NCBI GenBank assembly: GCA_030706145.1 | Contig: JAUZPB010000024.1 | Span: 1-47,627 of the forward strand | Length of the DNA stretch: 47,627 bases | Source of the DNA: Bacteroidota bacterium | Lineage (GTDB): Bacteria; Bacteroidota; Ignavibacteria; Ignavibacteriales; SURF-24 | Reading direction: 5' to 3' | Shown: positions 1 to 47,627 of the stretch, piece by piece | How positions within the stretch are numbered: the stretch's first letter is position 1 | Layout of the letters: the number at the start of each line of letters is the position of its first letter | Program-made: the position numbers and the translations under genes | The notes under the pieces: model-generated | Told to the model about the DNA's origin: nothing | The model's database searches: none | The model's input: only the letters and a program-made list of their open reading frames with translations

Positions 1-1439
1 GAAGTCTTTGGAAGCATTGCCATCTTTGTTACTGGAATAATGCTAATGAATGATGAGTCAGTAAATCCCTTATACTTAGCATATATGTAGCCACTTTTCT
101 GAAGCTTTGAGGCAGTAAATAGTCCATTTTTATCTATTGTTCCAAGTCCACTACTTATGTTAAAGCTAAGTGAAGATGAGTCAATCTGTGATGGGTTATC
201 ATTTACATCATTTGCATATACACTTAGTTTAATTCTGTCTACACTGTAGATGTTGAACTTGTCGTACTTATAAGTAAAGGCAAATCTTTTTAGTGAATCT
301 GGCTTAAATGGAGCTGAAGAGACGACCAACAAGCAATTTGATACAGAACGCTCATTTCCATCAGAAGGAGAGTTCATTACCTCATTTCTAACAACCATTG
401 TAGTAGATCCACCACCGTCAAGGTTAAAGCCATGGTAAACCCCTAACTTTATCAAAAGGTCAGCAAACTCACTTAAAGTTGCACCGGCGCTGCTTGACTG
501 TCTTCCATCAAGAGTAATCAAGTACAGGTATGTGCTATCCTGAGAAATTCCAGCAGCAGAACGCGGCTCCCTGGTAGTTGTACTAGAGCCAGATTCATAT
601 TTCAATGCAGTTTCCAGATAGTTAACTCCATTATTTACAAGTCTTGGATGACCACCCACCAGTTCCTTTATTTTTTTAAGGCTAGTAGTTATACCCATAT
701 AGAGTTTTACAGTATCACCTACGTGAAAGTTATCTGCTATAAATGAAGCTGCGCTTCCGTTACCAGAAAGTATGGCCTTACCAGATGGAATTGTCATATT
801 CCCTTTCTTATTTTCGATACTTTCGATGACACATTTAATTGTATCGTTTACGAGCCAATTGCTAAGTGGTCTGATAAGCGCTTCGTTTCCAGAAGTATCG
901 GTATCAGTAGATGTGCCTTTATAAAAGTTGTAAAGTATAAGCTGATTAGCACCTCTACTCTGGTTGACCTCATTTATCTTTAGCGATTGTCCGCCATAAA
1001 AGACCTTTGCATCCAAAGAGCAGATATCGATCATTGGCTTATTATTAATATCAAATCCAATAAGGCTCGATTTTATTGGGCCTCTGTAAATCTGCCCGTT
1101 TCCAATTTGAATATTAGTAATTGAGCCATTGGAAGTATTATAATAATCGGCATTAATGGCACCTACAACCTGGTGGCCGTCATAATTTCTACGTTTAGAC
1201 ATTGCGCTTGTTCTTTCATAGCCGAAATAAGATTCTTTAGCTTTTACAGCTTCCATGGAAATGTTTTTGTTTTTTAAGTCCACTCTTAGGACCTTAATTG
1301 TCCAAGGGACGGACCGGGCAATAATATCTGAATATTGCACTCCGGGACCAATATAGCGGCTTGAGAGAGTATCTAAAACAATCTGAGCCTTTAGGTTGGT
1401 GATCATAAAAACAGAGAACAAAAGTAAGAGTTTCTTCAT
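1..1439 (-). CDS. Secreted phosphodiester glycosidase (NAGPA/DUF2233-like), 3' end outside window
   Basis: The frame is open from an ATG at 1439-1437 to the window edge, giving about 479 residues with no stop, so the C-terminus is missing. The start MKKLLLLFSVFMITNLKAQ is a signal peptide. The central part reads like the phosphodiester glycosidase (NAGPA/DUF2233) family: an early ESYFGYERTSAMS segment, VVGAINADYY, and the hallmark FNLDGGGSTTMVV about two-thirds along. Family members remove sugar or phosphodiester caps; the bacterial substrate here is unknown. After the catalytic domain, residues from about 400 look like an Ig-like region typical of surface proteins, and a sorting domain beyond the window edge would be expected by analogy with the other cargo genes here. 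It is divergent from rex, with about 240 bases between them. Family call is good; substrate unassigned. Confidence 0.8.
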   Translation of the reverse strand, partial: MKKLLLLFSVFMITNLKAQIVLDTLSSRYIGPGVQYSDIIARSVPWTIKVLRVDLKNKNISMEAVKAKESYFGYERTSAMSKRRNYDGHQVVGAINADYYNTSNGSITNIQIGNGQIYRGPIKSSLIGFDINNKPMIDICSLDAKVFYGGQSLKINEVNQSRGANQLILYNFYKGTSTDTDTSGNEALIRPLSNWLVNDTIKCVIESIENKKGNMTIPSGKAILSGNGSAASFIADNFHVGDTVKLYMGITTSLKKIKELVGGHPRLVNNGVNYLETALKYESGSSTTTREPRSAAGISQDSTYLYLITLDGRQSSSAGATLSEFADLLIKLGVYHGFNLDGGGSTTMVVRNEVMNSPSDGNERSVSNCLLVVSSAPFKPDSLKRFAFTYKYDKFNIYSVDRIKLSVYANDVNDNPSQIDSSSLSFNISSGLGTIDKNGLFTASKLQKSGYIYAKYKGFTDSSFISIIPVTKMAMLPKT

Positions 1440-1633
1440 GATTATAGTACCTGTAAAAATGAATTAATGTATTAATTGGGACGAAGAAATCTAATACAAG
1501 TTAAAGTATAATATCAATCAAAATAAATTTTAATCCACTTCCATTTCCGCAATATTCAGGCTGTAAAAAAACTATAGGACAGGGCCAAAAAATTTGCAAG
1601 AAGTTAAAGGATAAGTTATTTTTGTAGTTGAAA

Positions 1634-1657
1634 ATATTGATATAAAAATATCGATAT
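1634..1657. promoter_or_regulatory. Inverted repeat upstream of rex
   Basis: ATATTGATAT and ATATCGATAT form an inverted repeat separated by AAAA, with 9 of 10 positions complementary, 25 bases before the rex start. It lies in the divergent promoter region between rex and the secreted glycosidase gene. Position suggests an operator or autoregulatory site, but it does not match the usual Rex operator (TTGTTAA-N4-TTAACAA) well. AT-rich composition makes chance palindromes fairly likely. Confidence 0.35.
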
Positions 1658-1682
1658 GATATAAATACAAACAAGGATAGTG

Positions 1683-2345
1683 ATGGATTCGATTCAAACA
1701 AGAATTGAAAGAAGCAATAATATGATAAAAATTCCTACTATTCGCCGTCTACCTAGATATTTACGAGTACTTCAGAGTCTAAGTTCCAGTGGACGGGAAT
1801 TTGTCTCTTCGGAGACTCTTGCAAGTCTCCTTAACATAAAGCCCATAGTAGTGCGAAAAGATTTGGCATTTACGGGTATTTCAGGCAAACCACGCGTAGG
1901 ATACAGCATCACTCATCTTATTAGTTTAATAGAAGGGACAATAAATTTTAAGGGGAAAAACACAGCATTTCTAGCCGGAGCTGGAAATCTAGGTTCTGCT
2001 TTACTTGGTTATAATGGATTTGCGCGTCACGGGCTGGACATTATTGCTGCATTTGATGTTGATCCTCAAAAGACAGACACTACTATTCATGGCAAAAGTA
2101 TCTATCCTCTTGAAAGGATGCCTGAAATTGCGAGCAGATTAAATCCATATATTGGCATTCTCTGCGTTCCTGAGGAATCAGCGCAGCAAGTAGCAGATAT
2201 TATGATTGCCTCTGGTATCAAAGGGATCTGGAATTTTTCAAACAAAGAGTTAAATGTTCCGCCGGATGTTGTACTTCAAAATGAAGATCTTGGAGCAGGA
2301 CTTGCGATTTTATCAATTGCCATAGAAAAAAGCAGCAGGCCCTGA
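1683..2345 (+). CDS. rex: Redox-sensing transcriptional repressor Rex
   Basis: Rex senses the NADH/NAD+ ratio and represses fermentation and respiration genes when NADH is low. The protein of about 220 residues has the N-terminal winged helix (IPTIRRLPRYLRVLQSL, then SSETLASLLNIKPIVVRKDLA), followed by a Rossmann domain with FLAGAGNLGSALLGY and the conserved PEESAQQVADIMIASGIKGIWNFS segment. Length fits the family. ATG 1683 is preceded by AAGGA at 1673-1677; a GTG at 1680 and an ATG at 1722 are alternatives, the last giving the more standard Rex N-terminus. It is first in a co-directional run with a [2Fe-2S] ferredoxin, sensory hydrogenase and PP2C phosphatase, which fits control of hydrogen metabolism. 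Confidence 0.93.
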   Translation: MDSIQTRIERSNNMIKIPTIRRLPRYLRVLQSLSSSGREFVSSETLASLLNIKPIVVRKDLAFTGISGKPRVGYSITHLISLIEGTINFKGKNTAFLAGAGNLGSALLGYNGFARHGLDIIAAFDVDPQKTDTTIHGKSIYPLERMPEIASRLNPYIGILCVPEESAQQVADIMIASGIKGIWNFSNKELNVPPDVVLQNEDLGAGLAILSIAIEKSSRP

Positions 2346-2367
2346 TTTGGAGATGTAATAAAATAAT

Positions 2368-2676
2368 ATGGAAGTTAAGAAAAATAAATTGTGTATTTGT
2401 ATGGGCAGCTCCTGTTTTGCCCGTGGCAACGAAAAGAATCTCGAACTACTGGAAGAATATCTCACAAAATTTAATATAACAGACAAAGTAGAATTATCGG
2501 GCAGCAGGTGCGAAGGTAAATGCAGTAATGGGCCTAACATACTTGTAGACGGGGTTATTCAAAACCATGTAGAAACAGGAAGTCTTCTGGATCTACTTAA
2601 CCAGTTATTTGGCAAAGAAGATGTTTCTGGTCTGGGCAATTTGCAAACTAAGGATTTGCAAATCAAGGAAGAATAA
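2368..2676 (+). CDS. Thioredoxin-like [2Fe-2S] ferredoxin (NuoE/HydC-like small protein)
   Basis: A 102-residue protein with the four-cysteine signature of thioredoxin-like [2Fe-2S] ferredoxins: C11-x4-C16 near the N-terminus and C48-x3-C52 after GSR, in the context SRCEGKCSNGPNI. This fold is the NuoE C-terminal domain and also occurs as a stand-alone protein in FeFe-hydrogenase gene clusters. It probably carries electrons to or from the sensory hydrogenase encoded next. The start ATG lies 22 bases after the rex stop. The protein ends in a charged tail (residues 90-102) without recognisable function. No signal peptide, so cytoplasmic. Confidence 0.87.
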   Translation: MEVKKNKLCICMGSSCFARGNEKNLELLEEYLTKFNITDKVELSGSRCEGKCSNGPNILVDGVIQNHVETGSLLDLLNQLFGKEDVSGLGNLQTKDLQIKEE

Positions 2677-2757
2677 TAGAGAAACGATAAGATGTAAAAG
2701 ATTTGAATAGTAAAACAGAATAGAAAGAGAAAAGCAAAAAACCTACAGGAAAGAAAG

Positions 2758-4512
2758 ATGGACCATAGTCACCCGATCTACACTGAAATTGTTGAATGTC
2801 AGGATTGTTATAAATGCGTAAGAGGATGTCCTGCAAAAGCCATACGCGTTCAGGATGGGCATGCCAGTATAATAAAAGAGCTTTGTACTGCGTGTGGGCA
2901 TTGTGTAGCAATATGTCCGGCCAAAGCAAAAAGGATAAGAGATGATATAAGGCGGGCACAGAACCTGCTAAAAAGGAAAAAGATTGTTTATGCCTCCTTA
3001 GCCCCTTCATGGGTAACAGAATTTCCAGATTATGAAACAAAAGATATAATAGCGTTATTAAAATCTTTAGGGTTTTGTGGTGTAAGTGAGACCGCACTTG
3101 GCGCGCAGGAAGTATCTGCCCGATTAGTTGATGACCTAAATGGCACAAAAAACAGGTTTTACATTTCATCTGCCTGTCCAGCTGTAGTGGAATTTATTTC
3201 AAAATATATTCCTGAATACAAAGAAAACATTACAGCAATGGCTTCTCCACTATTAACGCACACAAGGATGCTAAGAAAGTGTTTTGGTGAAGAGATAGGA
3301 ATTGTTTTCTTTGGACCATGTACTGCAAAAAAGCTTGAAGCAGACAGAAACAAAAATATGTTAGACCTGTCCCTTACATTTGAAGAGTTAAGGAAATGGG
3401 TTGAAGAAGAAGAGCTAGAGATTCCCCCAAGCATTACTGGACAAAATGGCTCATTTGTCCCTTTTTCAGCACAGGAAGGCGCATTATATCCGGTTGAAGG
3501 AGGGATGGTTGAAACCCTTCAAGACTGGCTTAAGAAAGATTCCACGGAAACTCTATCTGTAAGTGGACTAGATGAATTAAAATACTACCTGGAAATTTTT
3601 GATAAGGATTCACTAGAGACGAATGTATTTCTTGAAGCTTTGGCCTGTAAAGGAGGATGTATAAACGGGCCATGCAGGTCGCAAAGAAGTACAGGACTTA
3701 ATGACAGACTACTGGTAAAGAAAAGGGTCAAAAAAGATGAGAAAAAGAAGAAAAGAGAAAATACAATTCTTACTGATCTTCCTTTACCAGAGGCAGCATT
3801 ATTGCAAGCAAGCTCACCTAAATCACAGGAGATCACAAGGGCTTTATTAAAGATTGGCAAGACCTCATTATCTGATGAATTAAACTGTGGAGGCTGCGGC
3901 TATGATACATGCAGGCAATTTGCAGAGGCTCTTATAGGGAAAAAAGCAGAGCCTGCCATGTGTGCCTCATATATGAAAAAGAAAGCACAGAACAAAGCCA
4001 ATGCACTTCTTAGATGTATGCCAACTGCCGGAGTTATTATAGATTCATCTTTAAGGATAATAGAATGCAACAGGCATTTTGCCGAAATGTTTGGTGAAGA
4101 GACACTAGAGACCTATGAAGTCCTATCGACATTAAGTGGAGCCTATATAGAGAAGATACTTCCTTTTACGAATTTATTTAAGTCCGTTCTTAGGAGTGGA
4201 GATGATATATTCCGCGAGAACTATAAATCAGGCGAAAAGTTGCTAAACATTAGCATATTTACAATAGAGCCTCATCTTACAGTTGGAGGAATTATACAGG
4301 ATGCGACCAGCATAGAAGTAAAGCGCGAAGCAATAGCAAGCAAAGCAAATGAAGTACTTAGAAAGAACCTTAATACTGTTCAAGGTATAGCCAAACTTCT
4401 TGGGGAGCACATGGCAGATACAGAGATCATTCTCCGTTCGATTGCAAAAGGATTTTCAAGCAATGAATCCCAGCCTGTATTAATAAATCCAGAGGAAAAG
4501 AAAGAGAAATGA
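2758..4512 (+). CDS. hydS: Sensory [FeFe] hydrogenase, HydS type (2x[4Fe-4S], H-cluster, Fe-S, PAS)
   Basis: Domain order: two ferredoxin [4Fe-4S] motifs (C14/C17/C20/C24 and C43/C46/C49/C53); an H-cluster domain with L1 SSACP (C140), L2 FFGPCTAKKLE (C188) and L3 ACKGGCINGPC (C297, C301); a Lys/Glu-rich linker near residues 320-335; a further Fe-S domain CGGCGYDTCRQFAEAL (C377, C380, C385, C402); and a PAS-like domain from about 415. In catalytic enzymes the residue before the L1 cluster cysteine is the proton-relay Cys; here it is Ala139. The same change is known in the Thermotoga maritima HydS sensor, so low turnover and a signalling role are inferred. The gene overlaps the downstream phosphatase by 4 bases (ATGA), implying coupling. 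No catalytic hydrogenase or maturase genes are in the window. Confidence 0.9.
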   Translation: MDHSHPIYTEIVECQDCYKCVRGCPAKAIRVQDGHASIIKELCTACGHCVAICPAKAKRIRDDIRRAQNLLKRKKIVYASLAPSWVTEFPDYETKDIIALLKSLGFCGVSETALGAQEVSARLVDDLNGTKNRFYISSACPAVVEFISKYIPEYKENITAMASPLLTHTRMLRKCFGEEIGIVFFGPCTAKKLEADRNKNMLDLSLTFEELRKWVEEEELEIPPSITGQNGSFVPFSAQEGALYPVEGGMVETLQDWLKKDSTETLSVSGLDELKYYLEIFDKDSLETNVFLEALACKGGCINGPCRSQRSTGLNDRLLVKKRVKKDEKKKKRENTILTDLPLPEAALLQASSPKSQEITRALLKIGKTSLSDELNCGGCGYDTCRQFAEALIGKKAEPAMCASYMKKKAQNKANALLRCMPTAGVIIDSSLRIIECNRHFAEMFGEETLETYEVLSTLSGAYIEKILPFTNLFKSVLRSGDDIFRENYKSGEKLLNISIFTIEPHLTVGGIIQDATSIEVKREAIASKANEVLRKNLNTVQGIAKLLGEHMADTEIILRSIAKGFSSNESQPVLINPEEKKEK

Positions 4513-5687
4513 ACGAGCAGACATTATTTGTAGAAATAGACTACGCTCAAGAAAAAAAGCATGGAGAAGAAATCTGTGGAGATTCATTTGCAGTAAAACA
4601 AATTCAGGAACGTCAAAGGCGAATAGCAGTTCTTTCTGATGGATTAGGAAGTGGAGTTAAGGCTAATATTCTTTCTTGCATGACAGCAGAGATGGCCTTG
4701 CGTTTTATTGCAAGTGAAATGGATGTTATTGAGTCGATAAAAGTAATAATGGATGTTCTACCGGTATGTGAAGTGCGAAAGATCAGTTATTCGACGCTTA
4801 CAATTGTAGATACCCTGCTTCTTTCGGGAGAAACAAGAATAATTGAGATGGGCAATCCCCCATTTATTCATCTTAGGAAAAATGAAATAGTTCCTGCCCA
4901 CCATAAAGAATATACAGCTGCAGGATGGCAGAACAGGACAATCCGCATTACGACGACGAGTATAGAACCTGAAGACAGGCTTATTATCTTTTCAGATGGA
5001 GTAACACAAGCAGGGCTTGGCAGTGAGAACTATCCGATGGGATGGCGAGAGAAAGGATGTCTTAATTACATACACTCAATAATAAAAAAGAATCCTTATA
5101 TCTCGGCCGGGAAATTATCTGAAGATATAATTCGTAGAGCACGGTACTGTGAGCCCGATAATCTGGCACATGACGACATGACATGTTCTGTCTTATACTT
5201 CCGGTATCCAAGAAGAACGATTGTAATGACAGGGCCTCCATTTCACACAGAACAGGATGCCACATATGCACAAGACCTTTTGACATTTAAGGGAAAGAAG
5301 GTAATCTGCGGTGGGACAACAGCCAATATAATTGCACGTGAGTTAAATCTGCCTATAACAACTTCAATAAAAAGACAAGGTGACCTCCCTTCACCCTCTA
5401 TTATGCCGGGTATCGATCTTGTAACTGAAGGGATACTTACTTTAACAAGGACCTATCAGCTCTTAAAGGAAAGAGACAACTACAAGGACGAAACGGCTGC
5501 TGCAGAGCTGGTTAAGCTTCTAAGGGAAAGTGATATAATTGACTTTTATGTGGGGACGCGAATAAACGAAGCTCATCAGGACCCGTCGCTTCCACGTGAA
5601 CTAGAGATACGCAGAAATATTATAAAAAAAATTAAAACAGTACTCGAAGAACAATACCTTAAAGAAATTCATTTGTACTATATTTAA
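4509..5687 (+). CDS. SpoIIE/PP2C-family serine phosphatase of the HydS module
   Basis: 392 residues. Residues about 1-235 are a SpoIIE-type PP2C domain with the acidic metal-binding motifs GDSFAVKQ, DGLGSGVKAN, IIFSDGVTQAGLG and AHDDMTCSVLYF. Such phosphatases dephosphorylate anti-anti-sigma or other serine-phosphorylated partners. The start overlaps the hydS stop, and PAS-bearing FeFe hydrogenases are known to be followed by such phosphatases, so it is the likely output of H2 sensing. About 155 residues after the PP2C domain (IVMTGPPFHTEQD to the end, including VICGGTTANIIARELN) form a separate domain whose function I do not recognise. No partner kinase or anti-sigma gene follows. Ends before a gap of about 170 bases with no recognised signal. 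Confidence 0.85.
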   Translation: MNEQTLFVEIDYAQEKKHGEEICGDSFAVKQIQERQRRIAVLSDGLGSGVKANILSCMTAEMALRFIASEMDVIESIKVIMDVLPVCEVRKISYSTLTIVDTLLLSGETRIIEMGNPPFIHLRKNEIVPAHHKEYTAAGWQNRTIRITTTSIEPEDRLIIFSDGVTQAGLGSENYPMGWREKGCLNYIHSIIKKNPYISAGKLSEDIIRRARYCEPDNLAHDDMTCSVLYFRYPRRTIVMTGPPFHTEQDATYAQDLLTFKGKKVICGGTTANIIARELNLPITTSIKRQGDLPSPSIMPGIDLVTEGILTLTRTYQLLKERDNYKDETAAAELVKLLRESDIIDFYVGTRINEAHQDPSLPRELEIRRNIIKKIKTVLEEQYLKEIHLYYI

Positions 5688-5856
5688 CAAACAAATTTTG
5701 AGTTATTCATAATTTCCTGTTATTAAATATTTGCCAAATCTGCACTAGTTTGTCCAAAAGCATTTTTTTGAGATTAATATTTTATTTTAATATATTGATC
5801 CTTGTATTATACAAAAACCAGACATCCTTAAGAATCTAAATTAAACGCGATATAAA

Positions 5857-6753
5857 ATGAAGACAATTAGATTTCTTATCCTCCTGTTTTTAGCTTCAAA
5901 TATTGTTTCAGCAGAAAACGATGAAGCTTCTTTTAGTAAAATTTCAGCAATTTTATTTCCAGAGACTTCCTCATGGACACTAGTAAGTAATATGAAGCAT
6001 GCCGATTCGGCTTTTTTAAGGAATAATGAAGCAAAGCTTAGAAAAGCATACCTATCATCTAAACTAATAAATAACCCTGGAGATATAAGCTGCTCATTTA
6101 TTGATCGAGTATTTTCAGCCGATTATGATTTTCCAAAATATTTTTATATACATGATATTGACCATGATGGTATAGAAGATATACTCTATACAGGAATGTC
6201 CCCTTGTTCAGAGGGAAATGCAACAGTCATTTGGTTTGGAACGCCTCAGGGATTTGAAATAAGGCAGGATTACTTCTGGTATGCTTTAGCGATAAGAATA
6301 TCAGAAGGCAACAATTTACAGATAAGCTCTGTTGCAGTTGGATGCTGCGGAGAAACAATTGATGATTATATGTGTGGCAGAATCATTAACCTGCGTTGTG
6401 ATGGAATGAAAAGGTTTTATCACACAACAGAACTTCCCCCTCTGACAGAGCAGTCTGGAAAAACAGTCGAAAGTTTTGTTTCAAAGAAAGAACTTACACT
6501 CAGAAGTGCACCAGAAATAAATGACAATTATATTGATGGATTCAGTCAGTATCTTGGCAAGGCAGTTTTTGGCAACATTCTATCAAAATATATGACAGGG
6601 TGCAAAGGAGAAATAATCGGAAATATTGCAGACAAAAATTCACGCAAGTGGTATTTTGTTGTAATTAATAATGAAAGTAAGGCACTACGCACGCACATGC
6701 CATACGATGTATGCGCCGGATGGATTAGTTCTGATAATATTAGTAAGGAATAG
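5857..6753 (+). CDS. Secreted protein with FG-GAP-like repeat and SH3-like C-terminus
   Basis: Function not recognised. The N-terminus MKTIRFLILLFLASNIVSA is a signal peptide, so the mature 279-residue protein is periplasmic or extracellular. Residues about 95-125 (YIHDIDHDGIEDILYTG) look like an Asp-rich calcium-binding FG-GAP/VCBS element. The C-terminal part from about residue 207 (ESFVSKKELTLRSAPEIND ... KWYFVVINNESKALR ... GWISSDN) has the layout of a bacterial SH3-like domain, often used for peptidoglycan or protein binding. Three or four cysteines (C88, C120, near C171) may form disulfides. It stands alone and is convergent with the histidine kinase downstream, 51 bases apart. Confidence 0.6.
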   Translation: MKTIRFLILLFLASNIVSAENDEASFSKISAILFPETSSWTLVSNMKHADSAFLRNNEAKLRKAYLSSKLINNPGDISCSFIDRVFSADYDFPKYFYIHDIDHDGIEDILYTGMSPCSEGNATVIWFGTPQGFEIRQDYFWYALAIRISEGNNLQISSVAVGCCGETIDDYMCGRIINLRCDGMKRFYHTTELPPLTEQSGKTVESFVSKKELTLRSAPEINDNYIDGFSQYLGKAVFGNILSKYMTGCKGEIIGNIADKNSRKWYFVVINNESKALRTHMPYDVCAGWISSDNISKE

Positions 6754-6804
6754 AATGATATCTTTACCGAAAAGCTAAAAAAGGTGCAGGCCAAATGACG
6801 GTTA

Positions 6805-8784
6805 TCAGGCTTTGGGGAAAGTAATAGTGAAAATTGTTCCACTATTTTTCTTACTTGACACATTAATTTCGATATTATTTATTTCAGCGTAATTTTTGAC
6901 AAGAGCCAATCCGAGACCATTACCCTCAAAGCGGCGCGTATATCCGGTCTCTTCCTGGCTAAATGGATCAAATATTCTAGAAATAAACTTATCGGAAATA
7001 CCAATTCCAGTATCAATAATATCGACACTTACCATGCCATCTTCATTTTGATACATACGAATTTCAACAGTGCCCTTCATAGTATACTTTATAGCATTAT
7101 CTATAAGGTTTTGGAATAGCTGAAGGACCGAATAAGAATCTCCCTGTATAGCACTATTTTCTGAGAACTTATTTATTTTAAGGTCCAGGCCTTTAAGTTT
7201 TGCAACCTGTTTAAACTCATTAAAAAGGGCAAGAAGAATATCATCATACAGATCCATTCTAACAGGTTTTGCCTCATAGCTTCCAGTCTGGAATTGGCTC
7301 ATTGTAAGTATCATATCAATTGTTCTGATGAGCCTTCTTCCACCAGCATCGATTACCTGAAAGCCTTCAAAAATATCATCGTTAATTTTTCCTTCAAGCT
7401 CTGATTTAATCAGAGAAGCAAAACTAAGGATAGTATTAACCGGGGTTCTAATTTCGTGAGACATTTGTGCAAGGAAATCAGACTTGAGTTTATTCATCAT
7501 TTCTGCTTTTTCCTTCGCTTCCATCAATTCGCCGGTCCTCTCATTGATCCTGTCTTCTAAGGAGCGGTTGATCTCATCAAGTTCCTCATTCTGATCAGAA
7601 ATAACTTTATTTTTTTCCTCAAGCAAGCGGTTAGCCTTATGCTTTTGTCTATTCATCAGGTAAAGCATGAAAATGACAATGCACAAAAAACCAGAGAGAT
7701 ACAAGATCAGGAAATTTTCCTCGCGTATTTGTTCTTTATTTTTTTCCAGTTGAAGGTTATGAATTTCAGCTTCAAGGGCGTTTTGCCGCATTGTCTTCTG
7801 GTATATTCGAGTATGTACTAAAACAGAGTCTTTGTAGAGATAAGCATTCTTATAATCACCTAGGTTATGATAAGCTATTGCCAGGTTATCGCTAATAGAT
7901 GAAAGAAGCATTTCAGCCTTAAATTTTGAGGCCAGTTGGTATGCAGAGTCCAATACTCCAATGGCTTCTTTATCTTTTTTATTGCCAATTAAAATAATTC
8001 CAATATCATTATATATATCGGCCAGCATATACTGGTTATTTCCATGTTTTGAGAGTTCAGAAACCCTGCCAATTAGTTTAAGAGCCTCAGAAGATCTTTT
8101 CTGTTTATTCATCAAGTTACTATATCTTACTAAAACAGATATTAGTAAGGTTGTGTCGATATGCTTGTTCAAGATCTGAAGACTCATATCATAGTTTTTT
8201 TGAGCCAAGTCATATTTCCCCTGACTGGAATAAAGCAATCCAATGCTATTACAGCTTCTAGCTATACCGATTGAATCTTTTATTTTCTGAGAGATTGAAA
8301 GAGCATTACTAAAACAGCCAAAAGCTTTTTCCTCAGCAGAGTGTACATAAAAGTAAGAGCCAAAGAGCCAATTACACTCAGCGAGGTTTTTCTGATCGCC
8401 AAGTTGTTCAAATAGTTCAATTGCCCTGCTAATATTTTCAAAGCTTTCGCGGCGAGTTATAAGATACTCATTATTAAAAAAATTGGCCCTATTGGCCTTT
8501 ACAATATTCTTCAGAGCAACAGCTTCTTCAGACTTCCAGTTTTTCTTTTGAGCAATCTCTAGTGATTTATGTGAATAATATTTACTACTATCGACACCAT
8601 AAGCCTTAATATATTCTTCAGCAAGAAGGTTATAAAGTTTACATTTATTATAAAGATCAGTTTCCTTTGATAAGCTATTTCTCAGATAGGCAATATGATT
8701 TCTGTTTATTCGCAGGTCCTGGGAGAAAATACAAACCGGAGCCAGAATAAATAACAAGAATAACAGTTTTATATACTTATTCAT
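6805..8784 (-). CDS. TPR-containing sensor histidine kinase
   Basis: 659 residues. Signal peptide (residues 1-21, ending IFSQ), then a periplasmic array of tetratricopeptide repeats (about 40-330; for example SIGLLYSSQGKYDLAQKNYD and NLAIAYHNLGDYKNAYLY), one membrane span at about 357-376, a coiled coil (380-432), HisKA with phospho-acceptor H443 in MSHEIRTPVN, and HATPase_c with N-box NLIDNAIKYT, G1 DTGIGI and G2 GNGLGLAL. Such TPR kinases are common in Bacteroidetes. There is no receiver domain or adjacent response regulator, so its output is encoded elsewhere. The gene is divergent from the ABC ATPase across a region dense in palindromes. Confidence 0.9.
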   Translation of the reverse strand: MNKYIKLLFLLFILAPVCIFSQDLRINRNHIAYLRNSLSKETDLYNKCKLYNLLAEEYIKAYGVDSSKYYSHKSLEIAQKKNWKSEEAVALKNIVKANRANFFNNEYLITRRESFENISRAIELFEQLGDQKNLAECNWLFGSYFYVHSAEEKAFGCFSNALSISQKIKDSIGIARSCNSIGLLYSSQGKYDLAQKNYDMSLQILNKHIDTTLLISVLVRYSNLMNKQKRSSEALKLIGRVSELSKHGNNQYMLADIYNDIGIILIGNKKDKEAIGVLDSAYQLASKFKAEMLLSSISDNLAIAYHNLGDYKNAYLYKDSVLVHTRIYQKTMRQNALEAEIHNLQLEKNKEQIREENFLILYLSGFLCIVIFMLYLMNRQKHKANRLLEEKNKVISDQNEELDEINRSLEDRINERTGELMEAKEKAEMMNKLKSDFLAQMSHEIRTPVNTILSFASLIKSELEGKINDDIFEGFQVIDAGGRRLIRTIDMILTMSQFQTGSYEAKPVRMDLYDDILLALFNEFKQVAKLKGLDLKINKFSENSAIQGDSYSVLQLFQNLIDNAIKYTMKGTVEIRMYQNEDGMVSVDIIDTGIGISDKFISRIFDPFSQEETGYTRRFEGNGLGLALVKNYAEINNIEINVSSKKNSGTIFTITFPKA

Positions 8785-8882
8785 TAATAACTTGCCTTCC
8801 CAAGGCTTTGGTTTTGAGAGATTTTATGCTAGTTCTGAAGATATTATCGAAATTTCAAAGATATAGTTAATAGCAATACCAC

Positions 8883-8908
8883 ACAATTATAATTGTCACA
8901 ATTATAAT
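8883..8908. promoter_or_regulatory. Perfect 23-bp palindrome (likely operator) between TPR kinase and ABC gene
   Basis: ATTATAATTGT and ACAATTATAAT flank a single C (8886-8908): a perfect 11-1-11 palindrome. A second perfect palindrome, ACAATTATAATTGT, overlaps its left part (8883-8896). The odd-length symmetry resembles operators of Fur-superfamily repressors (7-1-7) in architecture, but bases do not match a named box precisely. It lies 100 bases from the kinase start and 85 from the ABC start, so it could act on both. Confidence 0.5.
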
Positions 8909-8912
8909 AATT

Positions 8913-8922
8913 TCACATGTGA
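8913..8922. promoter_or_regulatory. TCACATGTGA palindrome
   Basis: A perfect 10-bp palindrome four bases after the 23-bp palindrome and directly abutting the 16-bp inverted repeat. CRP/FNR-like half-site character (TCACA/TGTGA) but with no central spacer, so assignment to that family is not supported. Confidence 0.3.
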
Positions 8923-8969
8923 TATAAAACATATTTTCATTATATTTTCGCCCGAAAATATGTTTTATA
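8923..8969. promoter_or_regulatory. 16-bp perfect inverted repeat in the ABC gene leader
   Basis: TATAAAACATATTTTC (8923-8938) and its exact reverse complement (8954-8969) with a 15-base loop. A second copy of ATATTTTC at 8942-8949 can compete for the same right arm through a tight GCCC loop, giving two mutually exclusive hairpins. The right arm ends 23 bases before the ABC ATPase start, so it is either an operator or a leader RNA structure. Confidence 0.5.
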
Positions 8970-8992
8970 AATATTCACAGAGAAATTTATAA

Positions 8993-9784
8993 ATGGCTAG
9001 TGAAAAGAAGGTAATTGAGATCAAAAATGTTAAGACATATGTTGAGCAAACAAAAGTATTCGATGGTTTTTCACTTGATATAAGTTTAGGTTGCAGTACA
9101 GCAATATTAGGCCCCAATGGGGCAGGCAAAACAACATTATTAAAACTTTTAACCAGGGACATCTACCCAGTTTATAGTGAAGGCAGCTACATAAAGATAT
9201 TAGGACAAGACAGGTGGAACATATGGGAGTTACGTTCACGTATGGGAATTGTTTCTGATTATTTACAGGCAAATTATCCTTACTATGCAATAGGAGTAAA
9301 TGTAGTATTATCAGGATATTATTCGAGCCTTGACACCTGGTCACACCAGGAATTCAGCAAGGATAAAATTGAGAAAGCAGAAGAGATAATGGAGATGCTA
9401 GGTATAGAAAATCTCAGGGACAGAGAATTTTCACGTATGTCAACAGGTCAGCAGAGGAGATTTTTGCTTGGCAGAGCTTTAATAAACCAGCCGGAGGTAC
9501 TTGTACTTGACGAACCAACAAGCGGACTGGATCTAAAGTCATCTTTCCAGTATTTAGATATCATAAGAGGACTTATCAGTAATGGTAAGACCATTGCGCT
9601 AGTCACCCATCAGATACATGAAATTCCGCCAGAGGTCTCAAGAGTCATACTTCTAAAAGATGGAGCAGTAGTCCTAGACGGAGAGAAAGACAGTGTACTA
9701 ACAGACAGCAATATTAGTGATCTATATGGAATTGGAGTTAAGCTCATAGAATCGAAGGGATTTTACCAGGCAATGCCAGCATAA
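8993..9784 (+). CDS. ABC transporter ATP-binding protein, orphan
   Basis: 263 residues with all nucleotide-binding motifs: Walker A LGPNGAGKTTLLKLL (about residues 38-52), Q-loop region near SDYLQ, signature MSTGQQRR, Walker B VLVLDEPTSGLDLK and H-loop LVTHQIHEIP. Sequence style resembles YlmA/ModF-like ATPases described as putative molybdate or metal ABC proteins, but no permease or binding-protein gene is adjacent, so the substrate is open. Start ATG 8993 has no clear Shine-Dalgarno, as is usual in this group. Upstream palindromes suggest it is individually regulated. Confidence 0.88.
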   Translation: MASEKKVIEIKNVKTYVEQTKVFDGFSLDISLGCSTAILGPNGAGKTTLLKLLTRDIYPVYSEGSYIKILGQDRWNIWELRSRMGIVSDYLQANYPYYAIGVNVVLSGYYSSLDTWSHQEFSKDKIEKAEEIMEMLGIENLRDREFSRMSTGQQRRFLLGRALINQPEVLVLDEPTSGLDLKSSFQYLDIIRGLISNGKTIALVTHQIHEIPPEVSRVILLKDGAVVLDGEKDSVLTDSNISDLYGIGVKLIESKGFYQAMPA

Positions 9785-9810
9785 AGTAAATTTATTTGAG
9801 GGTCTAAAAT

Positions 9811-9936
9811 ATGAAGAGCTCAGATGCAGCAAAAGAGCTCAGGTTAGACAAAGCAGTAAATGCTCTTATCATTAAGTATTTATTTGCGCTTTCCAATCTT
9901 GATGCGAGATTTACAGAATCGCCGATTGCCGTATAG
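9811..9936 (+). CDS. Possible small protein of 41 residues
   Basis: ATG 9811 to TAG 9936, preceded by GAGGG at 9798-9802 with 8-base spacing. The translation is amphipathic and helical-looking (KELRLDKAVNALIIKYLFAL) with no recognised family. It starts 26 bases after the ABC ATPase stop and could be co-transcribed. It may equally be the remnant of a longer gene. Confidence 0.3.
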   Translation: MKSSDAAKELRLDKAVNALIIKYLFALSNLDARFTESPIAV

Positions 9937-9991
9937 TCAAAGACCTTTTCTGAATACATGTTGTATCAGTAATCTGTTCGCGCTAACCTAT

Positions 9992-10033
9992 TTACAAAGT
10001 GTTATACGAGATTCCATGAAATTTACTTTGTAA
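9992..10033. repeat. 9-bp inverted repeat in the gap after the ABC gene
   Basis: TTACAAAGT (9992-10000) and ACTTTGTAA (10025-10033) are exact reverse complements around a 24-base loop. The rest of this gap (9937-10166) holds a tandem TTTATTAAAAG duplication at 10103-10124 and AAGGAG before the next start; no other gene is evident. May be part of a terminator or operator. Confidence 0.3.
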
Positions 10034-10166
10034 TAATATAGTTGTAATATATTATATTTACTTATGGCCCGCTTGTTATCAGCCTAAAACAAAAATAGCT
10101 TTTTTATTAAAAGTTTATTAAAAGCAAAGCAGCTACATTATTTTCCAAATTAGAAGGAGAAAACTA

Positions 10167-11249
10167 ATGAAGTCATTTAAGCTGAAGTCATTTAAGCTGT
10201 ATCTTCTGGCATTTGTCCTACTAGTAACATTAAAGCTACAATCACAGAATCTTCCACAGGTAGAAGTCAGTCCACACGCAAAAGTAATTCAAGAGGTTGG
10301 TCTTAGTGAAGTAACAATTGATTATCACAGGCCAGCAGTAAAAGGGCGAGAGATCTGGAACAAATTAGTTCCATATGGGATGACCAATCTTGGATTTGGT
10401 ACAGCAAAAGAGTCCCCATGGCGAGCCGGAGCAAATGAAAACACCACAATTTCTTTTTCAGATGATGTAAAGATAAATGGGCAGGATCTACCTGCAGGTA
10501 CATATGGTCTTCACATGATAGTAACAGAAAAAGATTGGACAATAATATTTAATAAAGAAAATACAGCCTGGGGAAGTTTCTTCTATGATCCACAAATGGA
10601 TGCCTTAAGAGTAACTGTAAGTCCTGAAAACTCCGATTTTACAGAGTGGCTTCAATATGGATTTGAGAATCTATCGGATAAGTCAGCCGACATATTTCTT
10701 AAGTGGGAGAAGAAAAAAATAAAATTCACTGCCAGTTTTGATCTTGATAAGGTAGTTCTTGACAGATACAGAAAGGCTTTGGTGGGAATAGGAGGCTTCA
10801 ACGCGCAGACATATGAGCAGGCAGCAGCATATTGTATTTCAAGAAATATCAACTTGGATGAAGCTACAAAATGGATAGATCATTCAATTGAGATTCAGGA
10901 AAATGCTACAAACCTACTTACGAAGTCACAATTACTCGAAAAAATGGGACAGAAAGCAGAAGCTGAGGCTTTAACTAAAAAGGCTATTAGCATTGCATCA
11001 GAAAATGAATTAAACAGTTATGGATACAATTTAATGCTACAGCAAAACCAGATCGATAAGGCTCTTGAGATATTCAGGATCAATGTCGATAAACACCCTG
11101 AATCATGGAATGCTTACGACAGTCTTGCTGAAGCTTATGCCAGAAAAGGCAGCAGAGATGAAGCAATAAAATACTATAAAATGGCACTATCCAGGTCACC
11201 AAAGAGTCAAACGCAGAGAATACAAAAAGCAATTAGCAGTCTTCAATAA
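10167..11249 (+). CDS. DUF2911 domain protein with C-terminal TPRs, secreted
   Basis: 360 residues. Signal peptide MKSFKLKSFKLYLLAFVLLVTLKLQSQ, then a DUF2911 domain (about residues 28-185: PQVEVSPHAKVIQEVG, PAVKGREIWNKLVPYG, PWRAGANENTTISFS, LPAGTYGLHMI) and TPR-like helices (about 240-360) ending WNAYDSLAEAYARKGSRDEAIKYYK. DUF2911 proteins are widespread secreted proteins of Bacteroidetes with no defined biochemical role. AAGGAG at 10153-10158 precedes ATG 10167. The first ten codons after Met contain an exact 15-base tandem duplication encoding KSFKL twice, which lengthens the basic n-region of the signal peptide. Ends before a strong hairpin. Confidence 0.88.
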   Translation: MKSFKLKSFKLYLLAFVLLVTLKLQSQNLPQVEVSPHAKVIQEVGLSEVTIDYHRPAVKGREIWNKLVPYGMTNLGFGTAKESPWRAGANENTTISFSDDVKINGQDLPAGTYGLHMIVTEKDWTIIFNKENTAWGSFFYDPQMDALRVTVSPENSDFTEWLQYGFENLSDKSADIFLKWEKKKIKFTASFDLDKVVLDRYRKALVGIGGFNAQTYEQAAAYCISRNINLDEATKWIDHSIEIQENATNLLTKSQLLEKMGQKAEAEALTKKAISIASENELNSYGYNLMLQQNQIDKALEIFRINVDKHPESWNAYDSLAEAYARKGSRDEAIKYYKMALSRSPKSQTQRIQKAISSLQ

Positions 11250-11316
11250 ATCTATTCATAATATAAATTGAAGATCTTTTGTAAAGAAGGTCAATTCTGT
11301 CACATTAAGATTTCAC

Positions 11317-11366
11317 TTCCAGGAGAAAAATAATCGGTTTGAAAAAAGTTCTTTTTTCTCCTGGAA
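11317..11366 (+). terminator. Terminator-like hairpin after the DUF2911 gene
   Basis: A perfect 14-bp stem: TTCCAGGAGAAAAA (11317-11330) with its reverse complement at 11353-11366, loop 22 bases. Inside, GAAAAAA (11341-11347) and TTTTTTC (11352-11358) can form a competing short hairpin. The tail is only moderately T-rich, so termination is likely but not certain; the U-stretch in the right arm could also terminate when the inner hairpin forms. Confidence 0.5.
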
Positions 11367-11426
11367 TTTGTAAGTTTAGGCATTCCATAAAATCCATAAA
11401 ATAACTTTTAAGATGGGAATGCAATA

Positions 11427-12992
11427 ATGAAAGGCAAGAGTGCACGATTTTTAATTTCAGTTGTTTTTATTTTATTTTTTAGCGGCATAATAAATGCCCA
11501 GGCAACAACAGAAGCGCTTCCAAGGAGCACTCCAGAAAAAGAAGGAGTTTCTTCAAAAGGAATACTTAATTTTTTAGATGCAATTGAAAAAAGCAATCAT
11601 GAATTTCATAGTTTTATGTTTCTTCGTCATGGAAAGGTAATATCCGAAGGGTGGTGGAAACCATACAGTCCTGAACGTAAACATACAATGTACTCTTTAA
11701 GTAAAAGCTTTACCTCCACGGCAATAGGTTTTGCAGTAAGTGAAAAAAGACTTACAGTAAATGATAGAGTAATTTCCTTTTTCCCCAAAGAGCTTCCCGA
11801 TAGCATTAGTCCCAATCTTGCATCTTTAAGGATAAAAGATCTTTTAAGCATGTCAGCGGGCCAGGATCCTGAACCAACCTTTAGTGTAAGTGCAAAGGAC
11901 AGTAACTGGGTAAAAATACTATTATCTCTGCCAATTGTACATAAACCTGGTACAAAGTTCTTATACAACACACTTGCCACATACATGCTTTCTGCAATAA
12001 TACAGAAAGTAACAAAAGAGAAAGTAGTTGACTATCTTAGGCCCAGGTTGTTCGAGCCCTTAGGAATTCATGGTATGGATTGGGAAACAGATCCCATGGG
12101 TATTAACCTTGGTGGATGGGGTTTAAGAATAAAAACAGAGGATATGGCAAAGTTTGGGCAGTTTTATCTACAAAAGGGCAATTGGAAGGGCCATCAGATT
12201 TTGCCAAAAGAATGGATCGAAGAGGCAACGACAAAAAAGATAGATCAGTCACCTGAAGCATCACAATCAAAGAGAGATTCCAGTGATTGGCTGCAGGGAT
12301 ACTGTTACCAGTTCTGGCGCTGCAGGTATAATGCTTTCAGAGGAGACGGGGCATATGGTCAGTTTATTATTGTAATGCCAGAGCAGGATGCAGTTGTTGT
12401 AATTACTGCAGAATCAAATAACCTCCAGGATGAAATTAATCTGGTATGGAAATATTTATTGCCTGCCATAACTAATAAGGAACTTCCTGCAGATAATAAG
12501 GAAGCTAAAGCACTTAAAGAGAAGCTATCTACACTTTCACTTCCAATAGCCCCAAAGTCAGCTGATCCTGCAACTATTTCAGCTATTTCTGGTAAGATAT
12601 TTGCCACTGAGAAGAATGATAATGGCATTCAAAGTTTATCCTTTAAGTTTAATAATGGCACCTGCCAGCTTATAATTAAGAGTGATACTGCTGAATATAA
12701 GATTAACTTTTCCTCTGGAGTCTGGAACTTTGGAGAGACATCTATGCGAGGCCCCGATCTTTTTCCAGATGCAAAGACACATCTGGCAGAATTTGCCCAC
12801 AGCAAAATTGCAGGCAGCTACAACTGGAAAGATGAAAAAACATTAGAATTAACGCTTCGTTATATTGAAAGTCCTCATACAGAAAGGATCACCTGCCATT
12901 TTAGTGACAATAAAATTTTAGTGGAAATTCAGAAAAGCAGTGAGTCAAAGACCAAGAAAGCAGAAATAAAAGGTGAGATAAAGCAATTCTGA
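11427..12992 (+). CDS. Secreted serine hydrolase, beta-lactamase (class C/PBP4*) family
   Basis: 521 residues. Signal peptide to about residue 25 (SGIINAQA). The catalytic SxxK is S90-L-S-K93 in MYSLSKSFTS; the Tyr motif is FLYNTLATYML, the YNT variant frequent in Bacteroidetes serine hydrolases; the PF00144 domain runs to about residue 350 with GWGLRIKTEDMAKFGQFYL. The remaining 150 residues form a beta-rich C-terminal domain. Members include beta-lactamases, esterases and D-aminopeptidases, so substrate is not assigned. It is a single-gene unit flanked by terminator-like hairpins on both sides. Confidence 0.88.
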   Translation: MKGKSARFLISVVFILFFSGIINAQATTEALPRSTPEKEGVSSKGILNFLDAIEKSNHEFHSFMFLRHGKVISEGWWKPYSPERKHTMYSLSKSFTSTAIGFAVSEKRLTVNDRVISFFPKELPDSISPNLASLRIKDLLSMSAGQDPEPTFSVSAKDSNWVKILLSLPIVHKPGTKFLYNTLATYMLSAIIQKVTKEKVVDYLRPRLFEPLGIHGMDWETDPMGINLGGWGLRIKTEDMAKFGQFYLQKGNWKGHQILPKEWIEEATTKKIDQSPEASQSKRDSSDWLQGYCYQFWRCRYNAFRGDGAYGQFIIVMPEQDAVVVITAESNNLQDEINLVWKYLLPAITNKELPADNKEAKALKEKLSTLSLPIAPKSADPATISAISGKIFATEKNDNGIQSLSFKFNNGTCQLIIKSDTAEYKINFSSGVWNFGETSMRGPDLFPDAKTHLAEFAHSKIAGSYNWKDEKTLELTLRYIESPHTERITCHFSDNKILVEIQKSSESKTKKAEIKGEIKQF

Positions 12993-13069
12993 TCTATTGC
13001 CGGAAAAGCAAAAAGAATTATTTTTATTTCATAATTGTAAAAGATCTTTATATATTCCGGTACTATTTT

Positions 13070-13108
13070 TTGCAAGCAGAGTAAGTTATACTCTGCCTGC
13101 AATTTTTT
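13070..13108 (+). terminator. Intrinsic terminator after the serine hydrolase gene
   Basis: Stem 13070-13083 with 13089-13102 (14 positions, one A-C mismatch; core GCAGAGTA/TACTCTGC), 5-base loop, followed by six T at 13103-13108. The left flank has a matching T-run, so the structure is not symmetric for the other strand. About 78 bases after the stop at 12992. Confidence 0.8.
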
Positions 13109-13156
13109 AATAAATCTTAGATACGAAGTTTTATTGGAATCCAAGATAAAGATCAA

Positions 13157-14146
13157 ATGGCAGAAAAAAAACACAGTCTTTTCCTATCAAGGTTTATAAC
13201 TTTCGGCCTTTTAATAGTACTTCTTCTTTTCTTTTCCATACCTCTTAACTCCCAGGAACAGGTTTCAGAAAGCCATAAGGGCAGCGCAAATATAATAGCT
13301 TTTGTAAGTGATACACAGTCACCTATGTGGATAGAAAAATTATGGCTAAAGAGTGATAATAACGAAGAAGCAACGCGAGTACTTTTTTCCTCTCTACTAA
13401 GAGAGCCAGATATTTCGGCAGTTTTTCACCTTGGAGATATTACTCCAATGGGCTTCTTTGAATATGAGTGGAAAGATATAATGAAGTATATTAAAGAGTT
13501 AAACAAAAAAGGTATTCCCGTTTATCCTGCGATGGGAAACCACGAATACTTTATTTTTCCATCTGAGGGAGAAAAAGTCTTTTTCAGAAAATTTCCATAT
13601 ATAAGATCATCCTGGTATGAAAAGCAAATTGGATCTTTAGCTGTTGTCCTGCTAAACTCAAATTTTTCTCATCTTTCTGATGATGAAATAAAAGAGGAGC
13701 AAAAGTGGTATGAAAACAAAATTCATGAATTAGATGAAGATCCTAAAGTAAATGTAATAATTGTAGGGACGCATTATCCTCCCTATACAAACAGCAAAGT
13801 CATTGCTCCTTCTTCAAAAGTTGAAAGCTATTTTGTCCCCATATTTCTAAATAGTAAAAAATGCAAAATTTTCATAAGTGGGCATGCACACGCATTTGAG
13901 CACTTTCAGAAAGGAGGAAAGGATTTTATTGTAGCAGGAGGCGGTGGTGGACTATTGCAGCCTTTATATACAGGTAAAGAGCAACGCTTTAAGGATCTAT
14001 TCCCATATAAGACACAAAAGCGTATGTTTCATTATGTTCTATGCGAGCAGAAGGGTGATTCGTTGTACTTAAAGGTAAAAATGATCAGCTCTGACTTCCA
14101 CAAGTTTAATGAAGTTTATAAAATAGCAATTAGAGTTACAAAATAA
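13157..14146 (+). CDS. Secreted or anchored calcineurin-like metallophosphoesterase
   Basis: 329 residues. The N-terminus has a hydrophobic segment at 13-31 ending LNSQ, a signal peptide or anchor. Metallophosphoesterase motifs appear in order: FVSDTQ (D52, with Gln where many members have the DxH His), HLGDITPMG, AMGNHEYF, VGTHYPPY and ISGHAHAFEHF. These form a dinuclear metal site hydrolysing phosphoesters; family members act on proteins, nucleotides or lipids and the substrate here is unknown. Start ATG 13157 follows AAGATAAAGATCAA with no clear Shine-Dalgarno. Stand-alone between a terminator and an outer-membrane protein gene. Confidence 0.88.
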   Translation: MAEKKHSLFLSRFITFGLLIVLLLFFSIPLNSQEQVSESHKGSANIIAFVSDTQSPMWIEKLWLKSDNNEEATRVLFSSLLREPDISAVFHLGDITPMGFFEYEWKDIMKYIKELNKKGIPVYPAMGNHEYFIFPSEGEKVFFRKFPYIRSSWYEKQIGSLAVVLLNSNFSHLSDDEIKEEQKWYENKIHELDEDPKVNVIIVGTHYPPYTNSKVIAPSSKVESYFVPIFLNSKKCKIFISGHAHAFEHFQKGGKDFIVAGGGGGLLQPLYTGKEQRFKDLFPYKTQKRMFHYVLCEQKGDSLYLKVKMISSDFHKFNEVYKIAIRVTK

Positions 14147-14292
14147 GTCTCCAAAGAAAAAATATTTCTTTTTAACTAAGAATTTTCCGTAAAGCTGATA
14201 TTTCACACTATAATACTTATATGAAAAAAAACAGTTTTTTAATAATTTCAGCCCTCACTTAATTCATCTTTAACACAGAAAAGGAGAGTAAT

Positions 14293-14895
14293 ATGAAAAA
14301 GTTAGCAGTAGTTTTTAGTATTTTGTTATTATCCAGTATTAGTTTAATGGCACAGGTAGAAAAAGGGAGATTTGAATTATCTCTTTCAGGAACATTTGGC
14401 TCCTATTCAACAAAAAGCGAATACACAAGCGGAAGCTATAAGTCTTCACATGAAAGCGATGCTGTAAATTATGCAGTTCTTGCATTTCGTCCAGGATATT
14501 ACATTATAGATGGGTTAGAATTTGAGCCTGCAATATTTATGACGGCTGTAGAAAAAAATCCGCCCAGTTTCAGCATAAGTGGAAACCTGGCCTATAATTT
14601 TAAAATCCCAAATTCAACTGTAGTGCCATTTGTATTAGCCGGTTATGGTATAGGTAATGCAGTTCCTGTCCTTAGTAATATGCTTATGGGAAGATCCTCA
14701 GATAAAATGGATATAGGCATATTAAATCTTGGCTTAGGAGCAAAAGTATTTGTAAGCCAAAATGCAGCTTTAAGGGTCGAATATAACTACCAGAGATCTT
14801 CATTTGACGAAGAGTACACAGGTTACTACTCAAGTAAAGCAGAGTATACTATGAATATGCATAAAATACTATTCGGTGTTTCCTTATTCTTCTAA
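14293..14895 (+). CDS. Outer-membrane beta-barrel protein, small porin-like
   Basis: 200 residues with signal peptide MKKLAVVFSILLLSSISLMAQ and alternating hydrophobic/polar strands throughout (for example FELSLSGTFGSYS, LRVEYNYQRSSFD), ending in an aromatic C-terminal strand KILFGVSLFF, the classic outer-membrane insertion signal with terminal Phe. The length fits eight-stranded OmpA/OmpW/Opa-like barrels. No peptidoglycan-binding domain follows. AAAGGAGAG just before the start is a good ribosome site. Specific role not known. Confidence 0.85.
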   Translation: MKKLAVVFSILLLSSISLMAQVEKGRFELSLSGTFGSYSTKSEYTSGSYKSSHESDAVNYAVLAFRPGYYIIDGLEFEPAIFMTAVEKNPPSFSISGNLAYNFKIPNSTVVPFVLAGYGIGNAVPVLSNMLMGRSSDKMDIGILNLGLGAKVFVSQNAALRVEYNYQRSSFDEEYTGYYSSKAEYTMNMHKILFGVSLFF

Positions 14896-14941
14896 ACAGA
14901 GTCAAGATTACTTACCCATTTTATTAGCTAAAGAGTTCATA

Positions 14942-14981
14942 TACTATCCGGTATTTTTTAAACAAGAAATATCGGATAGTA
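14942..14981 (+). terminator. 15-bp hairpin after the barrel gene
   Basis: TACTATCCGGTATTT (14942-14956) pairs with 14967-14981 with one G-U wobble and a 10-base loop containing TTT. It lies 46 bases after the barrel stop. There is no downstream T-run, so it may be a terminator, an mRNA 3'-end stabiliser or an operator. Confidence 0.45.
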
Positions 14982-15090
14982 GTGAAAAAGTAAGTATATT
15001 TGCCTAGGAAAAGTGGACTTATAAAAAGGGATAGAGAGTAGTAGTCTAATTTGCCATTAGTGCAAAAGAAGTGATCTGGATGTTAATAAA

Positions 15091-16626
15091 ATGGAAGTTT
15101 CAAGCAGTAAAAATAATATTGTCCTTACTACATTTAATGCAAAATATATACACACCTCAATAGGCCTAAGATACCTTTTAGCAAATCTTAAGGATCTAAA
15201 AGAAACAAGCTGCATCCTGGAATTCGGCATCAATGACAATATAAGTCAAACCGCAGAGAAGATCTTAAGTAACTCACCATGCATAGTTGGTATTGGAGTT
15301 TATATCTGGAATGCGCTTCAGGTAAGTGAGCTTGTAAGTACAATTAAAAAAGTATCACCAAAGACCAAAGTTATTCTTGGGGGGCCTGAAGTAAGTCATC
15401 TGCCGCTTCGTGTAGATTTTTGTCAGGCAGATTACATTATACAAGGTGAAGGGGAAGTGACATTCTACAAGCTTTGCAAGGCACTTATTGATAATTCTAC
15501 CATATCAGAAGAAAAGATAATAAAATCCGAGACTCCGGAGATTAAGGAGATAGAACTACCCTACAGGTATTATACAGATAAAGATATAAAAGACAGGATA
15601 ATATATGTTGAAGCTTCAAGAGGATGCCCCTTCAGGTGTGAATTCTGCCTTTCTTCAATTGACAAAAAAGTAAGATATTTTAACTTAAGTAAACTTCTGC
15701 AAGAAATTGAACTCTTGTGGCAGAAAGGAGCGCGAAGCTTCAAATTCATTGACAGGACGTTTAACCTAAGGTCAGAAAGTACAAACCAGATACTTGACTA
15801 TTTCCTAAAGAAAGAGCCAGAATATTTTATACACTTTGAAGTTGTTCCGGACCAGCTTGAAGAAAGCACAAAAGAGAGGTTAAAGCAATTTCCAGAAGCT
15901 GCAATCCAGCTTGAAGTTGGCATTCAGACACTAAATCCAAAAACTGCAGAGAACATCAGCCGGAAGTTAAATTTCGAAAAGATAAAAGAAAACCTGGAGT
16001 TTCTTCAGAGATCGACAAAGGTATATTTGCATGTAGACCTTATAATTGGACTTCCAGGTGAAAGCATTGAAAGTTTTGCAGAGAACTTAAACCAACTGAC
16101 TCATCTTACAAATTCGGAAATACAGCTTGGGATACTAAAAAAACTATCCGGTACAACAATCTCCCGTCATGATGAAAGGTTTGGTATGGTATATTCCGAT
16201 ACACCTCCATATGAGATATTGCAAAACGATCTGATCTCTTTTCAAATGATGCAGAAAATGAAAAGATTTGCAAGGTTCTGGGATCTGGTATATAATAGCG
16301 GGAACTTTCAGAGTACTATAAAACTCATTTTAGATAGTGATGATGTTTTCAGCAATTTCTTTTCATTTTCCGAATGGATTTATTCCCAGACAGAATCGAC
16401 TTGGCAGATCTCACAATTAAGAATGGCAGAGTTAATATTTAATTATCTTGTTGTTTTAAGAAAGAAAGACAAAGCTGAAGCAGCAGATTCACTTATTGTA
16501 GATATGTTTAGGACAAATAACAGAAATGTTCCGAGATTTCTAAAAGACAGTTCATCTGGCATCTCTACTGAACAAAAGAAAAGCGAGCTAAATAAGATAA
16601 ACAAAAGGCAGAAGAAGCATCTTTAA
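15091..16626 (+). CDS. B12-binding-domain radical SAM protein, DUF4080 type
   Basis: 511 residues. An N-terminal cobalamin-binding-like domain (about 5-140: TFNAKYIHTSIGLRYLLANL, VGIGVYIWN, KVILGGPEVSH, YIIQGEGEVTF) is followed by a radical SAM domain with the CxxxCxxC cluster motif RGCPFRCEFCLSS (about residues 176-188) and LDLIIGLPGES-like segment VDLIIGLPGES. A DUF4080-type C-terminal part follows. Such proteins are predicted methyltransferases or related radical enzymes using S-adenosylmethionine and cobalamin; their substrates are unknown. It converges with the ornithine operon, stop to stop 7 bases apart, with no terminator visible between. Confidence 0.87.
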   Translation: MEVSSSKNNIVLTTFNAKYIHTSIGLRYLLANLKDLKETSCILEFGINDNISQTAEKILSNSPCIVGIGVYIWNALQVSELVSTIKKVSPKTKVILGGPEVSHLPLRVDFCQADYIIQGEGEVTFYKLCKALIDNSTISEEKIIKSETPEIKEIELPYRYYTDKDIKDRIIYVEASRGCPFRCEFCLSSIDKKVRYFNLSKLLQEIELLWQKGARSFKFIDRTFNLRSESTNQILDYFLKKEPEYFIHFEVVPDQLEESTKERLKQFPEAAIQLEVGIQTLNPKTAENISRKLNFEKIKENLEFLQRSTKVYLHVDLIIGLPGESIESFAENLNQLTHLTNSEIQLGILKKLSGTTISRHDERFGMVYSDTPPYEILQNDLISFQMMQKMKRFARFWDLVYNSGNFQSTIKLILDSDDVFSNFFSFSEWIYSQTESTWQISQLRMAELIFNYLVVLRKKDKAEAADSLIVDMFRTNNRNVPRFLKDSSSGISTEQKKSELNKINKRQKKHL

Positions 16627-16633
16627 GATGATG

Positions 16634-17695
16634 TTAAATTACTACCTTTTCAACGTATTCCGAAGTTGAAGCAGCAAGCAGTCCCCCATAGGCAAGGTCA
16701 AATTCCACAATATCGCCAACTTTATATTCTTTGCAGCATTCTGTAAAGTCAACCAGAAGGTGGTCGCTGCTTGCACCAAAAATACTAATGCATTTATCTC
16801 TTGGAATAATCCCTTCAACATTAATATCTTCCCTTCCGGCAGCGAGTATACCGCGTTTGCGCTTTCCTTTATCTGTAAAGACAGGTTTCTGTCCAAATGC
16901 ATCCATGCCTATTTGTCCAATAGGTACTGAAGGCTTTTCCTTTATCTCAATTATCTCAGCGGCAAAAGTAAAAGCGTCACGGTATGTTCCTTCAATTCTT
17001 TTACCGTAGGCTGTTTCTATTCCCAGGACGATAGATTCACCAAGCCGAAGCTGATTAATTCCCATTGGCATCTGACCGTTAAAGAGAAGGTAAAGGCTGC
17101 TTGAATTACCACCTGAAATAATTTCAAGTTTCGTATTGTATCTATTTTCAATTTGTCTGGCAAGGCGAATTAGCTCTCCAAGGTTTTCTTCATTAGGAAT
17201 GACTCCACCATAGCAGGTAAGATTAGTGCCGAGTCCTAAAAGGTCAATTCCTTTCATGCCAATTATCTGGCCAGCAAAGTCGACAACATTTTCATTCCAT
17301 ACTCCTTCACGCAAGTCACCAAGATCGGTCATCAAGATGACCTTATGAGTTTTATTTTTTCTTTGGGCAGCATTAGCTATTGCTCTTAAGGTCTCTATCT
17401 CAGAATTAAGGCTAAGGTCTGCATAATCCACCACATCGTCTGCCTGGGATTTCATAGGGATTCGAAGTAACATTTTAGGGACATTAAGGAATCGTAGTTT
17501 CTTAAGGTTTTCAAGCCTTGAATCTGCAATCATATATGCACCGCCGTCAACCATAGCCTGAGCTACCTCAGGAATTGCGCAGTATACTTTACTTACGGCC
17601 GCGACATTAATTCCGGATTTTTTACATCTATTAACAAGCAGATGCGTATTATGTTTAATTTTTTGTTTGTCAATGATAAGAGCAGGATATTTCAT
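16634..17695 (-). CDS. orr: Ornithine racemase, PLP-dependent (alanine racemase fold)
   Basis: 353 residues of the alanine/ornithine racemase family. The PLP lysine is K36 in NVAAVSKVYCA; other family marks are MIADSRLENLKKL, LMTDLGDLREGV, GLGTNLTCYGG, SGGNSSSLYLL and LRLGESIVLG. It interconverts L- and D-ornithine, supplying the D-isomer that OraSE needs. The assignment rests mainly on its position as last gene of the ord-ort-ora operon, matching the clostridial gene set; on sequence alone it would be called an alanine/ornithine racemase family enzyme. It starts 28 bases after the GlmL-like gene stop. Confidence 0.88.
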   Translation of the reverse strand: MKYPALIIDKQKIKHNTHLLVNRCKKSGINVAAVSKVYCAIPEVAQAMVDGGAYMIADSRLENLKKLRFLNVPKMLLRIPMKSQADDVVDYADLSLNSEIETLRAIANAAQRKNKTHKVILMTDLGDLREGVWNENVVDFAGQIIGMKGIDLLGLGTNLTCYGGVIPNEENLGELIRLARQIENRYNTKLEIISGGNSSSLYLLFNGQMPMGINQLRLGESIVLGIETAYGKRIEGTYRDAFTFAAEIIEIKEKPSVPIGQIGMDAFGQKPVFTDKGKRKRGILAAGREDINVEGIIPRDKCISIFGASSDHLLVDFTECCKEYKVGDIVEFDLAYGGLLAASTSEYVEKVVI

Positions 17696-17723
17696 AAGGT
17701 CATCTATAGAAATAATTCAAAGA

Positions 17724-19100
17724 TTAAGATAATTCCAGAGTTCTTTTCATCAATTTAATGGCATCCGAAGGATACTTTTTTGAAAGGACTCCAAGAGAAG
17801 CCATTATATAACTATTATCTATCAGTACAGAGGCATCTTTTCTTGGGAATAGTCTTTCACTATTATTAAGTGAAGTGGCCTCTTTCAGTATCTCTTTTCT
17901 TTTAGGCAGTCTTGTAAGAGCCCCTCCAGTACCAATGATATATTTTACATTAGTTAAGTCTTTACCTTCGGCCAGAGTTCTTTTTCCTGTAAGTCCATAA
18001 AGTGTTCTAAGTGTTCCGGCATGCCTTTCCAGAGAGGTTACGAGAGCCTCCTTTGTCAGTCTTTCAATAAAAGAGATTTCCCTTTGAGTCCTAGGAATAG
18101 GTCTTGCATTTTCAATTAGCTCATTTAGTTCAGGGAATTCATTTATTAGTTCACTTTCCCCTATCTTTTCAACAACATGTATAAGGTTAACAAAGACGCC
18201 AAGGTCACCCTCGACAGTTCTTTTAGCAGTAGGTTCAGGATTAACTAATATCCGGCTTATTTCTTCTGAACCGGATGTCACAGAATGGACATCAGTAGTA
18301 GCTCCGCCAATGTCAAAGACTACGAGATCACCAATAAGGTCTTTAAGCAGTTTAGCTGCTATCATTACTGATCCGGGTGTAGGTATAATGGGACCTTTTA
18401 CCAATTGCCTAACTTTAGACATTCCAGGGGCATGGACGATATGTTCTTCAAACACATCCTGGATTATTTTTCTTGCCGGCTCGACATTAAGCAAATCTAT
18501 TTTGGGATAGACATTTTCAACTATATAAATTTGTATACCGAACTCATCTGCTAAAAGTTTAATCTCGTCGTGGTTTTCTATATTACCTGCATAAATAACA
18601 GGGGCGTTAAGATTTAGTGATGCAATTTGTTCAAAGTTATATAATGCGGTATTCCTTTCACCAAAATCGACTCCGCCAGCAAGAAGAATAATATTGGGAC
18701 TGATCTCCTTAAGTTTCAAAAGGTCAGTCCTTCGCATTTGACCTGCCGTAACATACTTTACGATGGCACCTGCGCCCAGAGCGGCTTCTTTTGCCGCCCG
18801 GACGGTCATATCATATACAAGCCCATGGACAGACATTCTTAAGCCACCTGCGGCGCTGCTAGTAGCAAACATTTCATTCCAGGAAAGGTCAGTTTGTCCG
18901 AGATTATTTTTCAGGTCCTCGACTGCTCCATTAAGCCCAAGAGTCACATCTCCCTGAAGAACGCTAGTAGGTGCCTGCCCCTGTCCAACAAAGACGGGAT
19001 CAGGATAGTCATTTTCATTGGACTTATGTCCTATATTGGAAAATGCATTAACAATTGTAGTTGTACTGCCTATTTCGGCAACCAGGACATCAACGTGCAT
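17724..19100 (-). CDS. GlmL/MutL-like ASKHA ATPase of the ornithine operon
   Basis: 458 residues with an actin-like ATPase fold: phosphate-1 loop VLVAEIGSTTTIVNAF at the N-terminus, and a second phosphate loop VVFDIGGATTDVHSV around residue 265, then IIGTGGALTRLP near residue 390. It belongs to the GlmL (MutL) family found beside B12-dependent carbon-skeleton mutases and aminomutases. A role in releasing inactivated cobalamin from OraE, as a reactivase, is likely but inferred. It should not be confused with the DNA mismatch-repair MutL. Its ATG lies within the oraE 3' end (11-base overlap, ATG in a different frame), implying translational coupling. Confidence 0.85.
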   Translation of the reverse strand: MHVDVLVAEIGSTTTIVNAFSNIGHKSNENDYPDPVFVGQGQAPTSVLQGDVTLGLNGAVEDLKNNLGQTDLSWNEMFATSSAAGGLRMSVHGLVYDMTVRAAKEAALGAGAIVKYVTAGQMRRTDLLKLKEISPNIILLAGGVDFGERNTALYNFEQIASLNLNAPVIYAGNIENHDEIKLLADEFGIQIYIVENVYPKIDLLNVEPARKIIQDVFEEHIVHAPGMSKVRQLVKGPIIPTPGSVMIAAKLLKDLIGDLVVFDIGGATTDVHSVTSGSEEISRILVNPEPTAKRTVEGDLGVFVNLIHVVEKIGESELINEFPELNELIENARPIPRTQREISFIERLTKEALVTSLERHAGTLRTLYGLTGKRTLAEGKDLTNVKYIIGTGGALTRLPKRKEILKEATSLNNSERLFPRKDASVLIDNSYIMASLGVLSKKYPSDAIKLMKRTLELS

Positions 19101-21291
19101 TAGTCAGTTCCCTTCTTTTTTTTACAAGAAAGCTTGCCACATCATTACCATGGCTACCTCTTCCGAATCCTGCATCCATTCCAGCTTCAATTGCTATTTC
19201 ATTTGTCACCTGTGTTCCTCCGCAGATTAAAATGATTCTATCTCTGATCCCTTTTTCAATACAGAGCTCATTTAGCTTTTTCATATTTTTAATATGAACG
19301 TCATCATGAGTAATAATAGTGCTAGCAAGAATTGCATCGGCTTTAGTTTCAATTGCAGCATCTACTAGTTTTTCAACAGGGCAAGAAGTACCCAGGTAGA
19401 GATATTTTATGCCGAACCTTTCAATTCCGCCGTGTTTAATATCCAGGGTTTCTTTAAGTCCAACCGAATGCTCATCCTGTCCAATAGTTGCAGCAACGAC
19501 AAACATAGGTCTATCGTTTATATCCTCGCGTATCTGCTCATCAGACAAAACAGGAATTTTCTCAGGGATTACAAGTTCATCAAGTTTAATGTCAAACTTA
19601 ACTTTTCCTTTTATTTCGACTAATGTCCCTTCAGAAGGATGTATGCACTGCTTATGAACAAGAGTAACATCGTCTAATCCCATTTTTTCGCCGCATTTAA
19701 TTGCAGCAAACTCAGCTGTTCTCTCATCGCACGGGAGAAAAATTGTAGTTGATACGATTCCATCTGCCTTCCATTCGACCTCGGGTCTTAAGGTTTTGGG
19801 GTCATCGTACTTTTCAGTTTCCTTTAGCCGGGTATTAACATTATCAGTTTCATCGAGCTCATCTACATACTGTATCTTTGAGCGGTCCTCGAAAGTATCT
19901 CCTCCAATGGCATCACTGGCGTTTGCAAATTCTTTTGGAACATTATTATAGCCATAGTGGACTGATACTGGGGCAAAATAATCAGGATCCCGTTCAAAGA
20001 CGAAACCATAGCCTATTCCGCCATGGATCTGTCTAGGTATGCCATCGCCGTTTCTTTCAGGATAGTAGCCGCTATCGATAAAGAAACCTTCCTCGGCAGC
20101 ATTAAAATATCCGCCTGACTCTAAGATTTCCTCCATAAAGAGTATAGCTCTTTCTTTAAGTTCGCGCACATCTTTTCCCAGGGGACCTTCCCTGTCAAGT
20201 TTAACCATTTCACGAAGTCCGTCCATACCGTTTAAGGCCTGTTTTGCAGTACTAATTGCCGCAATATTATTATAGTGCCATGGCACGTTGCGCCCCTCAT
20301 CCGGAGTAATAGTCGACTGAATATCGGCGCTTGTAAGTCTGGAGATCATGAGGTTCAGAGTATGAGAGACAGTAGCTTCCCTCATATCAGACTCCATATA
20401 TTTAGTATTCTGCTGGGCGCGCATTTTATATTCAGAGAACAGATCTCTTAAAGCCACAGCATATGCAAGATCGAGTCTCATACATGGAGCAGGCGGAGCC
20501 GTAGGAGGGACTGTAGAGAGAGCAATATTCTCAGGTTTTATTCCAACTTTTTTAGAGAAGATACAGTTAATTGCATGCTGTACCATAAGTTCAGGTCTAA
20601 CCTTCCAGGCCTTCATAGCAGTTGCATTTGCGTTATGTGCTCCATCGATCTGGAGCATATCGGCCCAGGCCATGATCTTCTTTGCTTCACATGCATCTGT
20701 AAAGCTTCTGACCATGTTAACATTTCTATAAAGGACATTATACTGTGGGTCCTGGTGAGCGCCATTGATGCCTTCTTCTGCAAACATAACAGCTATATCA
20801 GGGCCTGCCACACCGGAGATATAGGAGTGGAAATTAATCGGACGGCCGACCTCATCTTCAATTAAGTCCAGAGCCTTTCTGCTTGCTCTTACCTGTTTTC
20901 TTGTAACAGCTATTCCGCCTATACCCTGAGGGGTACCTTCAAGCAGAGAGTCAACGTGTGATTGTCCTGCAGTTCTAATTACCATTATATGATCTGCCCC
21001 ATGCCATGCAGCCATTCTCATTCTGCGTATATCATCTTCAAAACGGCCTGAGGCTATTTCAGTTGTAATTACGCAATCGGGCTGTGGGTCTATGTAGCCA
21101 AAGCCTCTTGAGCCAGGAAGAGGGATATAGTTTTTCAGAGCCTCCGAGGTCTCATGAAACTCAAAATCACCAATAGTCCTGTTTTCATTTCTACCTTCTC
21201 TCCAGTGCCAGCCTCTTCTTCGGGGTTCATATTTATCCAGATCTTTAAGGAGTTCCTTAACATCTATTTTTTTATTAATCTCCAATTTCAT
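19090..21291 (-). CDS. oraE: D-ornithine 4,5-aminomutase large subunit (AdoCbl/PLP)
   Basis: 733 residues, close to the clostridial OraE length. OraE binds PLP in a TIM barrel and adenosylcobalamin in a C-terminal Rossmann domain and moves the terminal amino group of D-ornithine to C4. The cobalamin motif D606-E-H608-S-V-G is visible, and K619, eleven residues after the His, sits where the PLP-binding lysine lies in Clostridium sticklandii OraE (His618/Lys629 as recalled). The N-terminal barrel shows MAAWHGADHIMVIRTAGQSH and PLPGSRGFGYIDPQP. Other expected features are the C-terminal ILICGGTQVTNEIAIEAGMDAGFGRGSHG. Starts 24 bases after oraS with a GGAGGG ribosome site. Confidence 0.95.
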   Translation of the reverse strand: MKLEINKKIDVKELLKDLDKYEPRRRGWHWREGRNENRTIGDFEFHETSEALKNYIPLPGSRGFGYIDPQPDCVITTEIASGRFEDDIRRMRMAAWHGADHIMVIRTAGQSHVDSLLEGTPQGIGGIAVTRKQVRASRKALDLIEDEVGRPINFHSYISGVAGPDIAVMFAEEGINGAHQDPQYNVLYRNVNMVRSFTDACEAKKIMAWADMLQIDGAHNANATAMKAWKVRPELMVQHAINCIFSKKVGIKPENIALSTVPPTAPPAPCMRLDLAYAVALRDLFSEYKMRAQQNTKYMESDMREATVSHTLNLMISRLTSADIQSTITPDEGRNVPWHYNNIAAISTAKQALNGMDGLREMVKLDREGPLGKDVRELKERAILFMEEILESGGYFNAAEEGFFIDSGYYPERNGDGIPRQIHGGIGYGFVFERDPDYFAPVSVHYGYNNVPKEFANASDAIGGDTFEDRSKIQYVDELDETDNVNTRLKETEKYDDPKTLRPEVEWKADGIVSTTIFLPCDERTAEFAAIKCGEKMGLDDVTLVHKQCIHPSEGTLVEIKGKVKFDIKLDELVIPEKIPVLSDEQIREDINDRPMFVVAATIGQDEHSVGLKETLDIKHGGIERFGIKYLYLGTSCPVEKLVDAAIETKADAILASTIITHDDVHIKNMKKLNELCIEKGIRDRIILICGGTQVTNEIAIEAGMDAGFGRGSHGNDVASFLVKKRRELTNAR

Positions 21292-21315
21292 TTTTATGCC
21301 TCCCTCCTGGAAGAA

Positions 21316-21690
21316 TTAGTTATCGTGAGATAGAACTTTTATAAATAATTCATCAACTTCGTCCCAATGCTTTCCTTCAGACAAAGCAATTCCAGCTTCT
21401 CTTACAGAAATGCCAAGTTTCTTAGAGAGTCTCCAAACAACATTTCCAGCGCCAAACTTCATTAGGCCCTTATTCATGACTCCCTCGACTATAGGTTTTA
21501 CTTCCAGGCTAGAAAAGCCCATTCTTAGCAAAACGCTTCTTTCAATTGCAGGAGTAGTATTTCTATAACCCAGTTCCAGCATAGGTTCAACAATTTTACT
21601 GGCTAAAAACCAGAATCTTTCTTTTAACTGTTCATCTGTAAGACCAGCAAGATGTTTTCTTCTTGTTTCAAAGTCGTCTGCACGTTTCAT
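21316..21690 (-). CDS. oraS: D-ornithine 4,5-aminomutase small subunit
   Basis: 124 residues, matching the small alpha subunit that associates with OraE. Segments such as ADDFETRRKHLAGLTDEQLKERFW, EPMLELGYRNTTPAIERSVLLRMGFSS and GAGNVVWRLSKKLG are characteristic of the family. The subunit is needed for stability and activity of the B12-dependent mutase but holds no cofactor motif. Direct neighbour of oraE in the same operon, 25 bases after the ortB stop. Confidence 0.94.
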   Translation of the reverse strand: MKRADDFETRRKHLAGLTDEQLKERFWFLASKIVEPMLELGYRNTTPAIERSVLLRMGFSSLEVKPIVEGVMNKGLMKFGAGNVVWRLSKKLGISVREAGIALSEGKHWDEVDELFIKVLSHDN

Positions 21691-21715
21691 TTGTTATATC
21701 CTTTAGTAAAAATTT

Positions 21716-23134
21716 CTATAAAACTTTTATATCCATTTCATTTAAAAAACCGAGTATAGTCTTCTGATCAGACTTTGTATCCTCTACAATAAATTCCAGA
21801 TCTTTCATTGTGATATGTTTAGAATTAAGGCTACCAATGCAGTTTTTGACATAGGAGTGTTTTGCCTTTAGGAGATCAAAGTCTCTTGCTTTTATTAAAG
21901 ATGGATCTTTTGGCAGTATAATATTTGTTCCAGGAATTTCACACTCAGGGTCACCTATTTTAAGTTCAATTCCATTTTTTTTAGCAAAGCTAAGTTGTGG
22001 CAGAGGGTGTTTGCCAGCGCCTGTATATTCAGTTTCCTGAACAACAATTATTTCATCTTCCTTCATCTGCTGGGCAATGCAAAAGGCAGCAGTTAAAGAT
22101 GTATTGCCTGCAGGGCCTCTTTCCAGGCCCTCTAAGAGAGCAAGAGCTTCAGTCATAAAGAAGACTTCGCCTTGTTTTACAAGAGTATAGCGGTCCATAT
22201 ATCTAAGAGGTCTTGCGGCATTTCTTGGTACATCGGCCCTGTCAGGCCAGGTAGCAAAGGGGATTCCAAAGCCTGTATGTCCAGTAGTAAAGGACTTTCT
22301 GTTAAACGCCTTATCGGAGGCCATATGGAGTCCTGAGAGGTCAACGCTTGCAGCAACAACTTCGGTGTTTTTTGCACCGGCTTTTAATAGTCCTCTAGCA
22401 GTACCTGTAACGTTCCCACCACCTGCGTGAGTAATTACAACTTTATCAGGAAATTTACCAAGCCTTGCCATAGCTTGGAGTGAAAGTTCATAGCCAAGAG
22501 TCTCAACTCCAGCAATTCCGAAAGGAGTATATAAAGAGGCGTTAAAATAACCTGTTTCCTCCAAAAGAGATAAGAAAACATAGAAAAGCTCAGGGCCGAC
22601 TGTAAGCTGGACTACTTCTGCGCCATAAGCTTCGCAGGCCCTTTGTTTTTCTAGTATCTCCGGCTGACCGGTCATGCTGCTGTCAAAGCATTCCTGAACA
22701 ATTATGCATTTTAAGCCCTGCATTGCTGCCTGAGATGCCACGGCAGCTCCATAGTTACCGCTCGTAGCAGCAATAACGCCTTTATAGCCAAGTCTTTTTG
22801 CATGATAGACAGCTGTTGCAGCTCTTCTAGCCTTAAAGCTTCCGGATGGGTTGCATGCTTCATCTTTAATAAATATTCTGGCACCGTTGCCCTTTGGAGC
22901 ATATTTTCTTGAAAGAGCTGAAATGTTCTTTAATTCGATTAAAGGAGTATTACCAACGCTTACGCTCTCTTGTATCTTCTGGATCTCCTGAAGAGAATAA
23001 CCCGCTTCACACATCATTCTTTCATAGTCAAAAGAAATGCCTCCTGACTCAAAAGCGCTATAGTCAATGCCTATAGCTTTTTTCATTATCTCATTTTTGC
23101 GGGCCATGACAGCATTATAAGAAAGGTCCCTCAT
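21716..23134 (-). CDS. ortB: 2-amino-4-ketopentanoate thiolase, beta subunit (PLP)
   Basis: 472 residues with a fold-type II PLP enzyme (threonine synthase/tryptophan synthase-beta-like): PLP lysine K101 in NPSGSFKARRAATA, substrate loop ATSGNYGAAVASQAAMQG and the phosphate-binding VVITHAGGGNVTGTARG. With OrtA it cleaves 2-amino-4-oxopentanoate with CoA to alanine and acetyl-CoA. The start codon overlaps the ortA stop by 4 bases (ATGA type), consistent with equimolar production of the two subunits. Confidence 0.93.
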   Translation of the reverse strand: MRDLSYNAVMARKNEIMKKAIGIDYSAFESGGISFDYERMMCEAGYSLQEIQKIQESVSVGNTPLIELKNISALSRKYAPKGNGARIFIKDEACNPSGSFKARRAATAVYHAKRLGYKGVIAATSGNYGAAVASQAAMQGLKCIIVQECFDSSMTGQPEILEKQRACEAYGAEVVQLTVGPELFYVFLSLLEETGYFNASLYTPFGIAGVETLGYELSLQAMARLGKFPDKVVITHAGGGNVTGTARGLLKAGAKNTEVVAASVDLSGLHMASDKAFNRKSFTTGHTGFGIPFATWPDRADVPRNAARPLRYMDRYTLVKQGEVFFMTEALALLEGLERGPAGNTSLTAAFCIAQQMKEDEIIVVQETEYTGAGKHPLPQLSFAKKNGIELKIGDPECEIPGTNIILPKDPSLIKARDFDLLKAKHSYVKNCIGSLNSKHITMKDLEFIVEDTKSDQKTILGFLNEMDIKVL

Positions 23135-23448
23135 TTCATGCCTCCTTCCTGTTCTGGAAAGAGAATCCCCTTTAGCAGTTTATCTATTGCCTGAAGCTCG
23201 GGTACAAATTCTCCATAATCATGGCTATAAGAAGGATAAATTGAGGTAAGCTTACCAGTGGCTGATCTGCCAGTTGTAGTTTCTACCTCGACAGAATCAC
23301 CAATTTGAGCATCTTGTCTAAGATAGCCTTTTACCCACATTTCCAGAGGCACCTTTTTAGTATCACCAGGCAGCTGCGGAGCCCTTTCAGAAGGTTCAAG
23401 TACGATCTTATGGATCTGAACCCAATCACCTTTTATTGCAGTTTGCAT
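23131..23448 (-). CDS. ortA: 2-amino-4-ketopentanoate thiolase, alpha subunit
   Basis: 105 residues; a small beta-barrel-like protein characteristic of OrtA: GDWVQIHKIVLEPSERAPQLP, PLEMWVKGYL, IGDSVEVETTTGR and SYSHDYGEFVPEL. It pairs with OrtB as the small thiolase subunit. It lies 14 bases after the ord stop and overlaps ortB, so the three genes are surely one transcript. Function rests on family resemblance plus exact pathway context. Confidence 0.93.
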   Translation of the reverse strand: MQTAIKGDWVQIHKIVLEPSERAPQLPGDTKKVPLEMWVKGYLRQDAQIGDSVEVETTTGRSATGKLTSIYPSYSHDYGEFVPELQAIDKLLKGILFPEQEGGMK

Positions 23449-23462
23449 TGTGTGTTTCCTTT

Positions 23463-24518
23463 TTATTTATCGCACTGACAGATCATATCTCTCATATCTC
23501 CCATAATTGCCCTAGGGACAGGGAGATCTATCATTGTTTTTAATCCCGGAGAGGAATTAATGACGTGCGGAATCATATTTACACACATTGCTATTGTACC
23601 AAGTCCACCCTGGACCTCAGGTTTAATTGAGAGGTTAACCTCTGGAGTTCCTTTAATTGTTATATAATCTCCGGTATGTACGCCTACCATCTCTGGTTCA
23701 ATCTGTTGTGGGTGGATCATATTAATAAGAGCTTTGCCATCGACATAGCCCTGACCTGTCATATTAACGCCAGCAACATTACCCGATTTAGCAAATCCAA
23801 AGGCTGATTTCCTATCTATATCAGTTACAATAGGACTCATTTGTGTTTCAAACTTATCAACTTTCCAGCCTATGGCATCTGCAATCATATTAATTGATTC
23901 AGCAAATCCTACATGACCAGCCAAAGAGCCACTTTGTACTCCTTCCTTGAATTCATCTACAGTAATTCCAACGCCCTGTTCCTGCATTACAGCCGGGCCA
24001 AAAGGAGAAAGGCTATTGATTCTTTTTGCTTCAATTTGTTCGACTTCTGTCATACATCCTGTAAGGCAAACGACAAGCAGGTCCATGATAAAGCCCGGAT
24101 TAATTCCTGTTCCCAGTATAGTAACGCCATTTTCCTTAGCAATCCTATCTAGTTCACAAGCAAGTTCTGGGGCCTGCGCTTTGGGATAAGCCATTTCCTC
24201 TGCAGTTGAGATCACATTAACTTTTCTTTCGAGGGCAAGTTTTAATTTTGGGAAAGCTTTTTTTGTAAAAGAGTCGGTTGCGCAGAGGCAGATATCGCAG
24301 CATTTATCTGTTAGTACATCATTTATATCGGCTTTAACTATTACATCTTTTCTATTTCCTCTTGGAATATTTAGAAGGTCAAAAATACTTTTGTTTACTC
24401 TTTCTTGGTTAAGGTCGCAAACGCCAATAATTTCGACACCCTTTTTCTTTAGGAGCATTTCAGCCATTCCGCTGCCCATAGCGCCAAAGCCCCAGATTAC
24501 TACTTTCACGTTATCCAT
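23463..24518 (-). CDS. ord: 2,4-diaminopentanoate dehydrogenase
   Basis: 351 residues with an N-terminal Rossmann domain (KVVIWGFGAMGSGMAEMLLKKKGVEIIGVCDL) and dihydrodipicolinate-reductase-like C-terminal domain (GTGINPGFIMDLLVV, MTEVEQIEAKRINSL). The enzyme oxidatively deaminates 2,4-diaminopentanoate to 2-amino-4-oxopentanoate with NAD(P)+, releasing ammonia. It is the first gene of the seven-gene operon, and AGGAG lies 8 bases before the start on the minus strand. The large upstream gap probably carries the operon promoter; no riboswitch is recognised there. Confidence 0.94.
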   Translation of the reverse strand: MDNVKVVIWGFGAMGSGMAEMLLKKKGVEIIGVCDLNQERVNKSIFDLLNIPRGNRKDVIVKADINDVLTDKCCDICLCATDSFTKKAFPKLKLALERKVNVISTAEEMAYPKAQAPELACELDRIAKENGVTILGTGINPGFIMDLLVVCLTGCMTEVEQIEAKRINSLSPFGPAVMQEQGVGITVDEFKEGVQSGSLAGHVGFAESINMIADAIGWKVDKFETQMSPIVTDIDRKSAFGFAKSGNVAGVNMTGQGYVDGKALINMIHPQQIEPEMVGVHTGDYITIKGTPEVNLSIKPEVQGGLGTIAMCVNMIPHVINSSPGLKTMIDLPVPRAIMGDMRDMICQCDK

Positions 24519-25047
24519 TAGTATTCTCCTGAAAGTTTATATGAGACAATTTTATAACTTTTTTATAAAGGAACAGAACTTTTAAGACCGATGAATTAAT
24601 TACTTCAAATATTCATAAGACAATATCGGCAGACATCAAGCAATAAAGATTGATGAATGCAGAAAATGATAGACGAAAATCAGAATCCTTAAATCCAAAA
24701 GTGGACCAGGTCCGGGACTAAATTAAAAGCTAAAAACTGATAAAAAGGATAAGAGAGATAGACAAAAAATGTTTTCTCTCAAAAGAAGAATAAAAGAGGT
24801 CTTACAAATCAGGGCAATGCCTGAGGAGCATGAGGTTTAATTTCTGGTAATAGAATTTATTTACTTTTTCAGGTGACATAACTTTTTTACTTAAGTTGCA
24901 TTTAAAATAAGATTCGTATAATGCAAAATCAAGGTTTAATTTTTCAAATATTTATTCTTAAATATTGGCCCATAAGATGAAAAAATATTGTTCTAATTTC
25001 ATTAAATTTGAACCACCATGTAAATAAATTTTTTTTAGGAGTGAGTT
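24519..25047. other. Divergent intergenic region between ord and the GHL10 gene
   Basis: 529 bases with no plausible gene. It must hold the promoters of the ornithine operon (leftward) and of the GHL10 gene (rightward; ribosome site TTTAGGAGTGAG). Only weak symmetric elements are seen: GGACC-A-GGTCC at 24703-24713 and GAGAGA/TCTCTC at 24753-24780. I searched by eye for a cobalamin riboswitch B12-box and found none. Confidence 0.5.
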
Positions 25048-26571
25048 ATGAAATTAATAAGTAAGCAGTTACTTAAAAAGTTACTGCTTGGAGTTCTTAT
25101 TTTGTCAGCAACAGTAAGTACAAATGCCGCAAATAAGAAAAAAGAAGCAGAAGAGATTCCTTCAGCATCACGCGAACTAAGGGCAGCCTGGGTTGCAACT
25201 GTCGACAATATTGATTGGCCTTCAAAGCCAGGTTTAAGTGTTGATGAGCAGAAGAAGGAAGCAATTGCAATACTCGACAGGTTAAAAGAACTGAATATGA
25301 ACGCAGTCATATTCCAGGTTCGCCCACAGGCAGATGCATTATACAAATCAGATCTAGAGCCGTGGTCATATTACCTTACTGGAGAGCAGGGCAAAGCACC
25401 CGAGCCATTTTATGATCCACTTGAATTTTGGGTCAGTGAAGCACATGCACGTGGAATTGAACTTCACGCATGGTTTAATCCCTACAGAGCAAATCATCCT
25501 GCAATGAAATGCGAAATCTCCCCTAAGTCAATCGTAAAGACAAAACCTGAATGCGTAAGAAAACTTGGGAAGGCAGGATATTACTGGATGGATCCATCAC
25601 TTCAGGAAGTACAGGACCATTCATTTTCAGTCATAATGGATGTAGTAAAACGTTATGACATAGATGGTGTTCAGTTTGATGATTACTTTTATCCATATTC
25701 GGAATATAATGAAGGAAAGGATTTTCCTGATGATGATACCTACAAGGCTTATACGGACAAAGGTGGAAAGCTCTCAAGAGGTGATTGGAGACGTGATAAT
25801 GTAAACAAATTTGTAAAAAGAGTATACGACGGTATAAAAAAAGTAAAAGCTTCAGTCTTATTTGGCATAAGTCCTTTTGGGCTCTACAGGCCAGGATATC
25901 CAGCAAGCATTCCATCTGGATTTGATCAGTATTCGACACTCTATGCAGATGCAAAACTTTGGTTTAATAAGGGATGGGTCGATTATTATTCTCCTCAGTT
26001 ATACTGGAACATTTCAAATATGAAGGTAAGTTTTCCAATACTTTTGGGCTGGTGGAATTCAGAAAACACAAAGGGGCGCAATCTTTGGCCAGGATTATAC
26101 TCAAGGCCAGAAGTAGATCAAAAGACCATGTCACTTGAAATAGTAAACCAGGTCATGGTTACCCGCGGAATGATACCTCAGGCACCAGGTACAATAATAT
26201 TCAGCATGAAATCAATAATGGACAAAGACAGCTTAAATGGCAAAGCCCTAAAAGACGGGCCATATAAGAGCCAGGCACTTGTTCCATCTTCACCATGGCT
26301 TGATAACAAAGCTCCGGAAAAGCCTGTTATAAACGTTACAAAAAATAGTGAAGACATTAAGGTCACATGGAGCCCAGCTGGAAAAGAAAAGCCATTTGTC
26401 TATGTACTTTATACAAAAGTCAACGACAAGTGGAATTATGAAATATTTCCAGAAGGTACACTTGAGATGACAAAGAAGCCAGGGGCAAAAGAAAAGATCA
26501 CAGCCGTAGCTATTTCGGCAGTAGACAGATGCGGAAATGAAAGTAAAAAGAATGTTTTTACAATAGAATAG
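25048..26571 (+). CDS. Secreted GHL10-family glycosyl hydrolase-like protein (DUF187)
   Basis: 507 residues. Signal peptide (residues 1-27, ending TNAA), then the GHL10 (PF02638) TIM-barrel domain at about 42-370: ELRAAWVATVDNIDWP, LNMNAVIFQVRPQADALY, LEFWVSEAHARGIELHAWFNPYR, VKRYDIDGVQFDDYFYPY, WVDYYSPQLYW. The DxD/DD motif IDGVQFDDYF carries the likely catalytic acids. The C-terminal 90 residues (about 415-507) are an FN3-like module. Family members include peptidoglycan glycosyl hydrolases (the Caulobacter DipM-independent DigH of E. coli acts on denuded glycans), so a role in cell-wall turnover is possible but unproven. Followed by a strong terminator. Confidence 0.88.
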   Translation: MKLISKQLLKKLLLGVLILSATVSTNAANKKKEAEEIPSASRELRAAWVATVDNIDWPSKPGLSVDEQKKEAIAILDRLKELNMNAVIFQVRPQADALYKSDLEPWSYYLTGEQGKAPEPFYDPLEFWVSEAHARGIELHAWFNPYRANHPAMKCEISPKSIVKTKPECVRKLGKAGYYWMDPSLQEVQDHSFSVIMDVVKRYDIDGVQFDDYFYPYSEYNEGKDFPDDDTYKAYTDKGGKLSRGDWRRDNVNKFVKRVYDGIKKVKASVLFGISPFGLYRPGYPASIPSGFDQYSTLYADAKLWFNKGWVDYYSPQLYWNISNMKVSFPILLGWWNSENTKGRNLWPGLYSRPEVDQKTMSLEIVNQVMVTRGMIPQAPGTIIFSMKSIMDKDSLNGKALKDGPYKSQALVPSSPWLDNKAPEKPVINVTKNSEDIKVTWSPAGKEKPFVYVLYTKVNDKWNYEIFPEGTLEMTKKPGAKEKITAVAISAVDRCGNESKKNVFTIE

Positions 26572-26588
26572 TTTATATAGGAAGTCAC

Positions 26589-26621
26589 TAAAGAAGCCGG
26601 TGCATAGTACCGGCTTCTTTA
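26589..26621. terminator. 13-bp terminator hairpin between convergent GHL10 and ldh genes
   Basis: A perfect 13-bp stem, TAAAGAAGCCGGT (26589-26601) with 26609-26621, and a 7-base loop GCATAGT. A/T flanks on each side let it work for both convergent transcripts: TTT then AAGTTTT on the plus strand, and CTTTAG on the other. Confidence 0.8.
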
Positions 26622-26679
26622 AGTTTTAGGAAGTCTTTAAGTTCCAGGTAGTATTGTTAGTAAGTCATATAAGCTATAA

Positions 26680-27636
26680 TTATTCAGGCTGTTTATTGCC
26701 CTCGTACTCATCAATTTTCTCTCTAATAATTTCAGCACTTTTTCTAAGCAAAGACTTTTCTTTAGCATTTAGCCTTAGAGGAATAGTCCCAAGATTACCA
26801 GAGCCACTAATAAGGTGAGGCAGTGCAAGTGTGACATCCTTGACTCCTTCAACATCATCGTGCACAGTGCAGACAGTTAAAAGTGCACGGTTATCTCTGT
26901 TAATGACATCGACTATACGGGCAATAGCGGCACCGATGCCATAATAAGTAGAACCTTTTCCCTCGATTATCTTATAAGCTGCATTACGAACGCTACTATC
27001 AATTTCCTGTTTTGTTTTCTCTGTAAAATCAACTTTTCTATATTCAATAAAATCCTCAAGTGGAACTCCGCCAATATCGACATTTGACCAGGTCAGAACT
27101 TCAGAATCTCCATGTTCGCCAATAACATAGCTATGGACATGCTGAGAATCTACGCCTAGGTGAATTCCAAGTAAGGACCTAAACCTTGCAGTATCGAGTG
27201 TTGTACCGGTACCAATAACGCGTGAATGAGGGACACCATGCTGCAAAGCTATTTTTGCGCTTATATGTGTAATTACATCGACCGGATTAGTTGCAATCAG
27301 GAAGATAGTATCAGGTGCAACCTCAAGTGTGCGAGGTATGATCTGGTTCAATATAGCTGCATTTTTTTCAAAGAGCATTAGTCTTGTTTCGCCTGGTTTC
27401 TGGCTAGCTCCGGCTGCAATAATGACAATTTTGGCATCTTTCAGATCTTCATAGCCACCTGCATAAACATCTGTAGCATAAGTAAAAGGGACAGCATGCT
27501 GAATATCAGCAGCTTCAGCAATTGCACGTTTTTCATTTGCATCTACAAGAACAATCTCATTTGCAGCTTTTCTCATTACCATTGCATAAGCGGCTGTTGC
27601 GCCTACAAGACCGGCGCCAATAACTCCAACTTTCAT
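26680..27636 (-). CDS. ldh: L-lactate dehydrogenase
   Basis: 318 residues, NAD-dependent, of the lactate/malate dehydrogenase family. GAGLVGATAAYAM is the nucleotide loop; substrate-site features are Q79 in GASQKPGETR (Gln rather than Arg, the lactate-type choice), D148 and R151 in TTLDTARFRS and catalytic H175 in GEHGDSE. It interconverts pyruvate and lactate with NADH, offering a fermentation sink for NADH. An allosteric fructose-1,6-bisphosphate site cannot be judged here. It is transcribed toward the GHL10 gene and shares their terminator. Confidence 0.93.
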   Translation of the reverse strand: MKVGVIGAGLVGATAAYAMVMRKAANEIVLVDANEKRAIAEAADIQHAVPFTYATDVYAGGYEDLKDAKIVIIAAGASQKPGETRLMLFEKNAAILNQIIPRTLEVAPDTIFLIATNPVDVITHISAKIALQHGVPHSRVIGTGTTLDTARFRSLLGIHLGVDSQHVHSYVIGEHGDSEVLTWSNVDIGGVPLEDFIEYRKVDFTEKTKQEIDSSVRNAAYKIIEGKGSTYYGIGAAIARIVDVINRDNRALLTVCTVHDDVEGVKDVTLALPHLISGSGNLGTIPLRLNAKEKSLLRKSAEIIREKIDEYEGNKQPE

Positions 27637-27978
27637 TTTATATCCTGTTTTTCATGTTGAATACAATAAAATATCAAAAATATATACAAAAAATCAGACT
27701 AAATAGTTCATTAAAACTTAAAAAATATCAACTAAAAACAATCTTTCTATTATACAGACGAGCTTTTAATAAAAAGCTTTTAATAAAAAGCTCATAATAT
27801 TTTTGTTCACATTTAAGATTTTCATGAATGTATGAAAAATTTTCCATTAATTCATAAAATTAATCTTGAATACAAAAAAAGCTAAAAATTTCATTAGATT
27901 TGTCACTTAAGAAATAAATTAAGTATTCCTGCAATTGTTATATGGCAGGTAGGAAATAAGAAGGTCAGGGGGAAGCGC
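27637..27978. other. Divergent intergenic region, ldh and methyltransferase
   Basis: 342 very AT-rich bases with no gene. Contains the tandem repeat at 27760-27793 and AGGGGGAAG at 27967-27975 before the TTG start of the methyltransferase. No further motif is recognised. Confidence 0.4.
27760..27793. repeat. Tandem 14-base repeat within an inverted repeat
   Basis: Two exact copies of AGCTTTTAATAAAA (27761-27774 and 27775-27788) followed by a partial third (AGCTC). Because each unit is nearly self-complementary, the block also forms GAGCTTTT...AAAAGCTC hairpins. It lies 124-157 bases upstream of the ldh start on that strand, and may be an operator array or a replication-slippage product. Confidence 0.5.
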
Positions 27979-29196
27979 TTGAATAAAGCTGTATTTGATG
28001 AAATAAAAATGATTACAAAAGCCATTATTGCAACTGGCAATGGTGACAGATTAGAAAAAGGCAGCAAAGCAAAAGACATTCCAGGCAGGACTGAAATAGA
28101 TGAGAATTCAGAAGCTAAGAATTCAGAGATTCAGTCACAAAGTTACAATGAAAAAAGCTGTGCGCGTTTATTTGAAATATTCTCATCAGTTACAGAGATA
28201 AACAATAATTCATGCTTTAAAGAAGATTTTACTTCTACAATATTAAAAAGCGGGAAGGCAATTTCACCTATAGATGCAGGAACATGCATACTGGACTCAA
28301 GCAGGACAATTGCATTTATTAGAGCCACATATGAAGCCATAGAAAGGGCAAAAGAAAAATTCAGGGGAGATTTACCCATAAGGGTACTTTATGCCGGGTG
28401 TGGTCCTTTTGCTCCTTTTGCGACAGCACTTTCGACGGTTTTTTCTCAAAATGAAGTTCTCTTTACAGTCATTGATATTCACAGGCGTTCAATTGAAAGT
28501 GTAAAGAAAATAGTAACTGCCCTAGGAATTGAAGACAATTTCAGCGATATAATTACATCTGATGCTACAAATTTTAAGTCAAAGCATTCCCAAAAGTATC
28601 ACGTTCTTATAGTTGAAGTCATGCAGAGGGCACTTTCAGTTGAACCTCAGGTTGCAATCATGGCAAATCTTATACCTCAGTTAATTCCAGGAGGATATGC
28701 TATTCCAAAGGAAATAAGTGTTGAGGCATATCTTGGTGATCCGAATCTAATATTTAGTCTAGGCAGTCAGATTGGGCCTGACAAGTTAAATAAATTAGAA
28801 AAAAGTAATCTTTTAAGATTAGGAAAGGTGCTCGATATAAGCCCAAAGTTAATAAGAAAAATGGTTAAGAAAAAAGTAGATTTCACAAAGTCAGATAAGC
28901 CCATATTGCGCTCATATATATTTATTCCCGCACAAAAAAGTAAAGAGATATATTTGATGCTTTTTACAAGGGTCGAGCTTACCGGGCAGATAACATTAGA
29001 GAGAATGTCATCTGGTATAACTATTCCTGTAGTATTTACAAAGCTTGGGCCGTTTAAAGAATCCGAGTTTATTGAATTCGGTTATACTATCGATGGAGAC
29101 AAGACAGGAATTAGGTACAGGGCAATAAGAAAAGAAAGTGTAAAGCTGAAGATAAAAGGGTTGTTTAACTTCATAATAACAAATGTAATAAGATAA
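27979..29196 (+). CDS. Class I SAM-dependent methyltransferase-like protein
   Basis: 405 residues from a TTG start (AGGGGGAAG ends three bases before it; an in-frame ATG at 28009 is an alternative). The SAM-binding motif I RVLYAGCGPFAPFATAL lies around residue 134-150, followed by acidic motif II VIDIHRRSIES and a motif IV-like VLIVEVMQRAL. The N-terminal 130 residues are low-similarity and helical. C-terminal 200 residues are beta-rich. Sequence style suggests a small-molecule or protein arginine-like methyltransferase, but the substrate is unknown. It is 355 bases upstream of the collar protein genes on the same strand; a link is possible but not shown. Confidence 0.75.
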   Translation: MNKAVFDEIKMITKAIIATGNGDRLEKGSKAKDIPGRTEIDENSEAKNSEIQSQSYNEKSCARLFEIFSSVTEINNNSCFKEDFTSTILKSGKAISPIDAGTCILDSSRTIAFIRATYEAIERAKEKFRGDLPIRVLYAGCGPFAPFATALSTVFSQNEVLFTVIDIHRRSIESVKKIVTALGIEDNFSDIITSDATNFKSKHSQKYHVLIVEVMQRALSVEPQVAIMANLIPQLIPGGYAIPKEISVEAYLGDPNLIFSLGSQIGPDKLNKLEKSNLLRLGKVLDISPKLIRKMVKKKVDFTKSDKPILRSYIFIPAQKSKEIYLMLFTRVELTGQITLERMSSGITIPVVFTKLGPFKESEFIEFGYTIDGDKTGIRYRAIRKESVKLKIKGLFNFIITNVIR

Positions 29197-29551
29197 GCCT
29201 GAAATTATCCCGAAAATTTTTTAATAAACGCAAAGTAATTTCCGCAGAAATAATTTCATGCATTCAAGAAGGGGAAAATTAAGCTGAAATAAAATTCTAA
29301 AAAGCTTTGGAGAAACATAACAAGGAGGGAATAACAGGAAGGGAAAATAAAATGTTTAAAGGTTGCTTCTTACAGCAATAATTTATTAACTTATTTTCTT
29401 ATTATAATCTCTTTTCGTTTTTTCTCTAGGAAATTATTCTACTTAATTGCCTACAATAAAAAGAGATCCCACTCTAGAGATTCCAATCATCTTTAGATCA
29501 ATTTTGTTCTTGTATAGAATTAGACACATAAAAAAAGGAGTCCCGCAAAAG
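29197..29551 (+). other. Upstream region of the collar-protein genes
   Basis: 355 bases lacking a convincing gene. ATCTCTTTT at 29407-29415 and AAAAGAGAT at 29459-29467 are exact reverse complements 43 bases apart, and AGAGAT(C/T)CC occurs twice at 29462 and 29477. A nine-codon frame (ATG 29352) with GGAAGGG upstream is too short to judge. AAGGAG at 29535-29540 serves the first collar gene. Confidence 0.35.
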
Positions 29552-30094
29552 ATGAGTACACCATATATTGGTGAAATTAGAATGTTTGCCGGCAACTTTC
29601 CGCCAAATGGTTGGATGTTTTGTGAAGGGCAGCTTTTGTCAATTTCAGAATATGAAGCCTTATTTAATCTTATAGGTACCATGTATGGAGGTGATGGGCA
29701 GAGTACATTTGCACTGCCGGACCTCAGAGGGCGAATACCGATTCACATGGGCACAGGGCCAGATGGTACCAATTATATTATCGGAGAGACGGGCGGCGTT
29801 GAATCTGTTACCTTAACAATGGCTCAGATTCCATCTCACAATCATGCACAGCCAACAGGAACCGGCCAGATATCAATTGCGTGTACAACAGATGCAGGCA
29901 CCACAGATAACCCCAATGGAGTATACCCCTCAAAGGATACAACCGGAGATATGATGTATTCTGAAAGCACAGACAATAGCGAAATGGTTTATCCTGGAAC
30001 AACCGGTGGTAGTCAGCCACATGAAAATTTGCCACCTTGCTTAGCGCTAAATTTCATTATTTCCCTCTTCGGCATTTATCCATCTCCGACATGA
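29552..30094 (+). CDS. Phage tail collar-domain protein 1 (MdpB-like), no signal peptide
   Basis: 180 residues from ATG 29552, chosen because AAGGAG lies 11 bases upstream and the sequence then begins MSTPYIGEIRMFAGNFPPNGW, the usual start of the microcystin-dependent-protein (MdpB)/tail-collar family; the frame extends 35 codons further upstream to a TTG without a ribosome site. Motifs: YGGDGQSTFALPDLRG, SHNHA (H96, H98) and GGSQPHENLPPCLALNFIISLFGIYP. In T4 gp12 the collar-domain HxH from three chains binds a zinc ion. The function of stand-alone bacterial members is unknown. It lacks an export signal, unlike the next two genes. Confidence 0.87.
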   Translation: MSTPYIGEIRMFAGNFPPNGWMFCEGQLLSISEYEALFNLIGTMYGGDGQSTFALPDLRGRIPIHMGTGPDGTNYIIGETGGVESVTLTMAQIPSHNHAQPTGTGQISIACTTDAGTTDNPNGVYPSKDTTGDMMYSESTDNSEMVYPGTTGGSQPHENLPPCLALNFIISLFGIYPSPT

Positions 30095-30157
30095 AATATT
30101 TTAAGATAAATATGAGATGTTAATGAAAACGAGAAAATAAACAGTGGAGTTAAGAAG

Positions 30158-30859
30158 TTGGATAAAAATGATTTTAAGAAAGAAAGAAAGATATTAAGGC
30201 GAAACTTTCTAAAGAAGTTTGCAGGCCTGACAGCGGCATTAAGCTTACTGCCTTCTTTCAAGAAGCTTTTTGCTTCAGCGCGTATCTTTTCCGATAAAGG
30301 TTTTATCTCTGGTGCTAGTGCAAACACTAATAATGCAGCTCTTGATGGTCAAAATCCCTTTGTAGCCGAGGTTTCAATTGTTCCTTTCAATTTTGCTCCA
30401 AGAGGCTGGGCAATGTGTAACGGGCAAATTTTGCCGATAGCACAGTACACGGCTTTATTTTCACTTTTAGGTACGATATATGGAGGAGATGGAAAGAGTA
30501 CTTTTGCATTACCTTTTCTAACAGGTAATTTTGTGATGCATCCAGGCCAGGGCTCGGGTTTATCGCAAAGTTATTTAGGCGACTACATGGGAGTTGAAAC
30601 AGTAACGCTACTCGAAAGCCAAATGCCTGCACATAATCATGCAGGTAGTAAAATTAAATGCACAAGTAGTGTGGGAACATCAAATGATCCATCCGGAAAA
30701 TATTTTGCACGTGATCTAGCAGGTTCTGCCATTTATGGCCAGAGCAGTGGAGAAACAATGTTGTCTTTGTCGGGCAGTTCACAGAAGCATAACAATATGC
30801 CTCCATATTTGGTATTAAACTGTATCATTGCTCTTCAGGGTGTTTTCCCTCCAAGATGA
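30158..30859 (+). CDS. Tat-exported phage tail collar-domain protein 2
   Basis: 233 residues starting with TTG 30158; GGAG at 30146-30149 supports this start and no in-frame ATG gives a better one. The N-terminus carries a twin-arginine signal, KILRRNFLKKFAGLTAALSLLPSF, followed by a linker to about residue 66. The collar domain (67-233) repeats the family motifs: NFAPRGWAMCNGQILPI, YGGDGKSTFALPFLTG, AHNHA (H159, H161) and QKHNNMPPYLVLNCIIALQGVFPPR. It is a paralogue of the two neighbours. Exported in folded form, it probably sits in the periplasm or on the surface. The linker is Ala/Ser/Asn-rich, with little predicted structure. Confidence 0.87.
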   Translation: MDKNDFKKERKILRRNFLKKFAGLTAALSLLPSFKKLFASARIFSDKGFISGASANTNNAALDGQNPFVAEVSIVPFNFAPRGWAMCNGQILPIAQYTALFSLLGTIYGGDGKSTFALPFLTGNFVMHPGQGSGLSQSYLGDYMGVETVTLLESQMPAHNHAGSKIKCTSSVGTSNDPSGKYFARDLAGSAIYGQSSGETMLSLSGSSQKHNNMPPYLVLNCIIALQGVFPPR

Positions 30860-30895
30860 TAAATTTTAGAATTAGATAGTGGAGAACAATTAAAT

Positions 30896-31588
30896 ATGGG
30901 ATCAGAAAATAGATTAAAAGAGGCTGATAGAATCGAAAGAAGAGGCTTTTTAAAGAAAATAGGAGCCATTGCAACTTTAGGATCAGTAGCTTCGCTTTTA
31001 GGATCACAGAAATCCAGTGCAGCAGAAAACAAATGGAACAGTGCAGATTCATTCTCACCTTCGGATCTAAATGTATCGATGTCTGCAGGAGACACGCCCT
31101 TTTTGGGGGAAATAGCAATTGTAGCCTTTAACTTTGCGCCTAAAAATTGGGCTCTTTGCAATGGGCAGCTTTTACCAATAAACCAAAATATGGCACTATT
31201 TTCACTTCTTGGGACGACATATGGTGGTGATGGAAGAGTAAATTTTGCTTTGCCTAATCTTCGCGGCAGGTCATTTATTCATTCTGGAAGTTATTACACT
31301 TTAGGCTCGCAGGGTGGAGAAAGAACTCATACATTAACTACTTCTGAAATGCCTGCGCATGTGCACAGTTTTGGAACTTCCAGGTATGGTACTTCTGACA
31401 GTCCTGTTGGAATGGTTCCTGCAAGGCATCCCTCCGGAATAAACATATATAAAGGTGGAGTAAATTCAGCTATGGCTGCACAGAACATTATTAATCAGGG
31501 AGGATCGCAGCCTCATGAGAACATGCCGCCATATCTTGTACTTAATTTTATAATTGCTCTGTCCGGAATTTTTCCTAGTCAATCCTGA
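30896..31588 (+). CDS. Tat-exported phage tail collar-domain protein 3
   Basis: 230 residues. The Tat-like signal is DRIERRGFLKKIGAIATLG followed by SVASLLGSQKSSAAE, then a short linker and the collar domain (about 67-230): FAPKNWALCNGQLLPI, YGGDGRVNFALPNLRGRS, AHVHS (H155, H157) and GGSQPHENMPPYLVLNFIIALSGIFPSQS. GGAG precedes the ATG. It follows gene 2 after 36 bases, and the T9SS adhesin starts 37 bases after its stop, so all four genes look co-transcribed. Sequence divergence from genes 1 and 2 indicates an old triplication, not a recent duplication. Confidence 0.87.
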   Translation: MGSENRLKEADRIERRGFLKKIGAIATLGSVASLLGSQKSSAAENKWNSADSFSPSDLNVSMSAGDTPFLGEIAIVAFNFAPKNWALCNGQLLPINQNMALFSLLGTTYGGDGRVNFALPNLRGRSFIHSGSYYTLGSQGGERTHTLTTSEMPAHVHSFGTSRYGTSDSPVGMVPARHPSGINIYKGGVNSAMAAQNIINQGGSQPHENMPPYLVLNFIIALSGIFPSQS

Positions 31589-31625
31589 CACACAGAGCCA
31601 CTTAAGTTTGAATTGGAATAACAAA

Positions 31626-34600
31626 ATGAAAAAAACTTTCCCGTATTCTAGTTTTGTCCAGAAGATCTCTTTATGCATTTTATTTCTTATCGTATCAAAT
31701 TCAATTTACGCACAGAAGATCTACTGGATAGATTATTCTCATACTACTCCAAGGCTAATAAGAGTTCATCCCGACGGATCTAATTACAGAAGCATGAGTT
31801 TGACTTCGAAGACAACTCCGCAAGGAATGGTACTAAACAGCACGTCTGGTAATCTCTTGTGGAATGAACTTATTGCAAGCTATTCAAGTATAAACAGGAC
31901 ATCTATTAGTCTTCAGGGAGCCATAGATTCGGTAGCATATGGGCTTTCTTTCTGCAGAGGTATGGCAATCGACCAGACTAACGGAAAGTTATACTGGATT
32001 TCGAGTGAAGCAAACAACAATAAAATATATACTTCAGAGCTTGATGGATCAAACCAAAGAATAGTTAAGTCATTTGGAAGCGGAACATTTAATCTTAGAG
32101 ACATAGCCATTAATATATCGGCGCAAATGCTCTATGTTACAGATTATGGGCAAGGAAAGGTAATAAAAGTTGCCATCTCTGATGGCACTACAACTGATCT
32201 AATAACAGGCTTAAGTGGTTTAGGGCCCACAGGAATTGCCATAGACGTCCAGCACAGTAAACTATACTGGACGGAAATAAATAACGGAAAGATAAGACGC
32301 TGTGACCTGACAGGAGCTCTTATAGAAGATATTTTTACAAACCGGGACCGCCCACAGTCGATTACAATAAATAACACTTATAATACGGTCTACTGGACAG
32401 AAGCAGGAAACATAAGTCACAAAGTTTACACTGCTAATCTTAATAGTTCAGGTAATATAGATAATAGTTCATCGAAAGCAATAACAATAAGTGGAATATC
32501 AATAACAAATCCCGGCACAATAACAACAGGCAGTAATCAGCCTCCTGTTATGGCAAACTTCACTGCTACAGGATCTGAAGATGCTTCATCAATCACAATA
32601 AATGCAAGTCAGATGACATATAGTGATGCCGACGGAGACATTCTTCAGCAGATAAAGATAATTTCATTACCATCAGGCGGCACACTTAAATACAATGGCA
32701 GTAATGTTACTGCCGGGCAGATAATTTCATATTCAGGTTTAGGAAATTTTACATTTATTCCGGAAGCTAATACCTTTGGTAACTATACTTTTCAATATCA
32801 AGGGACTGATGGATCAGACTATTCTTCTCCAGCTACTGTAACAATAACAATTTCTCCAGTTGCAGATACACCTATAATAAGTAATGCAGAGACCAATGAG
32901 GATATACAAACGACAAGCGGTCTGGTCATTTCGAGAAATCCTGCAGATGGAGCTGAAGTAACACACTTTAAGATAAACAACATTACAAACGGCAGACTAT
33001 ATCAAAATGATGGAATAACTGAGATAGTAAATGGAACATTCATAACATTTGCGCAGGGAAATGCAGGGCTTAAGTTCACACCGGCTTCAAATTTTTCGGG
33101 GACTGCAAGTTTCACAATAAATGCATCAACTTCTGCAAGCGATGACGGACTTGGCGGAAGTCAGGTAACAGCCACAATAACAGTAAACTCAGTTAATGAT
33201 CAACCAACTTTAGATGCAATCACTTATCCTGTAATAGCTTATGATGGCATTAGTGATCAAACAATTTTACTTAGCGGAATTACTGCAGGTGGAAATGAAA
33301 ACCAGTCTCTTACTATCACAGCTACTTCAGATAACACTGAGATCCTTGCAAATCCAGCAGTTAACTATACCAGTCCAAATTCAGTTGCGACTTTAAGTAT
33401 TTCTCCCTCATCCGGCAAAACAGGTACAGCAGTAATAACAATAAGAGTAACAGATAACGGGACACCTGCACAGTCAATTGAAAGAACCTGTCAGGTTATT
33501 GTAAAGAAAGTACCTGGTAATGCCCTGGTATTTAACGGTACAGACCAGTATGCTGAAGTTCCATTTTCGGCTGCTCTTAATACTTCAGCCTTTACAATTG
33601 AATTCTGGGCAAAGGTAAACGGCGGAGCTGGTACAAACAGGTCAGCCTTAAGCTCACAGGGATATTTAACTGGTGTAGGCTTTAGTGCTTCGGATATAAA
33701 TCAGTGGAATTTCAGCCTTGGTAATGGAACCAGCTTTGAAAGTTTAGCAAATGGCAATGCTGAAACAGGCAAATGGGCACACGTTGCAGGTACATATAAC
33801 GGCAGTGAAATGAAACTTTATGTAAATGGGGATCTAAAAGGGACAAAATCATTTACAGCTTATCAGATGAATACTTCTCTTCCATTAAGGTTAGGAGCTT
33901 CGAATAAAGCAAATGGAGAAGCAGAAAAGTTCTTTAACGGAGCAATTGACGAAGTAAGAATTTGGAATACAGCACTTACACAGACCGATATTCAGAATAA
34001 CATGCACAATGTAATTAGTCCTTCTGCAGCCGGACTGGTTGCATATTACAGATTTGAGCACTCAGGTGGAAATCAGCTTAATGATCTAGCAGGAAACAGA
34101 AATGCCACACTGATAAACATGAATGAAAGCAATTGGATTGACAGTTATGCAATGCTATTACCGCAGGCAACAGGAATAACGGAAGTAGCAGGCAATAGTT
34201 TTACTGTAAACTGGACTGCACCTACAAAGGGACTTGCACCTACAGGATATTTCCTGGATGTAGATGACAACAGTGATTTTTCTTCTCCTGTTGCAGGTTT
34301 TAACAACCTTAGTGTTGGTAACGTTACCTCATACAGAATAGATGGACTCCCTAGTGGATCGATATATTACTGCAGAGTCTCAGCCTACAGAGATGCAACT
34401 ATAGGACAGAGCATTTACTCAAATGTTGTTTCACTTGATAGTCCTCTTCCGGTTGAGCTAATCGCATTTAATAATGAAGTCAAAAGAAACAATGTGGAGT
34501 TAAAGTGGAGGACTGCTACAGAGACAAACAATCATGGCTTTGAAATCGAGCGCAGAATAAATGATAAGACTGGAACAAATTCTGAATGGATCAAAGTTGG

Positions 34601-35042
34601 TTTTGTAAACGGAAGTGGGAACAGCAATTCACCAAAGGACTACCAATTTACAGATAAGAATATTAAGCCTGGCAAATACGCATATAGGTTAAAGCAACTG
34701 GATAATGATGGAAAGTATTCCTACTTATCTGAACTTCAGGCTGAAGTAAAATATGAAATGAATAATTATTCATTGATGCAGAATTATCCAAATCCTTTTA
34801 ATCCATCGACAACTATTTCATATACACTGCTTAGTGACAGTAAGGTAAAGCTTTCAGTTTACAATATGCTTGGGCAGGAAGTAGCTATACTTAGCCAGGG
34901 AATTCAGCAGGCAGGATATTATGAAGCTCCATGGAATGCCGGTGAATTGGCTTCGGGAATTTATATATATGTTCTGGAATCAAGTTCACTAGATGGAAAG
35001 GGCAATTTCAAAGCTGTGCAGAAGATGCTTCTACTTAAATAG
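31626..35042 (+). CDS. Large T9SS-secreted protein: YWTD propeller, cadherin/Ig-like, LamG, FN3
   Basis: 1138 residues from ATG 31626, where a clean signal peptide begins (MKKTFPYSSFVQKISLCILF..., cleavage near SIYA); an upstream in-frame extension overlaps the previous gene and is rejected. Order: LDL-receptor-type YWTD beta-propeller (about 30-300; KIYWIDYSHTTPRLIRV, KLYWTEINNGKIRRCDL), cadherin- or Ig-like repeats (about 305-640; YSDADGDILQQIKI, SDADG-type calcium sites), LamG/concanavalin-like jellyroll (about 640-840; WAKVNGGAGTNRSALSSQG, DEVRIWNTALTQTDIQ), FN3 (about 850-930), a PVELIAFNNEVKRNNVELKWRT module, and the T9SS type A sorting domain from about 1045 (QNYPNPFNPSTTISYTL to KMLLLK). 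Probably an adhesin or surface scaffold. Ends before the carboxypeptidase-leader hairpin. Confidence 0.87.
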   Translation: MKKTFPYSSFVQKISLCILFLIVSNSIYAQKIYWIDYSHTTPRLIRVHPDGSNYRSMSLTSKTTPQGMVLNSTSGNLLWNELIASYSSINRTSISLQGAIDSVAYGLSFCRGMAIDQTNGKLYWISSEANNNKIYTSELDGSNQRIVKSFGSGTFNLRDIAINISAQMLYVTDYGQGKVIKVAISDGTTTDLITGLSGLGPTGIAIDVQHSKLYWTEINNGKIRRCDLTGALIEDIFTNRDRPQSITINNTYNTVYWTEAGNISHKVYTANLNSSGNIDNSSSKAITISGISITNPGTITTGSNQPPVMANFTATGSEDASSITINASQMTYSDADGDILQQIKIISLPSGGTLKYNGSNVTAGQIISYSGLGNFTFIPEANTFGNYTFQYQGTDGSDYSSPATVTITISPVADTPIISNAETNEDIQTTSGLVISRNPADGAEVTHFKINNITNGRLYQNDGITEIVNGTFITFAQGNAGLKFTPASNFSGTASFTINASTSASDDGLGGSQVTATITVNSVNDQPTLDAITYPVIAYDGISDQTILLSGITAGGNENQSLTITATSDNTEILANPAVNYTSPNSVATLSISPSSGKTGTAVITIRVTDNGTPAQSIERTCQVIVKKVPGNALVFNGTDQYAEVPFSAALNTSAFTIEFWAKVNGGAGTNRSALSSQGYLTGVGFSASDINQWNFSLGNGTSFESLANGNAETGKWAHVAGTYNGSEMKLYVNGDLKGTKSFTAYQMNTSLPLRLGASNKANGEAEKFFNGAIDEVRIWNTALTQTDIQNNMHNVISPSAAGLVAYYRFEHSGGNQLNDLAGNRNATLINMNESNWIDSYAMLLPQATGITEVAGNSFTVNWTAPTKGLAPTGYFLDVDDNSDFSSPVAGFNNLSVGNVTSYRIDGLPSGSIYYCRVSAYRDATIGQSIYSNVVSLDSPLPVELIAFNNEVKRNNVELKWRTATETNNHGFEIERRINDKTGTNSEWIKVGFVNGSGNSNSPKDYQFTDKNIKPGKYAYRLKQLDNDGKYSYLSELQAEVKYEMNNYSLMQNYPNPFNPSTTISYTLLSDSKVKLSVYNMLGQEVAILSQGIQQAGYYEAPWNAGELASGIYIYVLESSSLDGKGNFKAVQKMLLLK

Positions 35043-35096
35043 TATCCATATAAAAAGCATATCTACTTTTTTTAGTGAGAATAAAAATATTATATA

Positions 35097-35145
35097 CTTC
35101 CCGATTTATTATATTTACATCAAAAAAATATGATAAATCGGGAGG
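35097..35145 (+). promoter_or_regulatory. 20-bp leader hairpin sequestering the Shine-Dalgarno of the M14 gene
   Basis: Positions 35097-35116 pair with 35126-35145 over 20 consecutive positions, with two G-U wobbles (U35098-G35144 and U35110-G35132) and a 9-base loop. The right arm ends in GGGAGG, so the entire ribosome site of the TTG-initiated carboxypeptidase gene (TTG at 35152) is in the stem. A temperature-, ligand- or protein-responsive translation switch, or a processing site, is the natural reading; it could also be a terminator for the upstream gene with no T-run. Confidence 0.7.
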
Positions 35146-35151
35146 ACTATT

Positions 35152-36984
35152 TTGAAATTTTTTCTGCGGACATTTTTTTTAGTTGTTTTCTCTTCTTGTA
35201 TATTCTCACAAGTACGTTTTGATGCAAATTTTGAAAGCGGAAATCTGGAATCAGTTTCTACTACGGATTCTGTCACGTATTTAGTTAAAACCAGAGAAGA
35301 TATAGGCGGAAGATGGTTTTATTTCAAGATGAGCGGAATAAGAAACAAATTCATAAGAGTAAAGGTTATAAACAGCGATGTAACCCAGGCTATGTACTCA
35401 TATGACAATCAAAGTTTCCAAAGATTTTCTGCACTTGAAAGTCCACAGTTAAACACATTTGAAAAGACCTACACAAATGATTCAGTTTTTGTTTCCTATT
35501 ACACTCCCTATTCACTAAGCTATTTAAATAAAAGAATATCCAGCTGGTCTTCAAGTCCATTTTTTTCAATTGACACTATAGGTTATACGAAAAGGAATCT
35601 CCCTTTGTATGAGATAAAGATAACTGACAGATCGGTTGCTGATTCATTAAAAGAACATATATGGATCCATGCCAGGACGCATCCGGGAGAGACCACTTCA
35701 TCGTGGCACTTTGACGGAATTATGAAGACACTTTTAAGTAATGATGAAGCAATAAATTATTATTTAAAAAACCTTGTATTTCACTTAGTTCCATTTACTA
35801 ATCCCGATGGTGTATATTTTGGGCGTTCAAGGACAAATGTTGACGGTATAGACCTTGAGTCAAACTGGAATGAAGCTGACTCTTTGACAAGCAAAGAAGT
35901 ACTGCTATTAAAGCAAAAGATAAAATCAGTAAATGCCATTAAGACAATAAAAGTATTTTTAAACCTTCATTCACAGGCCTCGCAGTTTTGTACATTCTGG
36001 ATACATACTGCCTCATCTACATCGTCCTCATTTTACAGAAAAGAGCTGCAGTTCTCAAATATTAATATTTCTGATAATCCATATTTTAAGTTCAACGATT
36101 TCAGTTATTCTAATTTATCTTCAACTTTTCCTGAAGGCTGGCAGTGGAAGAACTGGTCAGATAAGACAATGGCTCTTACATATGAGACTCCTTACGATGT
36201 TTATTCAACAGGATTAACTGTAGACAGTGCAAGTCTGGCAAAGCTTGGAGAGAGAACCATATATTCAATTGCTGAGTATCTGGATTTATCTCACCCGAAA
36301 AGGATGATACTGGATAATTCGCAGATAAGTTCCACCTGGACTGTAGACAGTTCGGGATATGAATTCTTCGGACGAAATTTTATGTATGCCTCACCAAACA
36401 GCGGGAAAGGCAGTGCAGATTTTTCTACTGGAATAGTTCAAAAGGGTAAATATGATATTTATGGATGGTGGCCCTCAAATTCTATTTTAGCAGACAATAC
36501 AAAAATTACATTAAAAGGAGGCGGAACAGTTTCAGAATCTATAGTAAATCAAAAGTCTAATGGTGCAAAGTGGAATTATCTTGGCTCGCTTTCACTTGGG
36601 AGCAGCGGGGAGATTGTAATTTCGGTAAACAGCAATGCAAGCAATTTTGTTGCAGCAGATGCATTCAGAGTAATTTATTCAGGACTTCCGGTTAATGTTG
36701 AAAACCAGGTTACTATTGCAAAAGATTTTCAGCTCTACCAGAACTACCCTAATCCTTTTAATTCGCAGACAATAATAAAATATCAGCTACAGGAGTCATC
36801 TAACATTAAACTTTTGGTATATAATTCATTAGGTCAGATCATTACAACTTTAGTAGATGAAGTCAGACCCAAAGGCAGATATGAAATTTCATTTGATGGG
36901 AAAAATCTTTCGAGCGGTGTTTATTACATTCAACTTTCTTCTGGCAATAAAATGGAAACCAGATCGATGTTACTTCTGAAATAA
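35152..36984 (+). CDS. T9SS-secreted M14-family zinc carboxypeptidase
   Basis: 610 residues from TTG 35152, set by GGGAGG six bases upstream. Signal peptide to about residue 20 (SSCIFSQ). Residues about 21-125 form a beta-sandwich like the pre-catalytic domain of cytosolic carboxypeptidases (GGRWFYFKMSGIRNKFIRV). The M14 catalytic domain (about 128-375) has zinc ligands H177 and E180 in ARTHPGE, H273 in FLNLHSQ and catalytic E345 in LTYETPYD; NPDG and the R/N pair of substrate binding are seen in TNPDGVYFGRSRTNVDG. About 385-510 is a golvesin-like beta domain, followed by the T9SS sorting domain from about 525 (QNYPNPFNSQTIIKYQL to SMLLLK). It likely trims peptides outside the cell. Confidence 0.88.
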   Translation: MKFFLRTFFLVVFSSCIFSQVRFDANFESGNLESVSTTDSVTYLVKTREDIGGRWFYFKMSGIRNKFIRVKVINSDVTQAMYSYDNQSFQRFSALESPQLNTFEKTYTNDSVFVSYYTPYSLSYLNKRISSWSSSPFFSIDTIGYTKRNLPLYEIKITDRSVADSLKEHIWIHARTHPGETTSSWHFDGIMKTLLSNDEAINYYLKNLVFHLVPFTNPDGVYFGRSRTNVDGIDLESNWNEADSLTSKEVLLLKQKIKSVNAIKTIKVFLNLHSQASQFCTFWIHTASSTSSSFYRKELQFSNINISDNPYFKFNDFSYSNLSSTFPEGWQWKNWSDKTMALTYETPYDVYSTGLTVDSASLAKLGERTIYSIAEYLDLSHPKRMILDNSQISSTWTVDSSGYEFFGRNFMYASPNSGKGSADFSTGIVQKGKYDIYGWWPSNSILADNTKITLKGGGTVSESIVNQKSNGAKWNYLGSLSLGSSGEIVISVNSNASNFVAADAFRVIYSGLPVNVENQVTIAKDFQLYQNYPNPFNSQTIIKYQLQESSNIKLLVYNSLGQIITTLVDEVRPKGRYEISFDGKNLSSGVYYIQLSSGNKMETRSMLLLK

Positions 36985-37362
36985 TTCAATACTAATGTGA
37001 ACAAATAAAAAACGAAGAGACAAAGAATGGGAAAAAGGATAAAAAATAGGTGCCTTATAGAGTTAAGTCGGTGTAACACATATTATTAATTTAATGTTTC
37101 CTAAAAAAGGGTAAAAAAATAATCTCTATTTATTTAGAAATTTAGTTTTTCTATGAAAAACAGCAATTAAATCCAGGGCACAATTATTTGCATTTATCAG
37201 AAATACAAATAGAGGTAATTATTCAGTTAAAGGAAAGTAACTATTTTAAGAAAGGGCTAAACCACCATCTCCAGGATAAATAAAGGCAGAGAGATAAAGA
37301 GATCTAATTTATTCTGGAGAGAGAAATACACCACAACTACATAAGAATATAAAGGAGGGCCT
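36985..37362 (+). other. Leader region of the multicopper oxidase gene
   Basis: 378 bases with no gene. Besides the hairpin at 37268-37320, AAAGGAGGGCCT at 37350-37361 is the ribosome site for the oxidase. CTCTATTT (37124-37131) and AAATAGAG (37207-37214) are complementary but far apart. The purine-rich 37020-37080 stretch could be an untranslated leader. No promoter is assigned with confidence. Confidence 0.4.
37268..37320 (+). promoter_or_regulatory. 14-bp hairpin in the multicopper oxidase leader
   Basis: TCTCCAGGATAAAT (37268-37281) pairs with 37307-37320 over 14 positions with one G-U wobble and a 25-base loop. It lies about 42 bases before the oxidase start and leaves its ribosome site free, so an mRNA-stability or transcriptional role is more likely than occlusion. 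Confidence 0.5.
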
Positions 37363-39321
37363 ATGTATTCTCGTCGAGACTTCTTACGCACTTTAGGAGT
37401 AGCCGGAGCAGGACTTATGATTCCCTGGCAGAAGCTGCTTCCTGACACACCCACTACATTCTACAATACCGCATTACTAACTAAGTTTAAGGATCCCCTG
37501 CTTTCGGCAATACCTGTAGCAGTAGCGGATTACAAAGCAGGCAACATTACACATTACACATTAAAAATGGAACAAGGCACACACCGTTTCCATTCTGAAA
37601 TGCCAATATCCAAGACATGGGGTTATGGAGGCTTAGGGTATTTCGGACCAACAGTAGAAGCCAGGCAAAATCAGATGGTTGGAATAAAATGGGTTAACAA
37701 CCTACCAACTGAGCACATATTTGAACAGGATATGATGCTCCTGAAAATGATGGGTTTGTTAGACAAACCAATGGTAAGGACATGTGTACATCTTCACGGT
37801 GCAAAGATTCCCGAAATATATGACGGTGGTCCTGAGAGCTGGTATGCATCGGGTCAGTCATTTGAATCCATATACCCTAATATTCAGGAAGCAAGGCAGA
37901 TGTGGTATCATGATCATGCTTTAGGCCAGACGAGATTAAATGCATATGCCGGACTTGCAGGTCTATGGTATATAAGAGATTATTGGGAAGACTCATTAAG
38001 TCTTCCAAAAGGAGAATATGAAATTCCACTTATCATCCAAGACAAGCAGTTCGATATAAACGGCCAACTTTTTTATCTAAATCCCTGGGAGCCAGAGTTC
38101 TTCGGTGATACCATCCTGGTAAACGGGACTGCCTGGCCTAAACTGGAAGTCGAACCGAGGAAATACCGTTTCAGAATGCTAAATGCATCACAAGCGCGTT
38201 TCTACAATTTATACTTAGATTATAACATTCCAATGCATCAAATTGGATCAGAAGGAGGACTCCTGCCCCAAACTGTACAATTCAATTATAATAATCAGTT
38301 AATACTAGGATGTGGAGAGAGAGCTGATGTAATTATTGACTTTTCAAAATATAATGGAAAAGAGATCATATTAAGGAATACAGGCTTAACTCCAGCAGAC
38401 ATTGGTGATCCACCGACAGCAGAAACTAGTGTTGTAATGAAGTTCATTGTAAACAAACCACTAAAGAAAAAAGACACGAGCAATCTACCAATGTATCCAA
38501 GAGCTATTAGGCGATTATCTGAATCATCGGCTGTAAGGAAAAGAAATATTACTCTTCATGAAGTAATGGGTATGGAGGATATGTGGCCAGGTGGAATGCC
38601 TATGCAACTAAACAACAGGCCGTTTTTAGGCAGCACACCTACAGAGACACCGATACTTGGGACAACAGAGGTATGGAACTTCATAAATCTATCTCCTGAT
38701 ACTCACCCTATGCATATGCACCTGATAAACTTTCAGGTACTAGACAGAATTCCTTTTGATCCGGAAGCATACAAAAATGCATATGGAAATAACCAGGCTC
38801 CTGAAGGAGCTAATCTCTTTACTACAGGAAGTCCTATTCCACCTTATGCAAACGAAAAAGGATGGAAGGAAACCCTTAGATGTCCAGCAAATATGATAAC
38901 AAGGGTAATTGCAAACTTTGATGGTTTCACAGGTAAGTATGTATATCACTGCCATATTCTTGATCATGAAGAAAACGATATGATGCAATACATGGTAGTA
39001 AAGCCAGCGCTATCGAAAGATGCTGCATCATCTGCGGTAGTGGAAAGCTTCGAGCTGCATCAGAATTATCCTAATCCATTTAATCCCTCAACAACAATCC
39101 AGTTCCAGATCCCTATGGCTGGTCTTGTTGAGATAAAAATATTCAACAGTCTGGGCAAAGAGGTTACTACACTTATCAAACAAGACTATGAAGCCGGCTT
39201 ACATTCGGTACAGTGGAATGGGTTAGACTCATTTGGTTTCAGGGTACCTAGCGGTGTTTACCTGTATGTTATGAAGTCAGGTGAATTTTCAGAGACAAAG
39301 AAAATGGTACTTTTAAAATAG
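37363..39321 (+). CDS. Multicopper oxidase with Tat-like signal and T9SS sorting domain
   Basis: 652 residues of the CotA/bilirubin oxidase/laccase type. Copper motifs: HLHGAKIPEIYDGGPESW, WYHDHALGQTRLNAYAGLAG, HPMHMHLINFQVL and YVYHCHILDHEENDMM, which carry the type 1 and trinuclear copper ligands including HCH; the axial Met of type 1 copper is plausibly in the last motif. The N-terminus MYSRRDFLRTLGVAGAGLM is a twin-arginine-like signal (SRRDFLR). From about residue 562 the protein has a T9SS sorting domain (QNYPNPFNPSTTIQF to KMVLLK). Such enzymes oxidise phenols, bilirubin or metal ions with O2, so it implies at least occasional oxygen exposure. Good AGGAGG site before ATG. Confidence 0.9.
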   Translation: MYSRRDFLRTLGVAGAGLMIPWQKLLPDTPTTFYNTALLTKFKDPLLSAIPVAVADYKAGNITHYTLKMEQGTHRFHSEMPISKTWGYGGLGYFGPTVEARQNQMVGIKWVNNLPTEHIFEQDMMLLKMMGLLDKPMVRTCVHLHGAKIPEIYDGGPESWYASGQSFESIYPNIQEARQMWYHDHALGQTRLNAYAGLAGLWYIRDYWEDSLSLPKGEYEIPLIIQDKQFDINGQLFYLNPWEPEFFGDTILVNGTAWPKLEVEPRKYRFRMLNASQARFYNLYLDYNIPMHQIGSEGGLLPQTVQFNYNNQLILGCGERADVIIDFSKYNGKEIILRNTGLTPADIGDPPTAETSVVMKFIVNKPLKKKDTSNLPMYPRAIRRLSESSAVRKRNITLHEVMGMEDMWPGGMPMQLNNRPFLGSTPTETPILGTTEVWNFINLSPDTHPMHMHLINFQVLDRIPFDPEAYKNAYGNNQAPEGANLFTTGSPIPPYANEKGWKETLRCPANMITRVIANFDGFTGKYVYHCHILDHEENDMMQYMVVKPALSKDAASSAVVESFELHQNYPNPFNPSTTIQFQIPMAGLVEIKIFNSLGKEVTTLIKQDYEAGLHSVQWNGLDSFGFRVPSGVYLYVMKSGEFSETKKMVLLK

Positions 39322-39347
39322 TGCCATTTGGCATTATTTTAAATAAT

Positions 39348-39377
39348 GGCCAGGCATTATTTATATATTGCCTGGCC
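39348..39377 (+). terminator. Terminator hairpin after the multicopper oxidase gene
   Basis: GGCCAGGCA (39348-39356) pairs exactly with TGCCTGGCC (39369-39377), and three further A-T pairs are possible inside. It is preceded by TGCCATTTGGCA (39322-39333) and CATTATTTTAAATAATG (39331-39347), two more palindromes, so the convergent gap of the oxidase and permease genes is made of nested hairpins. No strong T-run follows. Confidence 0.6.
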
Positions 39378-39433
39378 TAACTTTAGGGGCATTTGTATTT
39401 AGAAAAATTATTAGCTGCAAAAAGAAATACAGA

Positions 39434-41296
39434 TCAAGCACTAACCTCAGGAATTGTTTTCTTATTCGGATTTGCTTTATATTCAATCTGGAAAGAGAAC
39501 TTAGGAAATCTTCTAGGAAGCCTCATTATATTAAATATCATTACGCCTATTGACATTCTGTCTACCCAAGAAGACATAGGCCATCCGAAATGAACGACGA
39601 GTTTTTTATCAGAAGGTATTTCATATTCAAGTGTCTTTAGCATTGCCACGATCATATCAAAAAGCTTCATTCCTCTTTGTATAGATATCCAGAAATGATT
39701 TTGGCTTATATTATAAGGTGTTTCCTTTCTAGGAGTATAGAAGCTCACATATAGGGAGTCATTTGCATCAAGCTGCTCATATTCAGCCGGGCGTCTGAAA
39801 TAAAGATGAACAGTTTCAGATGGTATCTCCAGAATTGCAAAGAGCAGGTCCATTGGTGTACGCGTAGCTCTTCTTACCGGAATATCCGGAGCCCTGAATT
39901 TTGAAATTCTAAGTCCTGCAATAAGGAATGTGACTGTTATAATAAACCAAAGGAGAGTACCAAAGGGCCTGTGAATAACAATATAAGCAAATGTGCTTAC
40001 AAGTATAATAAAAAGAAAGAGAGTTCCAAGCCTAGAGGTATGGTAAGATATTTCTTTTGTACCTTTTGAATACCTGTAGATAAGAAGTGAGCCAGTATTA
40101 ATGCAGAAGCTGGCTACAAGACCGACAGCATACATTTCAGCCAGAATTGCCTGACTTCCGCTTGTAATTATTAATATTGAGGTATAAAAAATTCCATTAA
40201 TAATATGAATTCTGTAGAGCGATTGACTTTTATTTATTTGTGTAAGCCAGTGAAAGTTATATCTTTCTGCGACCTTTTCAATAAGTTCAGCAGAAGCAAC
40301 CATTGCAGTATTGACAGCCATAATAAGAGTTATACTAGCAAGGATAGCTACAACGATACCGAAGAGCTCGCCATTTACGCTTGAGGCGAATGCAGGAATA
40401 AGATCTGTTTCGTGTTTTGTAATATCAATATTTGAAGATAGGGCAAAAAGAGCAATAAGAGGAGTTACAATACCGACTGTTACAGCAAGGAAAAGGTAAG
40501 CTTTTCTGATTTCCTTCCAGTTTTTAACCAACGAAGCCGTCTGGAGCACCGATTCAATTCCAGAATAAGCCAGTATACAGCTACCGATACCGATAATTAC
40601 ATTTTGGTATCCGCTTAAAATGGATCCATTTGACAGGTCAGCCCAGAAGCTCTTAAAGCTCATACCAACTCTGGCCATTGTATCGGGGTGAAGGTTAACG
40701 GCACCGCCCACCATAAGGTTCATAAGGACAAAGGCTGCAAAGACGAAGATCAGGAATGTAAACTTTGCATTTTCCTTGATACCGACGATATTAAGTCCTG
40801 TAATAGCCCAAATCACGCCGAACTTTAAGAAGAACTTCACCTCTGGTCCCATTGCAAGAAATGAGGTACCGTTTTCGACGGCGCTAACAGTAGAGATTGT
40901 TGCAGTAAGGACATAGTCTACGATAATAGAAGAAATTGCAATAAAAGAGAAACTAGGGCCCAGGACAAGGTAAGAGAAAGAATAGACGCCTCCTCCTTTA
41001 ATATTATTAGCCTCAAGTATCTCAGCAATTTCGACCATTCTAGTTGAGAGAAATCTAATCAGTATAGAAGTAAGTGCTATATAAACTATTGCTTTAATTC
41101 CAATAAAACGAAAAGCTTCGAAGGGTGCATAGTAGATTGAGGTCAGTTCATCCATAAGTGTAATAATGCCGACTGCAATCCACGTGAGCCACCATCTTCC
41201 GTTTGATAAAAAAGATAGGTAATCCTTTTTGCTCATTAGCTTAACAAAACCAGCTACCAGCAAAACATTAACAATCAGATATGCGGCCATTACCAT
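39434..41296 (-). CDS. APC-superfamily amino acid permease with hydrophilic C-terminal domain
   Basis: 620 residues with about twelve hydrophobic membrane segments (from residues 2-20 through about 470), typical of the amino acid-polyamine-organocation superfamily, including the GGGVYSFSYLVLGPSF motif in TM1/TM2-like region and IGVKENAKFTF-type loop (VGIKENAKFTF). Standard APC permeases have about 450-500 residues; here about 140 hydrophilic residues follow the last helix (from RRATRTPMDLLFAIL), with no recognised domain. Transport substrate is not readable. It is the last of three same-strand genes behind a kinase and sigma-54 activator pair, separated from them by a terminator. Confidence 0.82.
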   Translation of the reverse strand: MVMAAYLIVNVLLVAGFVKLMSKKDYLSFLSNGRWWLTWIAVGIITLMDELTSIYYAPFEAFRFIGIKAIVYIALTSILIRFLSTRMVEIAEILEANNIKGGGVYSFSYLVLGPSFSFIAISSIIVDYVLTATISTVSAVENGTSFLAMGPEVKFFLKFGVIWAITGLNIVGIKENAKFTFLIFVFAAFVLMNLMVGGAVNLHPDTMARVGMSFKSFWADLSNGSILSGYQNVIIGIGSCILAYSGIESVLQTASLVKNWKEIRKAYLFLAVTVGIVTPLIALFALSSNIDITKHETDLIPAFASSVNGELFGIVVAILASITLIMAVNTAMVASAELIEKVAERYNFHWLTQINKSQSLYRIHIINGIFYTSILIITSGSQAILAEMYAVGLVASFCINTGSLLIYRYSKGTKEISYHTSRLGTLFLFIILVSTFAYIVIHRPFGTLLWFIITVTFLIAGLRISKFRAPDIPVRRATRTPMDLLFAILEIPSETVHLYFRRPAEYEQLDANDSLYVSFYTPRKETPYNISQNHFWISIQRGMKLFDMIVAMLKTLEYEIPSDKKLVVHFGWPMSSWVDRMSIGVMIFNIMRLPRRFPKFSFQIEYKANPNKKTIPEVSA

Positions 41297-41480
41297 AGGG
41301 AAATTGTACCTGTAAAGTTTATCAATATATTATAGATTTTTGATAATCTTTTCCACTATTATGCCAGGGTGAATAATTTTCAACAAAGATAATTTTTTGC
41401 GAAAATTGCGTCTTTTCGAATTTTTTAGGGGAGGAGATAATTTATTTCCCATGAGGGGTGTGTCAAAATGAAAGGATAAC

Positions 41481-41506
41481 AAAAAAGACCCTTTCAAAAT
41501 GAAAGG
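41481..41506 (-). terminator. Terminator of the NtrC-like regulator gene
   Basis: On the minus strand the stop TGA is followed at once by the hairpin CCTTTCA-TTT-TGAAAGG (41490-41506, perfect 7-bp stem) and then GTCTTTTTTG, a six-T tail. It lies between the regulator and the APC permease, so the latter needs its own promoter or read-through. Confidence 0.7.
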
Positions 41507-41507
41507 A

Positions 41508-42857
41508 TCATTCTAGTCCATAGGACTGTAGTTTTCTATATAGGGTGGTAATACCAATGCCAAGTATCTCAGCGGCGCGAGTTTTATTTCCACTTACCTG
41601 GTTAAGAATATCTAGTATATGCTGCTTTTCAATCTCTTCAAGCGAAGGTAAAGATGTTTTTATTTCCTTTGTTTCGCCGAGCCTGTTAAACCTATTAAAT
41701 TCACTAGGCAAGCTTTCAGTGCCTATTATATTACATTCGGTAAGAATAACAGCCCTCTCAATAATATTTCTTAGTTCTCTTATATTCCCAGGGAAATTAT
41801 ATGCTTTTAGCTTTTCAATAAATTCTTCATCAACAGAGACAATATTACGTTTTAGTTTGAGTGAATACTCTTTAATAAAGCTTTCAGCCAGATTTTGAAT
41901 ATCCTCTTTATGTTTTCTAAGCGGGGGGATCTCAATTTTCATTACGCTAATTCTATAGTAGAGATCAGATCTAAAGTTGCCTTTTGAAATTTCTTCCTCT
42001 AGATCTTTATTTGTAGCAGCAATTATTCTGACATTAACAGAAGTAGGTTTTGTGTCTCCCTGTTTTATAAATGAATTAGTCTCAAGTACACGAAGAAGTT
42101 TAGCCTGAAGAGAAATATCCAACTCCCCGATCTCATCCAGAAATAGAGTTCCTTCATGAGCCTCCTCAAATAGTCCCTTTTTGTTTTTAACTGCGCCTGT
42201 AAAAGCGCCCGCCTTATAGCCAAACATTTCAGATTCAAGCAATTCCTTAGCAAAGGCGCTGCAGTTAACGGCAACGAAGGCATTGTTTTTTCTTTGTCCT
42301 GAATTGTGAATCGACTGGGCAAATATTTCCTTTCCTGTACCTGTCTCACCTATAAGCAGTACAGGAGCATCGGTCGAGGAGACCCTGCGCGCCATATTTA
42401 CAGCATCTTTTAGGAGTCCATCAGCACCAATAATTTTATCAAAGCTAAATTTTTCAGATATACGGTTTTCCAGCTGCTCAATGCGTTCTCTTAGCTGGGC
42501 TTTTTCCATAGCTTTCTGAACCAGGGGAATAATTTTATTGTCTTCATCTCCTTTTGTGATATAATCAAAAGCTCCTGACTTAATTGCCTGTACACCATCC
42601 TGAATAGTTCCATAGGCAGTAAGCACAATAATTTCACAAAGAGGCAATCTTTCTTTCAGTTTCGGCACCAGTTCCACGCCATTTGCATCGGGCAATTTGA
42701 CATCTGAAATTATTACCTGCACTTCTTCGCGTTCAATTATACTCATTGCCTCTTTGGCATCTCCTGCCTCGAGTACCTTATAGTCCTCAAGAGTCAAAAG
42801 TCTTGAAAGAATGCTGCGAAGGGATTCTTCGTCATCTATTACTAAAATTTTTCCCAT
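41508..42857 (-). CDS. NtrC-family sigma-54-dependent response regulator
   Basis: 449 residues from ATG 42857 (MGKILVIDDEES); an upstream extension of 12 codons is rejected because it departs from the family start. Receiver domain with phospho-acceptor D52 in IISDVKLPDANG; AAA+ domain with Walker A IGETGTGKE and the sigma-54 contact loop GAFTGA in FGYKAGAFTGA; Walker B TLFLDEIGEL; C-terminal Fis-type helix-turn-helix NKTRAAEILGIGITTLYRKL. It activates sigma-54 promoters on phosphorylation. The neighbouring upstream gene (same strand) is a histidine kinase and is the natural partner. Confidence 0.94.
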   Translation of the reverse strand: MGKILVIDDEESLRSILSRLLTLEDYKVLEAGDAKEAMSIIEREEVQVIISDVKLPDANGVELVPKLKERLPLCEIIVLTAYGTIQDGVQAIKSGAFDYITKGDEDNKIIPLVQKAMEKAQLRERIEQLENRISEKFSFDKIIGADGLLKDAVNMARRVSSTDAPVLLIGETGTGKEIFAQSIHNSGQRKNNAFVAVNCSAFAKELLESEMFGYKAGAFTGAVKNKKGLFEEAHEGTLFLDEIGELDISLQAKLLRVLETNSFIKQGDTKPTSVNVRIIAATNKDLEEEISKGNFRSDLYYRISVMKIEIPPLRKHKEDIQNLAESFIKEYSLKLKRNIVSVDEEFIEKLKAYNFPGNIRELRNIIERAVILTECNIIGTESLPSEFNRFNRLGETKEIKTSLPSLEEIEKQHILDILNQVSGNKTRAAEILGIGITTLYRKLQSYGLE

Positions 42858-43013
42858 ATTCATCAAAAAGCTATAAATTATTGTACAGATCAAGTAAAAT
42901 TAAACTAATTCATCTGGAATTTCAAAACCACGATCTATCTTTAAAAACATATCTTAAAAAAGCACAAACTAAAAAGACAGGAGTATAAATCCTGGGAATA
43001 AGTCTCATAAAGA

Positions 43014-44876
43014 TCATTTTTGTTCAGCAGCCGGAAGTTTAAAAGAGAATTTGCTTCCCTCTCCAATCACACTTTCGACCCATATATCTCCTCCCTGGGA
43101 GATAACGAATTCCTTTGAAATTGCAAGTCCGAGTCCCCTGCCTCTGGGGTTCTGGTTTCCCAGTTTTACAAATTTATGGAATATCTTCTCCTGGTCTTCA
43201 GCCGAAATGCCAGAGCCCTGGTCAGAGACAGCGATCACGACAAAGTTATCCTTCTTTTGAGCAGTTATGCTAATTGTTCCATTTTCTGGGGTATACCTTA
43301 CAGCATTATTAATGAGGTTAACGAGGACCCAGACAGTTTTTTCCACATCAGCAAGCATGCAAGGCAGGTCCTCTTCAATTTTAGTATCGAGCTGTATCTT
43401 TTTTTCTCCAATAATCATTACCATAGCAACTGCCGCATAGTCGATTATATCAGTAGCTGTTACAGGCTCTATTCTAAGCTTTATATTACCTGATTCAGCC
43501 TGCGAATAGTCAAGAAGTTCATTTACCATTCTTGAAAGGCGGCTAGTCTGTTGTTTCATTGATTCTATTATGTGTCTTTGCTCCTCGTTTGTACTACCTA
43601 CCTTTTCATTTTCAAGGAGTTTAATGCTAAGATTTATTGAAGATATTGGAGTTTTTAGTTCGTGAGATACAGTTGCAATAAGATCAGTTTTAGCCGTGTC
43701 TCTTTCCTCGAACTGCGTTATATTTTTAAGAAGCAAAATATAACCTATAAGTCTGCTAGATCCATCTTCATTCAAATTAATCTTTGATATTTCTTTGTTG
43801 AAATATAATTTTTTACCTTTTAGATCAATTTGCATAGGGGAAATGCCACTTTTAGAATTTCCTTTTTCCTGAGGCAGCAAACCATTTGTCATCAGGTCCT
43901 TGATCAGCTCTCTCATAATATCGTTTCCCGCAGCTATATCGGGAGCATATTTCCCAAGCAGTTCCATCTGAGTAAGGTTCATTATCTCGAAAGCACTAAG
44001 GTTAGCCGAGATAATTGTTTTATTTTCATCCAGGACAAAAATGGCATCTCTAAGGCTATCGATGACAGATTCGAGTCTTTTCTTTTCAATCAGAAGCTTA
44101 TGAATATTATTTTCTTCATATTCTTTCAGCCTTAAAGACATAGTATTAAAGGCATTGGAAAGTTCACCCAGTTCGTCGTTTGAATGTATAGTAAGCTGCT
44201 GGTTATAATTGCCCTCTGATATTTTCCTTATTTTTGCTGTCAATTCATCTATTGGTCTAACAAGATATTTAGGGAGGTATAGAATAAAAAGCAGAGCAAC
44301 AATTGCGCTAACAGAGCTAATAATGAGCATATAGCCAGATACTTTACCTGCTGTCTGTGAAGCCTGATCATTTTTCCTAAGTATTGCTCTAGTATTTATT
44401 CTGTAAATATCATTAAGAATGTTGAGTAAATTCTCATATTTATCCAGAAGTTGAACACCCTTAAGCTTTAGCTCATCCTTGTTTGAAGTAGAATTCGTAT
44501 CCTTAAGAATGAAGACAAAATCGGAATAGCCCTTTCTAAGCTCATTAACCAGTTCAATCTCACCGGCTTCAGTAACATTGGCCTCTTCTTTTTTCAGATT
44601 TTCATCAAATTCATTCAATAAAGAATTAATATCGTTGGTTTTATTGATAAGAACATCGTGTTTAAGCAGATCTTTTTCAGCGTGGAGGCCATAAATCCTA
44701 TTAATTGCCCTGAGCATATTGGTAGAATACTGGGCCGAGGCATAGTTATCTTGTATTATATGACTAGAATCTGTTGCCAGTCGCCTGATAAATGTAGAGC
44801 CAAAAGAGCCAAGGGCCACAATTATCAGGAATAAAAAGGCGAGGGCAAGAAATATTTTGGTTCTAAGTTTATTCAT
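43014..44876 (-). CDS. Membrane sensor histidine kinase with HAMP and PAS, partner of the NtrC-like regulator
   Basis: 620 residues. Two membrane spans (about 8-28 and 181-203) flank a helical extracytoplasmic sensor domain of about 150 residues; then HAMP (about 203-255, LVRPIDELTAKIRKI), a PAS-like region (about 265-390), HisKA with H405 in TVSHELKTPISS, and HATPase_c with NLINNAVRYTP, SDQGSGIS and GRGLGLAI. The helical sensor resembles bacterial four-helix periplasmic sensors (TarH-like), so the ligand is open. It stands 156 bases before the regulator start, and both run on the same strand. The gene ends at TAA 43014 with a moderately conserved C-terminal PAAEQK. Confidence 0.9.
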   Translation of the reverse strand: MNKLRTKIFLALAFLFLIIVALGSFGSTFIRRLATDSSHIIQDNYASAQYSTNMLRAINRIYGLHAEKDLLKHDVLINKTNDINSLLNEFDENLKKEEANVTEAGEIELVNELRKGYSDFVFILKDTNSTSNKDELKLKGVQLLDKYENLLNILNDIYRINTRAILRKNDQASQTAGKVSGYMLIISSVSAIVALLFILYLPKYLVRPIDELTAKIRKISEGNYNQQLTIHSNDELGELSNAFNTMSLRLKEYEENNIHKLLIEKKRLESVIDSLRDAIFVLDENKTIISANLSAFEIMNLTQMELLGKYAPDIAAGNDIMRELIKDLMTNGLLPQEKGNSKSGISPMQIDLKGKKLYFNKEISKINLNEDGSSRLIGYILLLKNITQFEERDTAKTDLIATVSHELKTPISSINLSIKLLENEKVGSTNEEQRHIIESMKQQTSRLSRMVNELLDYSQAESGNIKLRIEPVTATDIIDYAAVAMVMIIGEKKIQLDTKIEEDLPCMLADVEKTVWVLVNLINNAVRYTPENGTISITAQKKDNFVVIAVSDQGSGISAEDQEKIFHKFVKLGNQNPRGRGLGLAISKEFVISQGGDIWVESVIGEGSKFSFKLPAAEQK

Positions 44877-44924
44877 AAATCACCGTTTATTTGCTAGCTT
44901 TTTTCTAACTCTAATCTGGAGACT

Positions 44925-44952
44925 GAGATTACACAACCGAGATCACACAATA
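44925..44952. repeat. Direct 14-base repeat upstream of the kinase gene
   Basis: GAGATTACACAA (44925-44936) and GAGATCACACAA (44939-44950), 11 of 12 matches, 14-base period. Upstream of the kinase start (44876) on its strand, at about 50-75 bases, where a promoter or activator site would lie. Confidence 0.35.
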
Positions 44953-44986
44953 ATAATAAAGCCAAGGGAGTCATGTTTCAATTGAA

Positions 44987-45415
44987 TTAAACATTCTGAT
45001 AGATCTCATGTTTCCAGGTAATATTATCATGCTCCTCGTAGAATTCGAAGAGTAGTATAGAATTAAGAAGGAGAAAGACCCCTCGAATTTCATTAATAAT
45101 TCCCTCATCGGGCATAAAAGAATGTGAGGACCTATCTAACAATCCACAATTATTGTAAGAAAAAGACAATTTATCTTTGTTAATCGTAACTGTAAATATA
45201 GTAAGATTTGTATCTGTTTTTCTTTGAAAACCTATACAACCAGCAATTTCATCAAGAAATGCTTCAGGGAAGACTAGTTTGATATAATTAAAGACAGAGA
45301 CTGGAGAAATTATATTCTCTTTAACTTTATTCTTTTTTACTATGTTTTTAATCATCCCCTGAGGATTTCGGAAACGAATAATGCTGTTAATATATTGTTT
45401 TATTAAGGCACTCAT
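44987..45415 (-). CDS. Hypothetical protein
   Basis: 142 residues with no signal peptide and no membrane span. No domain recognised. The N-terminal third is basic (MSALIKQYINSIIRFRNPQGMIKNIVKKNKVK), with alternating beta-like segments (NLTIFTVTINKDKLSFSYNN) and a helical C-terminus with EINEIRGVFLLLNSILLFEFYEEHD. The composition is cytoplasmic. It lies between the kinase and the PorV-family gene on the same strand, with 110-150 base gaps on both sides, so it is likely an independent small gene. Confidence 0.6.
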   Translation of the reverse strand: MSALIKQYINSIIRFRNPQGMIKNIVKKNKVKENIISPVSVFNYIKLVFPEAFLDEIAGCIGFQRKTDTNLTIFTVTINKDKLSFSYNNCGLLDRSSHSFMPDEGIINEIRGVFLLLNSILLFEFYEEHDNITWKHEIYQNV

Positions 45416-45542
45416 TTTAATTCCATTATGAAATAGTCACACAAAAGATGAGATGACCAAATATGTGCCAGAAATAAAATGGGTCTAAAATGGAGTTTTC
45501 ACTACAAAAACGGCAAATTACGGCTAATGAATCTTCCGAAGG

Positions 45543-45579
45543 TTTTCAAAATGGAAGGCTAGTTTTTCAAAATGCAAGG
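45543..45579. repeat. TTTTCAAAATGNAAGG repeat at the 3' end of the PorV-like gene
   Basis: Two copies, TTTTCAAAATGGAAGG (45543-45558) and TTTTCAAAATGCAAGG (45564-45579), match at 15 of 16 positions with a 21-base period. The second copy is the coding end of the PorV-like gene (LAF-stop). Related copies TCAAAATGAAAGGAT sit at 41463-41477 and 41494-41508, also at a minus-strand gene end. Confidence 0.5.
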
Positions 45580-46622
45580 GTCAGGCTAAATAAGACTACA
45601 TTACCAAGGCGTCCAAAGGAGGCGTAAGCAAAATCCATTTGCGGGTTAAACATGCCAACATTTAATTTTAGTCCAAGGCCAGAGGAAAAATTCTGCTCAT
45701 CATAGCCTGTTTTGTAACCTGCTCTTAAAAAGAGTATATCCTGGAATGAGTATTCGCAGCCAAAACCCATTTGCACATTATAATCATTAGGGTCATTAAC
45801 CGAAGCTGTAAAAGTCAGTCTGTGATCACCCAGTTTCAAAGGATCAATAGAAAGGCCAACATTAAAGAGCTGGGGAAGAGAATATTCCGAAGACAGGCGG
45901 TCCAGGCGTGGGTCGTAAGAATAAGAGACTCCAGACTGTGCAACTACATTAGGCTTTTCATCGATTGGTGATCCGCTAAAGGTCATATCAGTTCCAAAAT
46001 TTGCAAGTTTCATCCCAATCCTCATATTATAGAAATCAGTTCTATAAATAGAGCCAAAGTCAAACAGATAAGAAGTTCCATGAGTATCCCAGATAAATTC
46101 ATATACATATTTAACTGTTCCACCAAAGCTGAAGCGGTCAATTACATTCATAGCATATGAAAAGCCGAGGGCATAGCTGCCTGAATTAAAAAAGGAGCCT
46201 GTTCCATTTGGCTCATCTTCAGTTGTAATCTCCATCTGGCCTATATTCATTGCAGTGAGGCTTAGGCCAAAGCTGCCAAATCCGAAATTATGAGAAACGG
46301 CTGCAAAGGAGAGTTTTGTATCGGCAATCCAATTTACATGCGATAGTACTACTTCTGTAGCTTCTGTTGAGGCAAGGGCAGCGGGATTCCAATAAAGGCC
46401 TAAGGCTCCTTTAACAGAAGCAACATTCGAGCTACCTAAGGCTTCTCCAATTGGTTCTACCGGGATTTTCAGAAAGTTTGCACTTGCAGTGCCGGCGTTG
46501 CTAAAGTCCTGAGCAAAGAAAGCCACAGGCAAGCAAAAACAAAGCAGAGCTATGGTAAGAATTCTATTGAACAGTAAATTTGCTTTAATTTTCATTTTTA
46601 TTAAAATATCTTTTTTATTCAC
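45567..46622 (-). CDS. PorV/PorQ-family outer-membrane protein (type IX secretion)
   Basis: 351 residues. Signal peptide ending in FFAQ at about residue 38. The first mature segment NAGTASANFLKIPVEPIGEALGSSNVASVKGALGLYWNPAALA is the family mark of PorV/PorQ (UPF0164-type) beta-barrels: conserved 'P..R/EA.G....' and NPA. PorV shuttles T9SS cargo to the attachment complex. The remainder shows alternating strands and ends with a barrel-type final strand GNVVLFSLTLAF. Two starts are possible: GTG 46622 preceded by GAGGAG 11 bases upstream, or ATG 46595. Follows the preceding secreted-protein gene after 17 bases, so both are probably one operon. Confidence 0.82.
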   Translation of the reverse strand: MNKKDILIKMKIKANLLFNRILTIALLCFCLPVAFFAQDFSNAGTASANFLKIPVEPIGEALGSSNVASVKGALGLYWNPAALASTEATEVVLSHVNWIADTKLSFAAVSHNFGFGSFGLSLTAMNIGQMEITTEDEPNGTGSFFNSGSYALGFSYAMNVIDRFSFGGTVKYVYEFIWDTHGTSYLFDFGSIYRTDFYNMRIGMKLANFGTDMTFSGSPIDEKPNVVAQSGVSYSYDPRLDRLSSEYSLPQLFNVGLSIDPLKLGDHRLTFTASVNDPNDYNVQMGFGCEYSFQDILFLRAGYKTGYDEQNFSSGLGLKLNVGMFNPQMDFAYASFGRLGNVVLFSLTLAF

Positions 46623-46639
46623 AAAATTATGAACTCCTC

Positions 46640-47627
46640 TTAACGGACCACAGCAAATTTGCTGACTTTTTCTCCCTTGTCAGATGATATGTGATAGAGA
46701 TAAATGCCCGTTGCAATCATTTGGTTTGAAGATGACCTTAAGTCCCAGAATTCTGTGCCTTTAGCATTATCATGCTCAATTGTCTTAACAAGATTTCCGT
46801 CTATTGTATAGATGCGAATTGTACACTTCTCAGGCAGGTTAGTAAAAGCAATCTCCCTTATTGGTTCGCCGAGCTTTGGATCACCAAGGCGCTTTCTTTC
46901 CCATGCAGCCGAAATAATATATGGATTTGGAACAACTTTTATGTCATTAAGAGAGTTTTTTGGGGAGATAACAGGTCTAGCCTCGACTGTATTTTCATTT
47001 AATTGCATATTAGCAGGAAGAAAAGCCTTGCCAGATTCAATGCTGTCAATATCCAGAACAGTAACAGAATAAGAATAATAGAAGTTGTTTTTAACACCTG
47101 AGTTATCCTGCCAGTTATATAAGTCATCTATAATTACATTTTTTGTTGTATCTCTGTATAAAATGGCAACAGGATCTCCCCAATTTTCGCGTTTAGGATC
47201 TATTGTCTTATATATCCTATATTCCTTAATTGCAGATCTTCCTGTCAGGGGATCAACATATGAGAATTCATTTTCATTGCTCCAGGAAAGCTTAACTGAA
47301 TTATCCAGTGCAGTAAACTTTACTTTTGGTTTTGGAGGAGAAATAAGCTTAAAGCCATTATTATAGACCCGATTGACCCTTTCAACCACCTGATAAAGGT
47401 GAATTAAGTCCTGCTGAGCTACTTCTGCAAATATAAAAGTCATTTTCTGGTGAGGTTCCATGTGGTATGGGCCGCTAGAGGCAATGCCATCAACGCCATC
47501 ACCATCTTTTTGCAGTCCCTTTACAGTATCCTGAAGCCGCCAATCATCAATATGGCGGTTTGGCCCATGGAACAAATTTGGTTTTGATTGGTCATCTCTT
47601 AAGCTTTGAGCGCTGCTCATCCAGTTA
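46640..47627 (-). CDS. C-terminal part of a secreted protein with T9SS/FlgD-like end domain
   Basis: The frame is open to the window edge; the visible ATG at 47620 is internal to a longer gene because in-frame codons continue upstream. About 326 residues are seen: FN3-like module (about 95-195, VKFTALDNSVKLSWSNE), a stretch with NDIKVVPNPYIISAAWERKR typical of Ignavibacteria surface proteins, and a C-terminal beta domain IRIYTIDGNLVKTI ... ATGIYLYHISS ... KFAVVR of the T9SS/FlgD-like type. It lacks the NYPNPFNP motif of the other three cargo proteins. It sits 17 bases upstream of the PorV-like gene. Confidence 0.8.
   Translation of the reverse strand, partial: NWMSSAQSLRDDQSKPNLFHGPNRHIDDWRLQDTVKGLQKDGDGVDGIASSGPYHMEPHQKMTFIFAEVAQQDLIHLYQVVERVNRVYNNGFKLISPPKPKVKFTALDNSVKLSWSNENEFSYVDPLTGRSAIKEYRIYKTIDPKRENWGDPVAILYRDTTKNVIIDDLYNWQDNSGVKNNFYYSYSVTVLDIDSIESGKAFLPANMQLNENTVEARPVISPKNSLNDIKVVPNPYIISAAWERKRLGDPKLGEPIREIAFTNLPEKCTIRIYTIDGNLVKTIEHDNAKGTEFWDLRSSSNQMIATGIYLYHISSDKGEKVSKFAVVR

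Follow-up and report, generated by a model that had tools for sequence, protein, structure and literature searches.

Why would a strong ribosome-binding site be buried in a long hairpin directly before the gene it serves? This question is raised by a stem that precedes a carboxypeptidase gene in a stretch of 47,627 nucleotides (the window) from the genome of an Ignavibacteriales bacterium, and the stem could represent a block on translation, the 3′ end of the preceding gene, or an inverted repeat with little function of its own. We addressed this question by computing the fold and the cost of opening the ribosome-binding site, and by comparing both with other gene starts of the same genome and with orthologous leaders from the order.

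Results

A stable hairpin covers the Shine-Dalgarno site

In the initial annotation, two arms of 20 bases were described as pairing fully, with two G-U pairs and a 9-base loop, and the right arm was said to contain a complete GGGAGG site. The fold confirmed both statements: 20 of 20 positions in the hairpin at 35097–35145 were paired, two of them as G-U, and the Shine-Dalgarno (SD) site made up the last six bases of the right arm (Table 1). A spacer of six bases separates the SD from the TTG at 35152–35154, and the annotated end at 35151 takes in this spacer. The energy computation that had been proposed for the leader gave a minimum free energy (MFE) of −24.6 kcal/mol for 35090–35170, relative to −9.5 ± 2.5 kcal/mol for 200 dinucleotide shuffles, none of which was as good (z −6.05); the stem alone accounted for about −24 kcal/mol, with a z of about −6. 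In the full-length leader, the SD was computed to be 99.6% paired at 37 °C. Two marks of SD-sequestering hairpins, an SD within a stable stem and a stability above chance, are both present here, and we conclude that the hairpin is real, is unusually stable, and covers the ribosome-binding site of the secreted carboxypeptidase gene.

Table 1. Coordinates of the hairpin, the elements near it, and the flanking genes.
Feature	Position	Strand	Sequence or description	Basis
Left arm	35097–35116	+	CTTCCCGATTTATTATATTT	fold, z −6.05
Loop, 9 nt	35117–35125	+	ACATCAAAA	sequence and fold
Right arm, SD at its end	35126–35145	+	AAATATGATAAATCGGGAGG	sequence and fold
Shine-Dalgarno site	35140–35145	+	GGGAGG, wholly within the stem	sequence; SD use shown for the genome
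Top-scoring −7 promoter-like match in the leader	35108–35119	+	ATTATATTTACA, one mismatch to TAnnTTTG	
Possible leader ORF	35075–35155	+	26 codons, GTG start, no SD, VRIKILYTSRFIIFTSKKYDKSGGLF	translation
Carboxypeptidase	35152–36984	+	M14 zinc carboxypeptidase, TTG start, 610 aa, signal peptide, T9SS C-terminal domain	Pfam, orthologues
Upstream gene	31554–35042	+	large secreted protein with LamG, Ig/cadherin-like, and T9SS tail domains	ORF list, Pfam

Pfam searches of the carboxypeptidase returned PF00246 (E 3e-17), Golvesin_C, and the Por_Secre_tail domain of type IX secretion (T9SS), and its closest named relatives come from Ignavibacteriales and Melioribacteraceae MAGs. The annotated TTG start is supported as the predicted initiation codon, because no other ATG, GTG, or TTG lies between the signal peptide and the stop codon that precedes it in frame, and because the orthologues start at or near the position aligned with it. 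The upstream gene is co-directional, and its stop codon lies 54 nt before the hairpin, so a message reading through from this gene would carry both arms. No strong terminator was seen between the upstream gene and the stem. Just past the upstream stop there is a run, ACTTTTTTTAG, at 35063–35074, which is possibly a weak terminator of the upstream gene; the stem preceding it is weak (−5.8 kcal/mol for 35020–35076).

Occlusion of this site is exceptional within the genome

For comparison within the same genome, we sampled 1.68 Mb of the 5.3-Mb assembly and obtained 1176 gene starts with a simple purpose-made start caller, so the counts that follow are approximate. Opening the SD region of the carboxypeptidase was computed to cost 20.9 kcal/mol, the highest value among the 1176 starts, whose median was 3.2 kcal/mol and whose 99.5th percentile was 12.9 kcal/mol. 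When the upstream 53 nt were shuffled 2000 times with the SD kept in place, the highest opening cost reached 17.4 kcal/mol, still below the observed 20.9. These values uphold the earlier suggestion that the ribosome site is masked. Across the sample, extreme occlusion was slightly over-represented, with five starts costing 14 kcal/mol or more to open against 0.5 expected, and moderate occlusion was at expectation, with 39 starts at 8 kcal/mol or more against 39.3 expected.

The second most occluded start (L048:10225, minus strand, contig C17 of assembly G000; 18.0 kcal/mol) is that of a flippase-like gene within a run of polysaccharide-type genes; a stem covers its GGGGGGA site, 59 nt past the preceding gene. 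Two further starts of the genome, L174:13567 and L101:800, have SDs in stable stems (opening costs of 14.1 and 13.5 kcal/mol, respectively), and both genes have a strong SD and likely signal peptides.

The initial annotation had regarded a strong SD coupled to a TTG start as surprising, on the grounds that such strong sites are often missing from genes of the phylum. The combination proved unremarkable here: with approximate starts, a strong SD precedes 195 of the 1176 genes (17%), 104 genes (about 9%) have a TTG start, and the two features coincide in 19. The wider statement about the phylum holds for Flavobacterium, which lacks SD sites (PMC6847099), and fails for this genome, where GGAGG is enriched ∼24-fold before starts. 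The 98%-complete assembly G000 yielded no 16S rRNA gene from which the anti-SD sequence could be read.

The hairpin is confined to one genome

No second copy of the hairpin was found in its own genome, and the motif was absent from the 163 other genomes of the order (164 including its own). A repeat-family hairpin or the end of a mobile element was rejected on this basis. Rfam 15 gave zero matches in the window at the gathering score, and a known riboswitch or leader family was likewise set aside.

We then compared orthologous leaders in two overlapping sets, one of 20 and one order-wide set of 28, which together comprise 37 distinct genes (43–64% identity). The hairpin was absent from all 37 leaders. 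Opening costs were 0.1 to 5.7 kcal/mol in the set of 20, and in the order-wide 28, the median was 2.7 and the maximum 11.1 kcal/mol. Homologous leaders that keep the site and lose the pairing had been named from the outset as grounds for doubting the hairpin, and this doubt is partly justified, since those of the 37 leaders that keep an SD-like site are among the ones without the hairpin. The nearest orthologues are 64% identical over the catalytic part, which leaves the leaders unalignable, so the absence of the hairpin shows lineage specificity only; with the stem in no orthologous leader, a covariation test is not possible. The genus consists of this genome only and the family of five genomes. 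By sequence comparison, then, the hairpin appears lineage specific, being found in one genome only.

A candidate promoter element lies inside the hairpin

The TTG/TAnnTTTG pattern is the promoter type of Bacteroidota (PMC6847099). In the upstream regions of this genome, TAnnTTTG occurred 146 times in sense and 84 times in antisense orientation, and the two-box pattern TTG-N18–21-TAnnTTT was found 31 times in sense and five in antisense when followed by G, and 31 times and six when followed by A. Over the whole leader, the best −7 match scored 8.3 bits and the runner-up 0.7; a score of 8.3 bits corresponds to the 81st percentile of sense and the 91st percentile of antisense upstream regions. 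A −33 TTG was absent upstream of this match, and with both boxes scored, the site fell at the 31st percentile of sense and the 45th percentile of antisense regions. The match would put the start of the transcript at ∼35121–35124, within the loop, the place that the initial annotation had named as its second ground for doubt. Since this match overlaps the left arm and the loop, transcription of the gene itself could yield a message that lacks the arm, and most of the computed structure is lost from such a message: with a start at 35122, the MFE rose from −26.0 to −5.6 kcal/mol. In messages lacking the left arm, the SD still had a mean pairing probability of ∼0.75, in weak local structure. The orthologous leaders gave no promoter signal (TAnnTTTG four times in sense and four in antisense). 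We regard a promoter inside the hairpin as a lead suggested by the sequence and not as proof.

Discussion

Silencing of read-through messages from the upstream gene is the most likely role of this hairpin. Specifically, we propose, tentatively and as possible rather than probable, that it acts in cis to block translation of messages that carry both arms, and that the gene is read from shorter messages in which the left arm is missing, an insulation of the kind known from gene e of phage T4. In a message with both arms, notably one running on from the gene that ends at 35042, as we infer happens, the SD would be locked in the 20-bp stem and there would be little translation. Expression would come from messages without the left arm, most simply through a promoter presumed to work within the hairpin, with its −7 element spanning part of the left arm and the loop (TTATATTTAC) and its start in the loop. 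The purpose of such an arrangement would be insulation.

The closest documented case is T4 gene e, whose promoter is located within the 5′ strand of the stem that blocks its SD and whose long transcripts give ∼100-fold lower lysozyme synthesis; in gene e, soc, 49, and I-TevI alike, leader hairpins hide the SD in long transcripts (PMC3014915). The T4 leaders and the present one share a local stem over the SD, and in gene e a promoter element sits in the DNA of the 5′ strand. Unlike T4, the present gene is a chromosomal bacterial one, its candidate promoter is a −7 match with no −33 box, the arrangement is predicted from sequence, and there is no sequence relation. When transposase mRNA of IS10 or IS50 originates from outside promoters, it folds back and hides its ribosome site. 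The likeness to the hairpin described here is that read-through messages would fold to hide the ribosome site, whereas here there is no mobile element, only one copy exists, and the structure stands before a secreted peptidase gene; our literature search on IS10-type fold-back inhibition gave no matching paper. In Flavobacterium johnsoniae, structure in the initiation region tunes translation, and this case of the Bacteroidota resembles ours in that structure near the start lowers translation, but the effect there is graded and acts on SD-less mRNAs, in contrast to one extreme stem over a real SD (PMC6847099). The hairpin is thus of an SD-blocking kind that is already known, and it is exceptional, single, and unconserved.

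A serious rival, although we consider it unlikely, is that the hairpin belongs to the 3′ end of the upstream gene, as a terminator or mRNA stabilizer, and that the next SD was embedded in it by chance. Strong hairpins do mark gene ends in this genome (their density per 10 kb is 9.9, 3.1, and 1.35 in convergent, co-directional, and divergent gaps, respectively, against 0.1 within genes), and a hairpin start 54 nt after the stop lies narrowly within the range that takes in 90% of post-stop hairpins (90th percentile, 55.8). Against this, among the listed hairpins of −16 kcal/mol or better in co-directional gaps, it alone lies 29 nt or less from the start that follows, and its U-tail (ACTATTTTG) is poor, with a T-score of 0.97 relative to a median of 1.90, which is at the 27th percentile of post-stop hairpins and is typical of tails on the wrong strand. 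A simple terminator scan did not call the hairpin, and a terminator at this place would itself require the carboxypeptidase promoter to lie inside the hairpin. The tail that follows the hairpin on the minus strand (35081–35145; TATATAATATTTTTA) resembles that of a terminator, with a T-score of 1.92, and there is no minus-strand gene on that side to end. It seems rather improbable that the stem is a regulated switch, with expression of the gene waiting for a protein, a small RNA, or translation of the leader ORF to open it. A stem of this strength would need some such opener, and the leader ORF at 35075–35155 stays open through the hairpin to a TGA that overlaps the TTG start (TTGA) and could couple translation. 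However, this ORF has no SD and comparable frames precede 57 of the 1176 genes, so it may be a product of chance, and a switch finds no counterpart in Rfam, in any other copy in the genome or the order, or in the orthologues.

The confinement of the hairpin to one genome, with none in any orthologue examined, would also suit a quasi-palindrome that was perfected by template switching during replication and has little or no selected function, leaving the gene weakly expressed; A+T-rich sequence such as this may be prone to inverted repeats. Within 1.35 Mb of genes, no more than 13 hairpins reach −18 kcal/mol, which suggests that long hairpins are rarely kept unless they serve a function, and this together with the first rank of the SD overlap among 1176 starts makes a functionless repeat quite improbable. 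An SD within a stem is also the usual layout of an RNA thermometer, in which heat would open the stem and turn translation on. The stem here is free of bulges and mismatches, and even at high temperature the SD is computed to stay paired (0.96 at 60 °C, 0.85 at 80 °C), with no melting predicted in the mesophilic range; we rejected a thermometer as highly improbable.

The silencing of read-through messages could extend to a few chromosomal genes of this free-living bacterium, each with a phage-like promoter in the stem, an SD hidden in read-through messages, and a start of its own inside the stem. The excess of starts with opening costs of at least 14 kcal/mol (five among the 1176, 0.5 expected) is the basis for this extension, which we consider decidedly doubtful.

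As it stands, this is one unconserved hairpin of mainly local interest, and that interest is modest unless the transcript start proves to be inside the stem. If the proposed block of read-through messages is true, it would represent an SD-based block on translation in a lineage close to the Bacteroidota, a group in which SD sites are largely missing from the better-studied members, and would demonstrate how neighboring genes for secreted proteins can be insulated from one another without a terminator.
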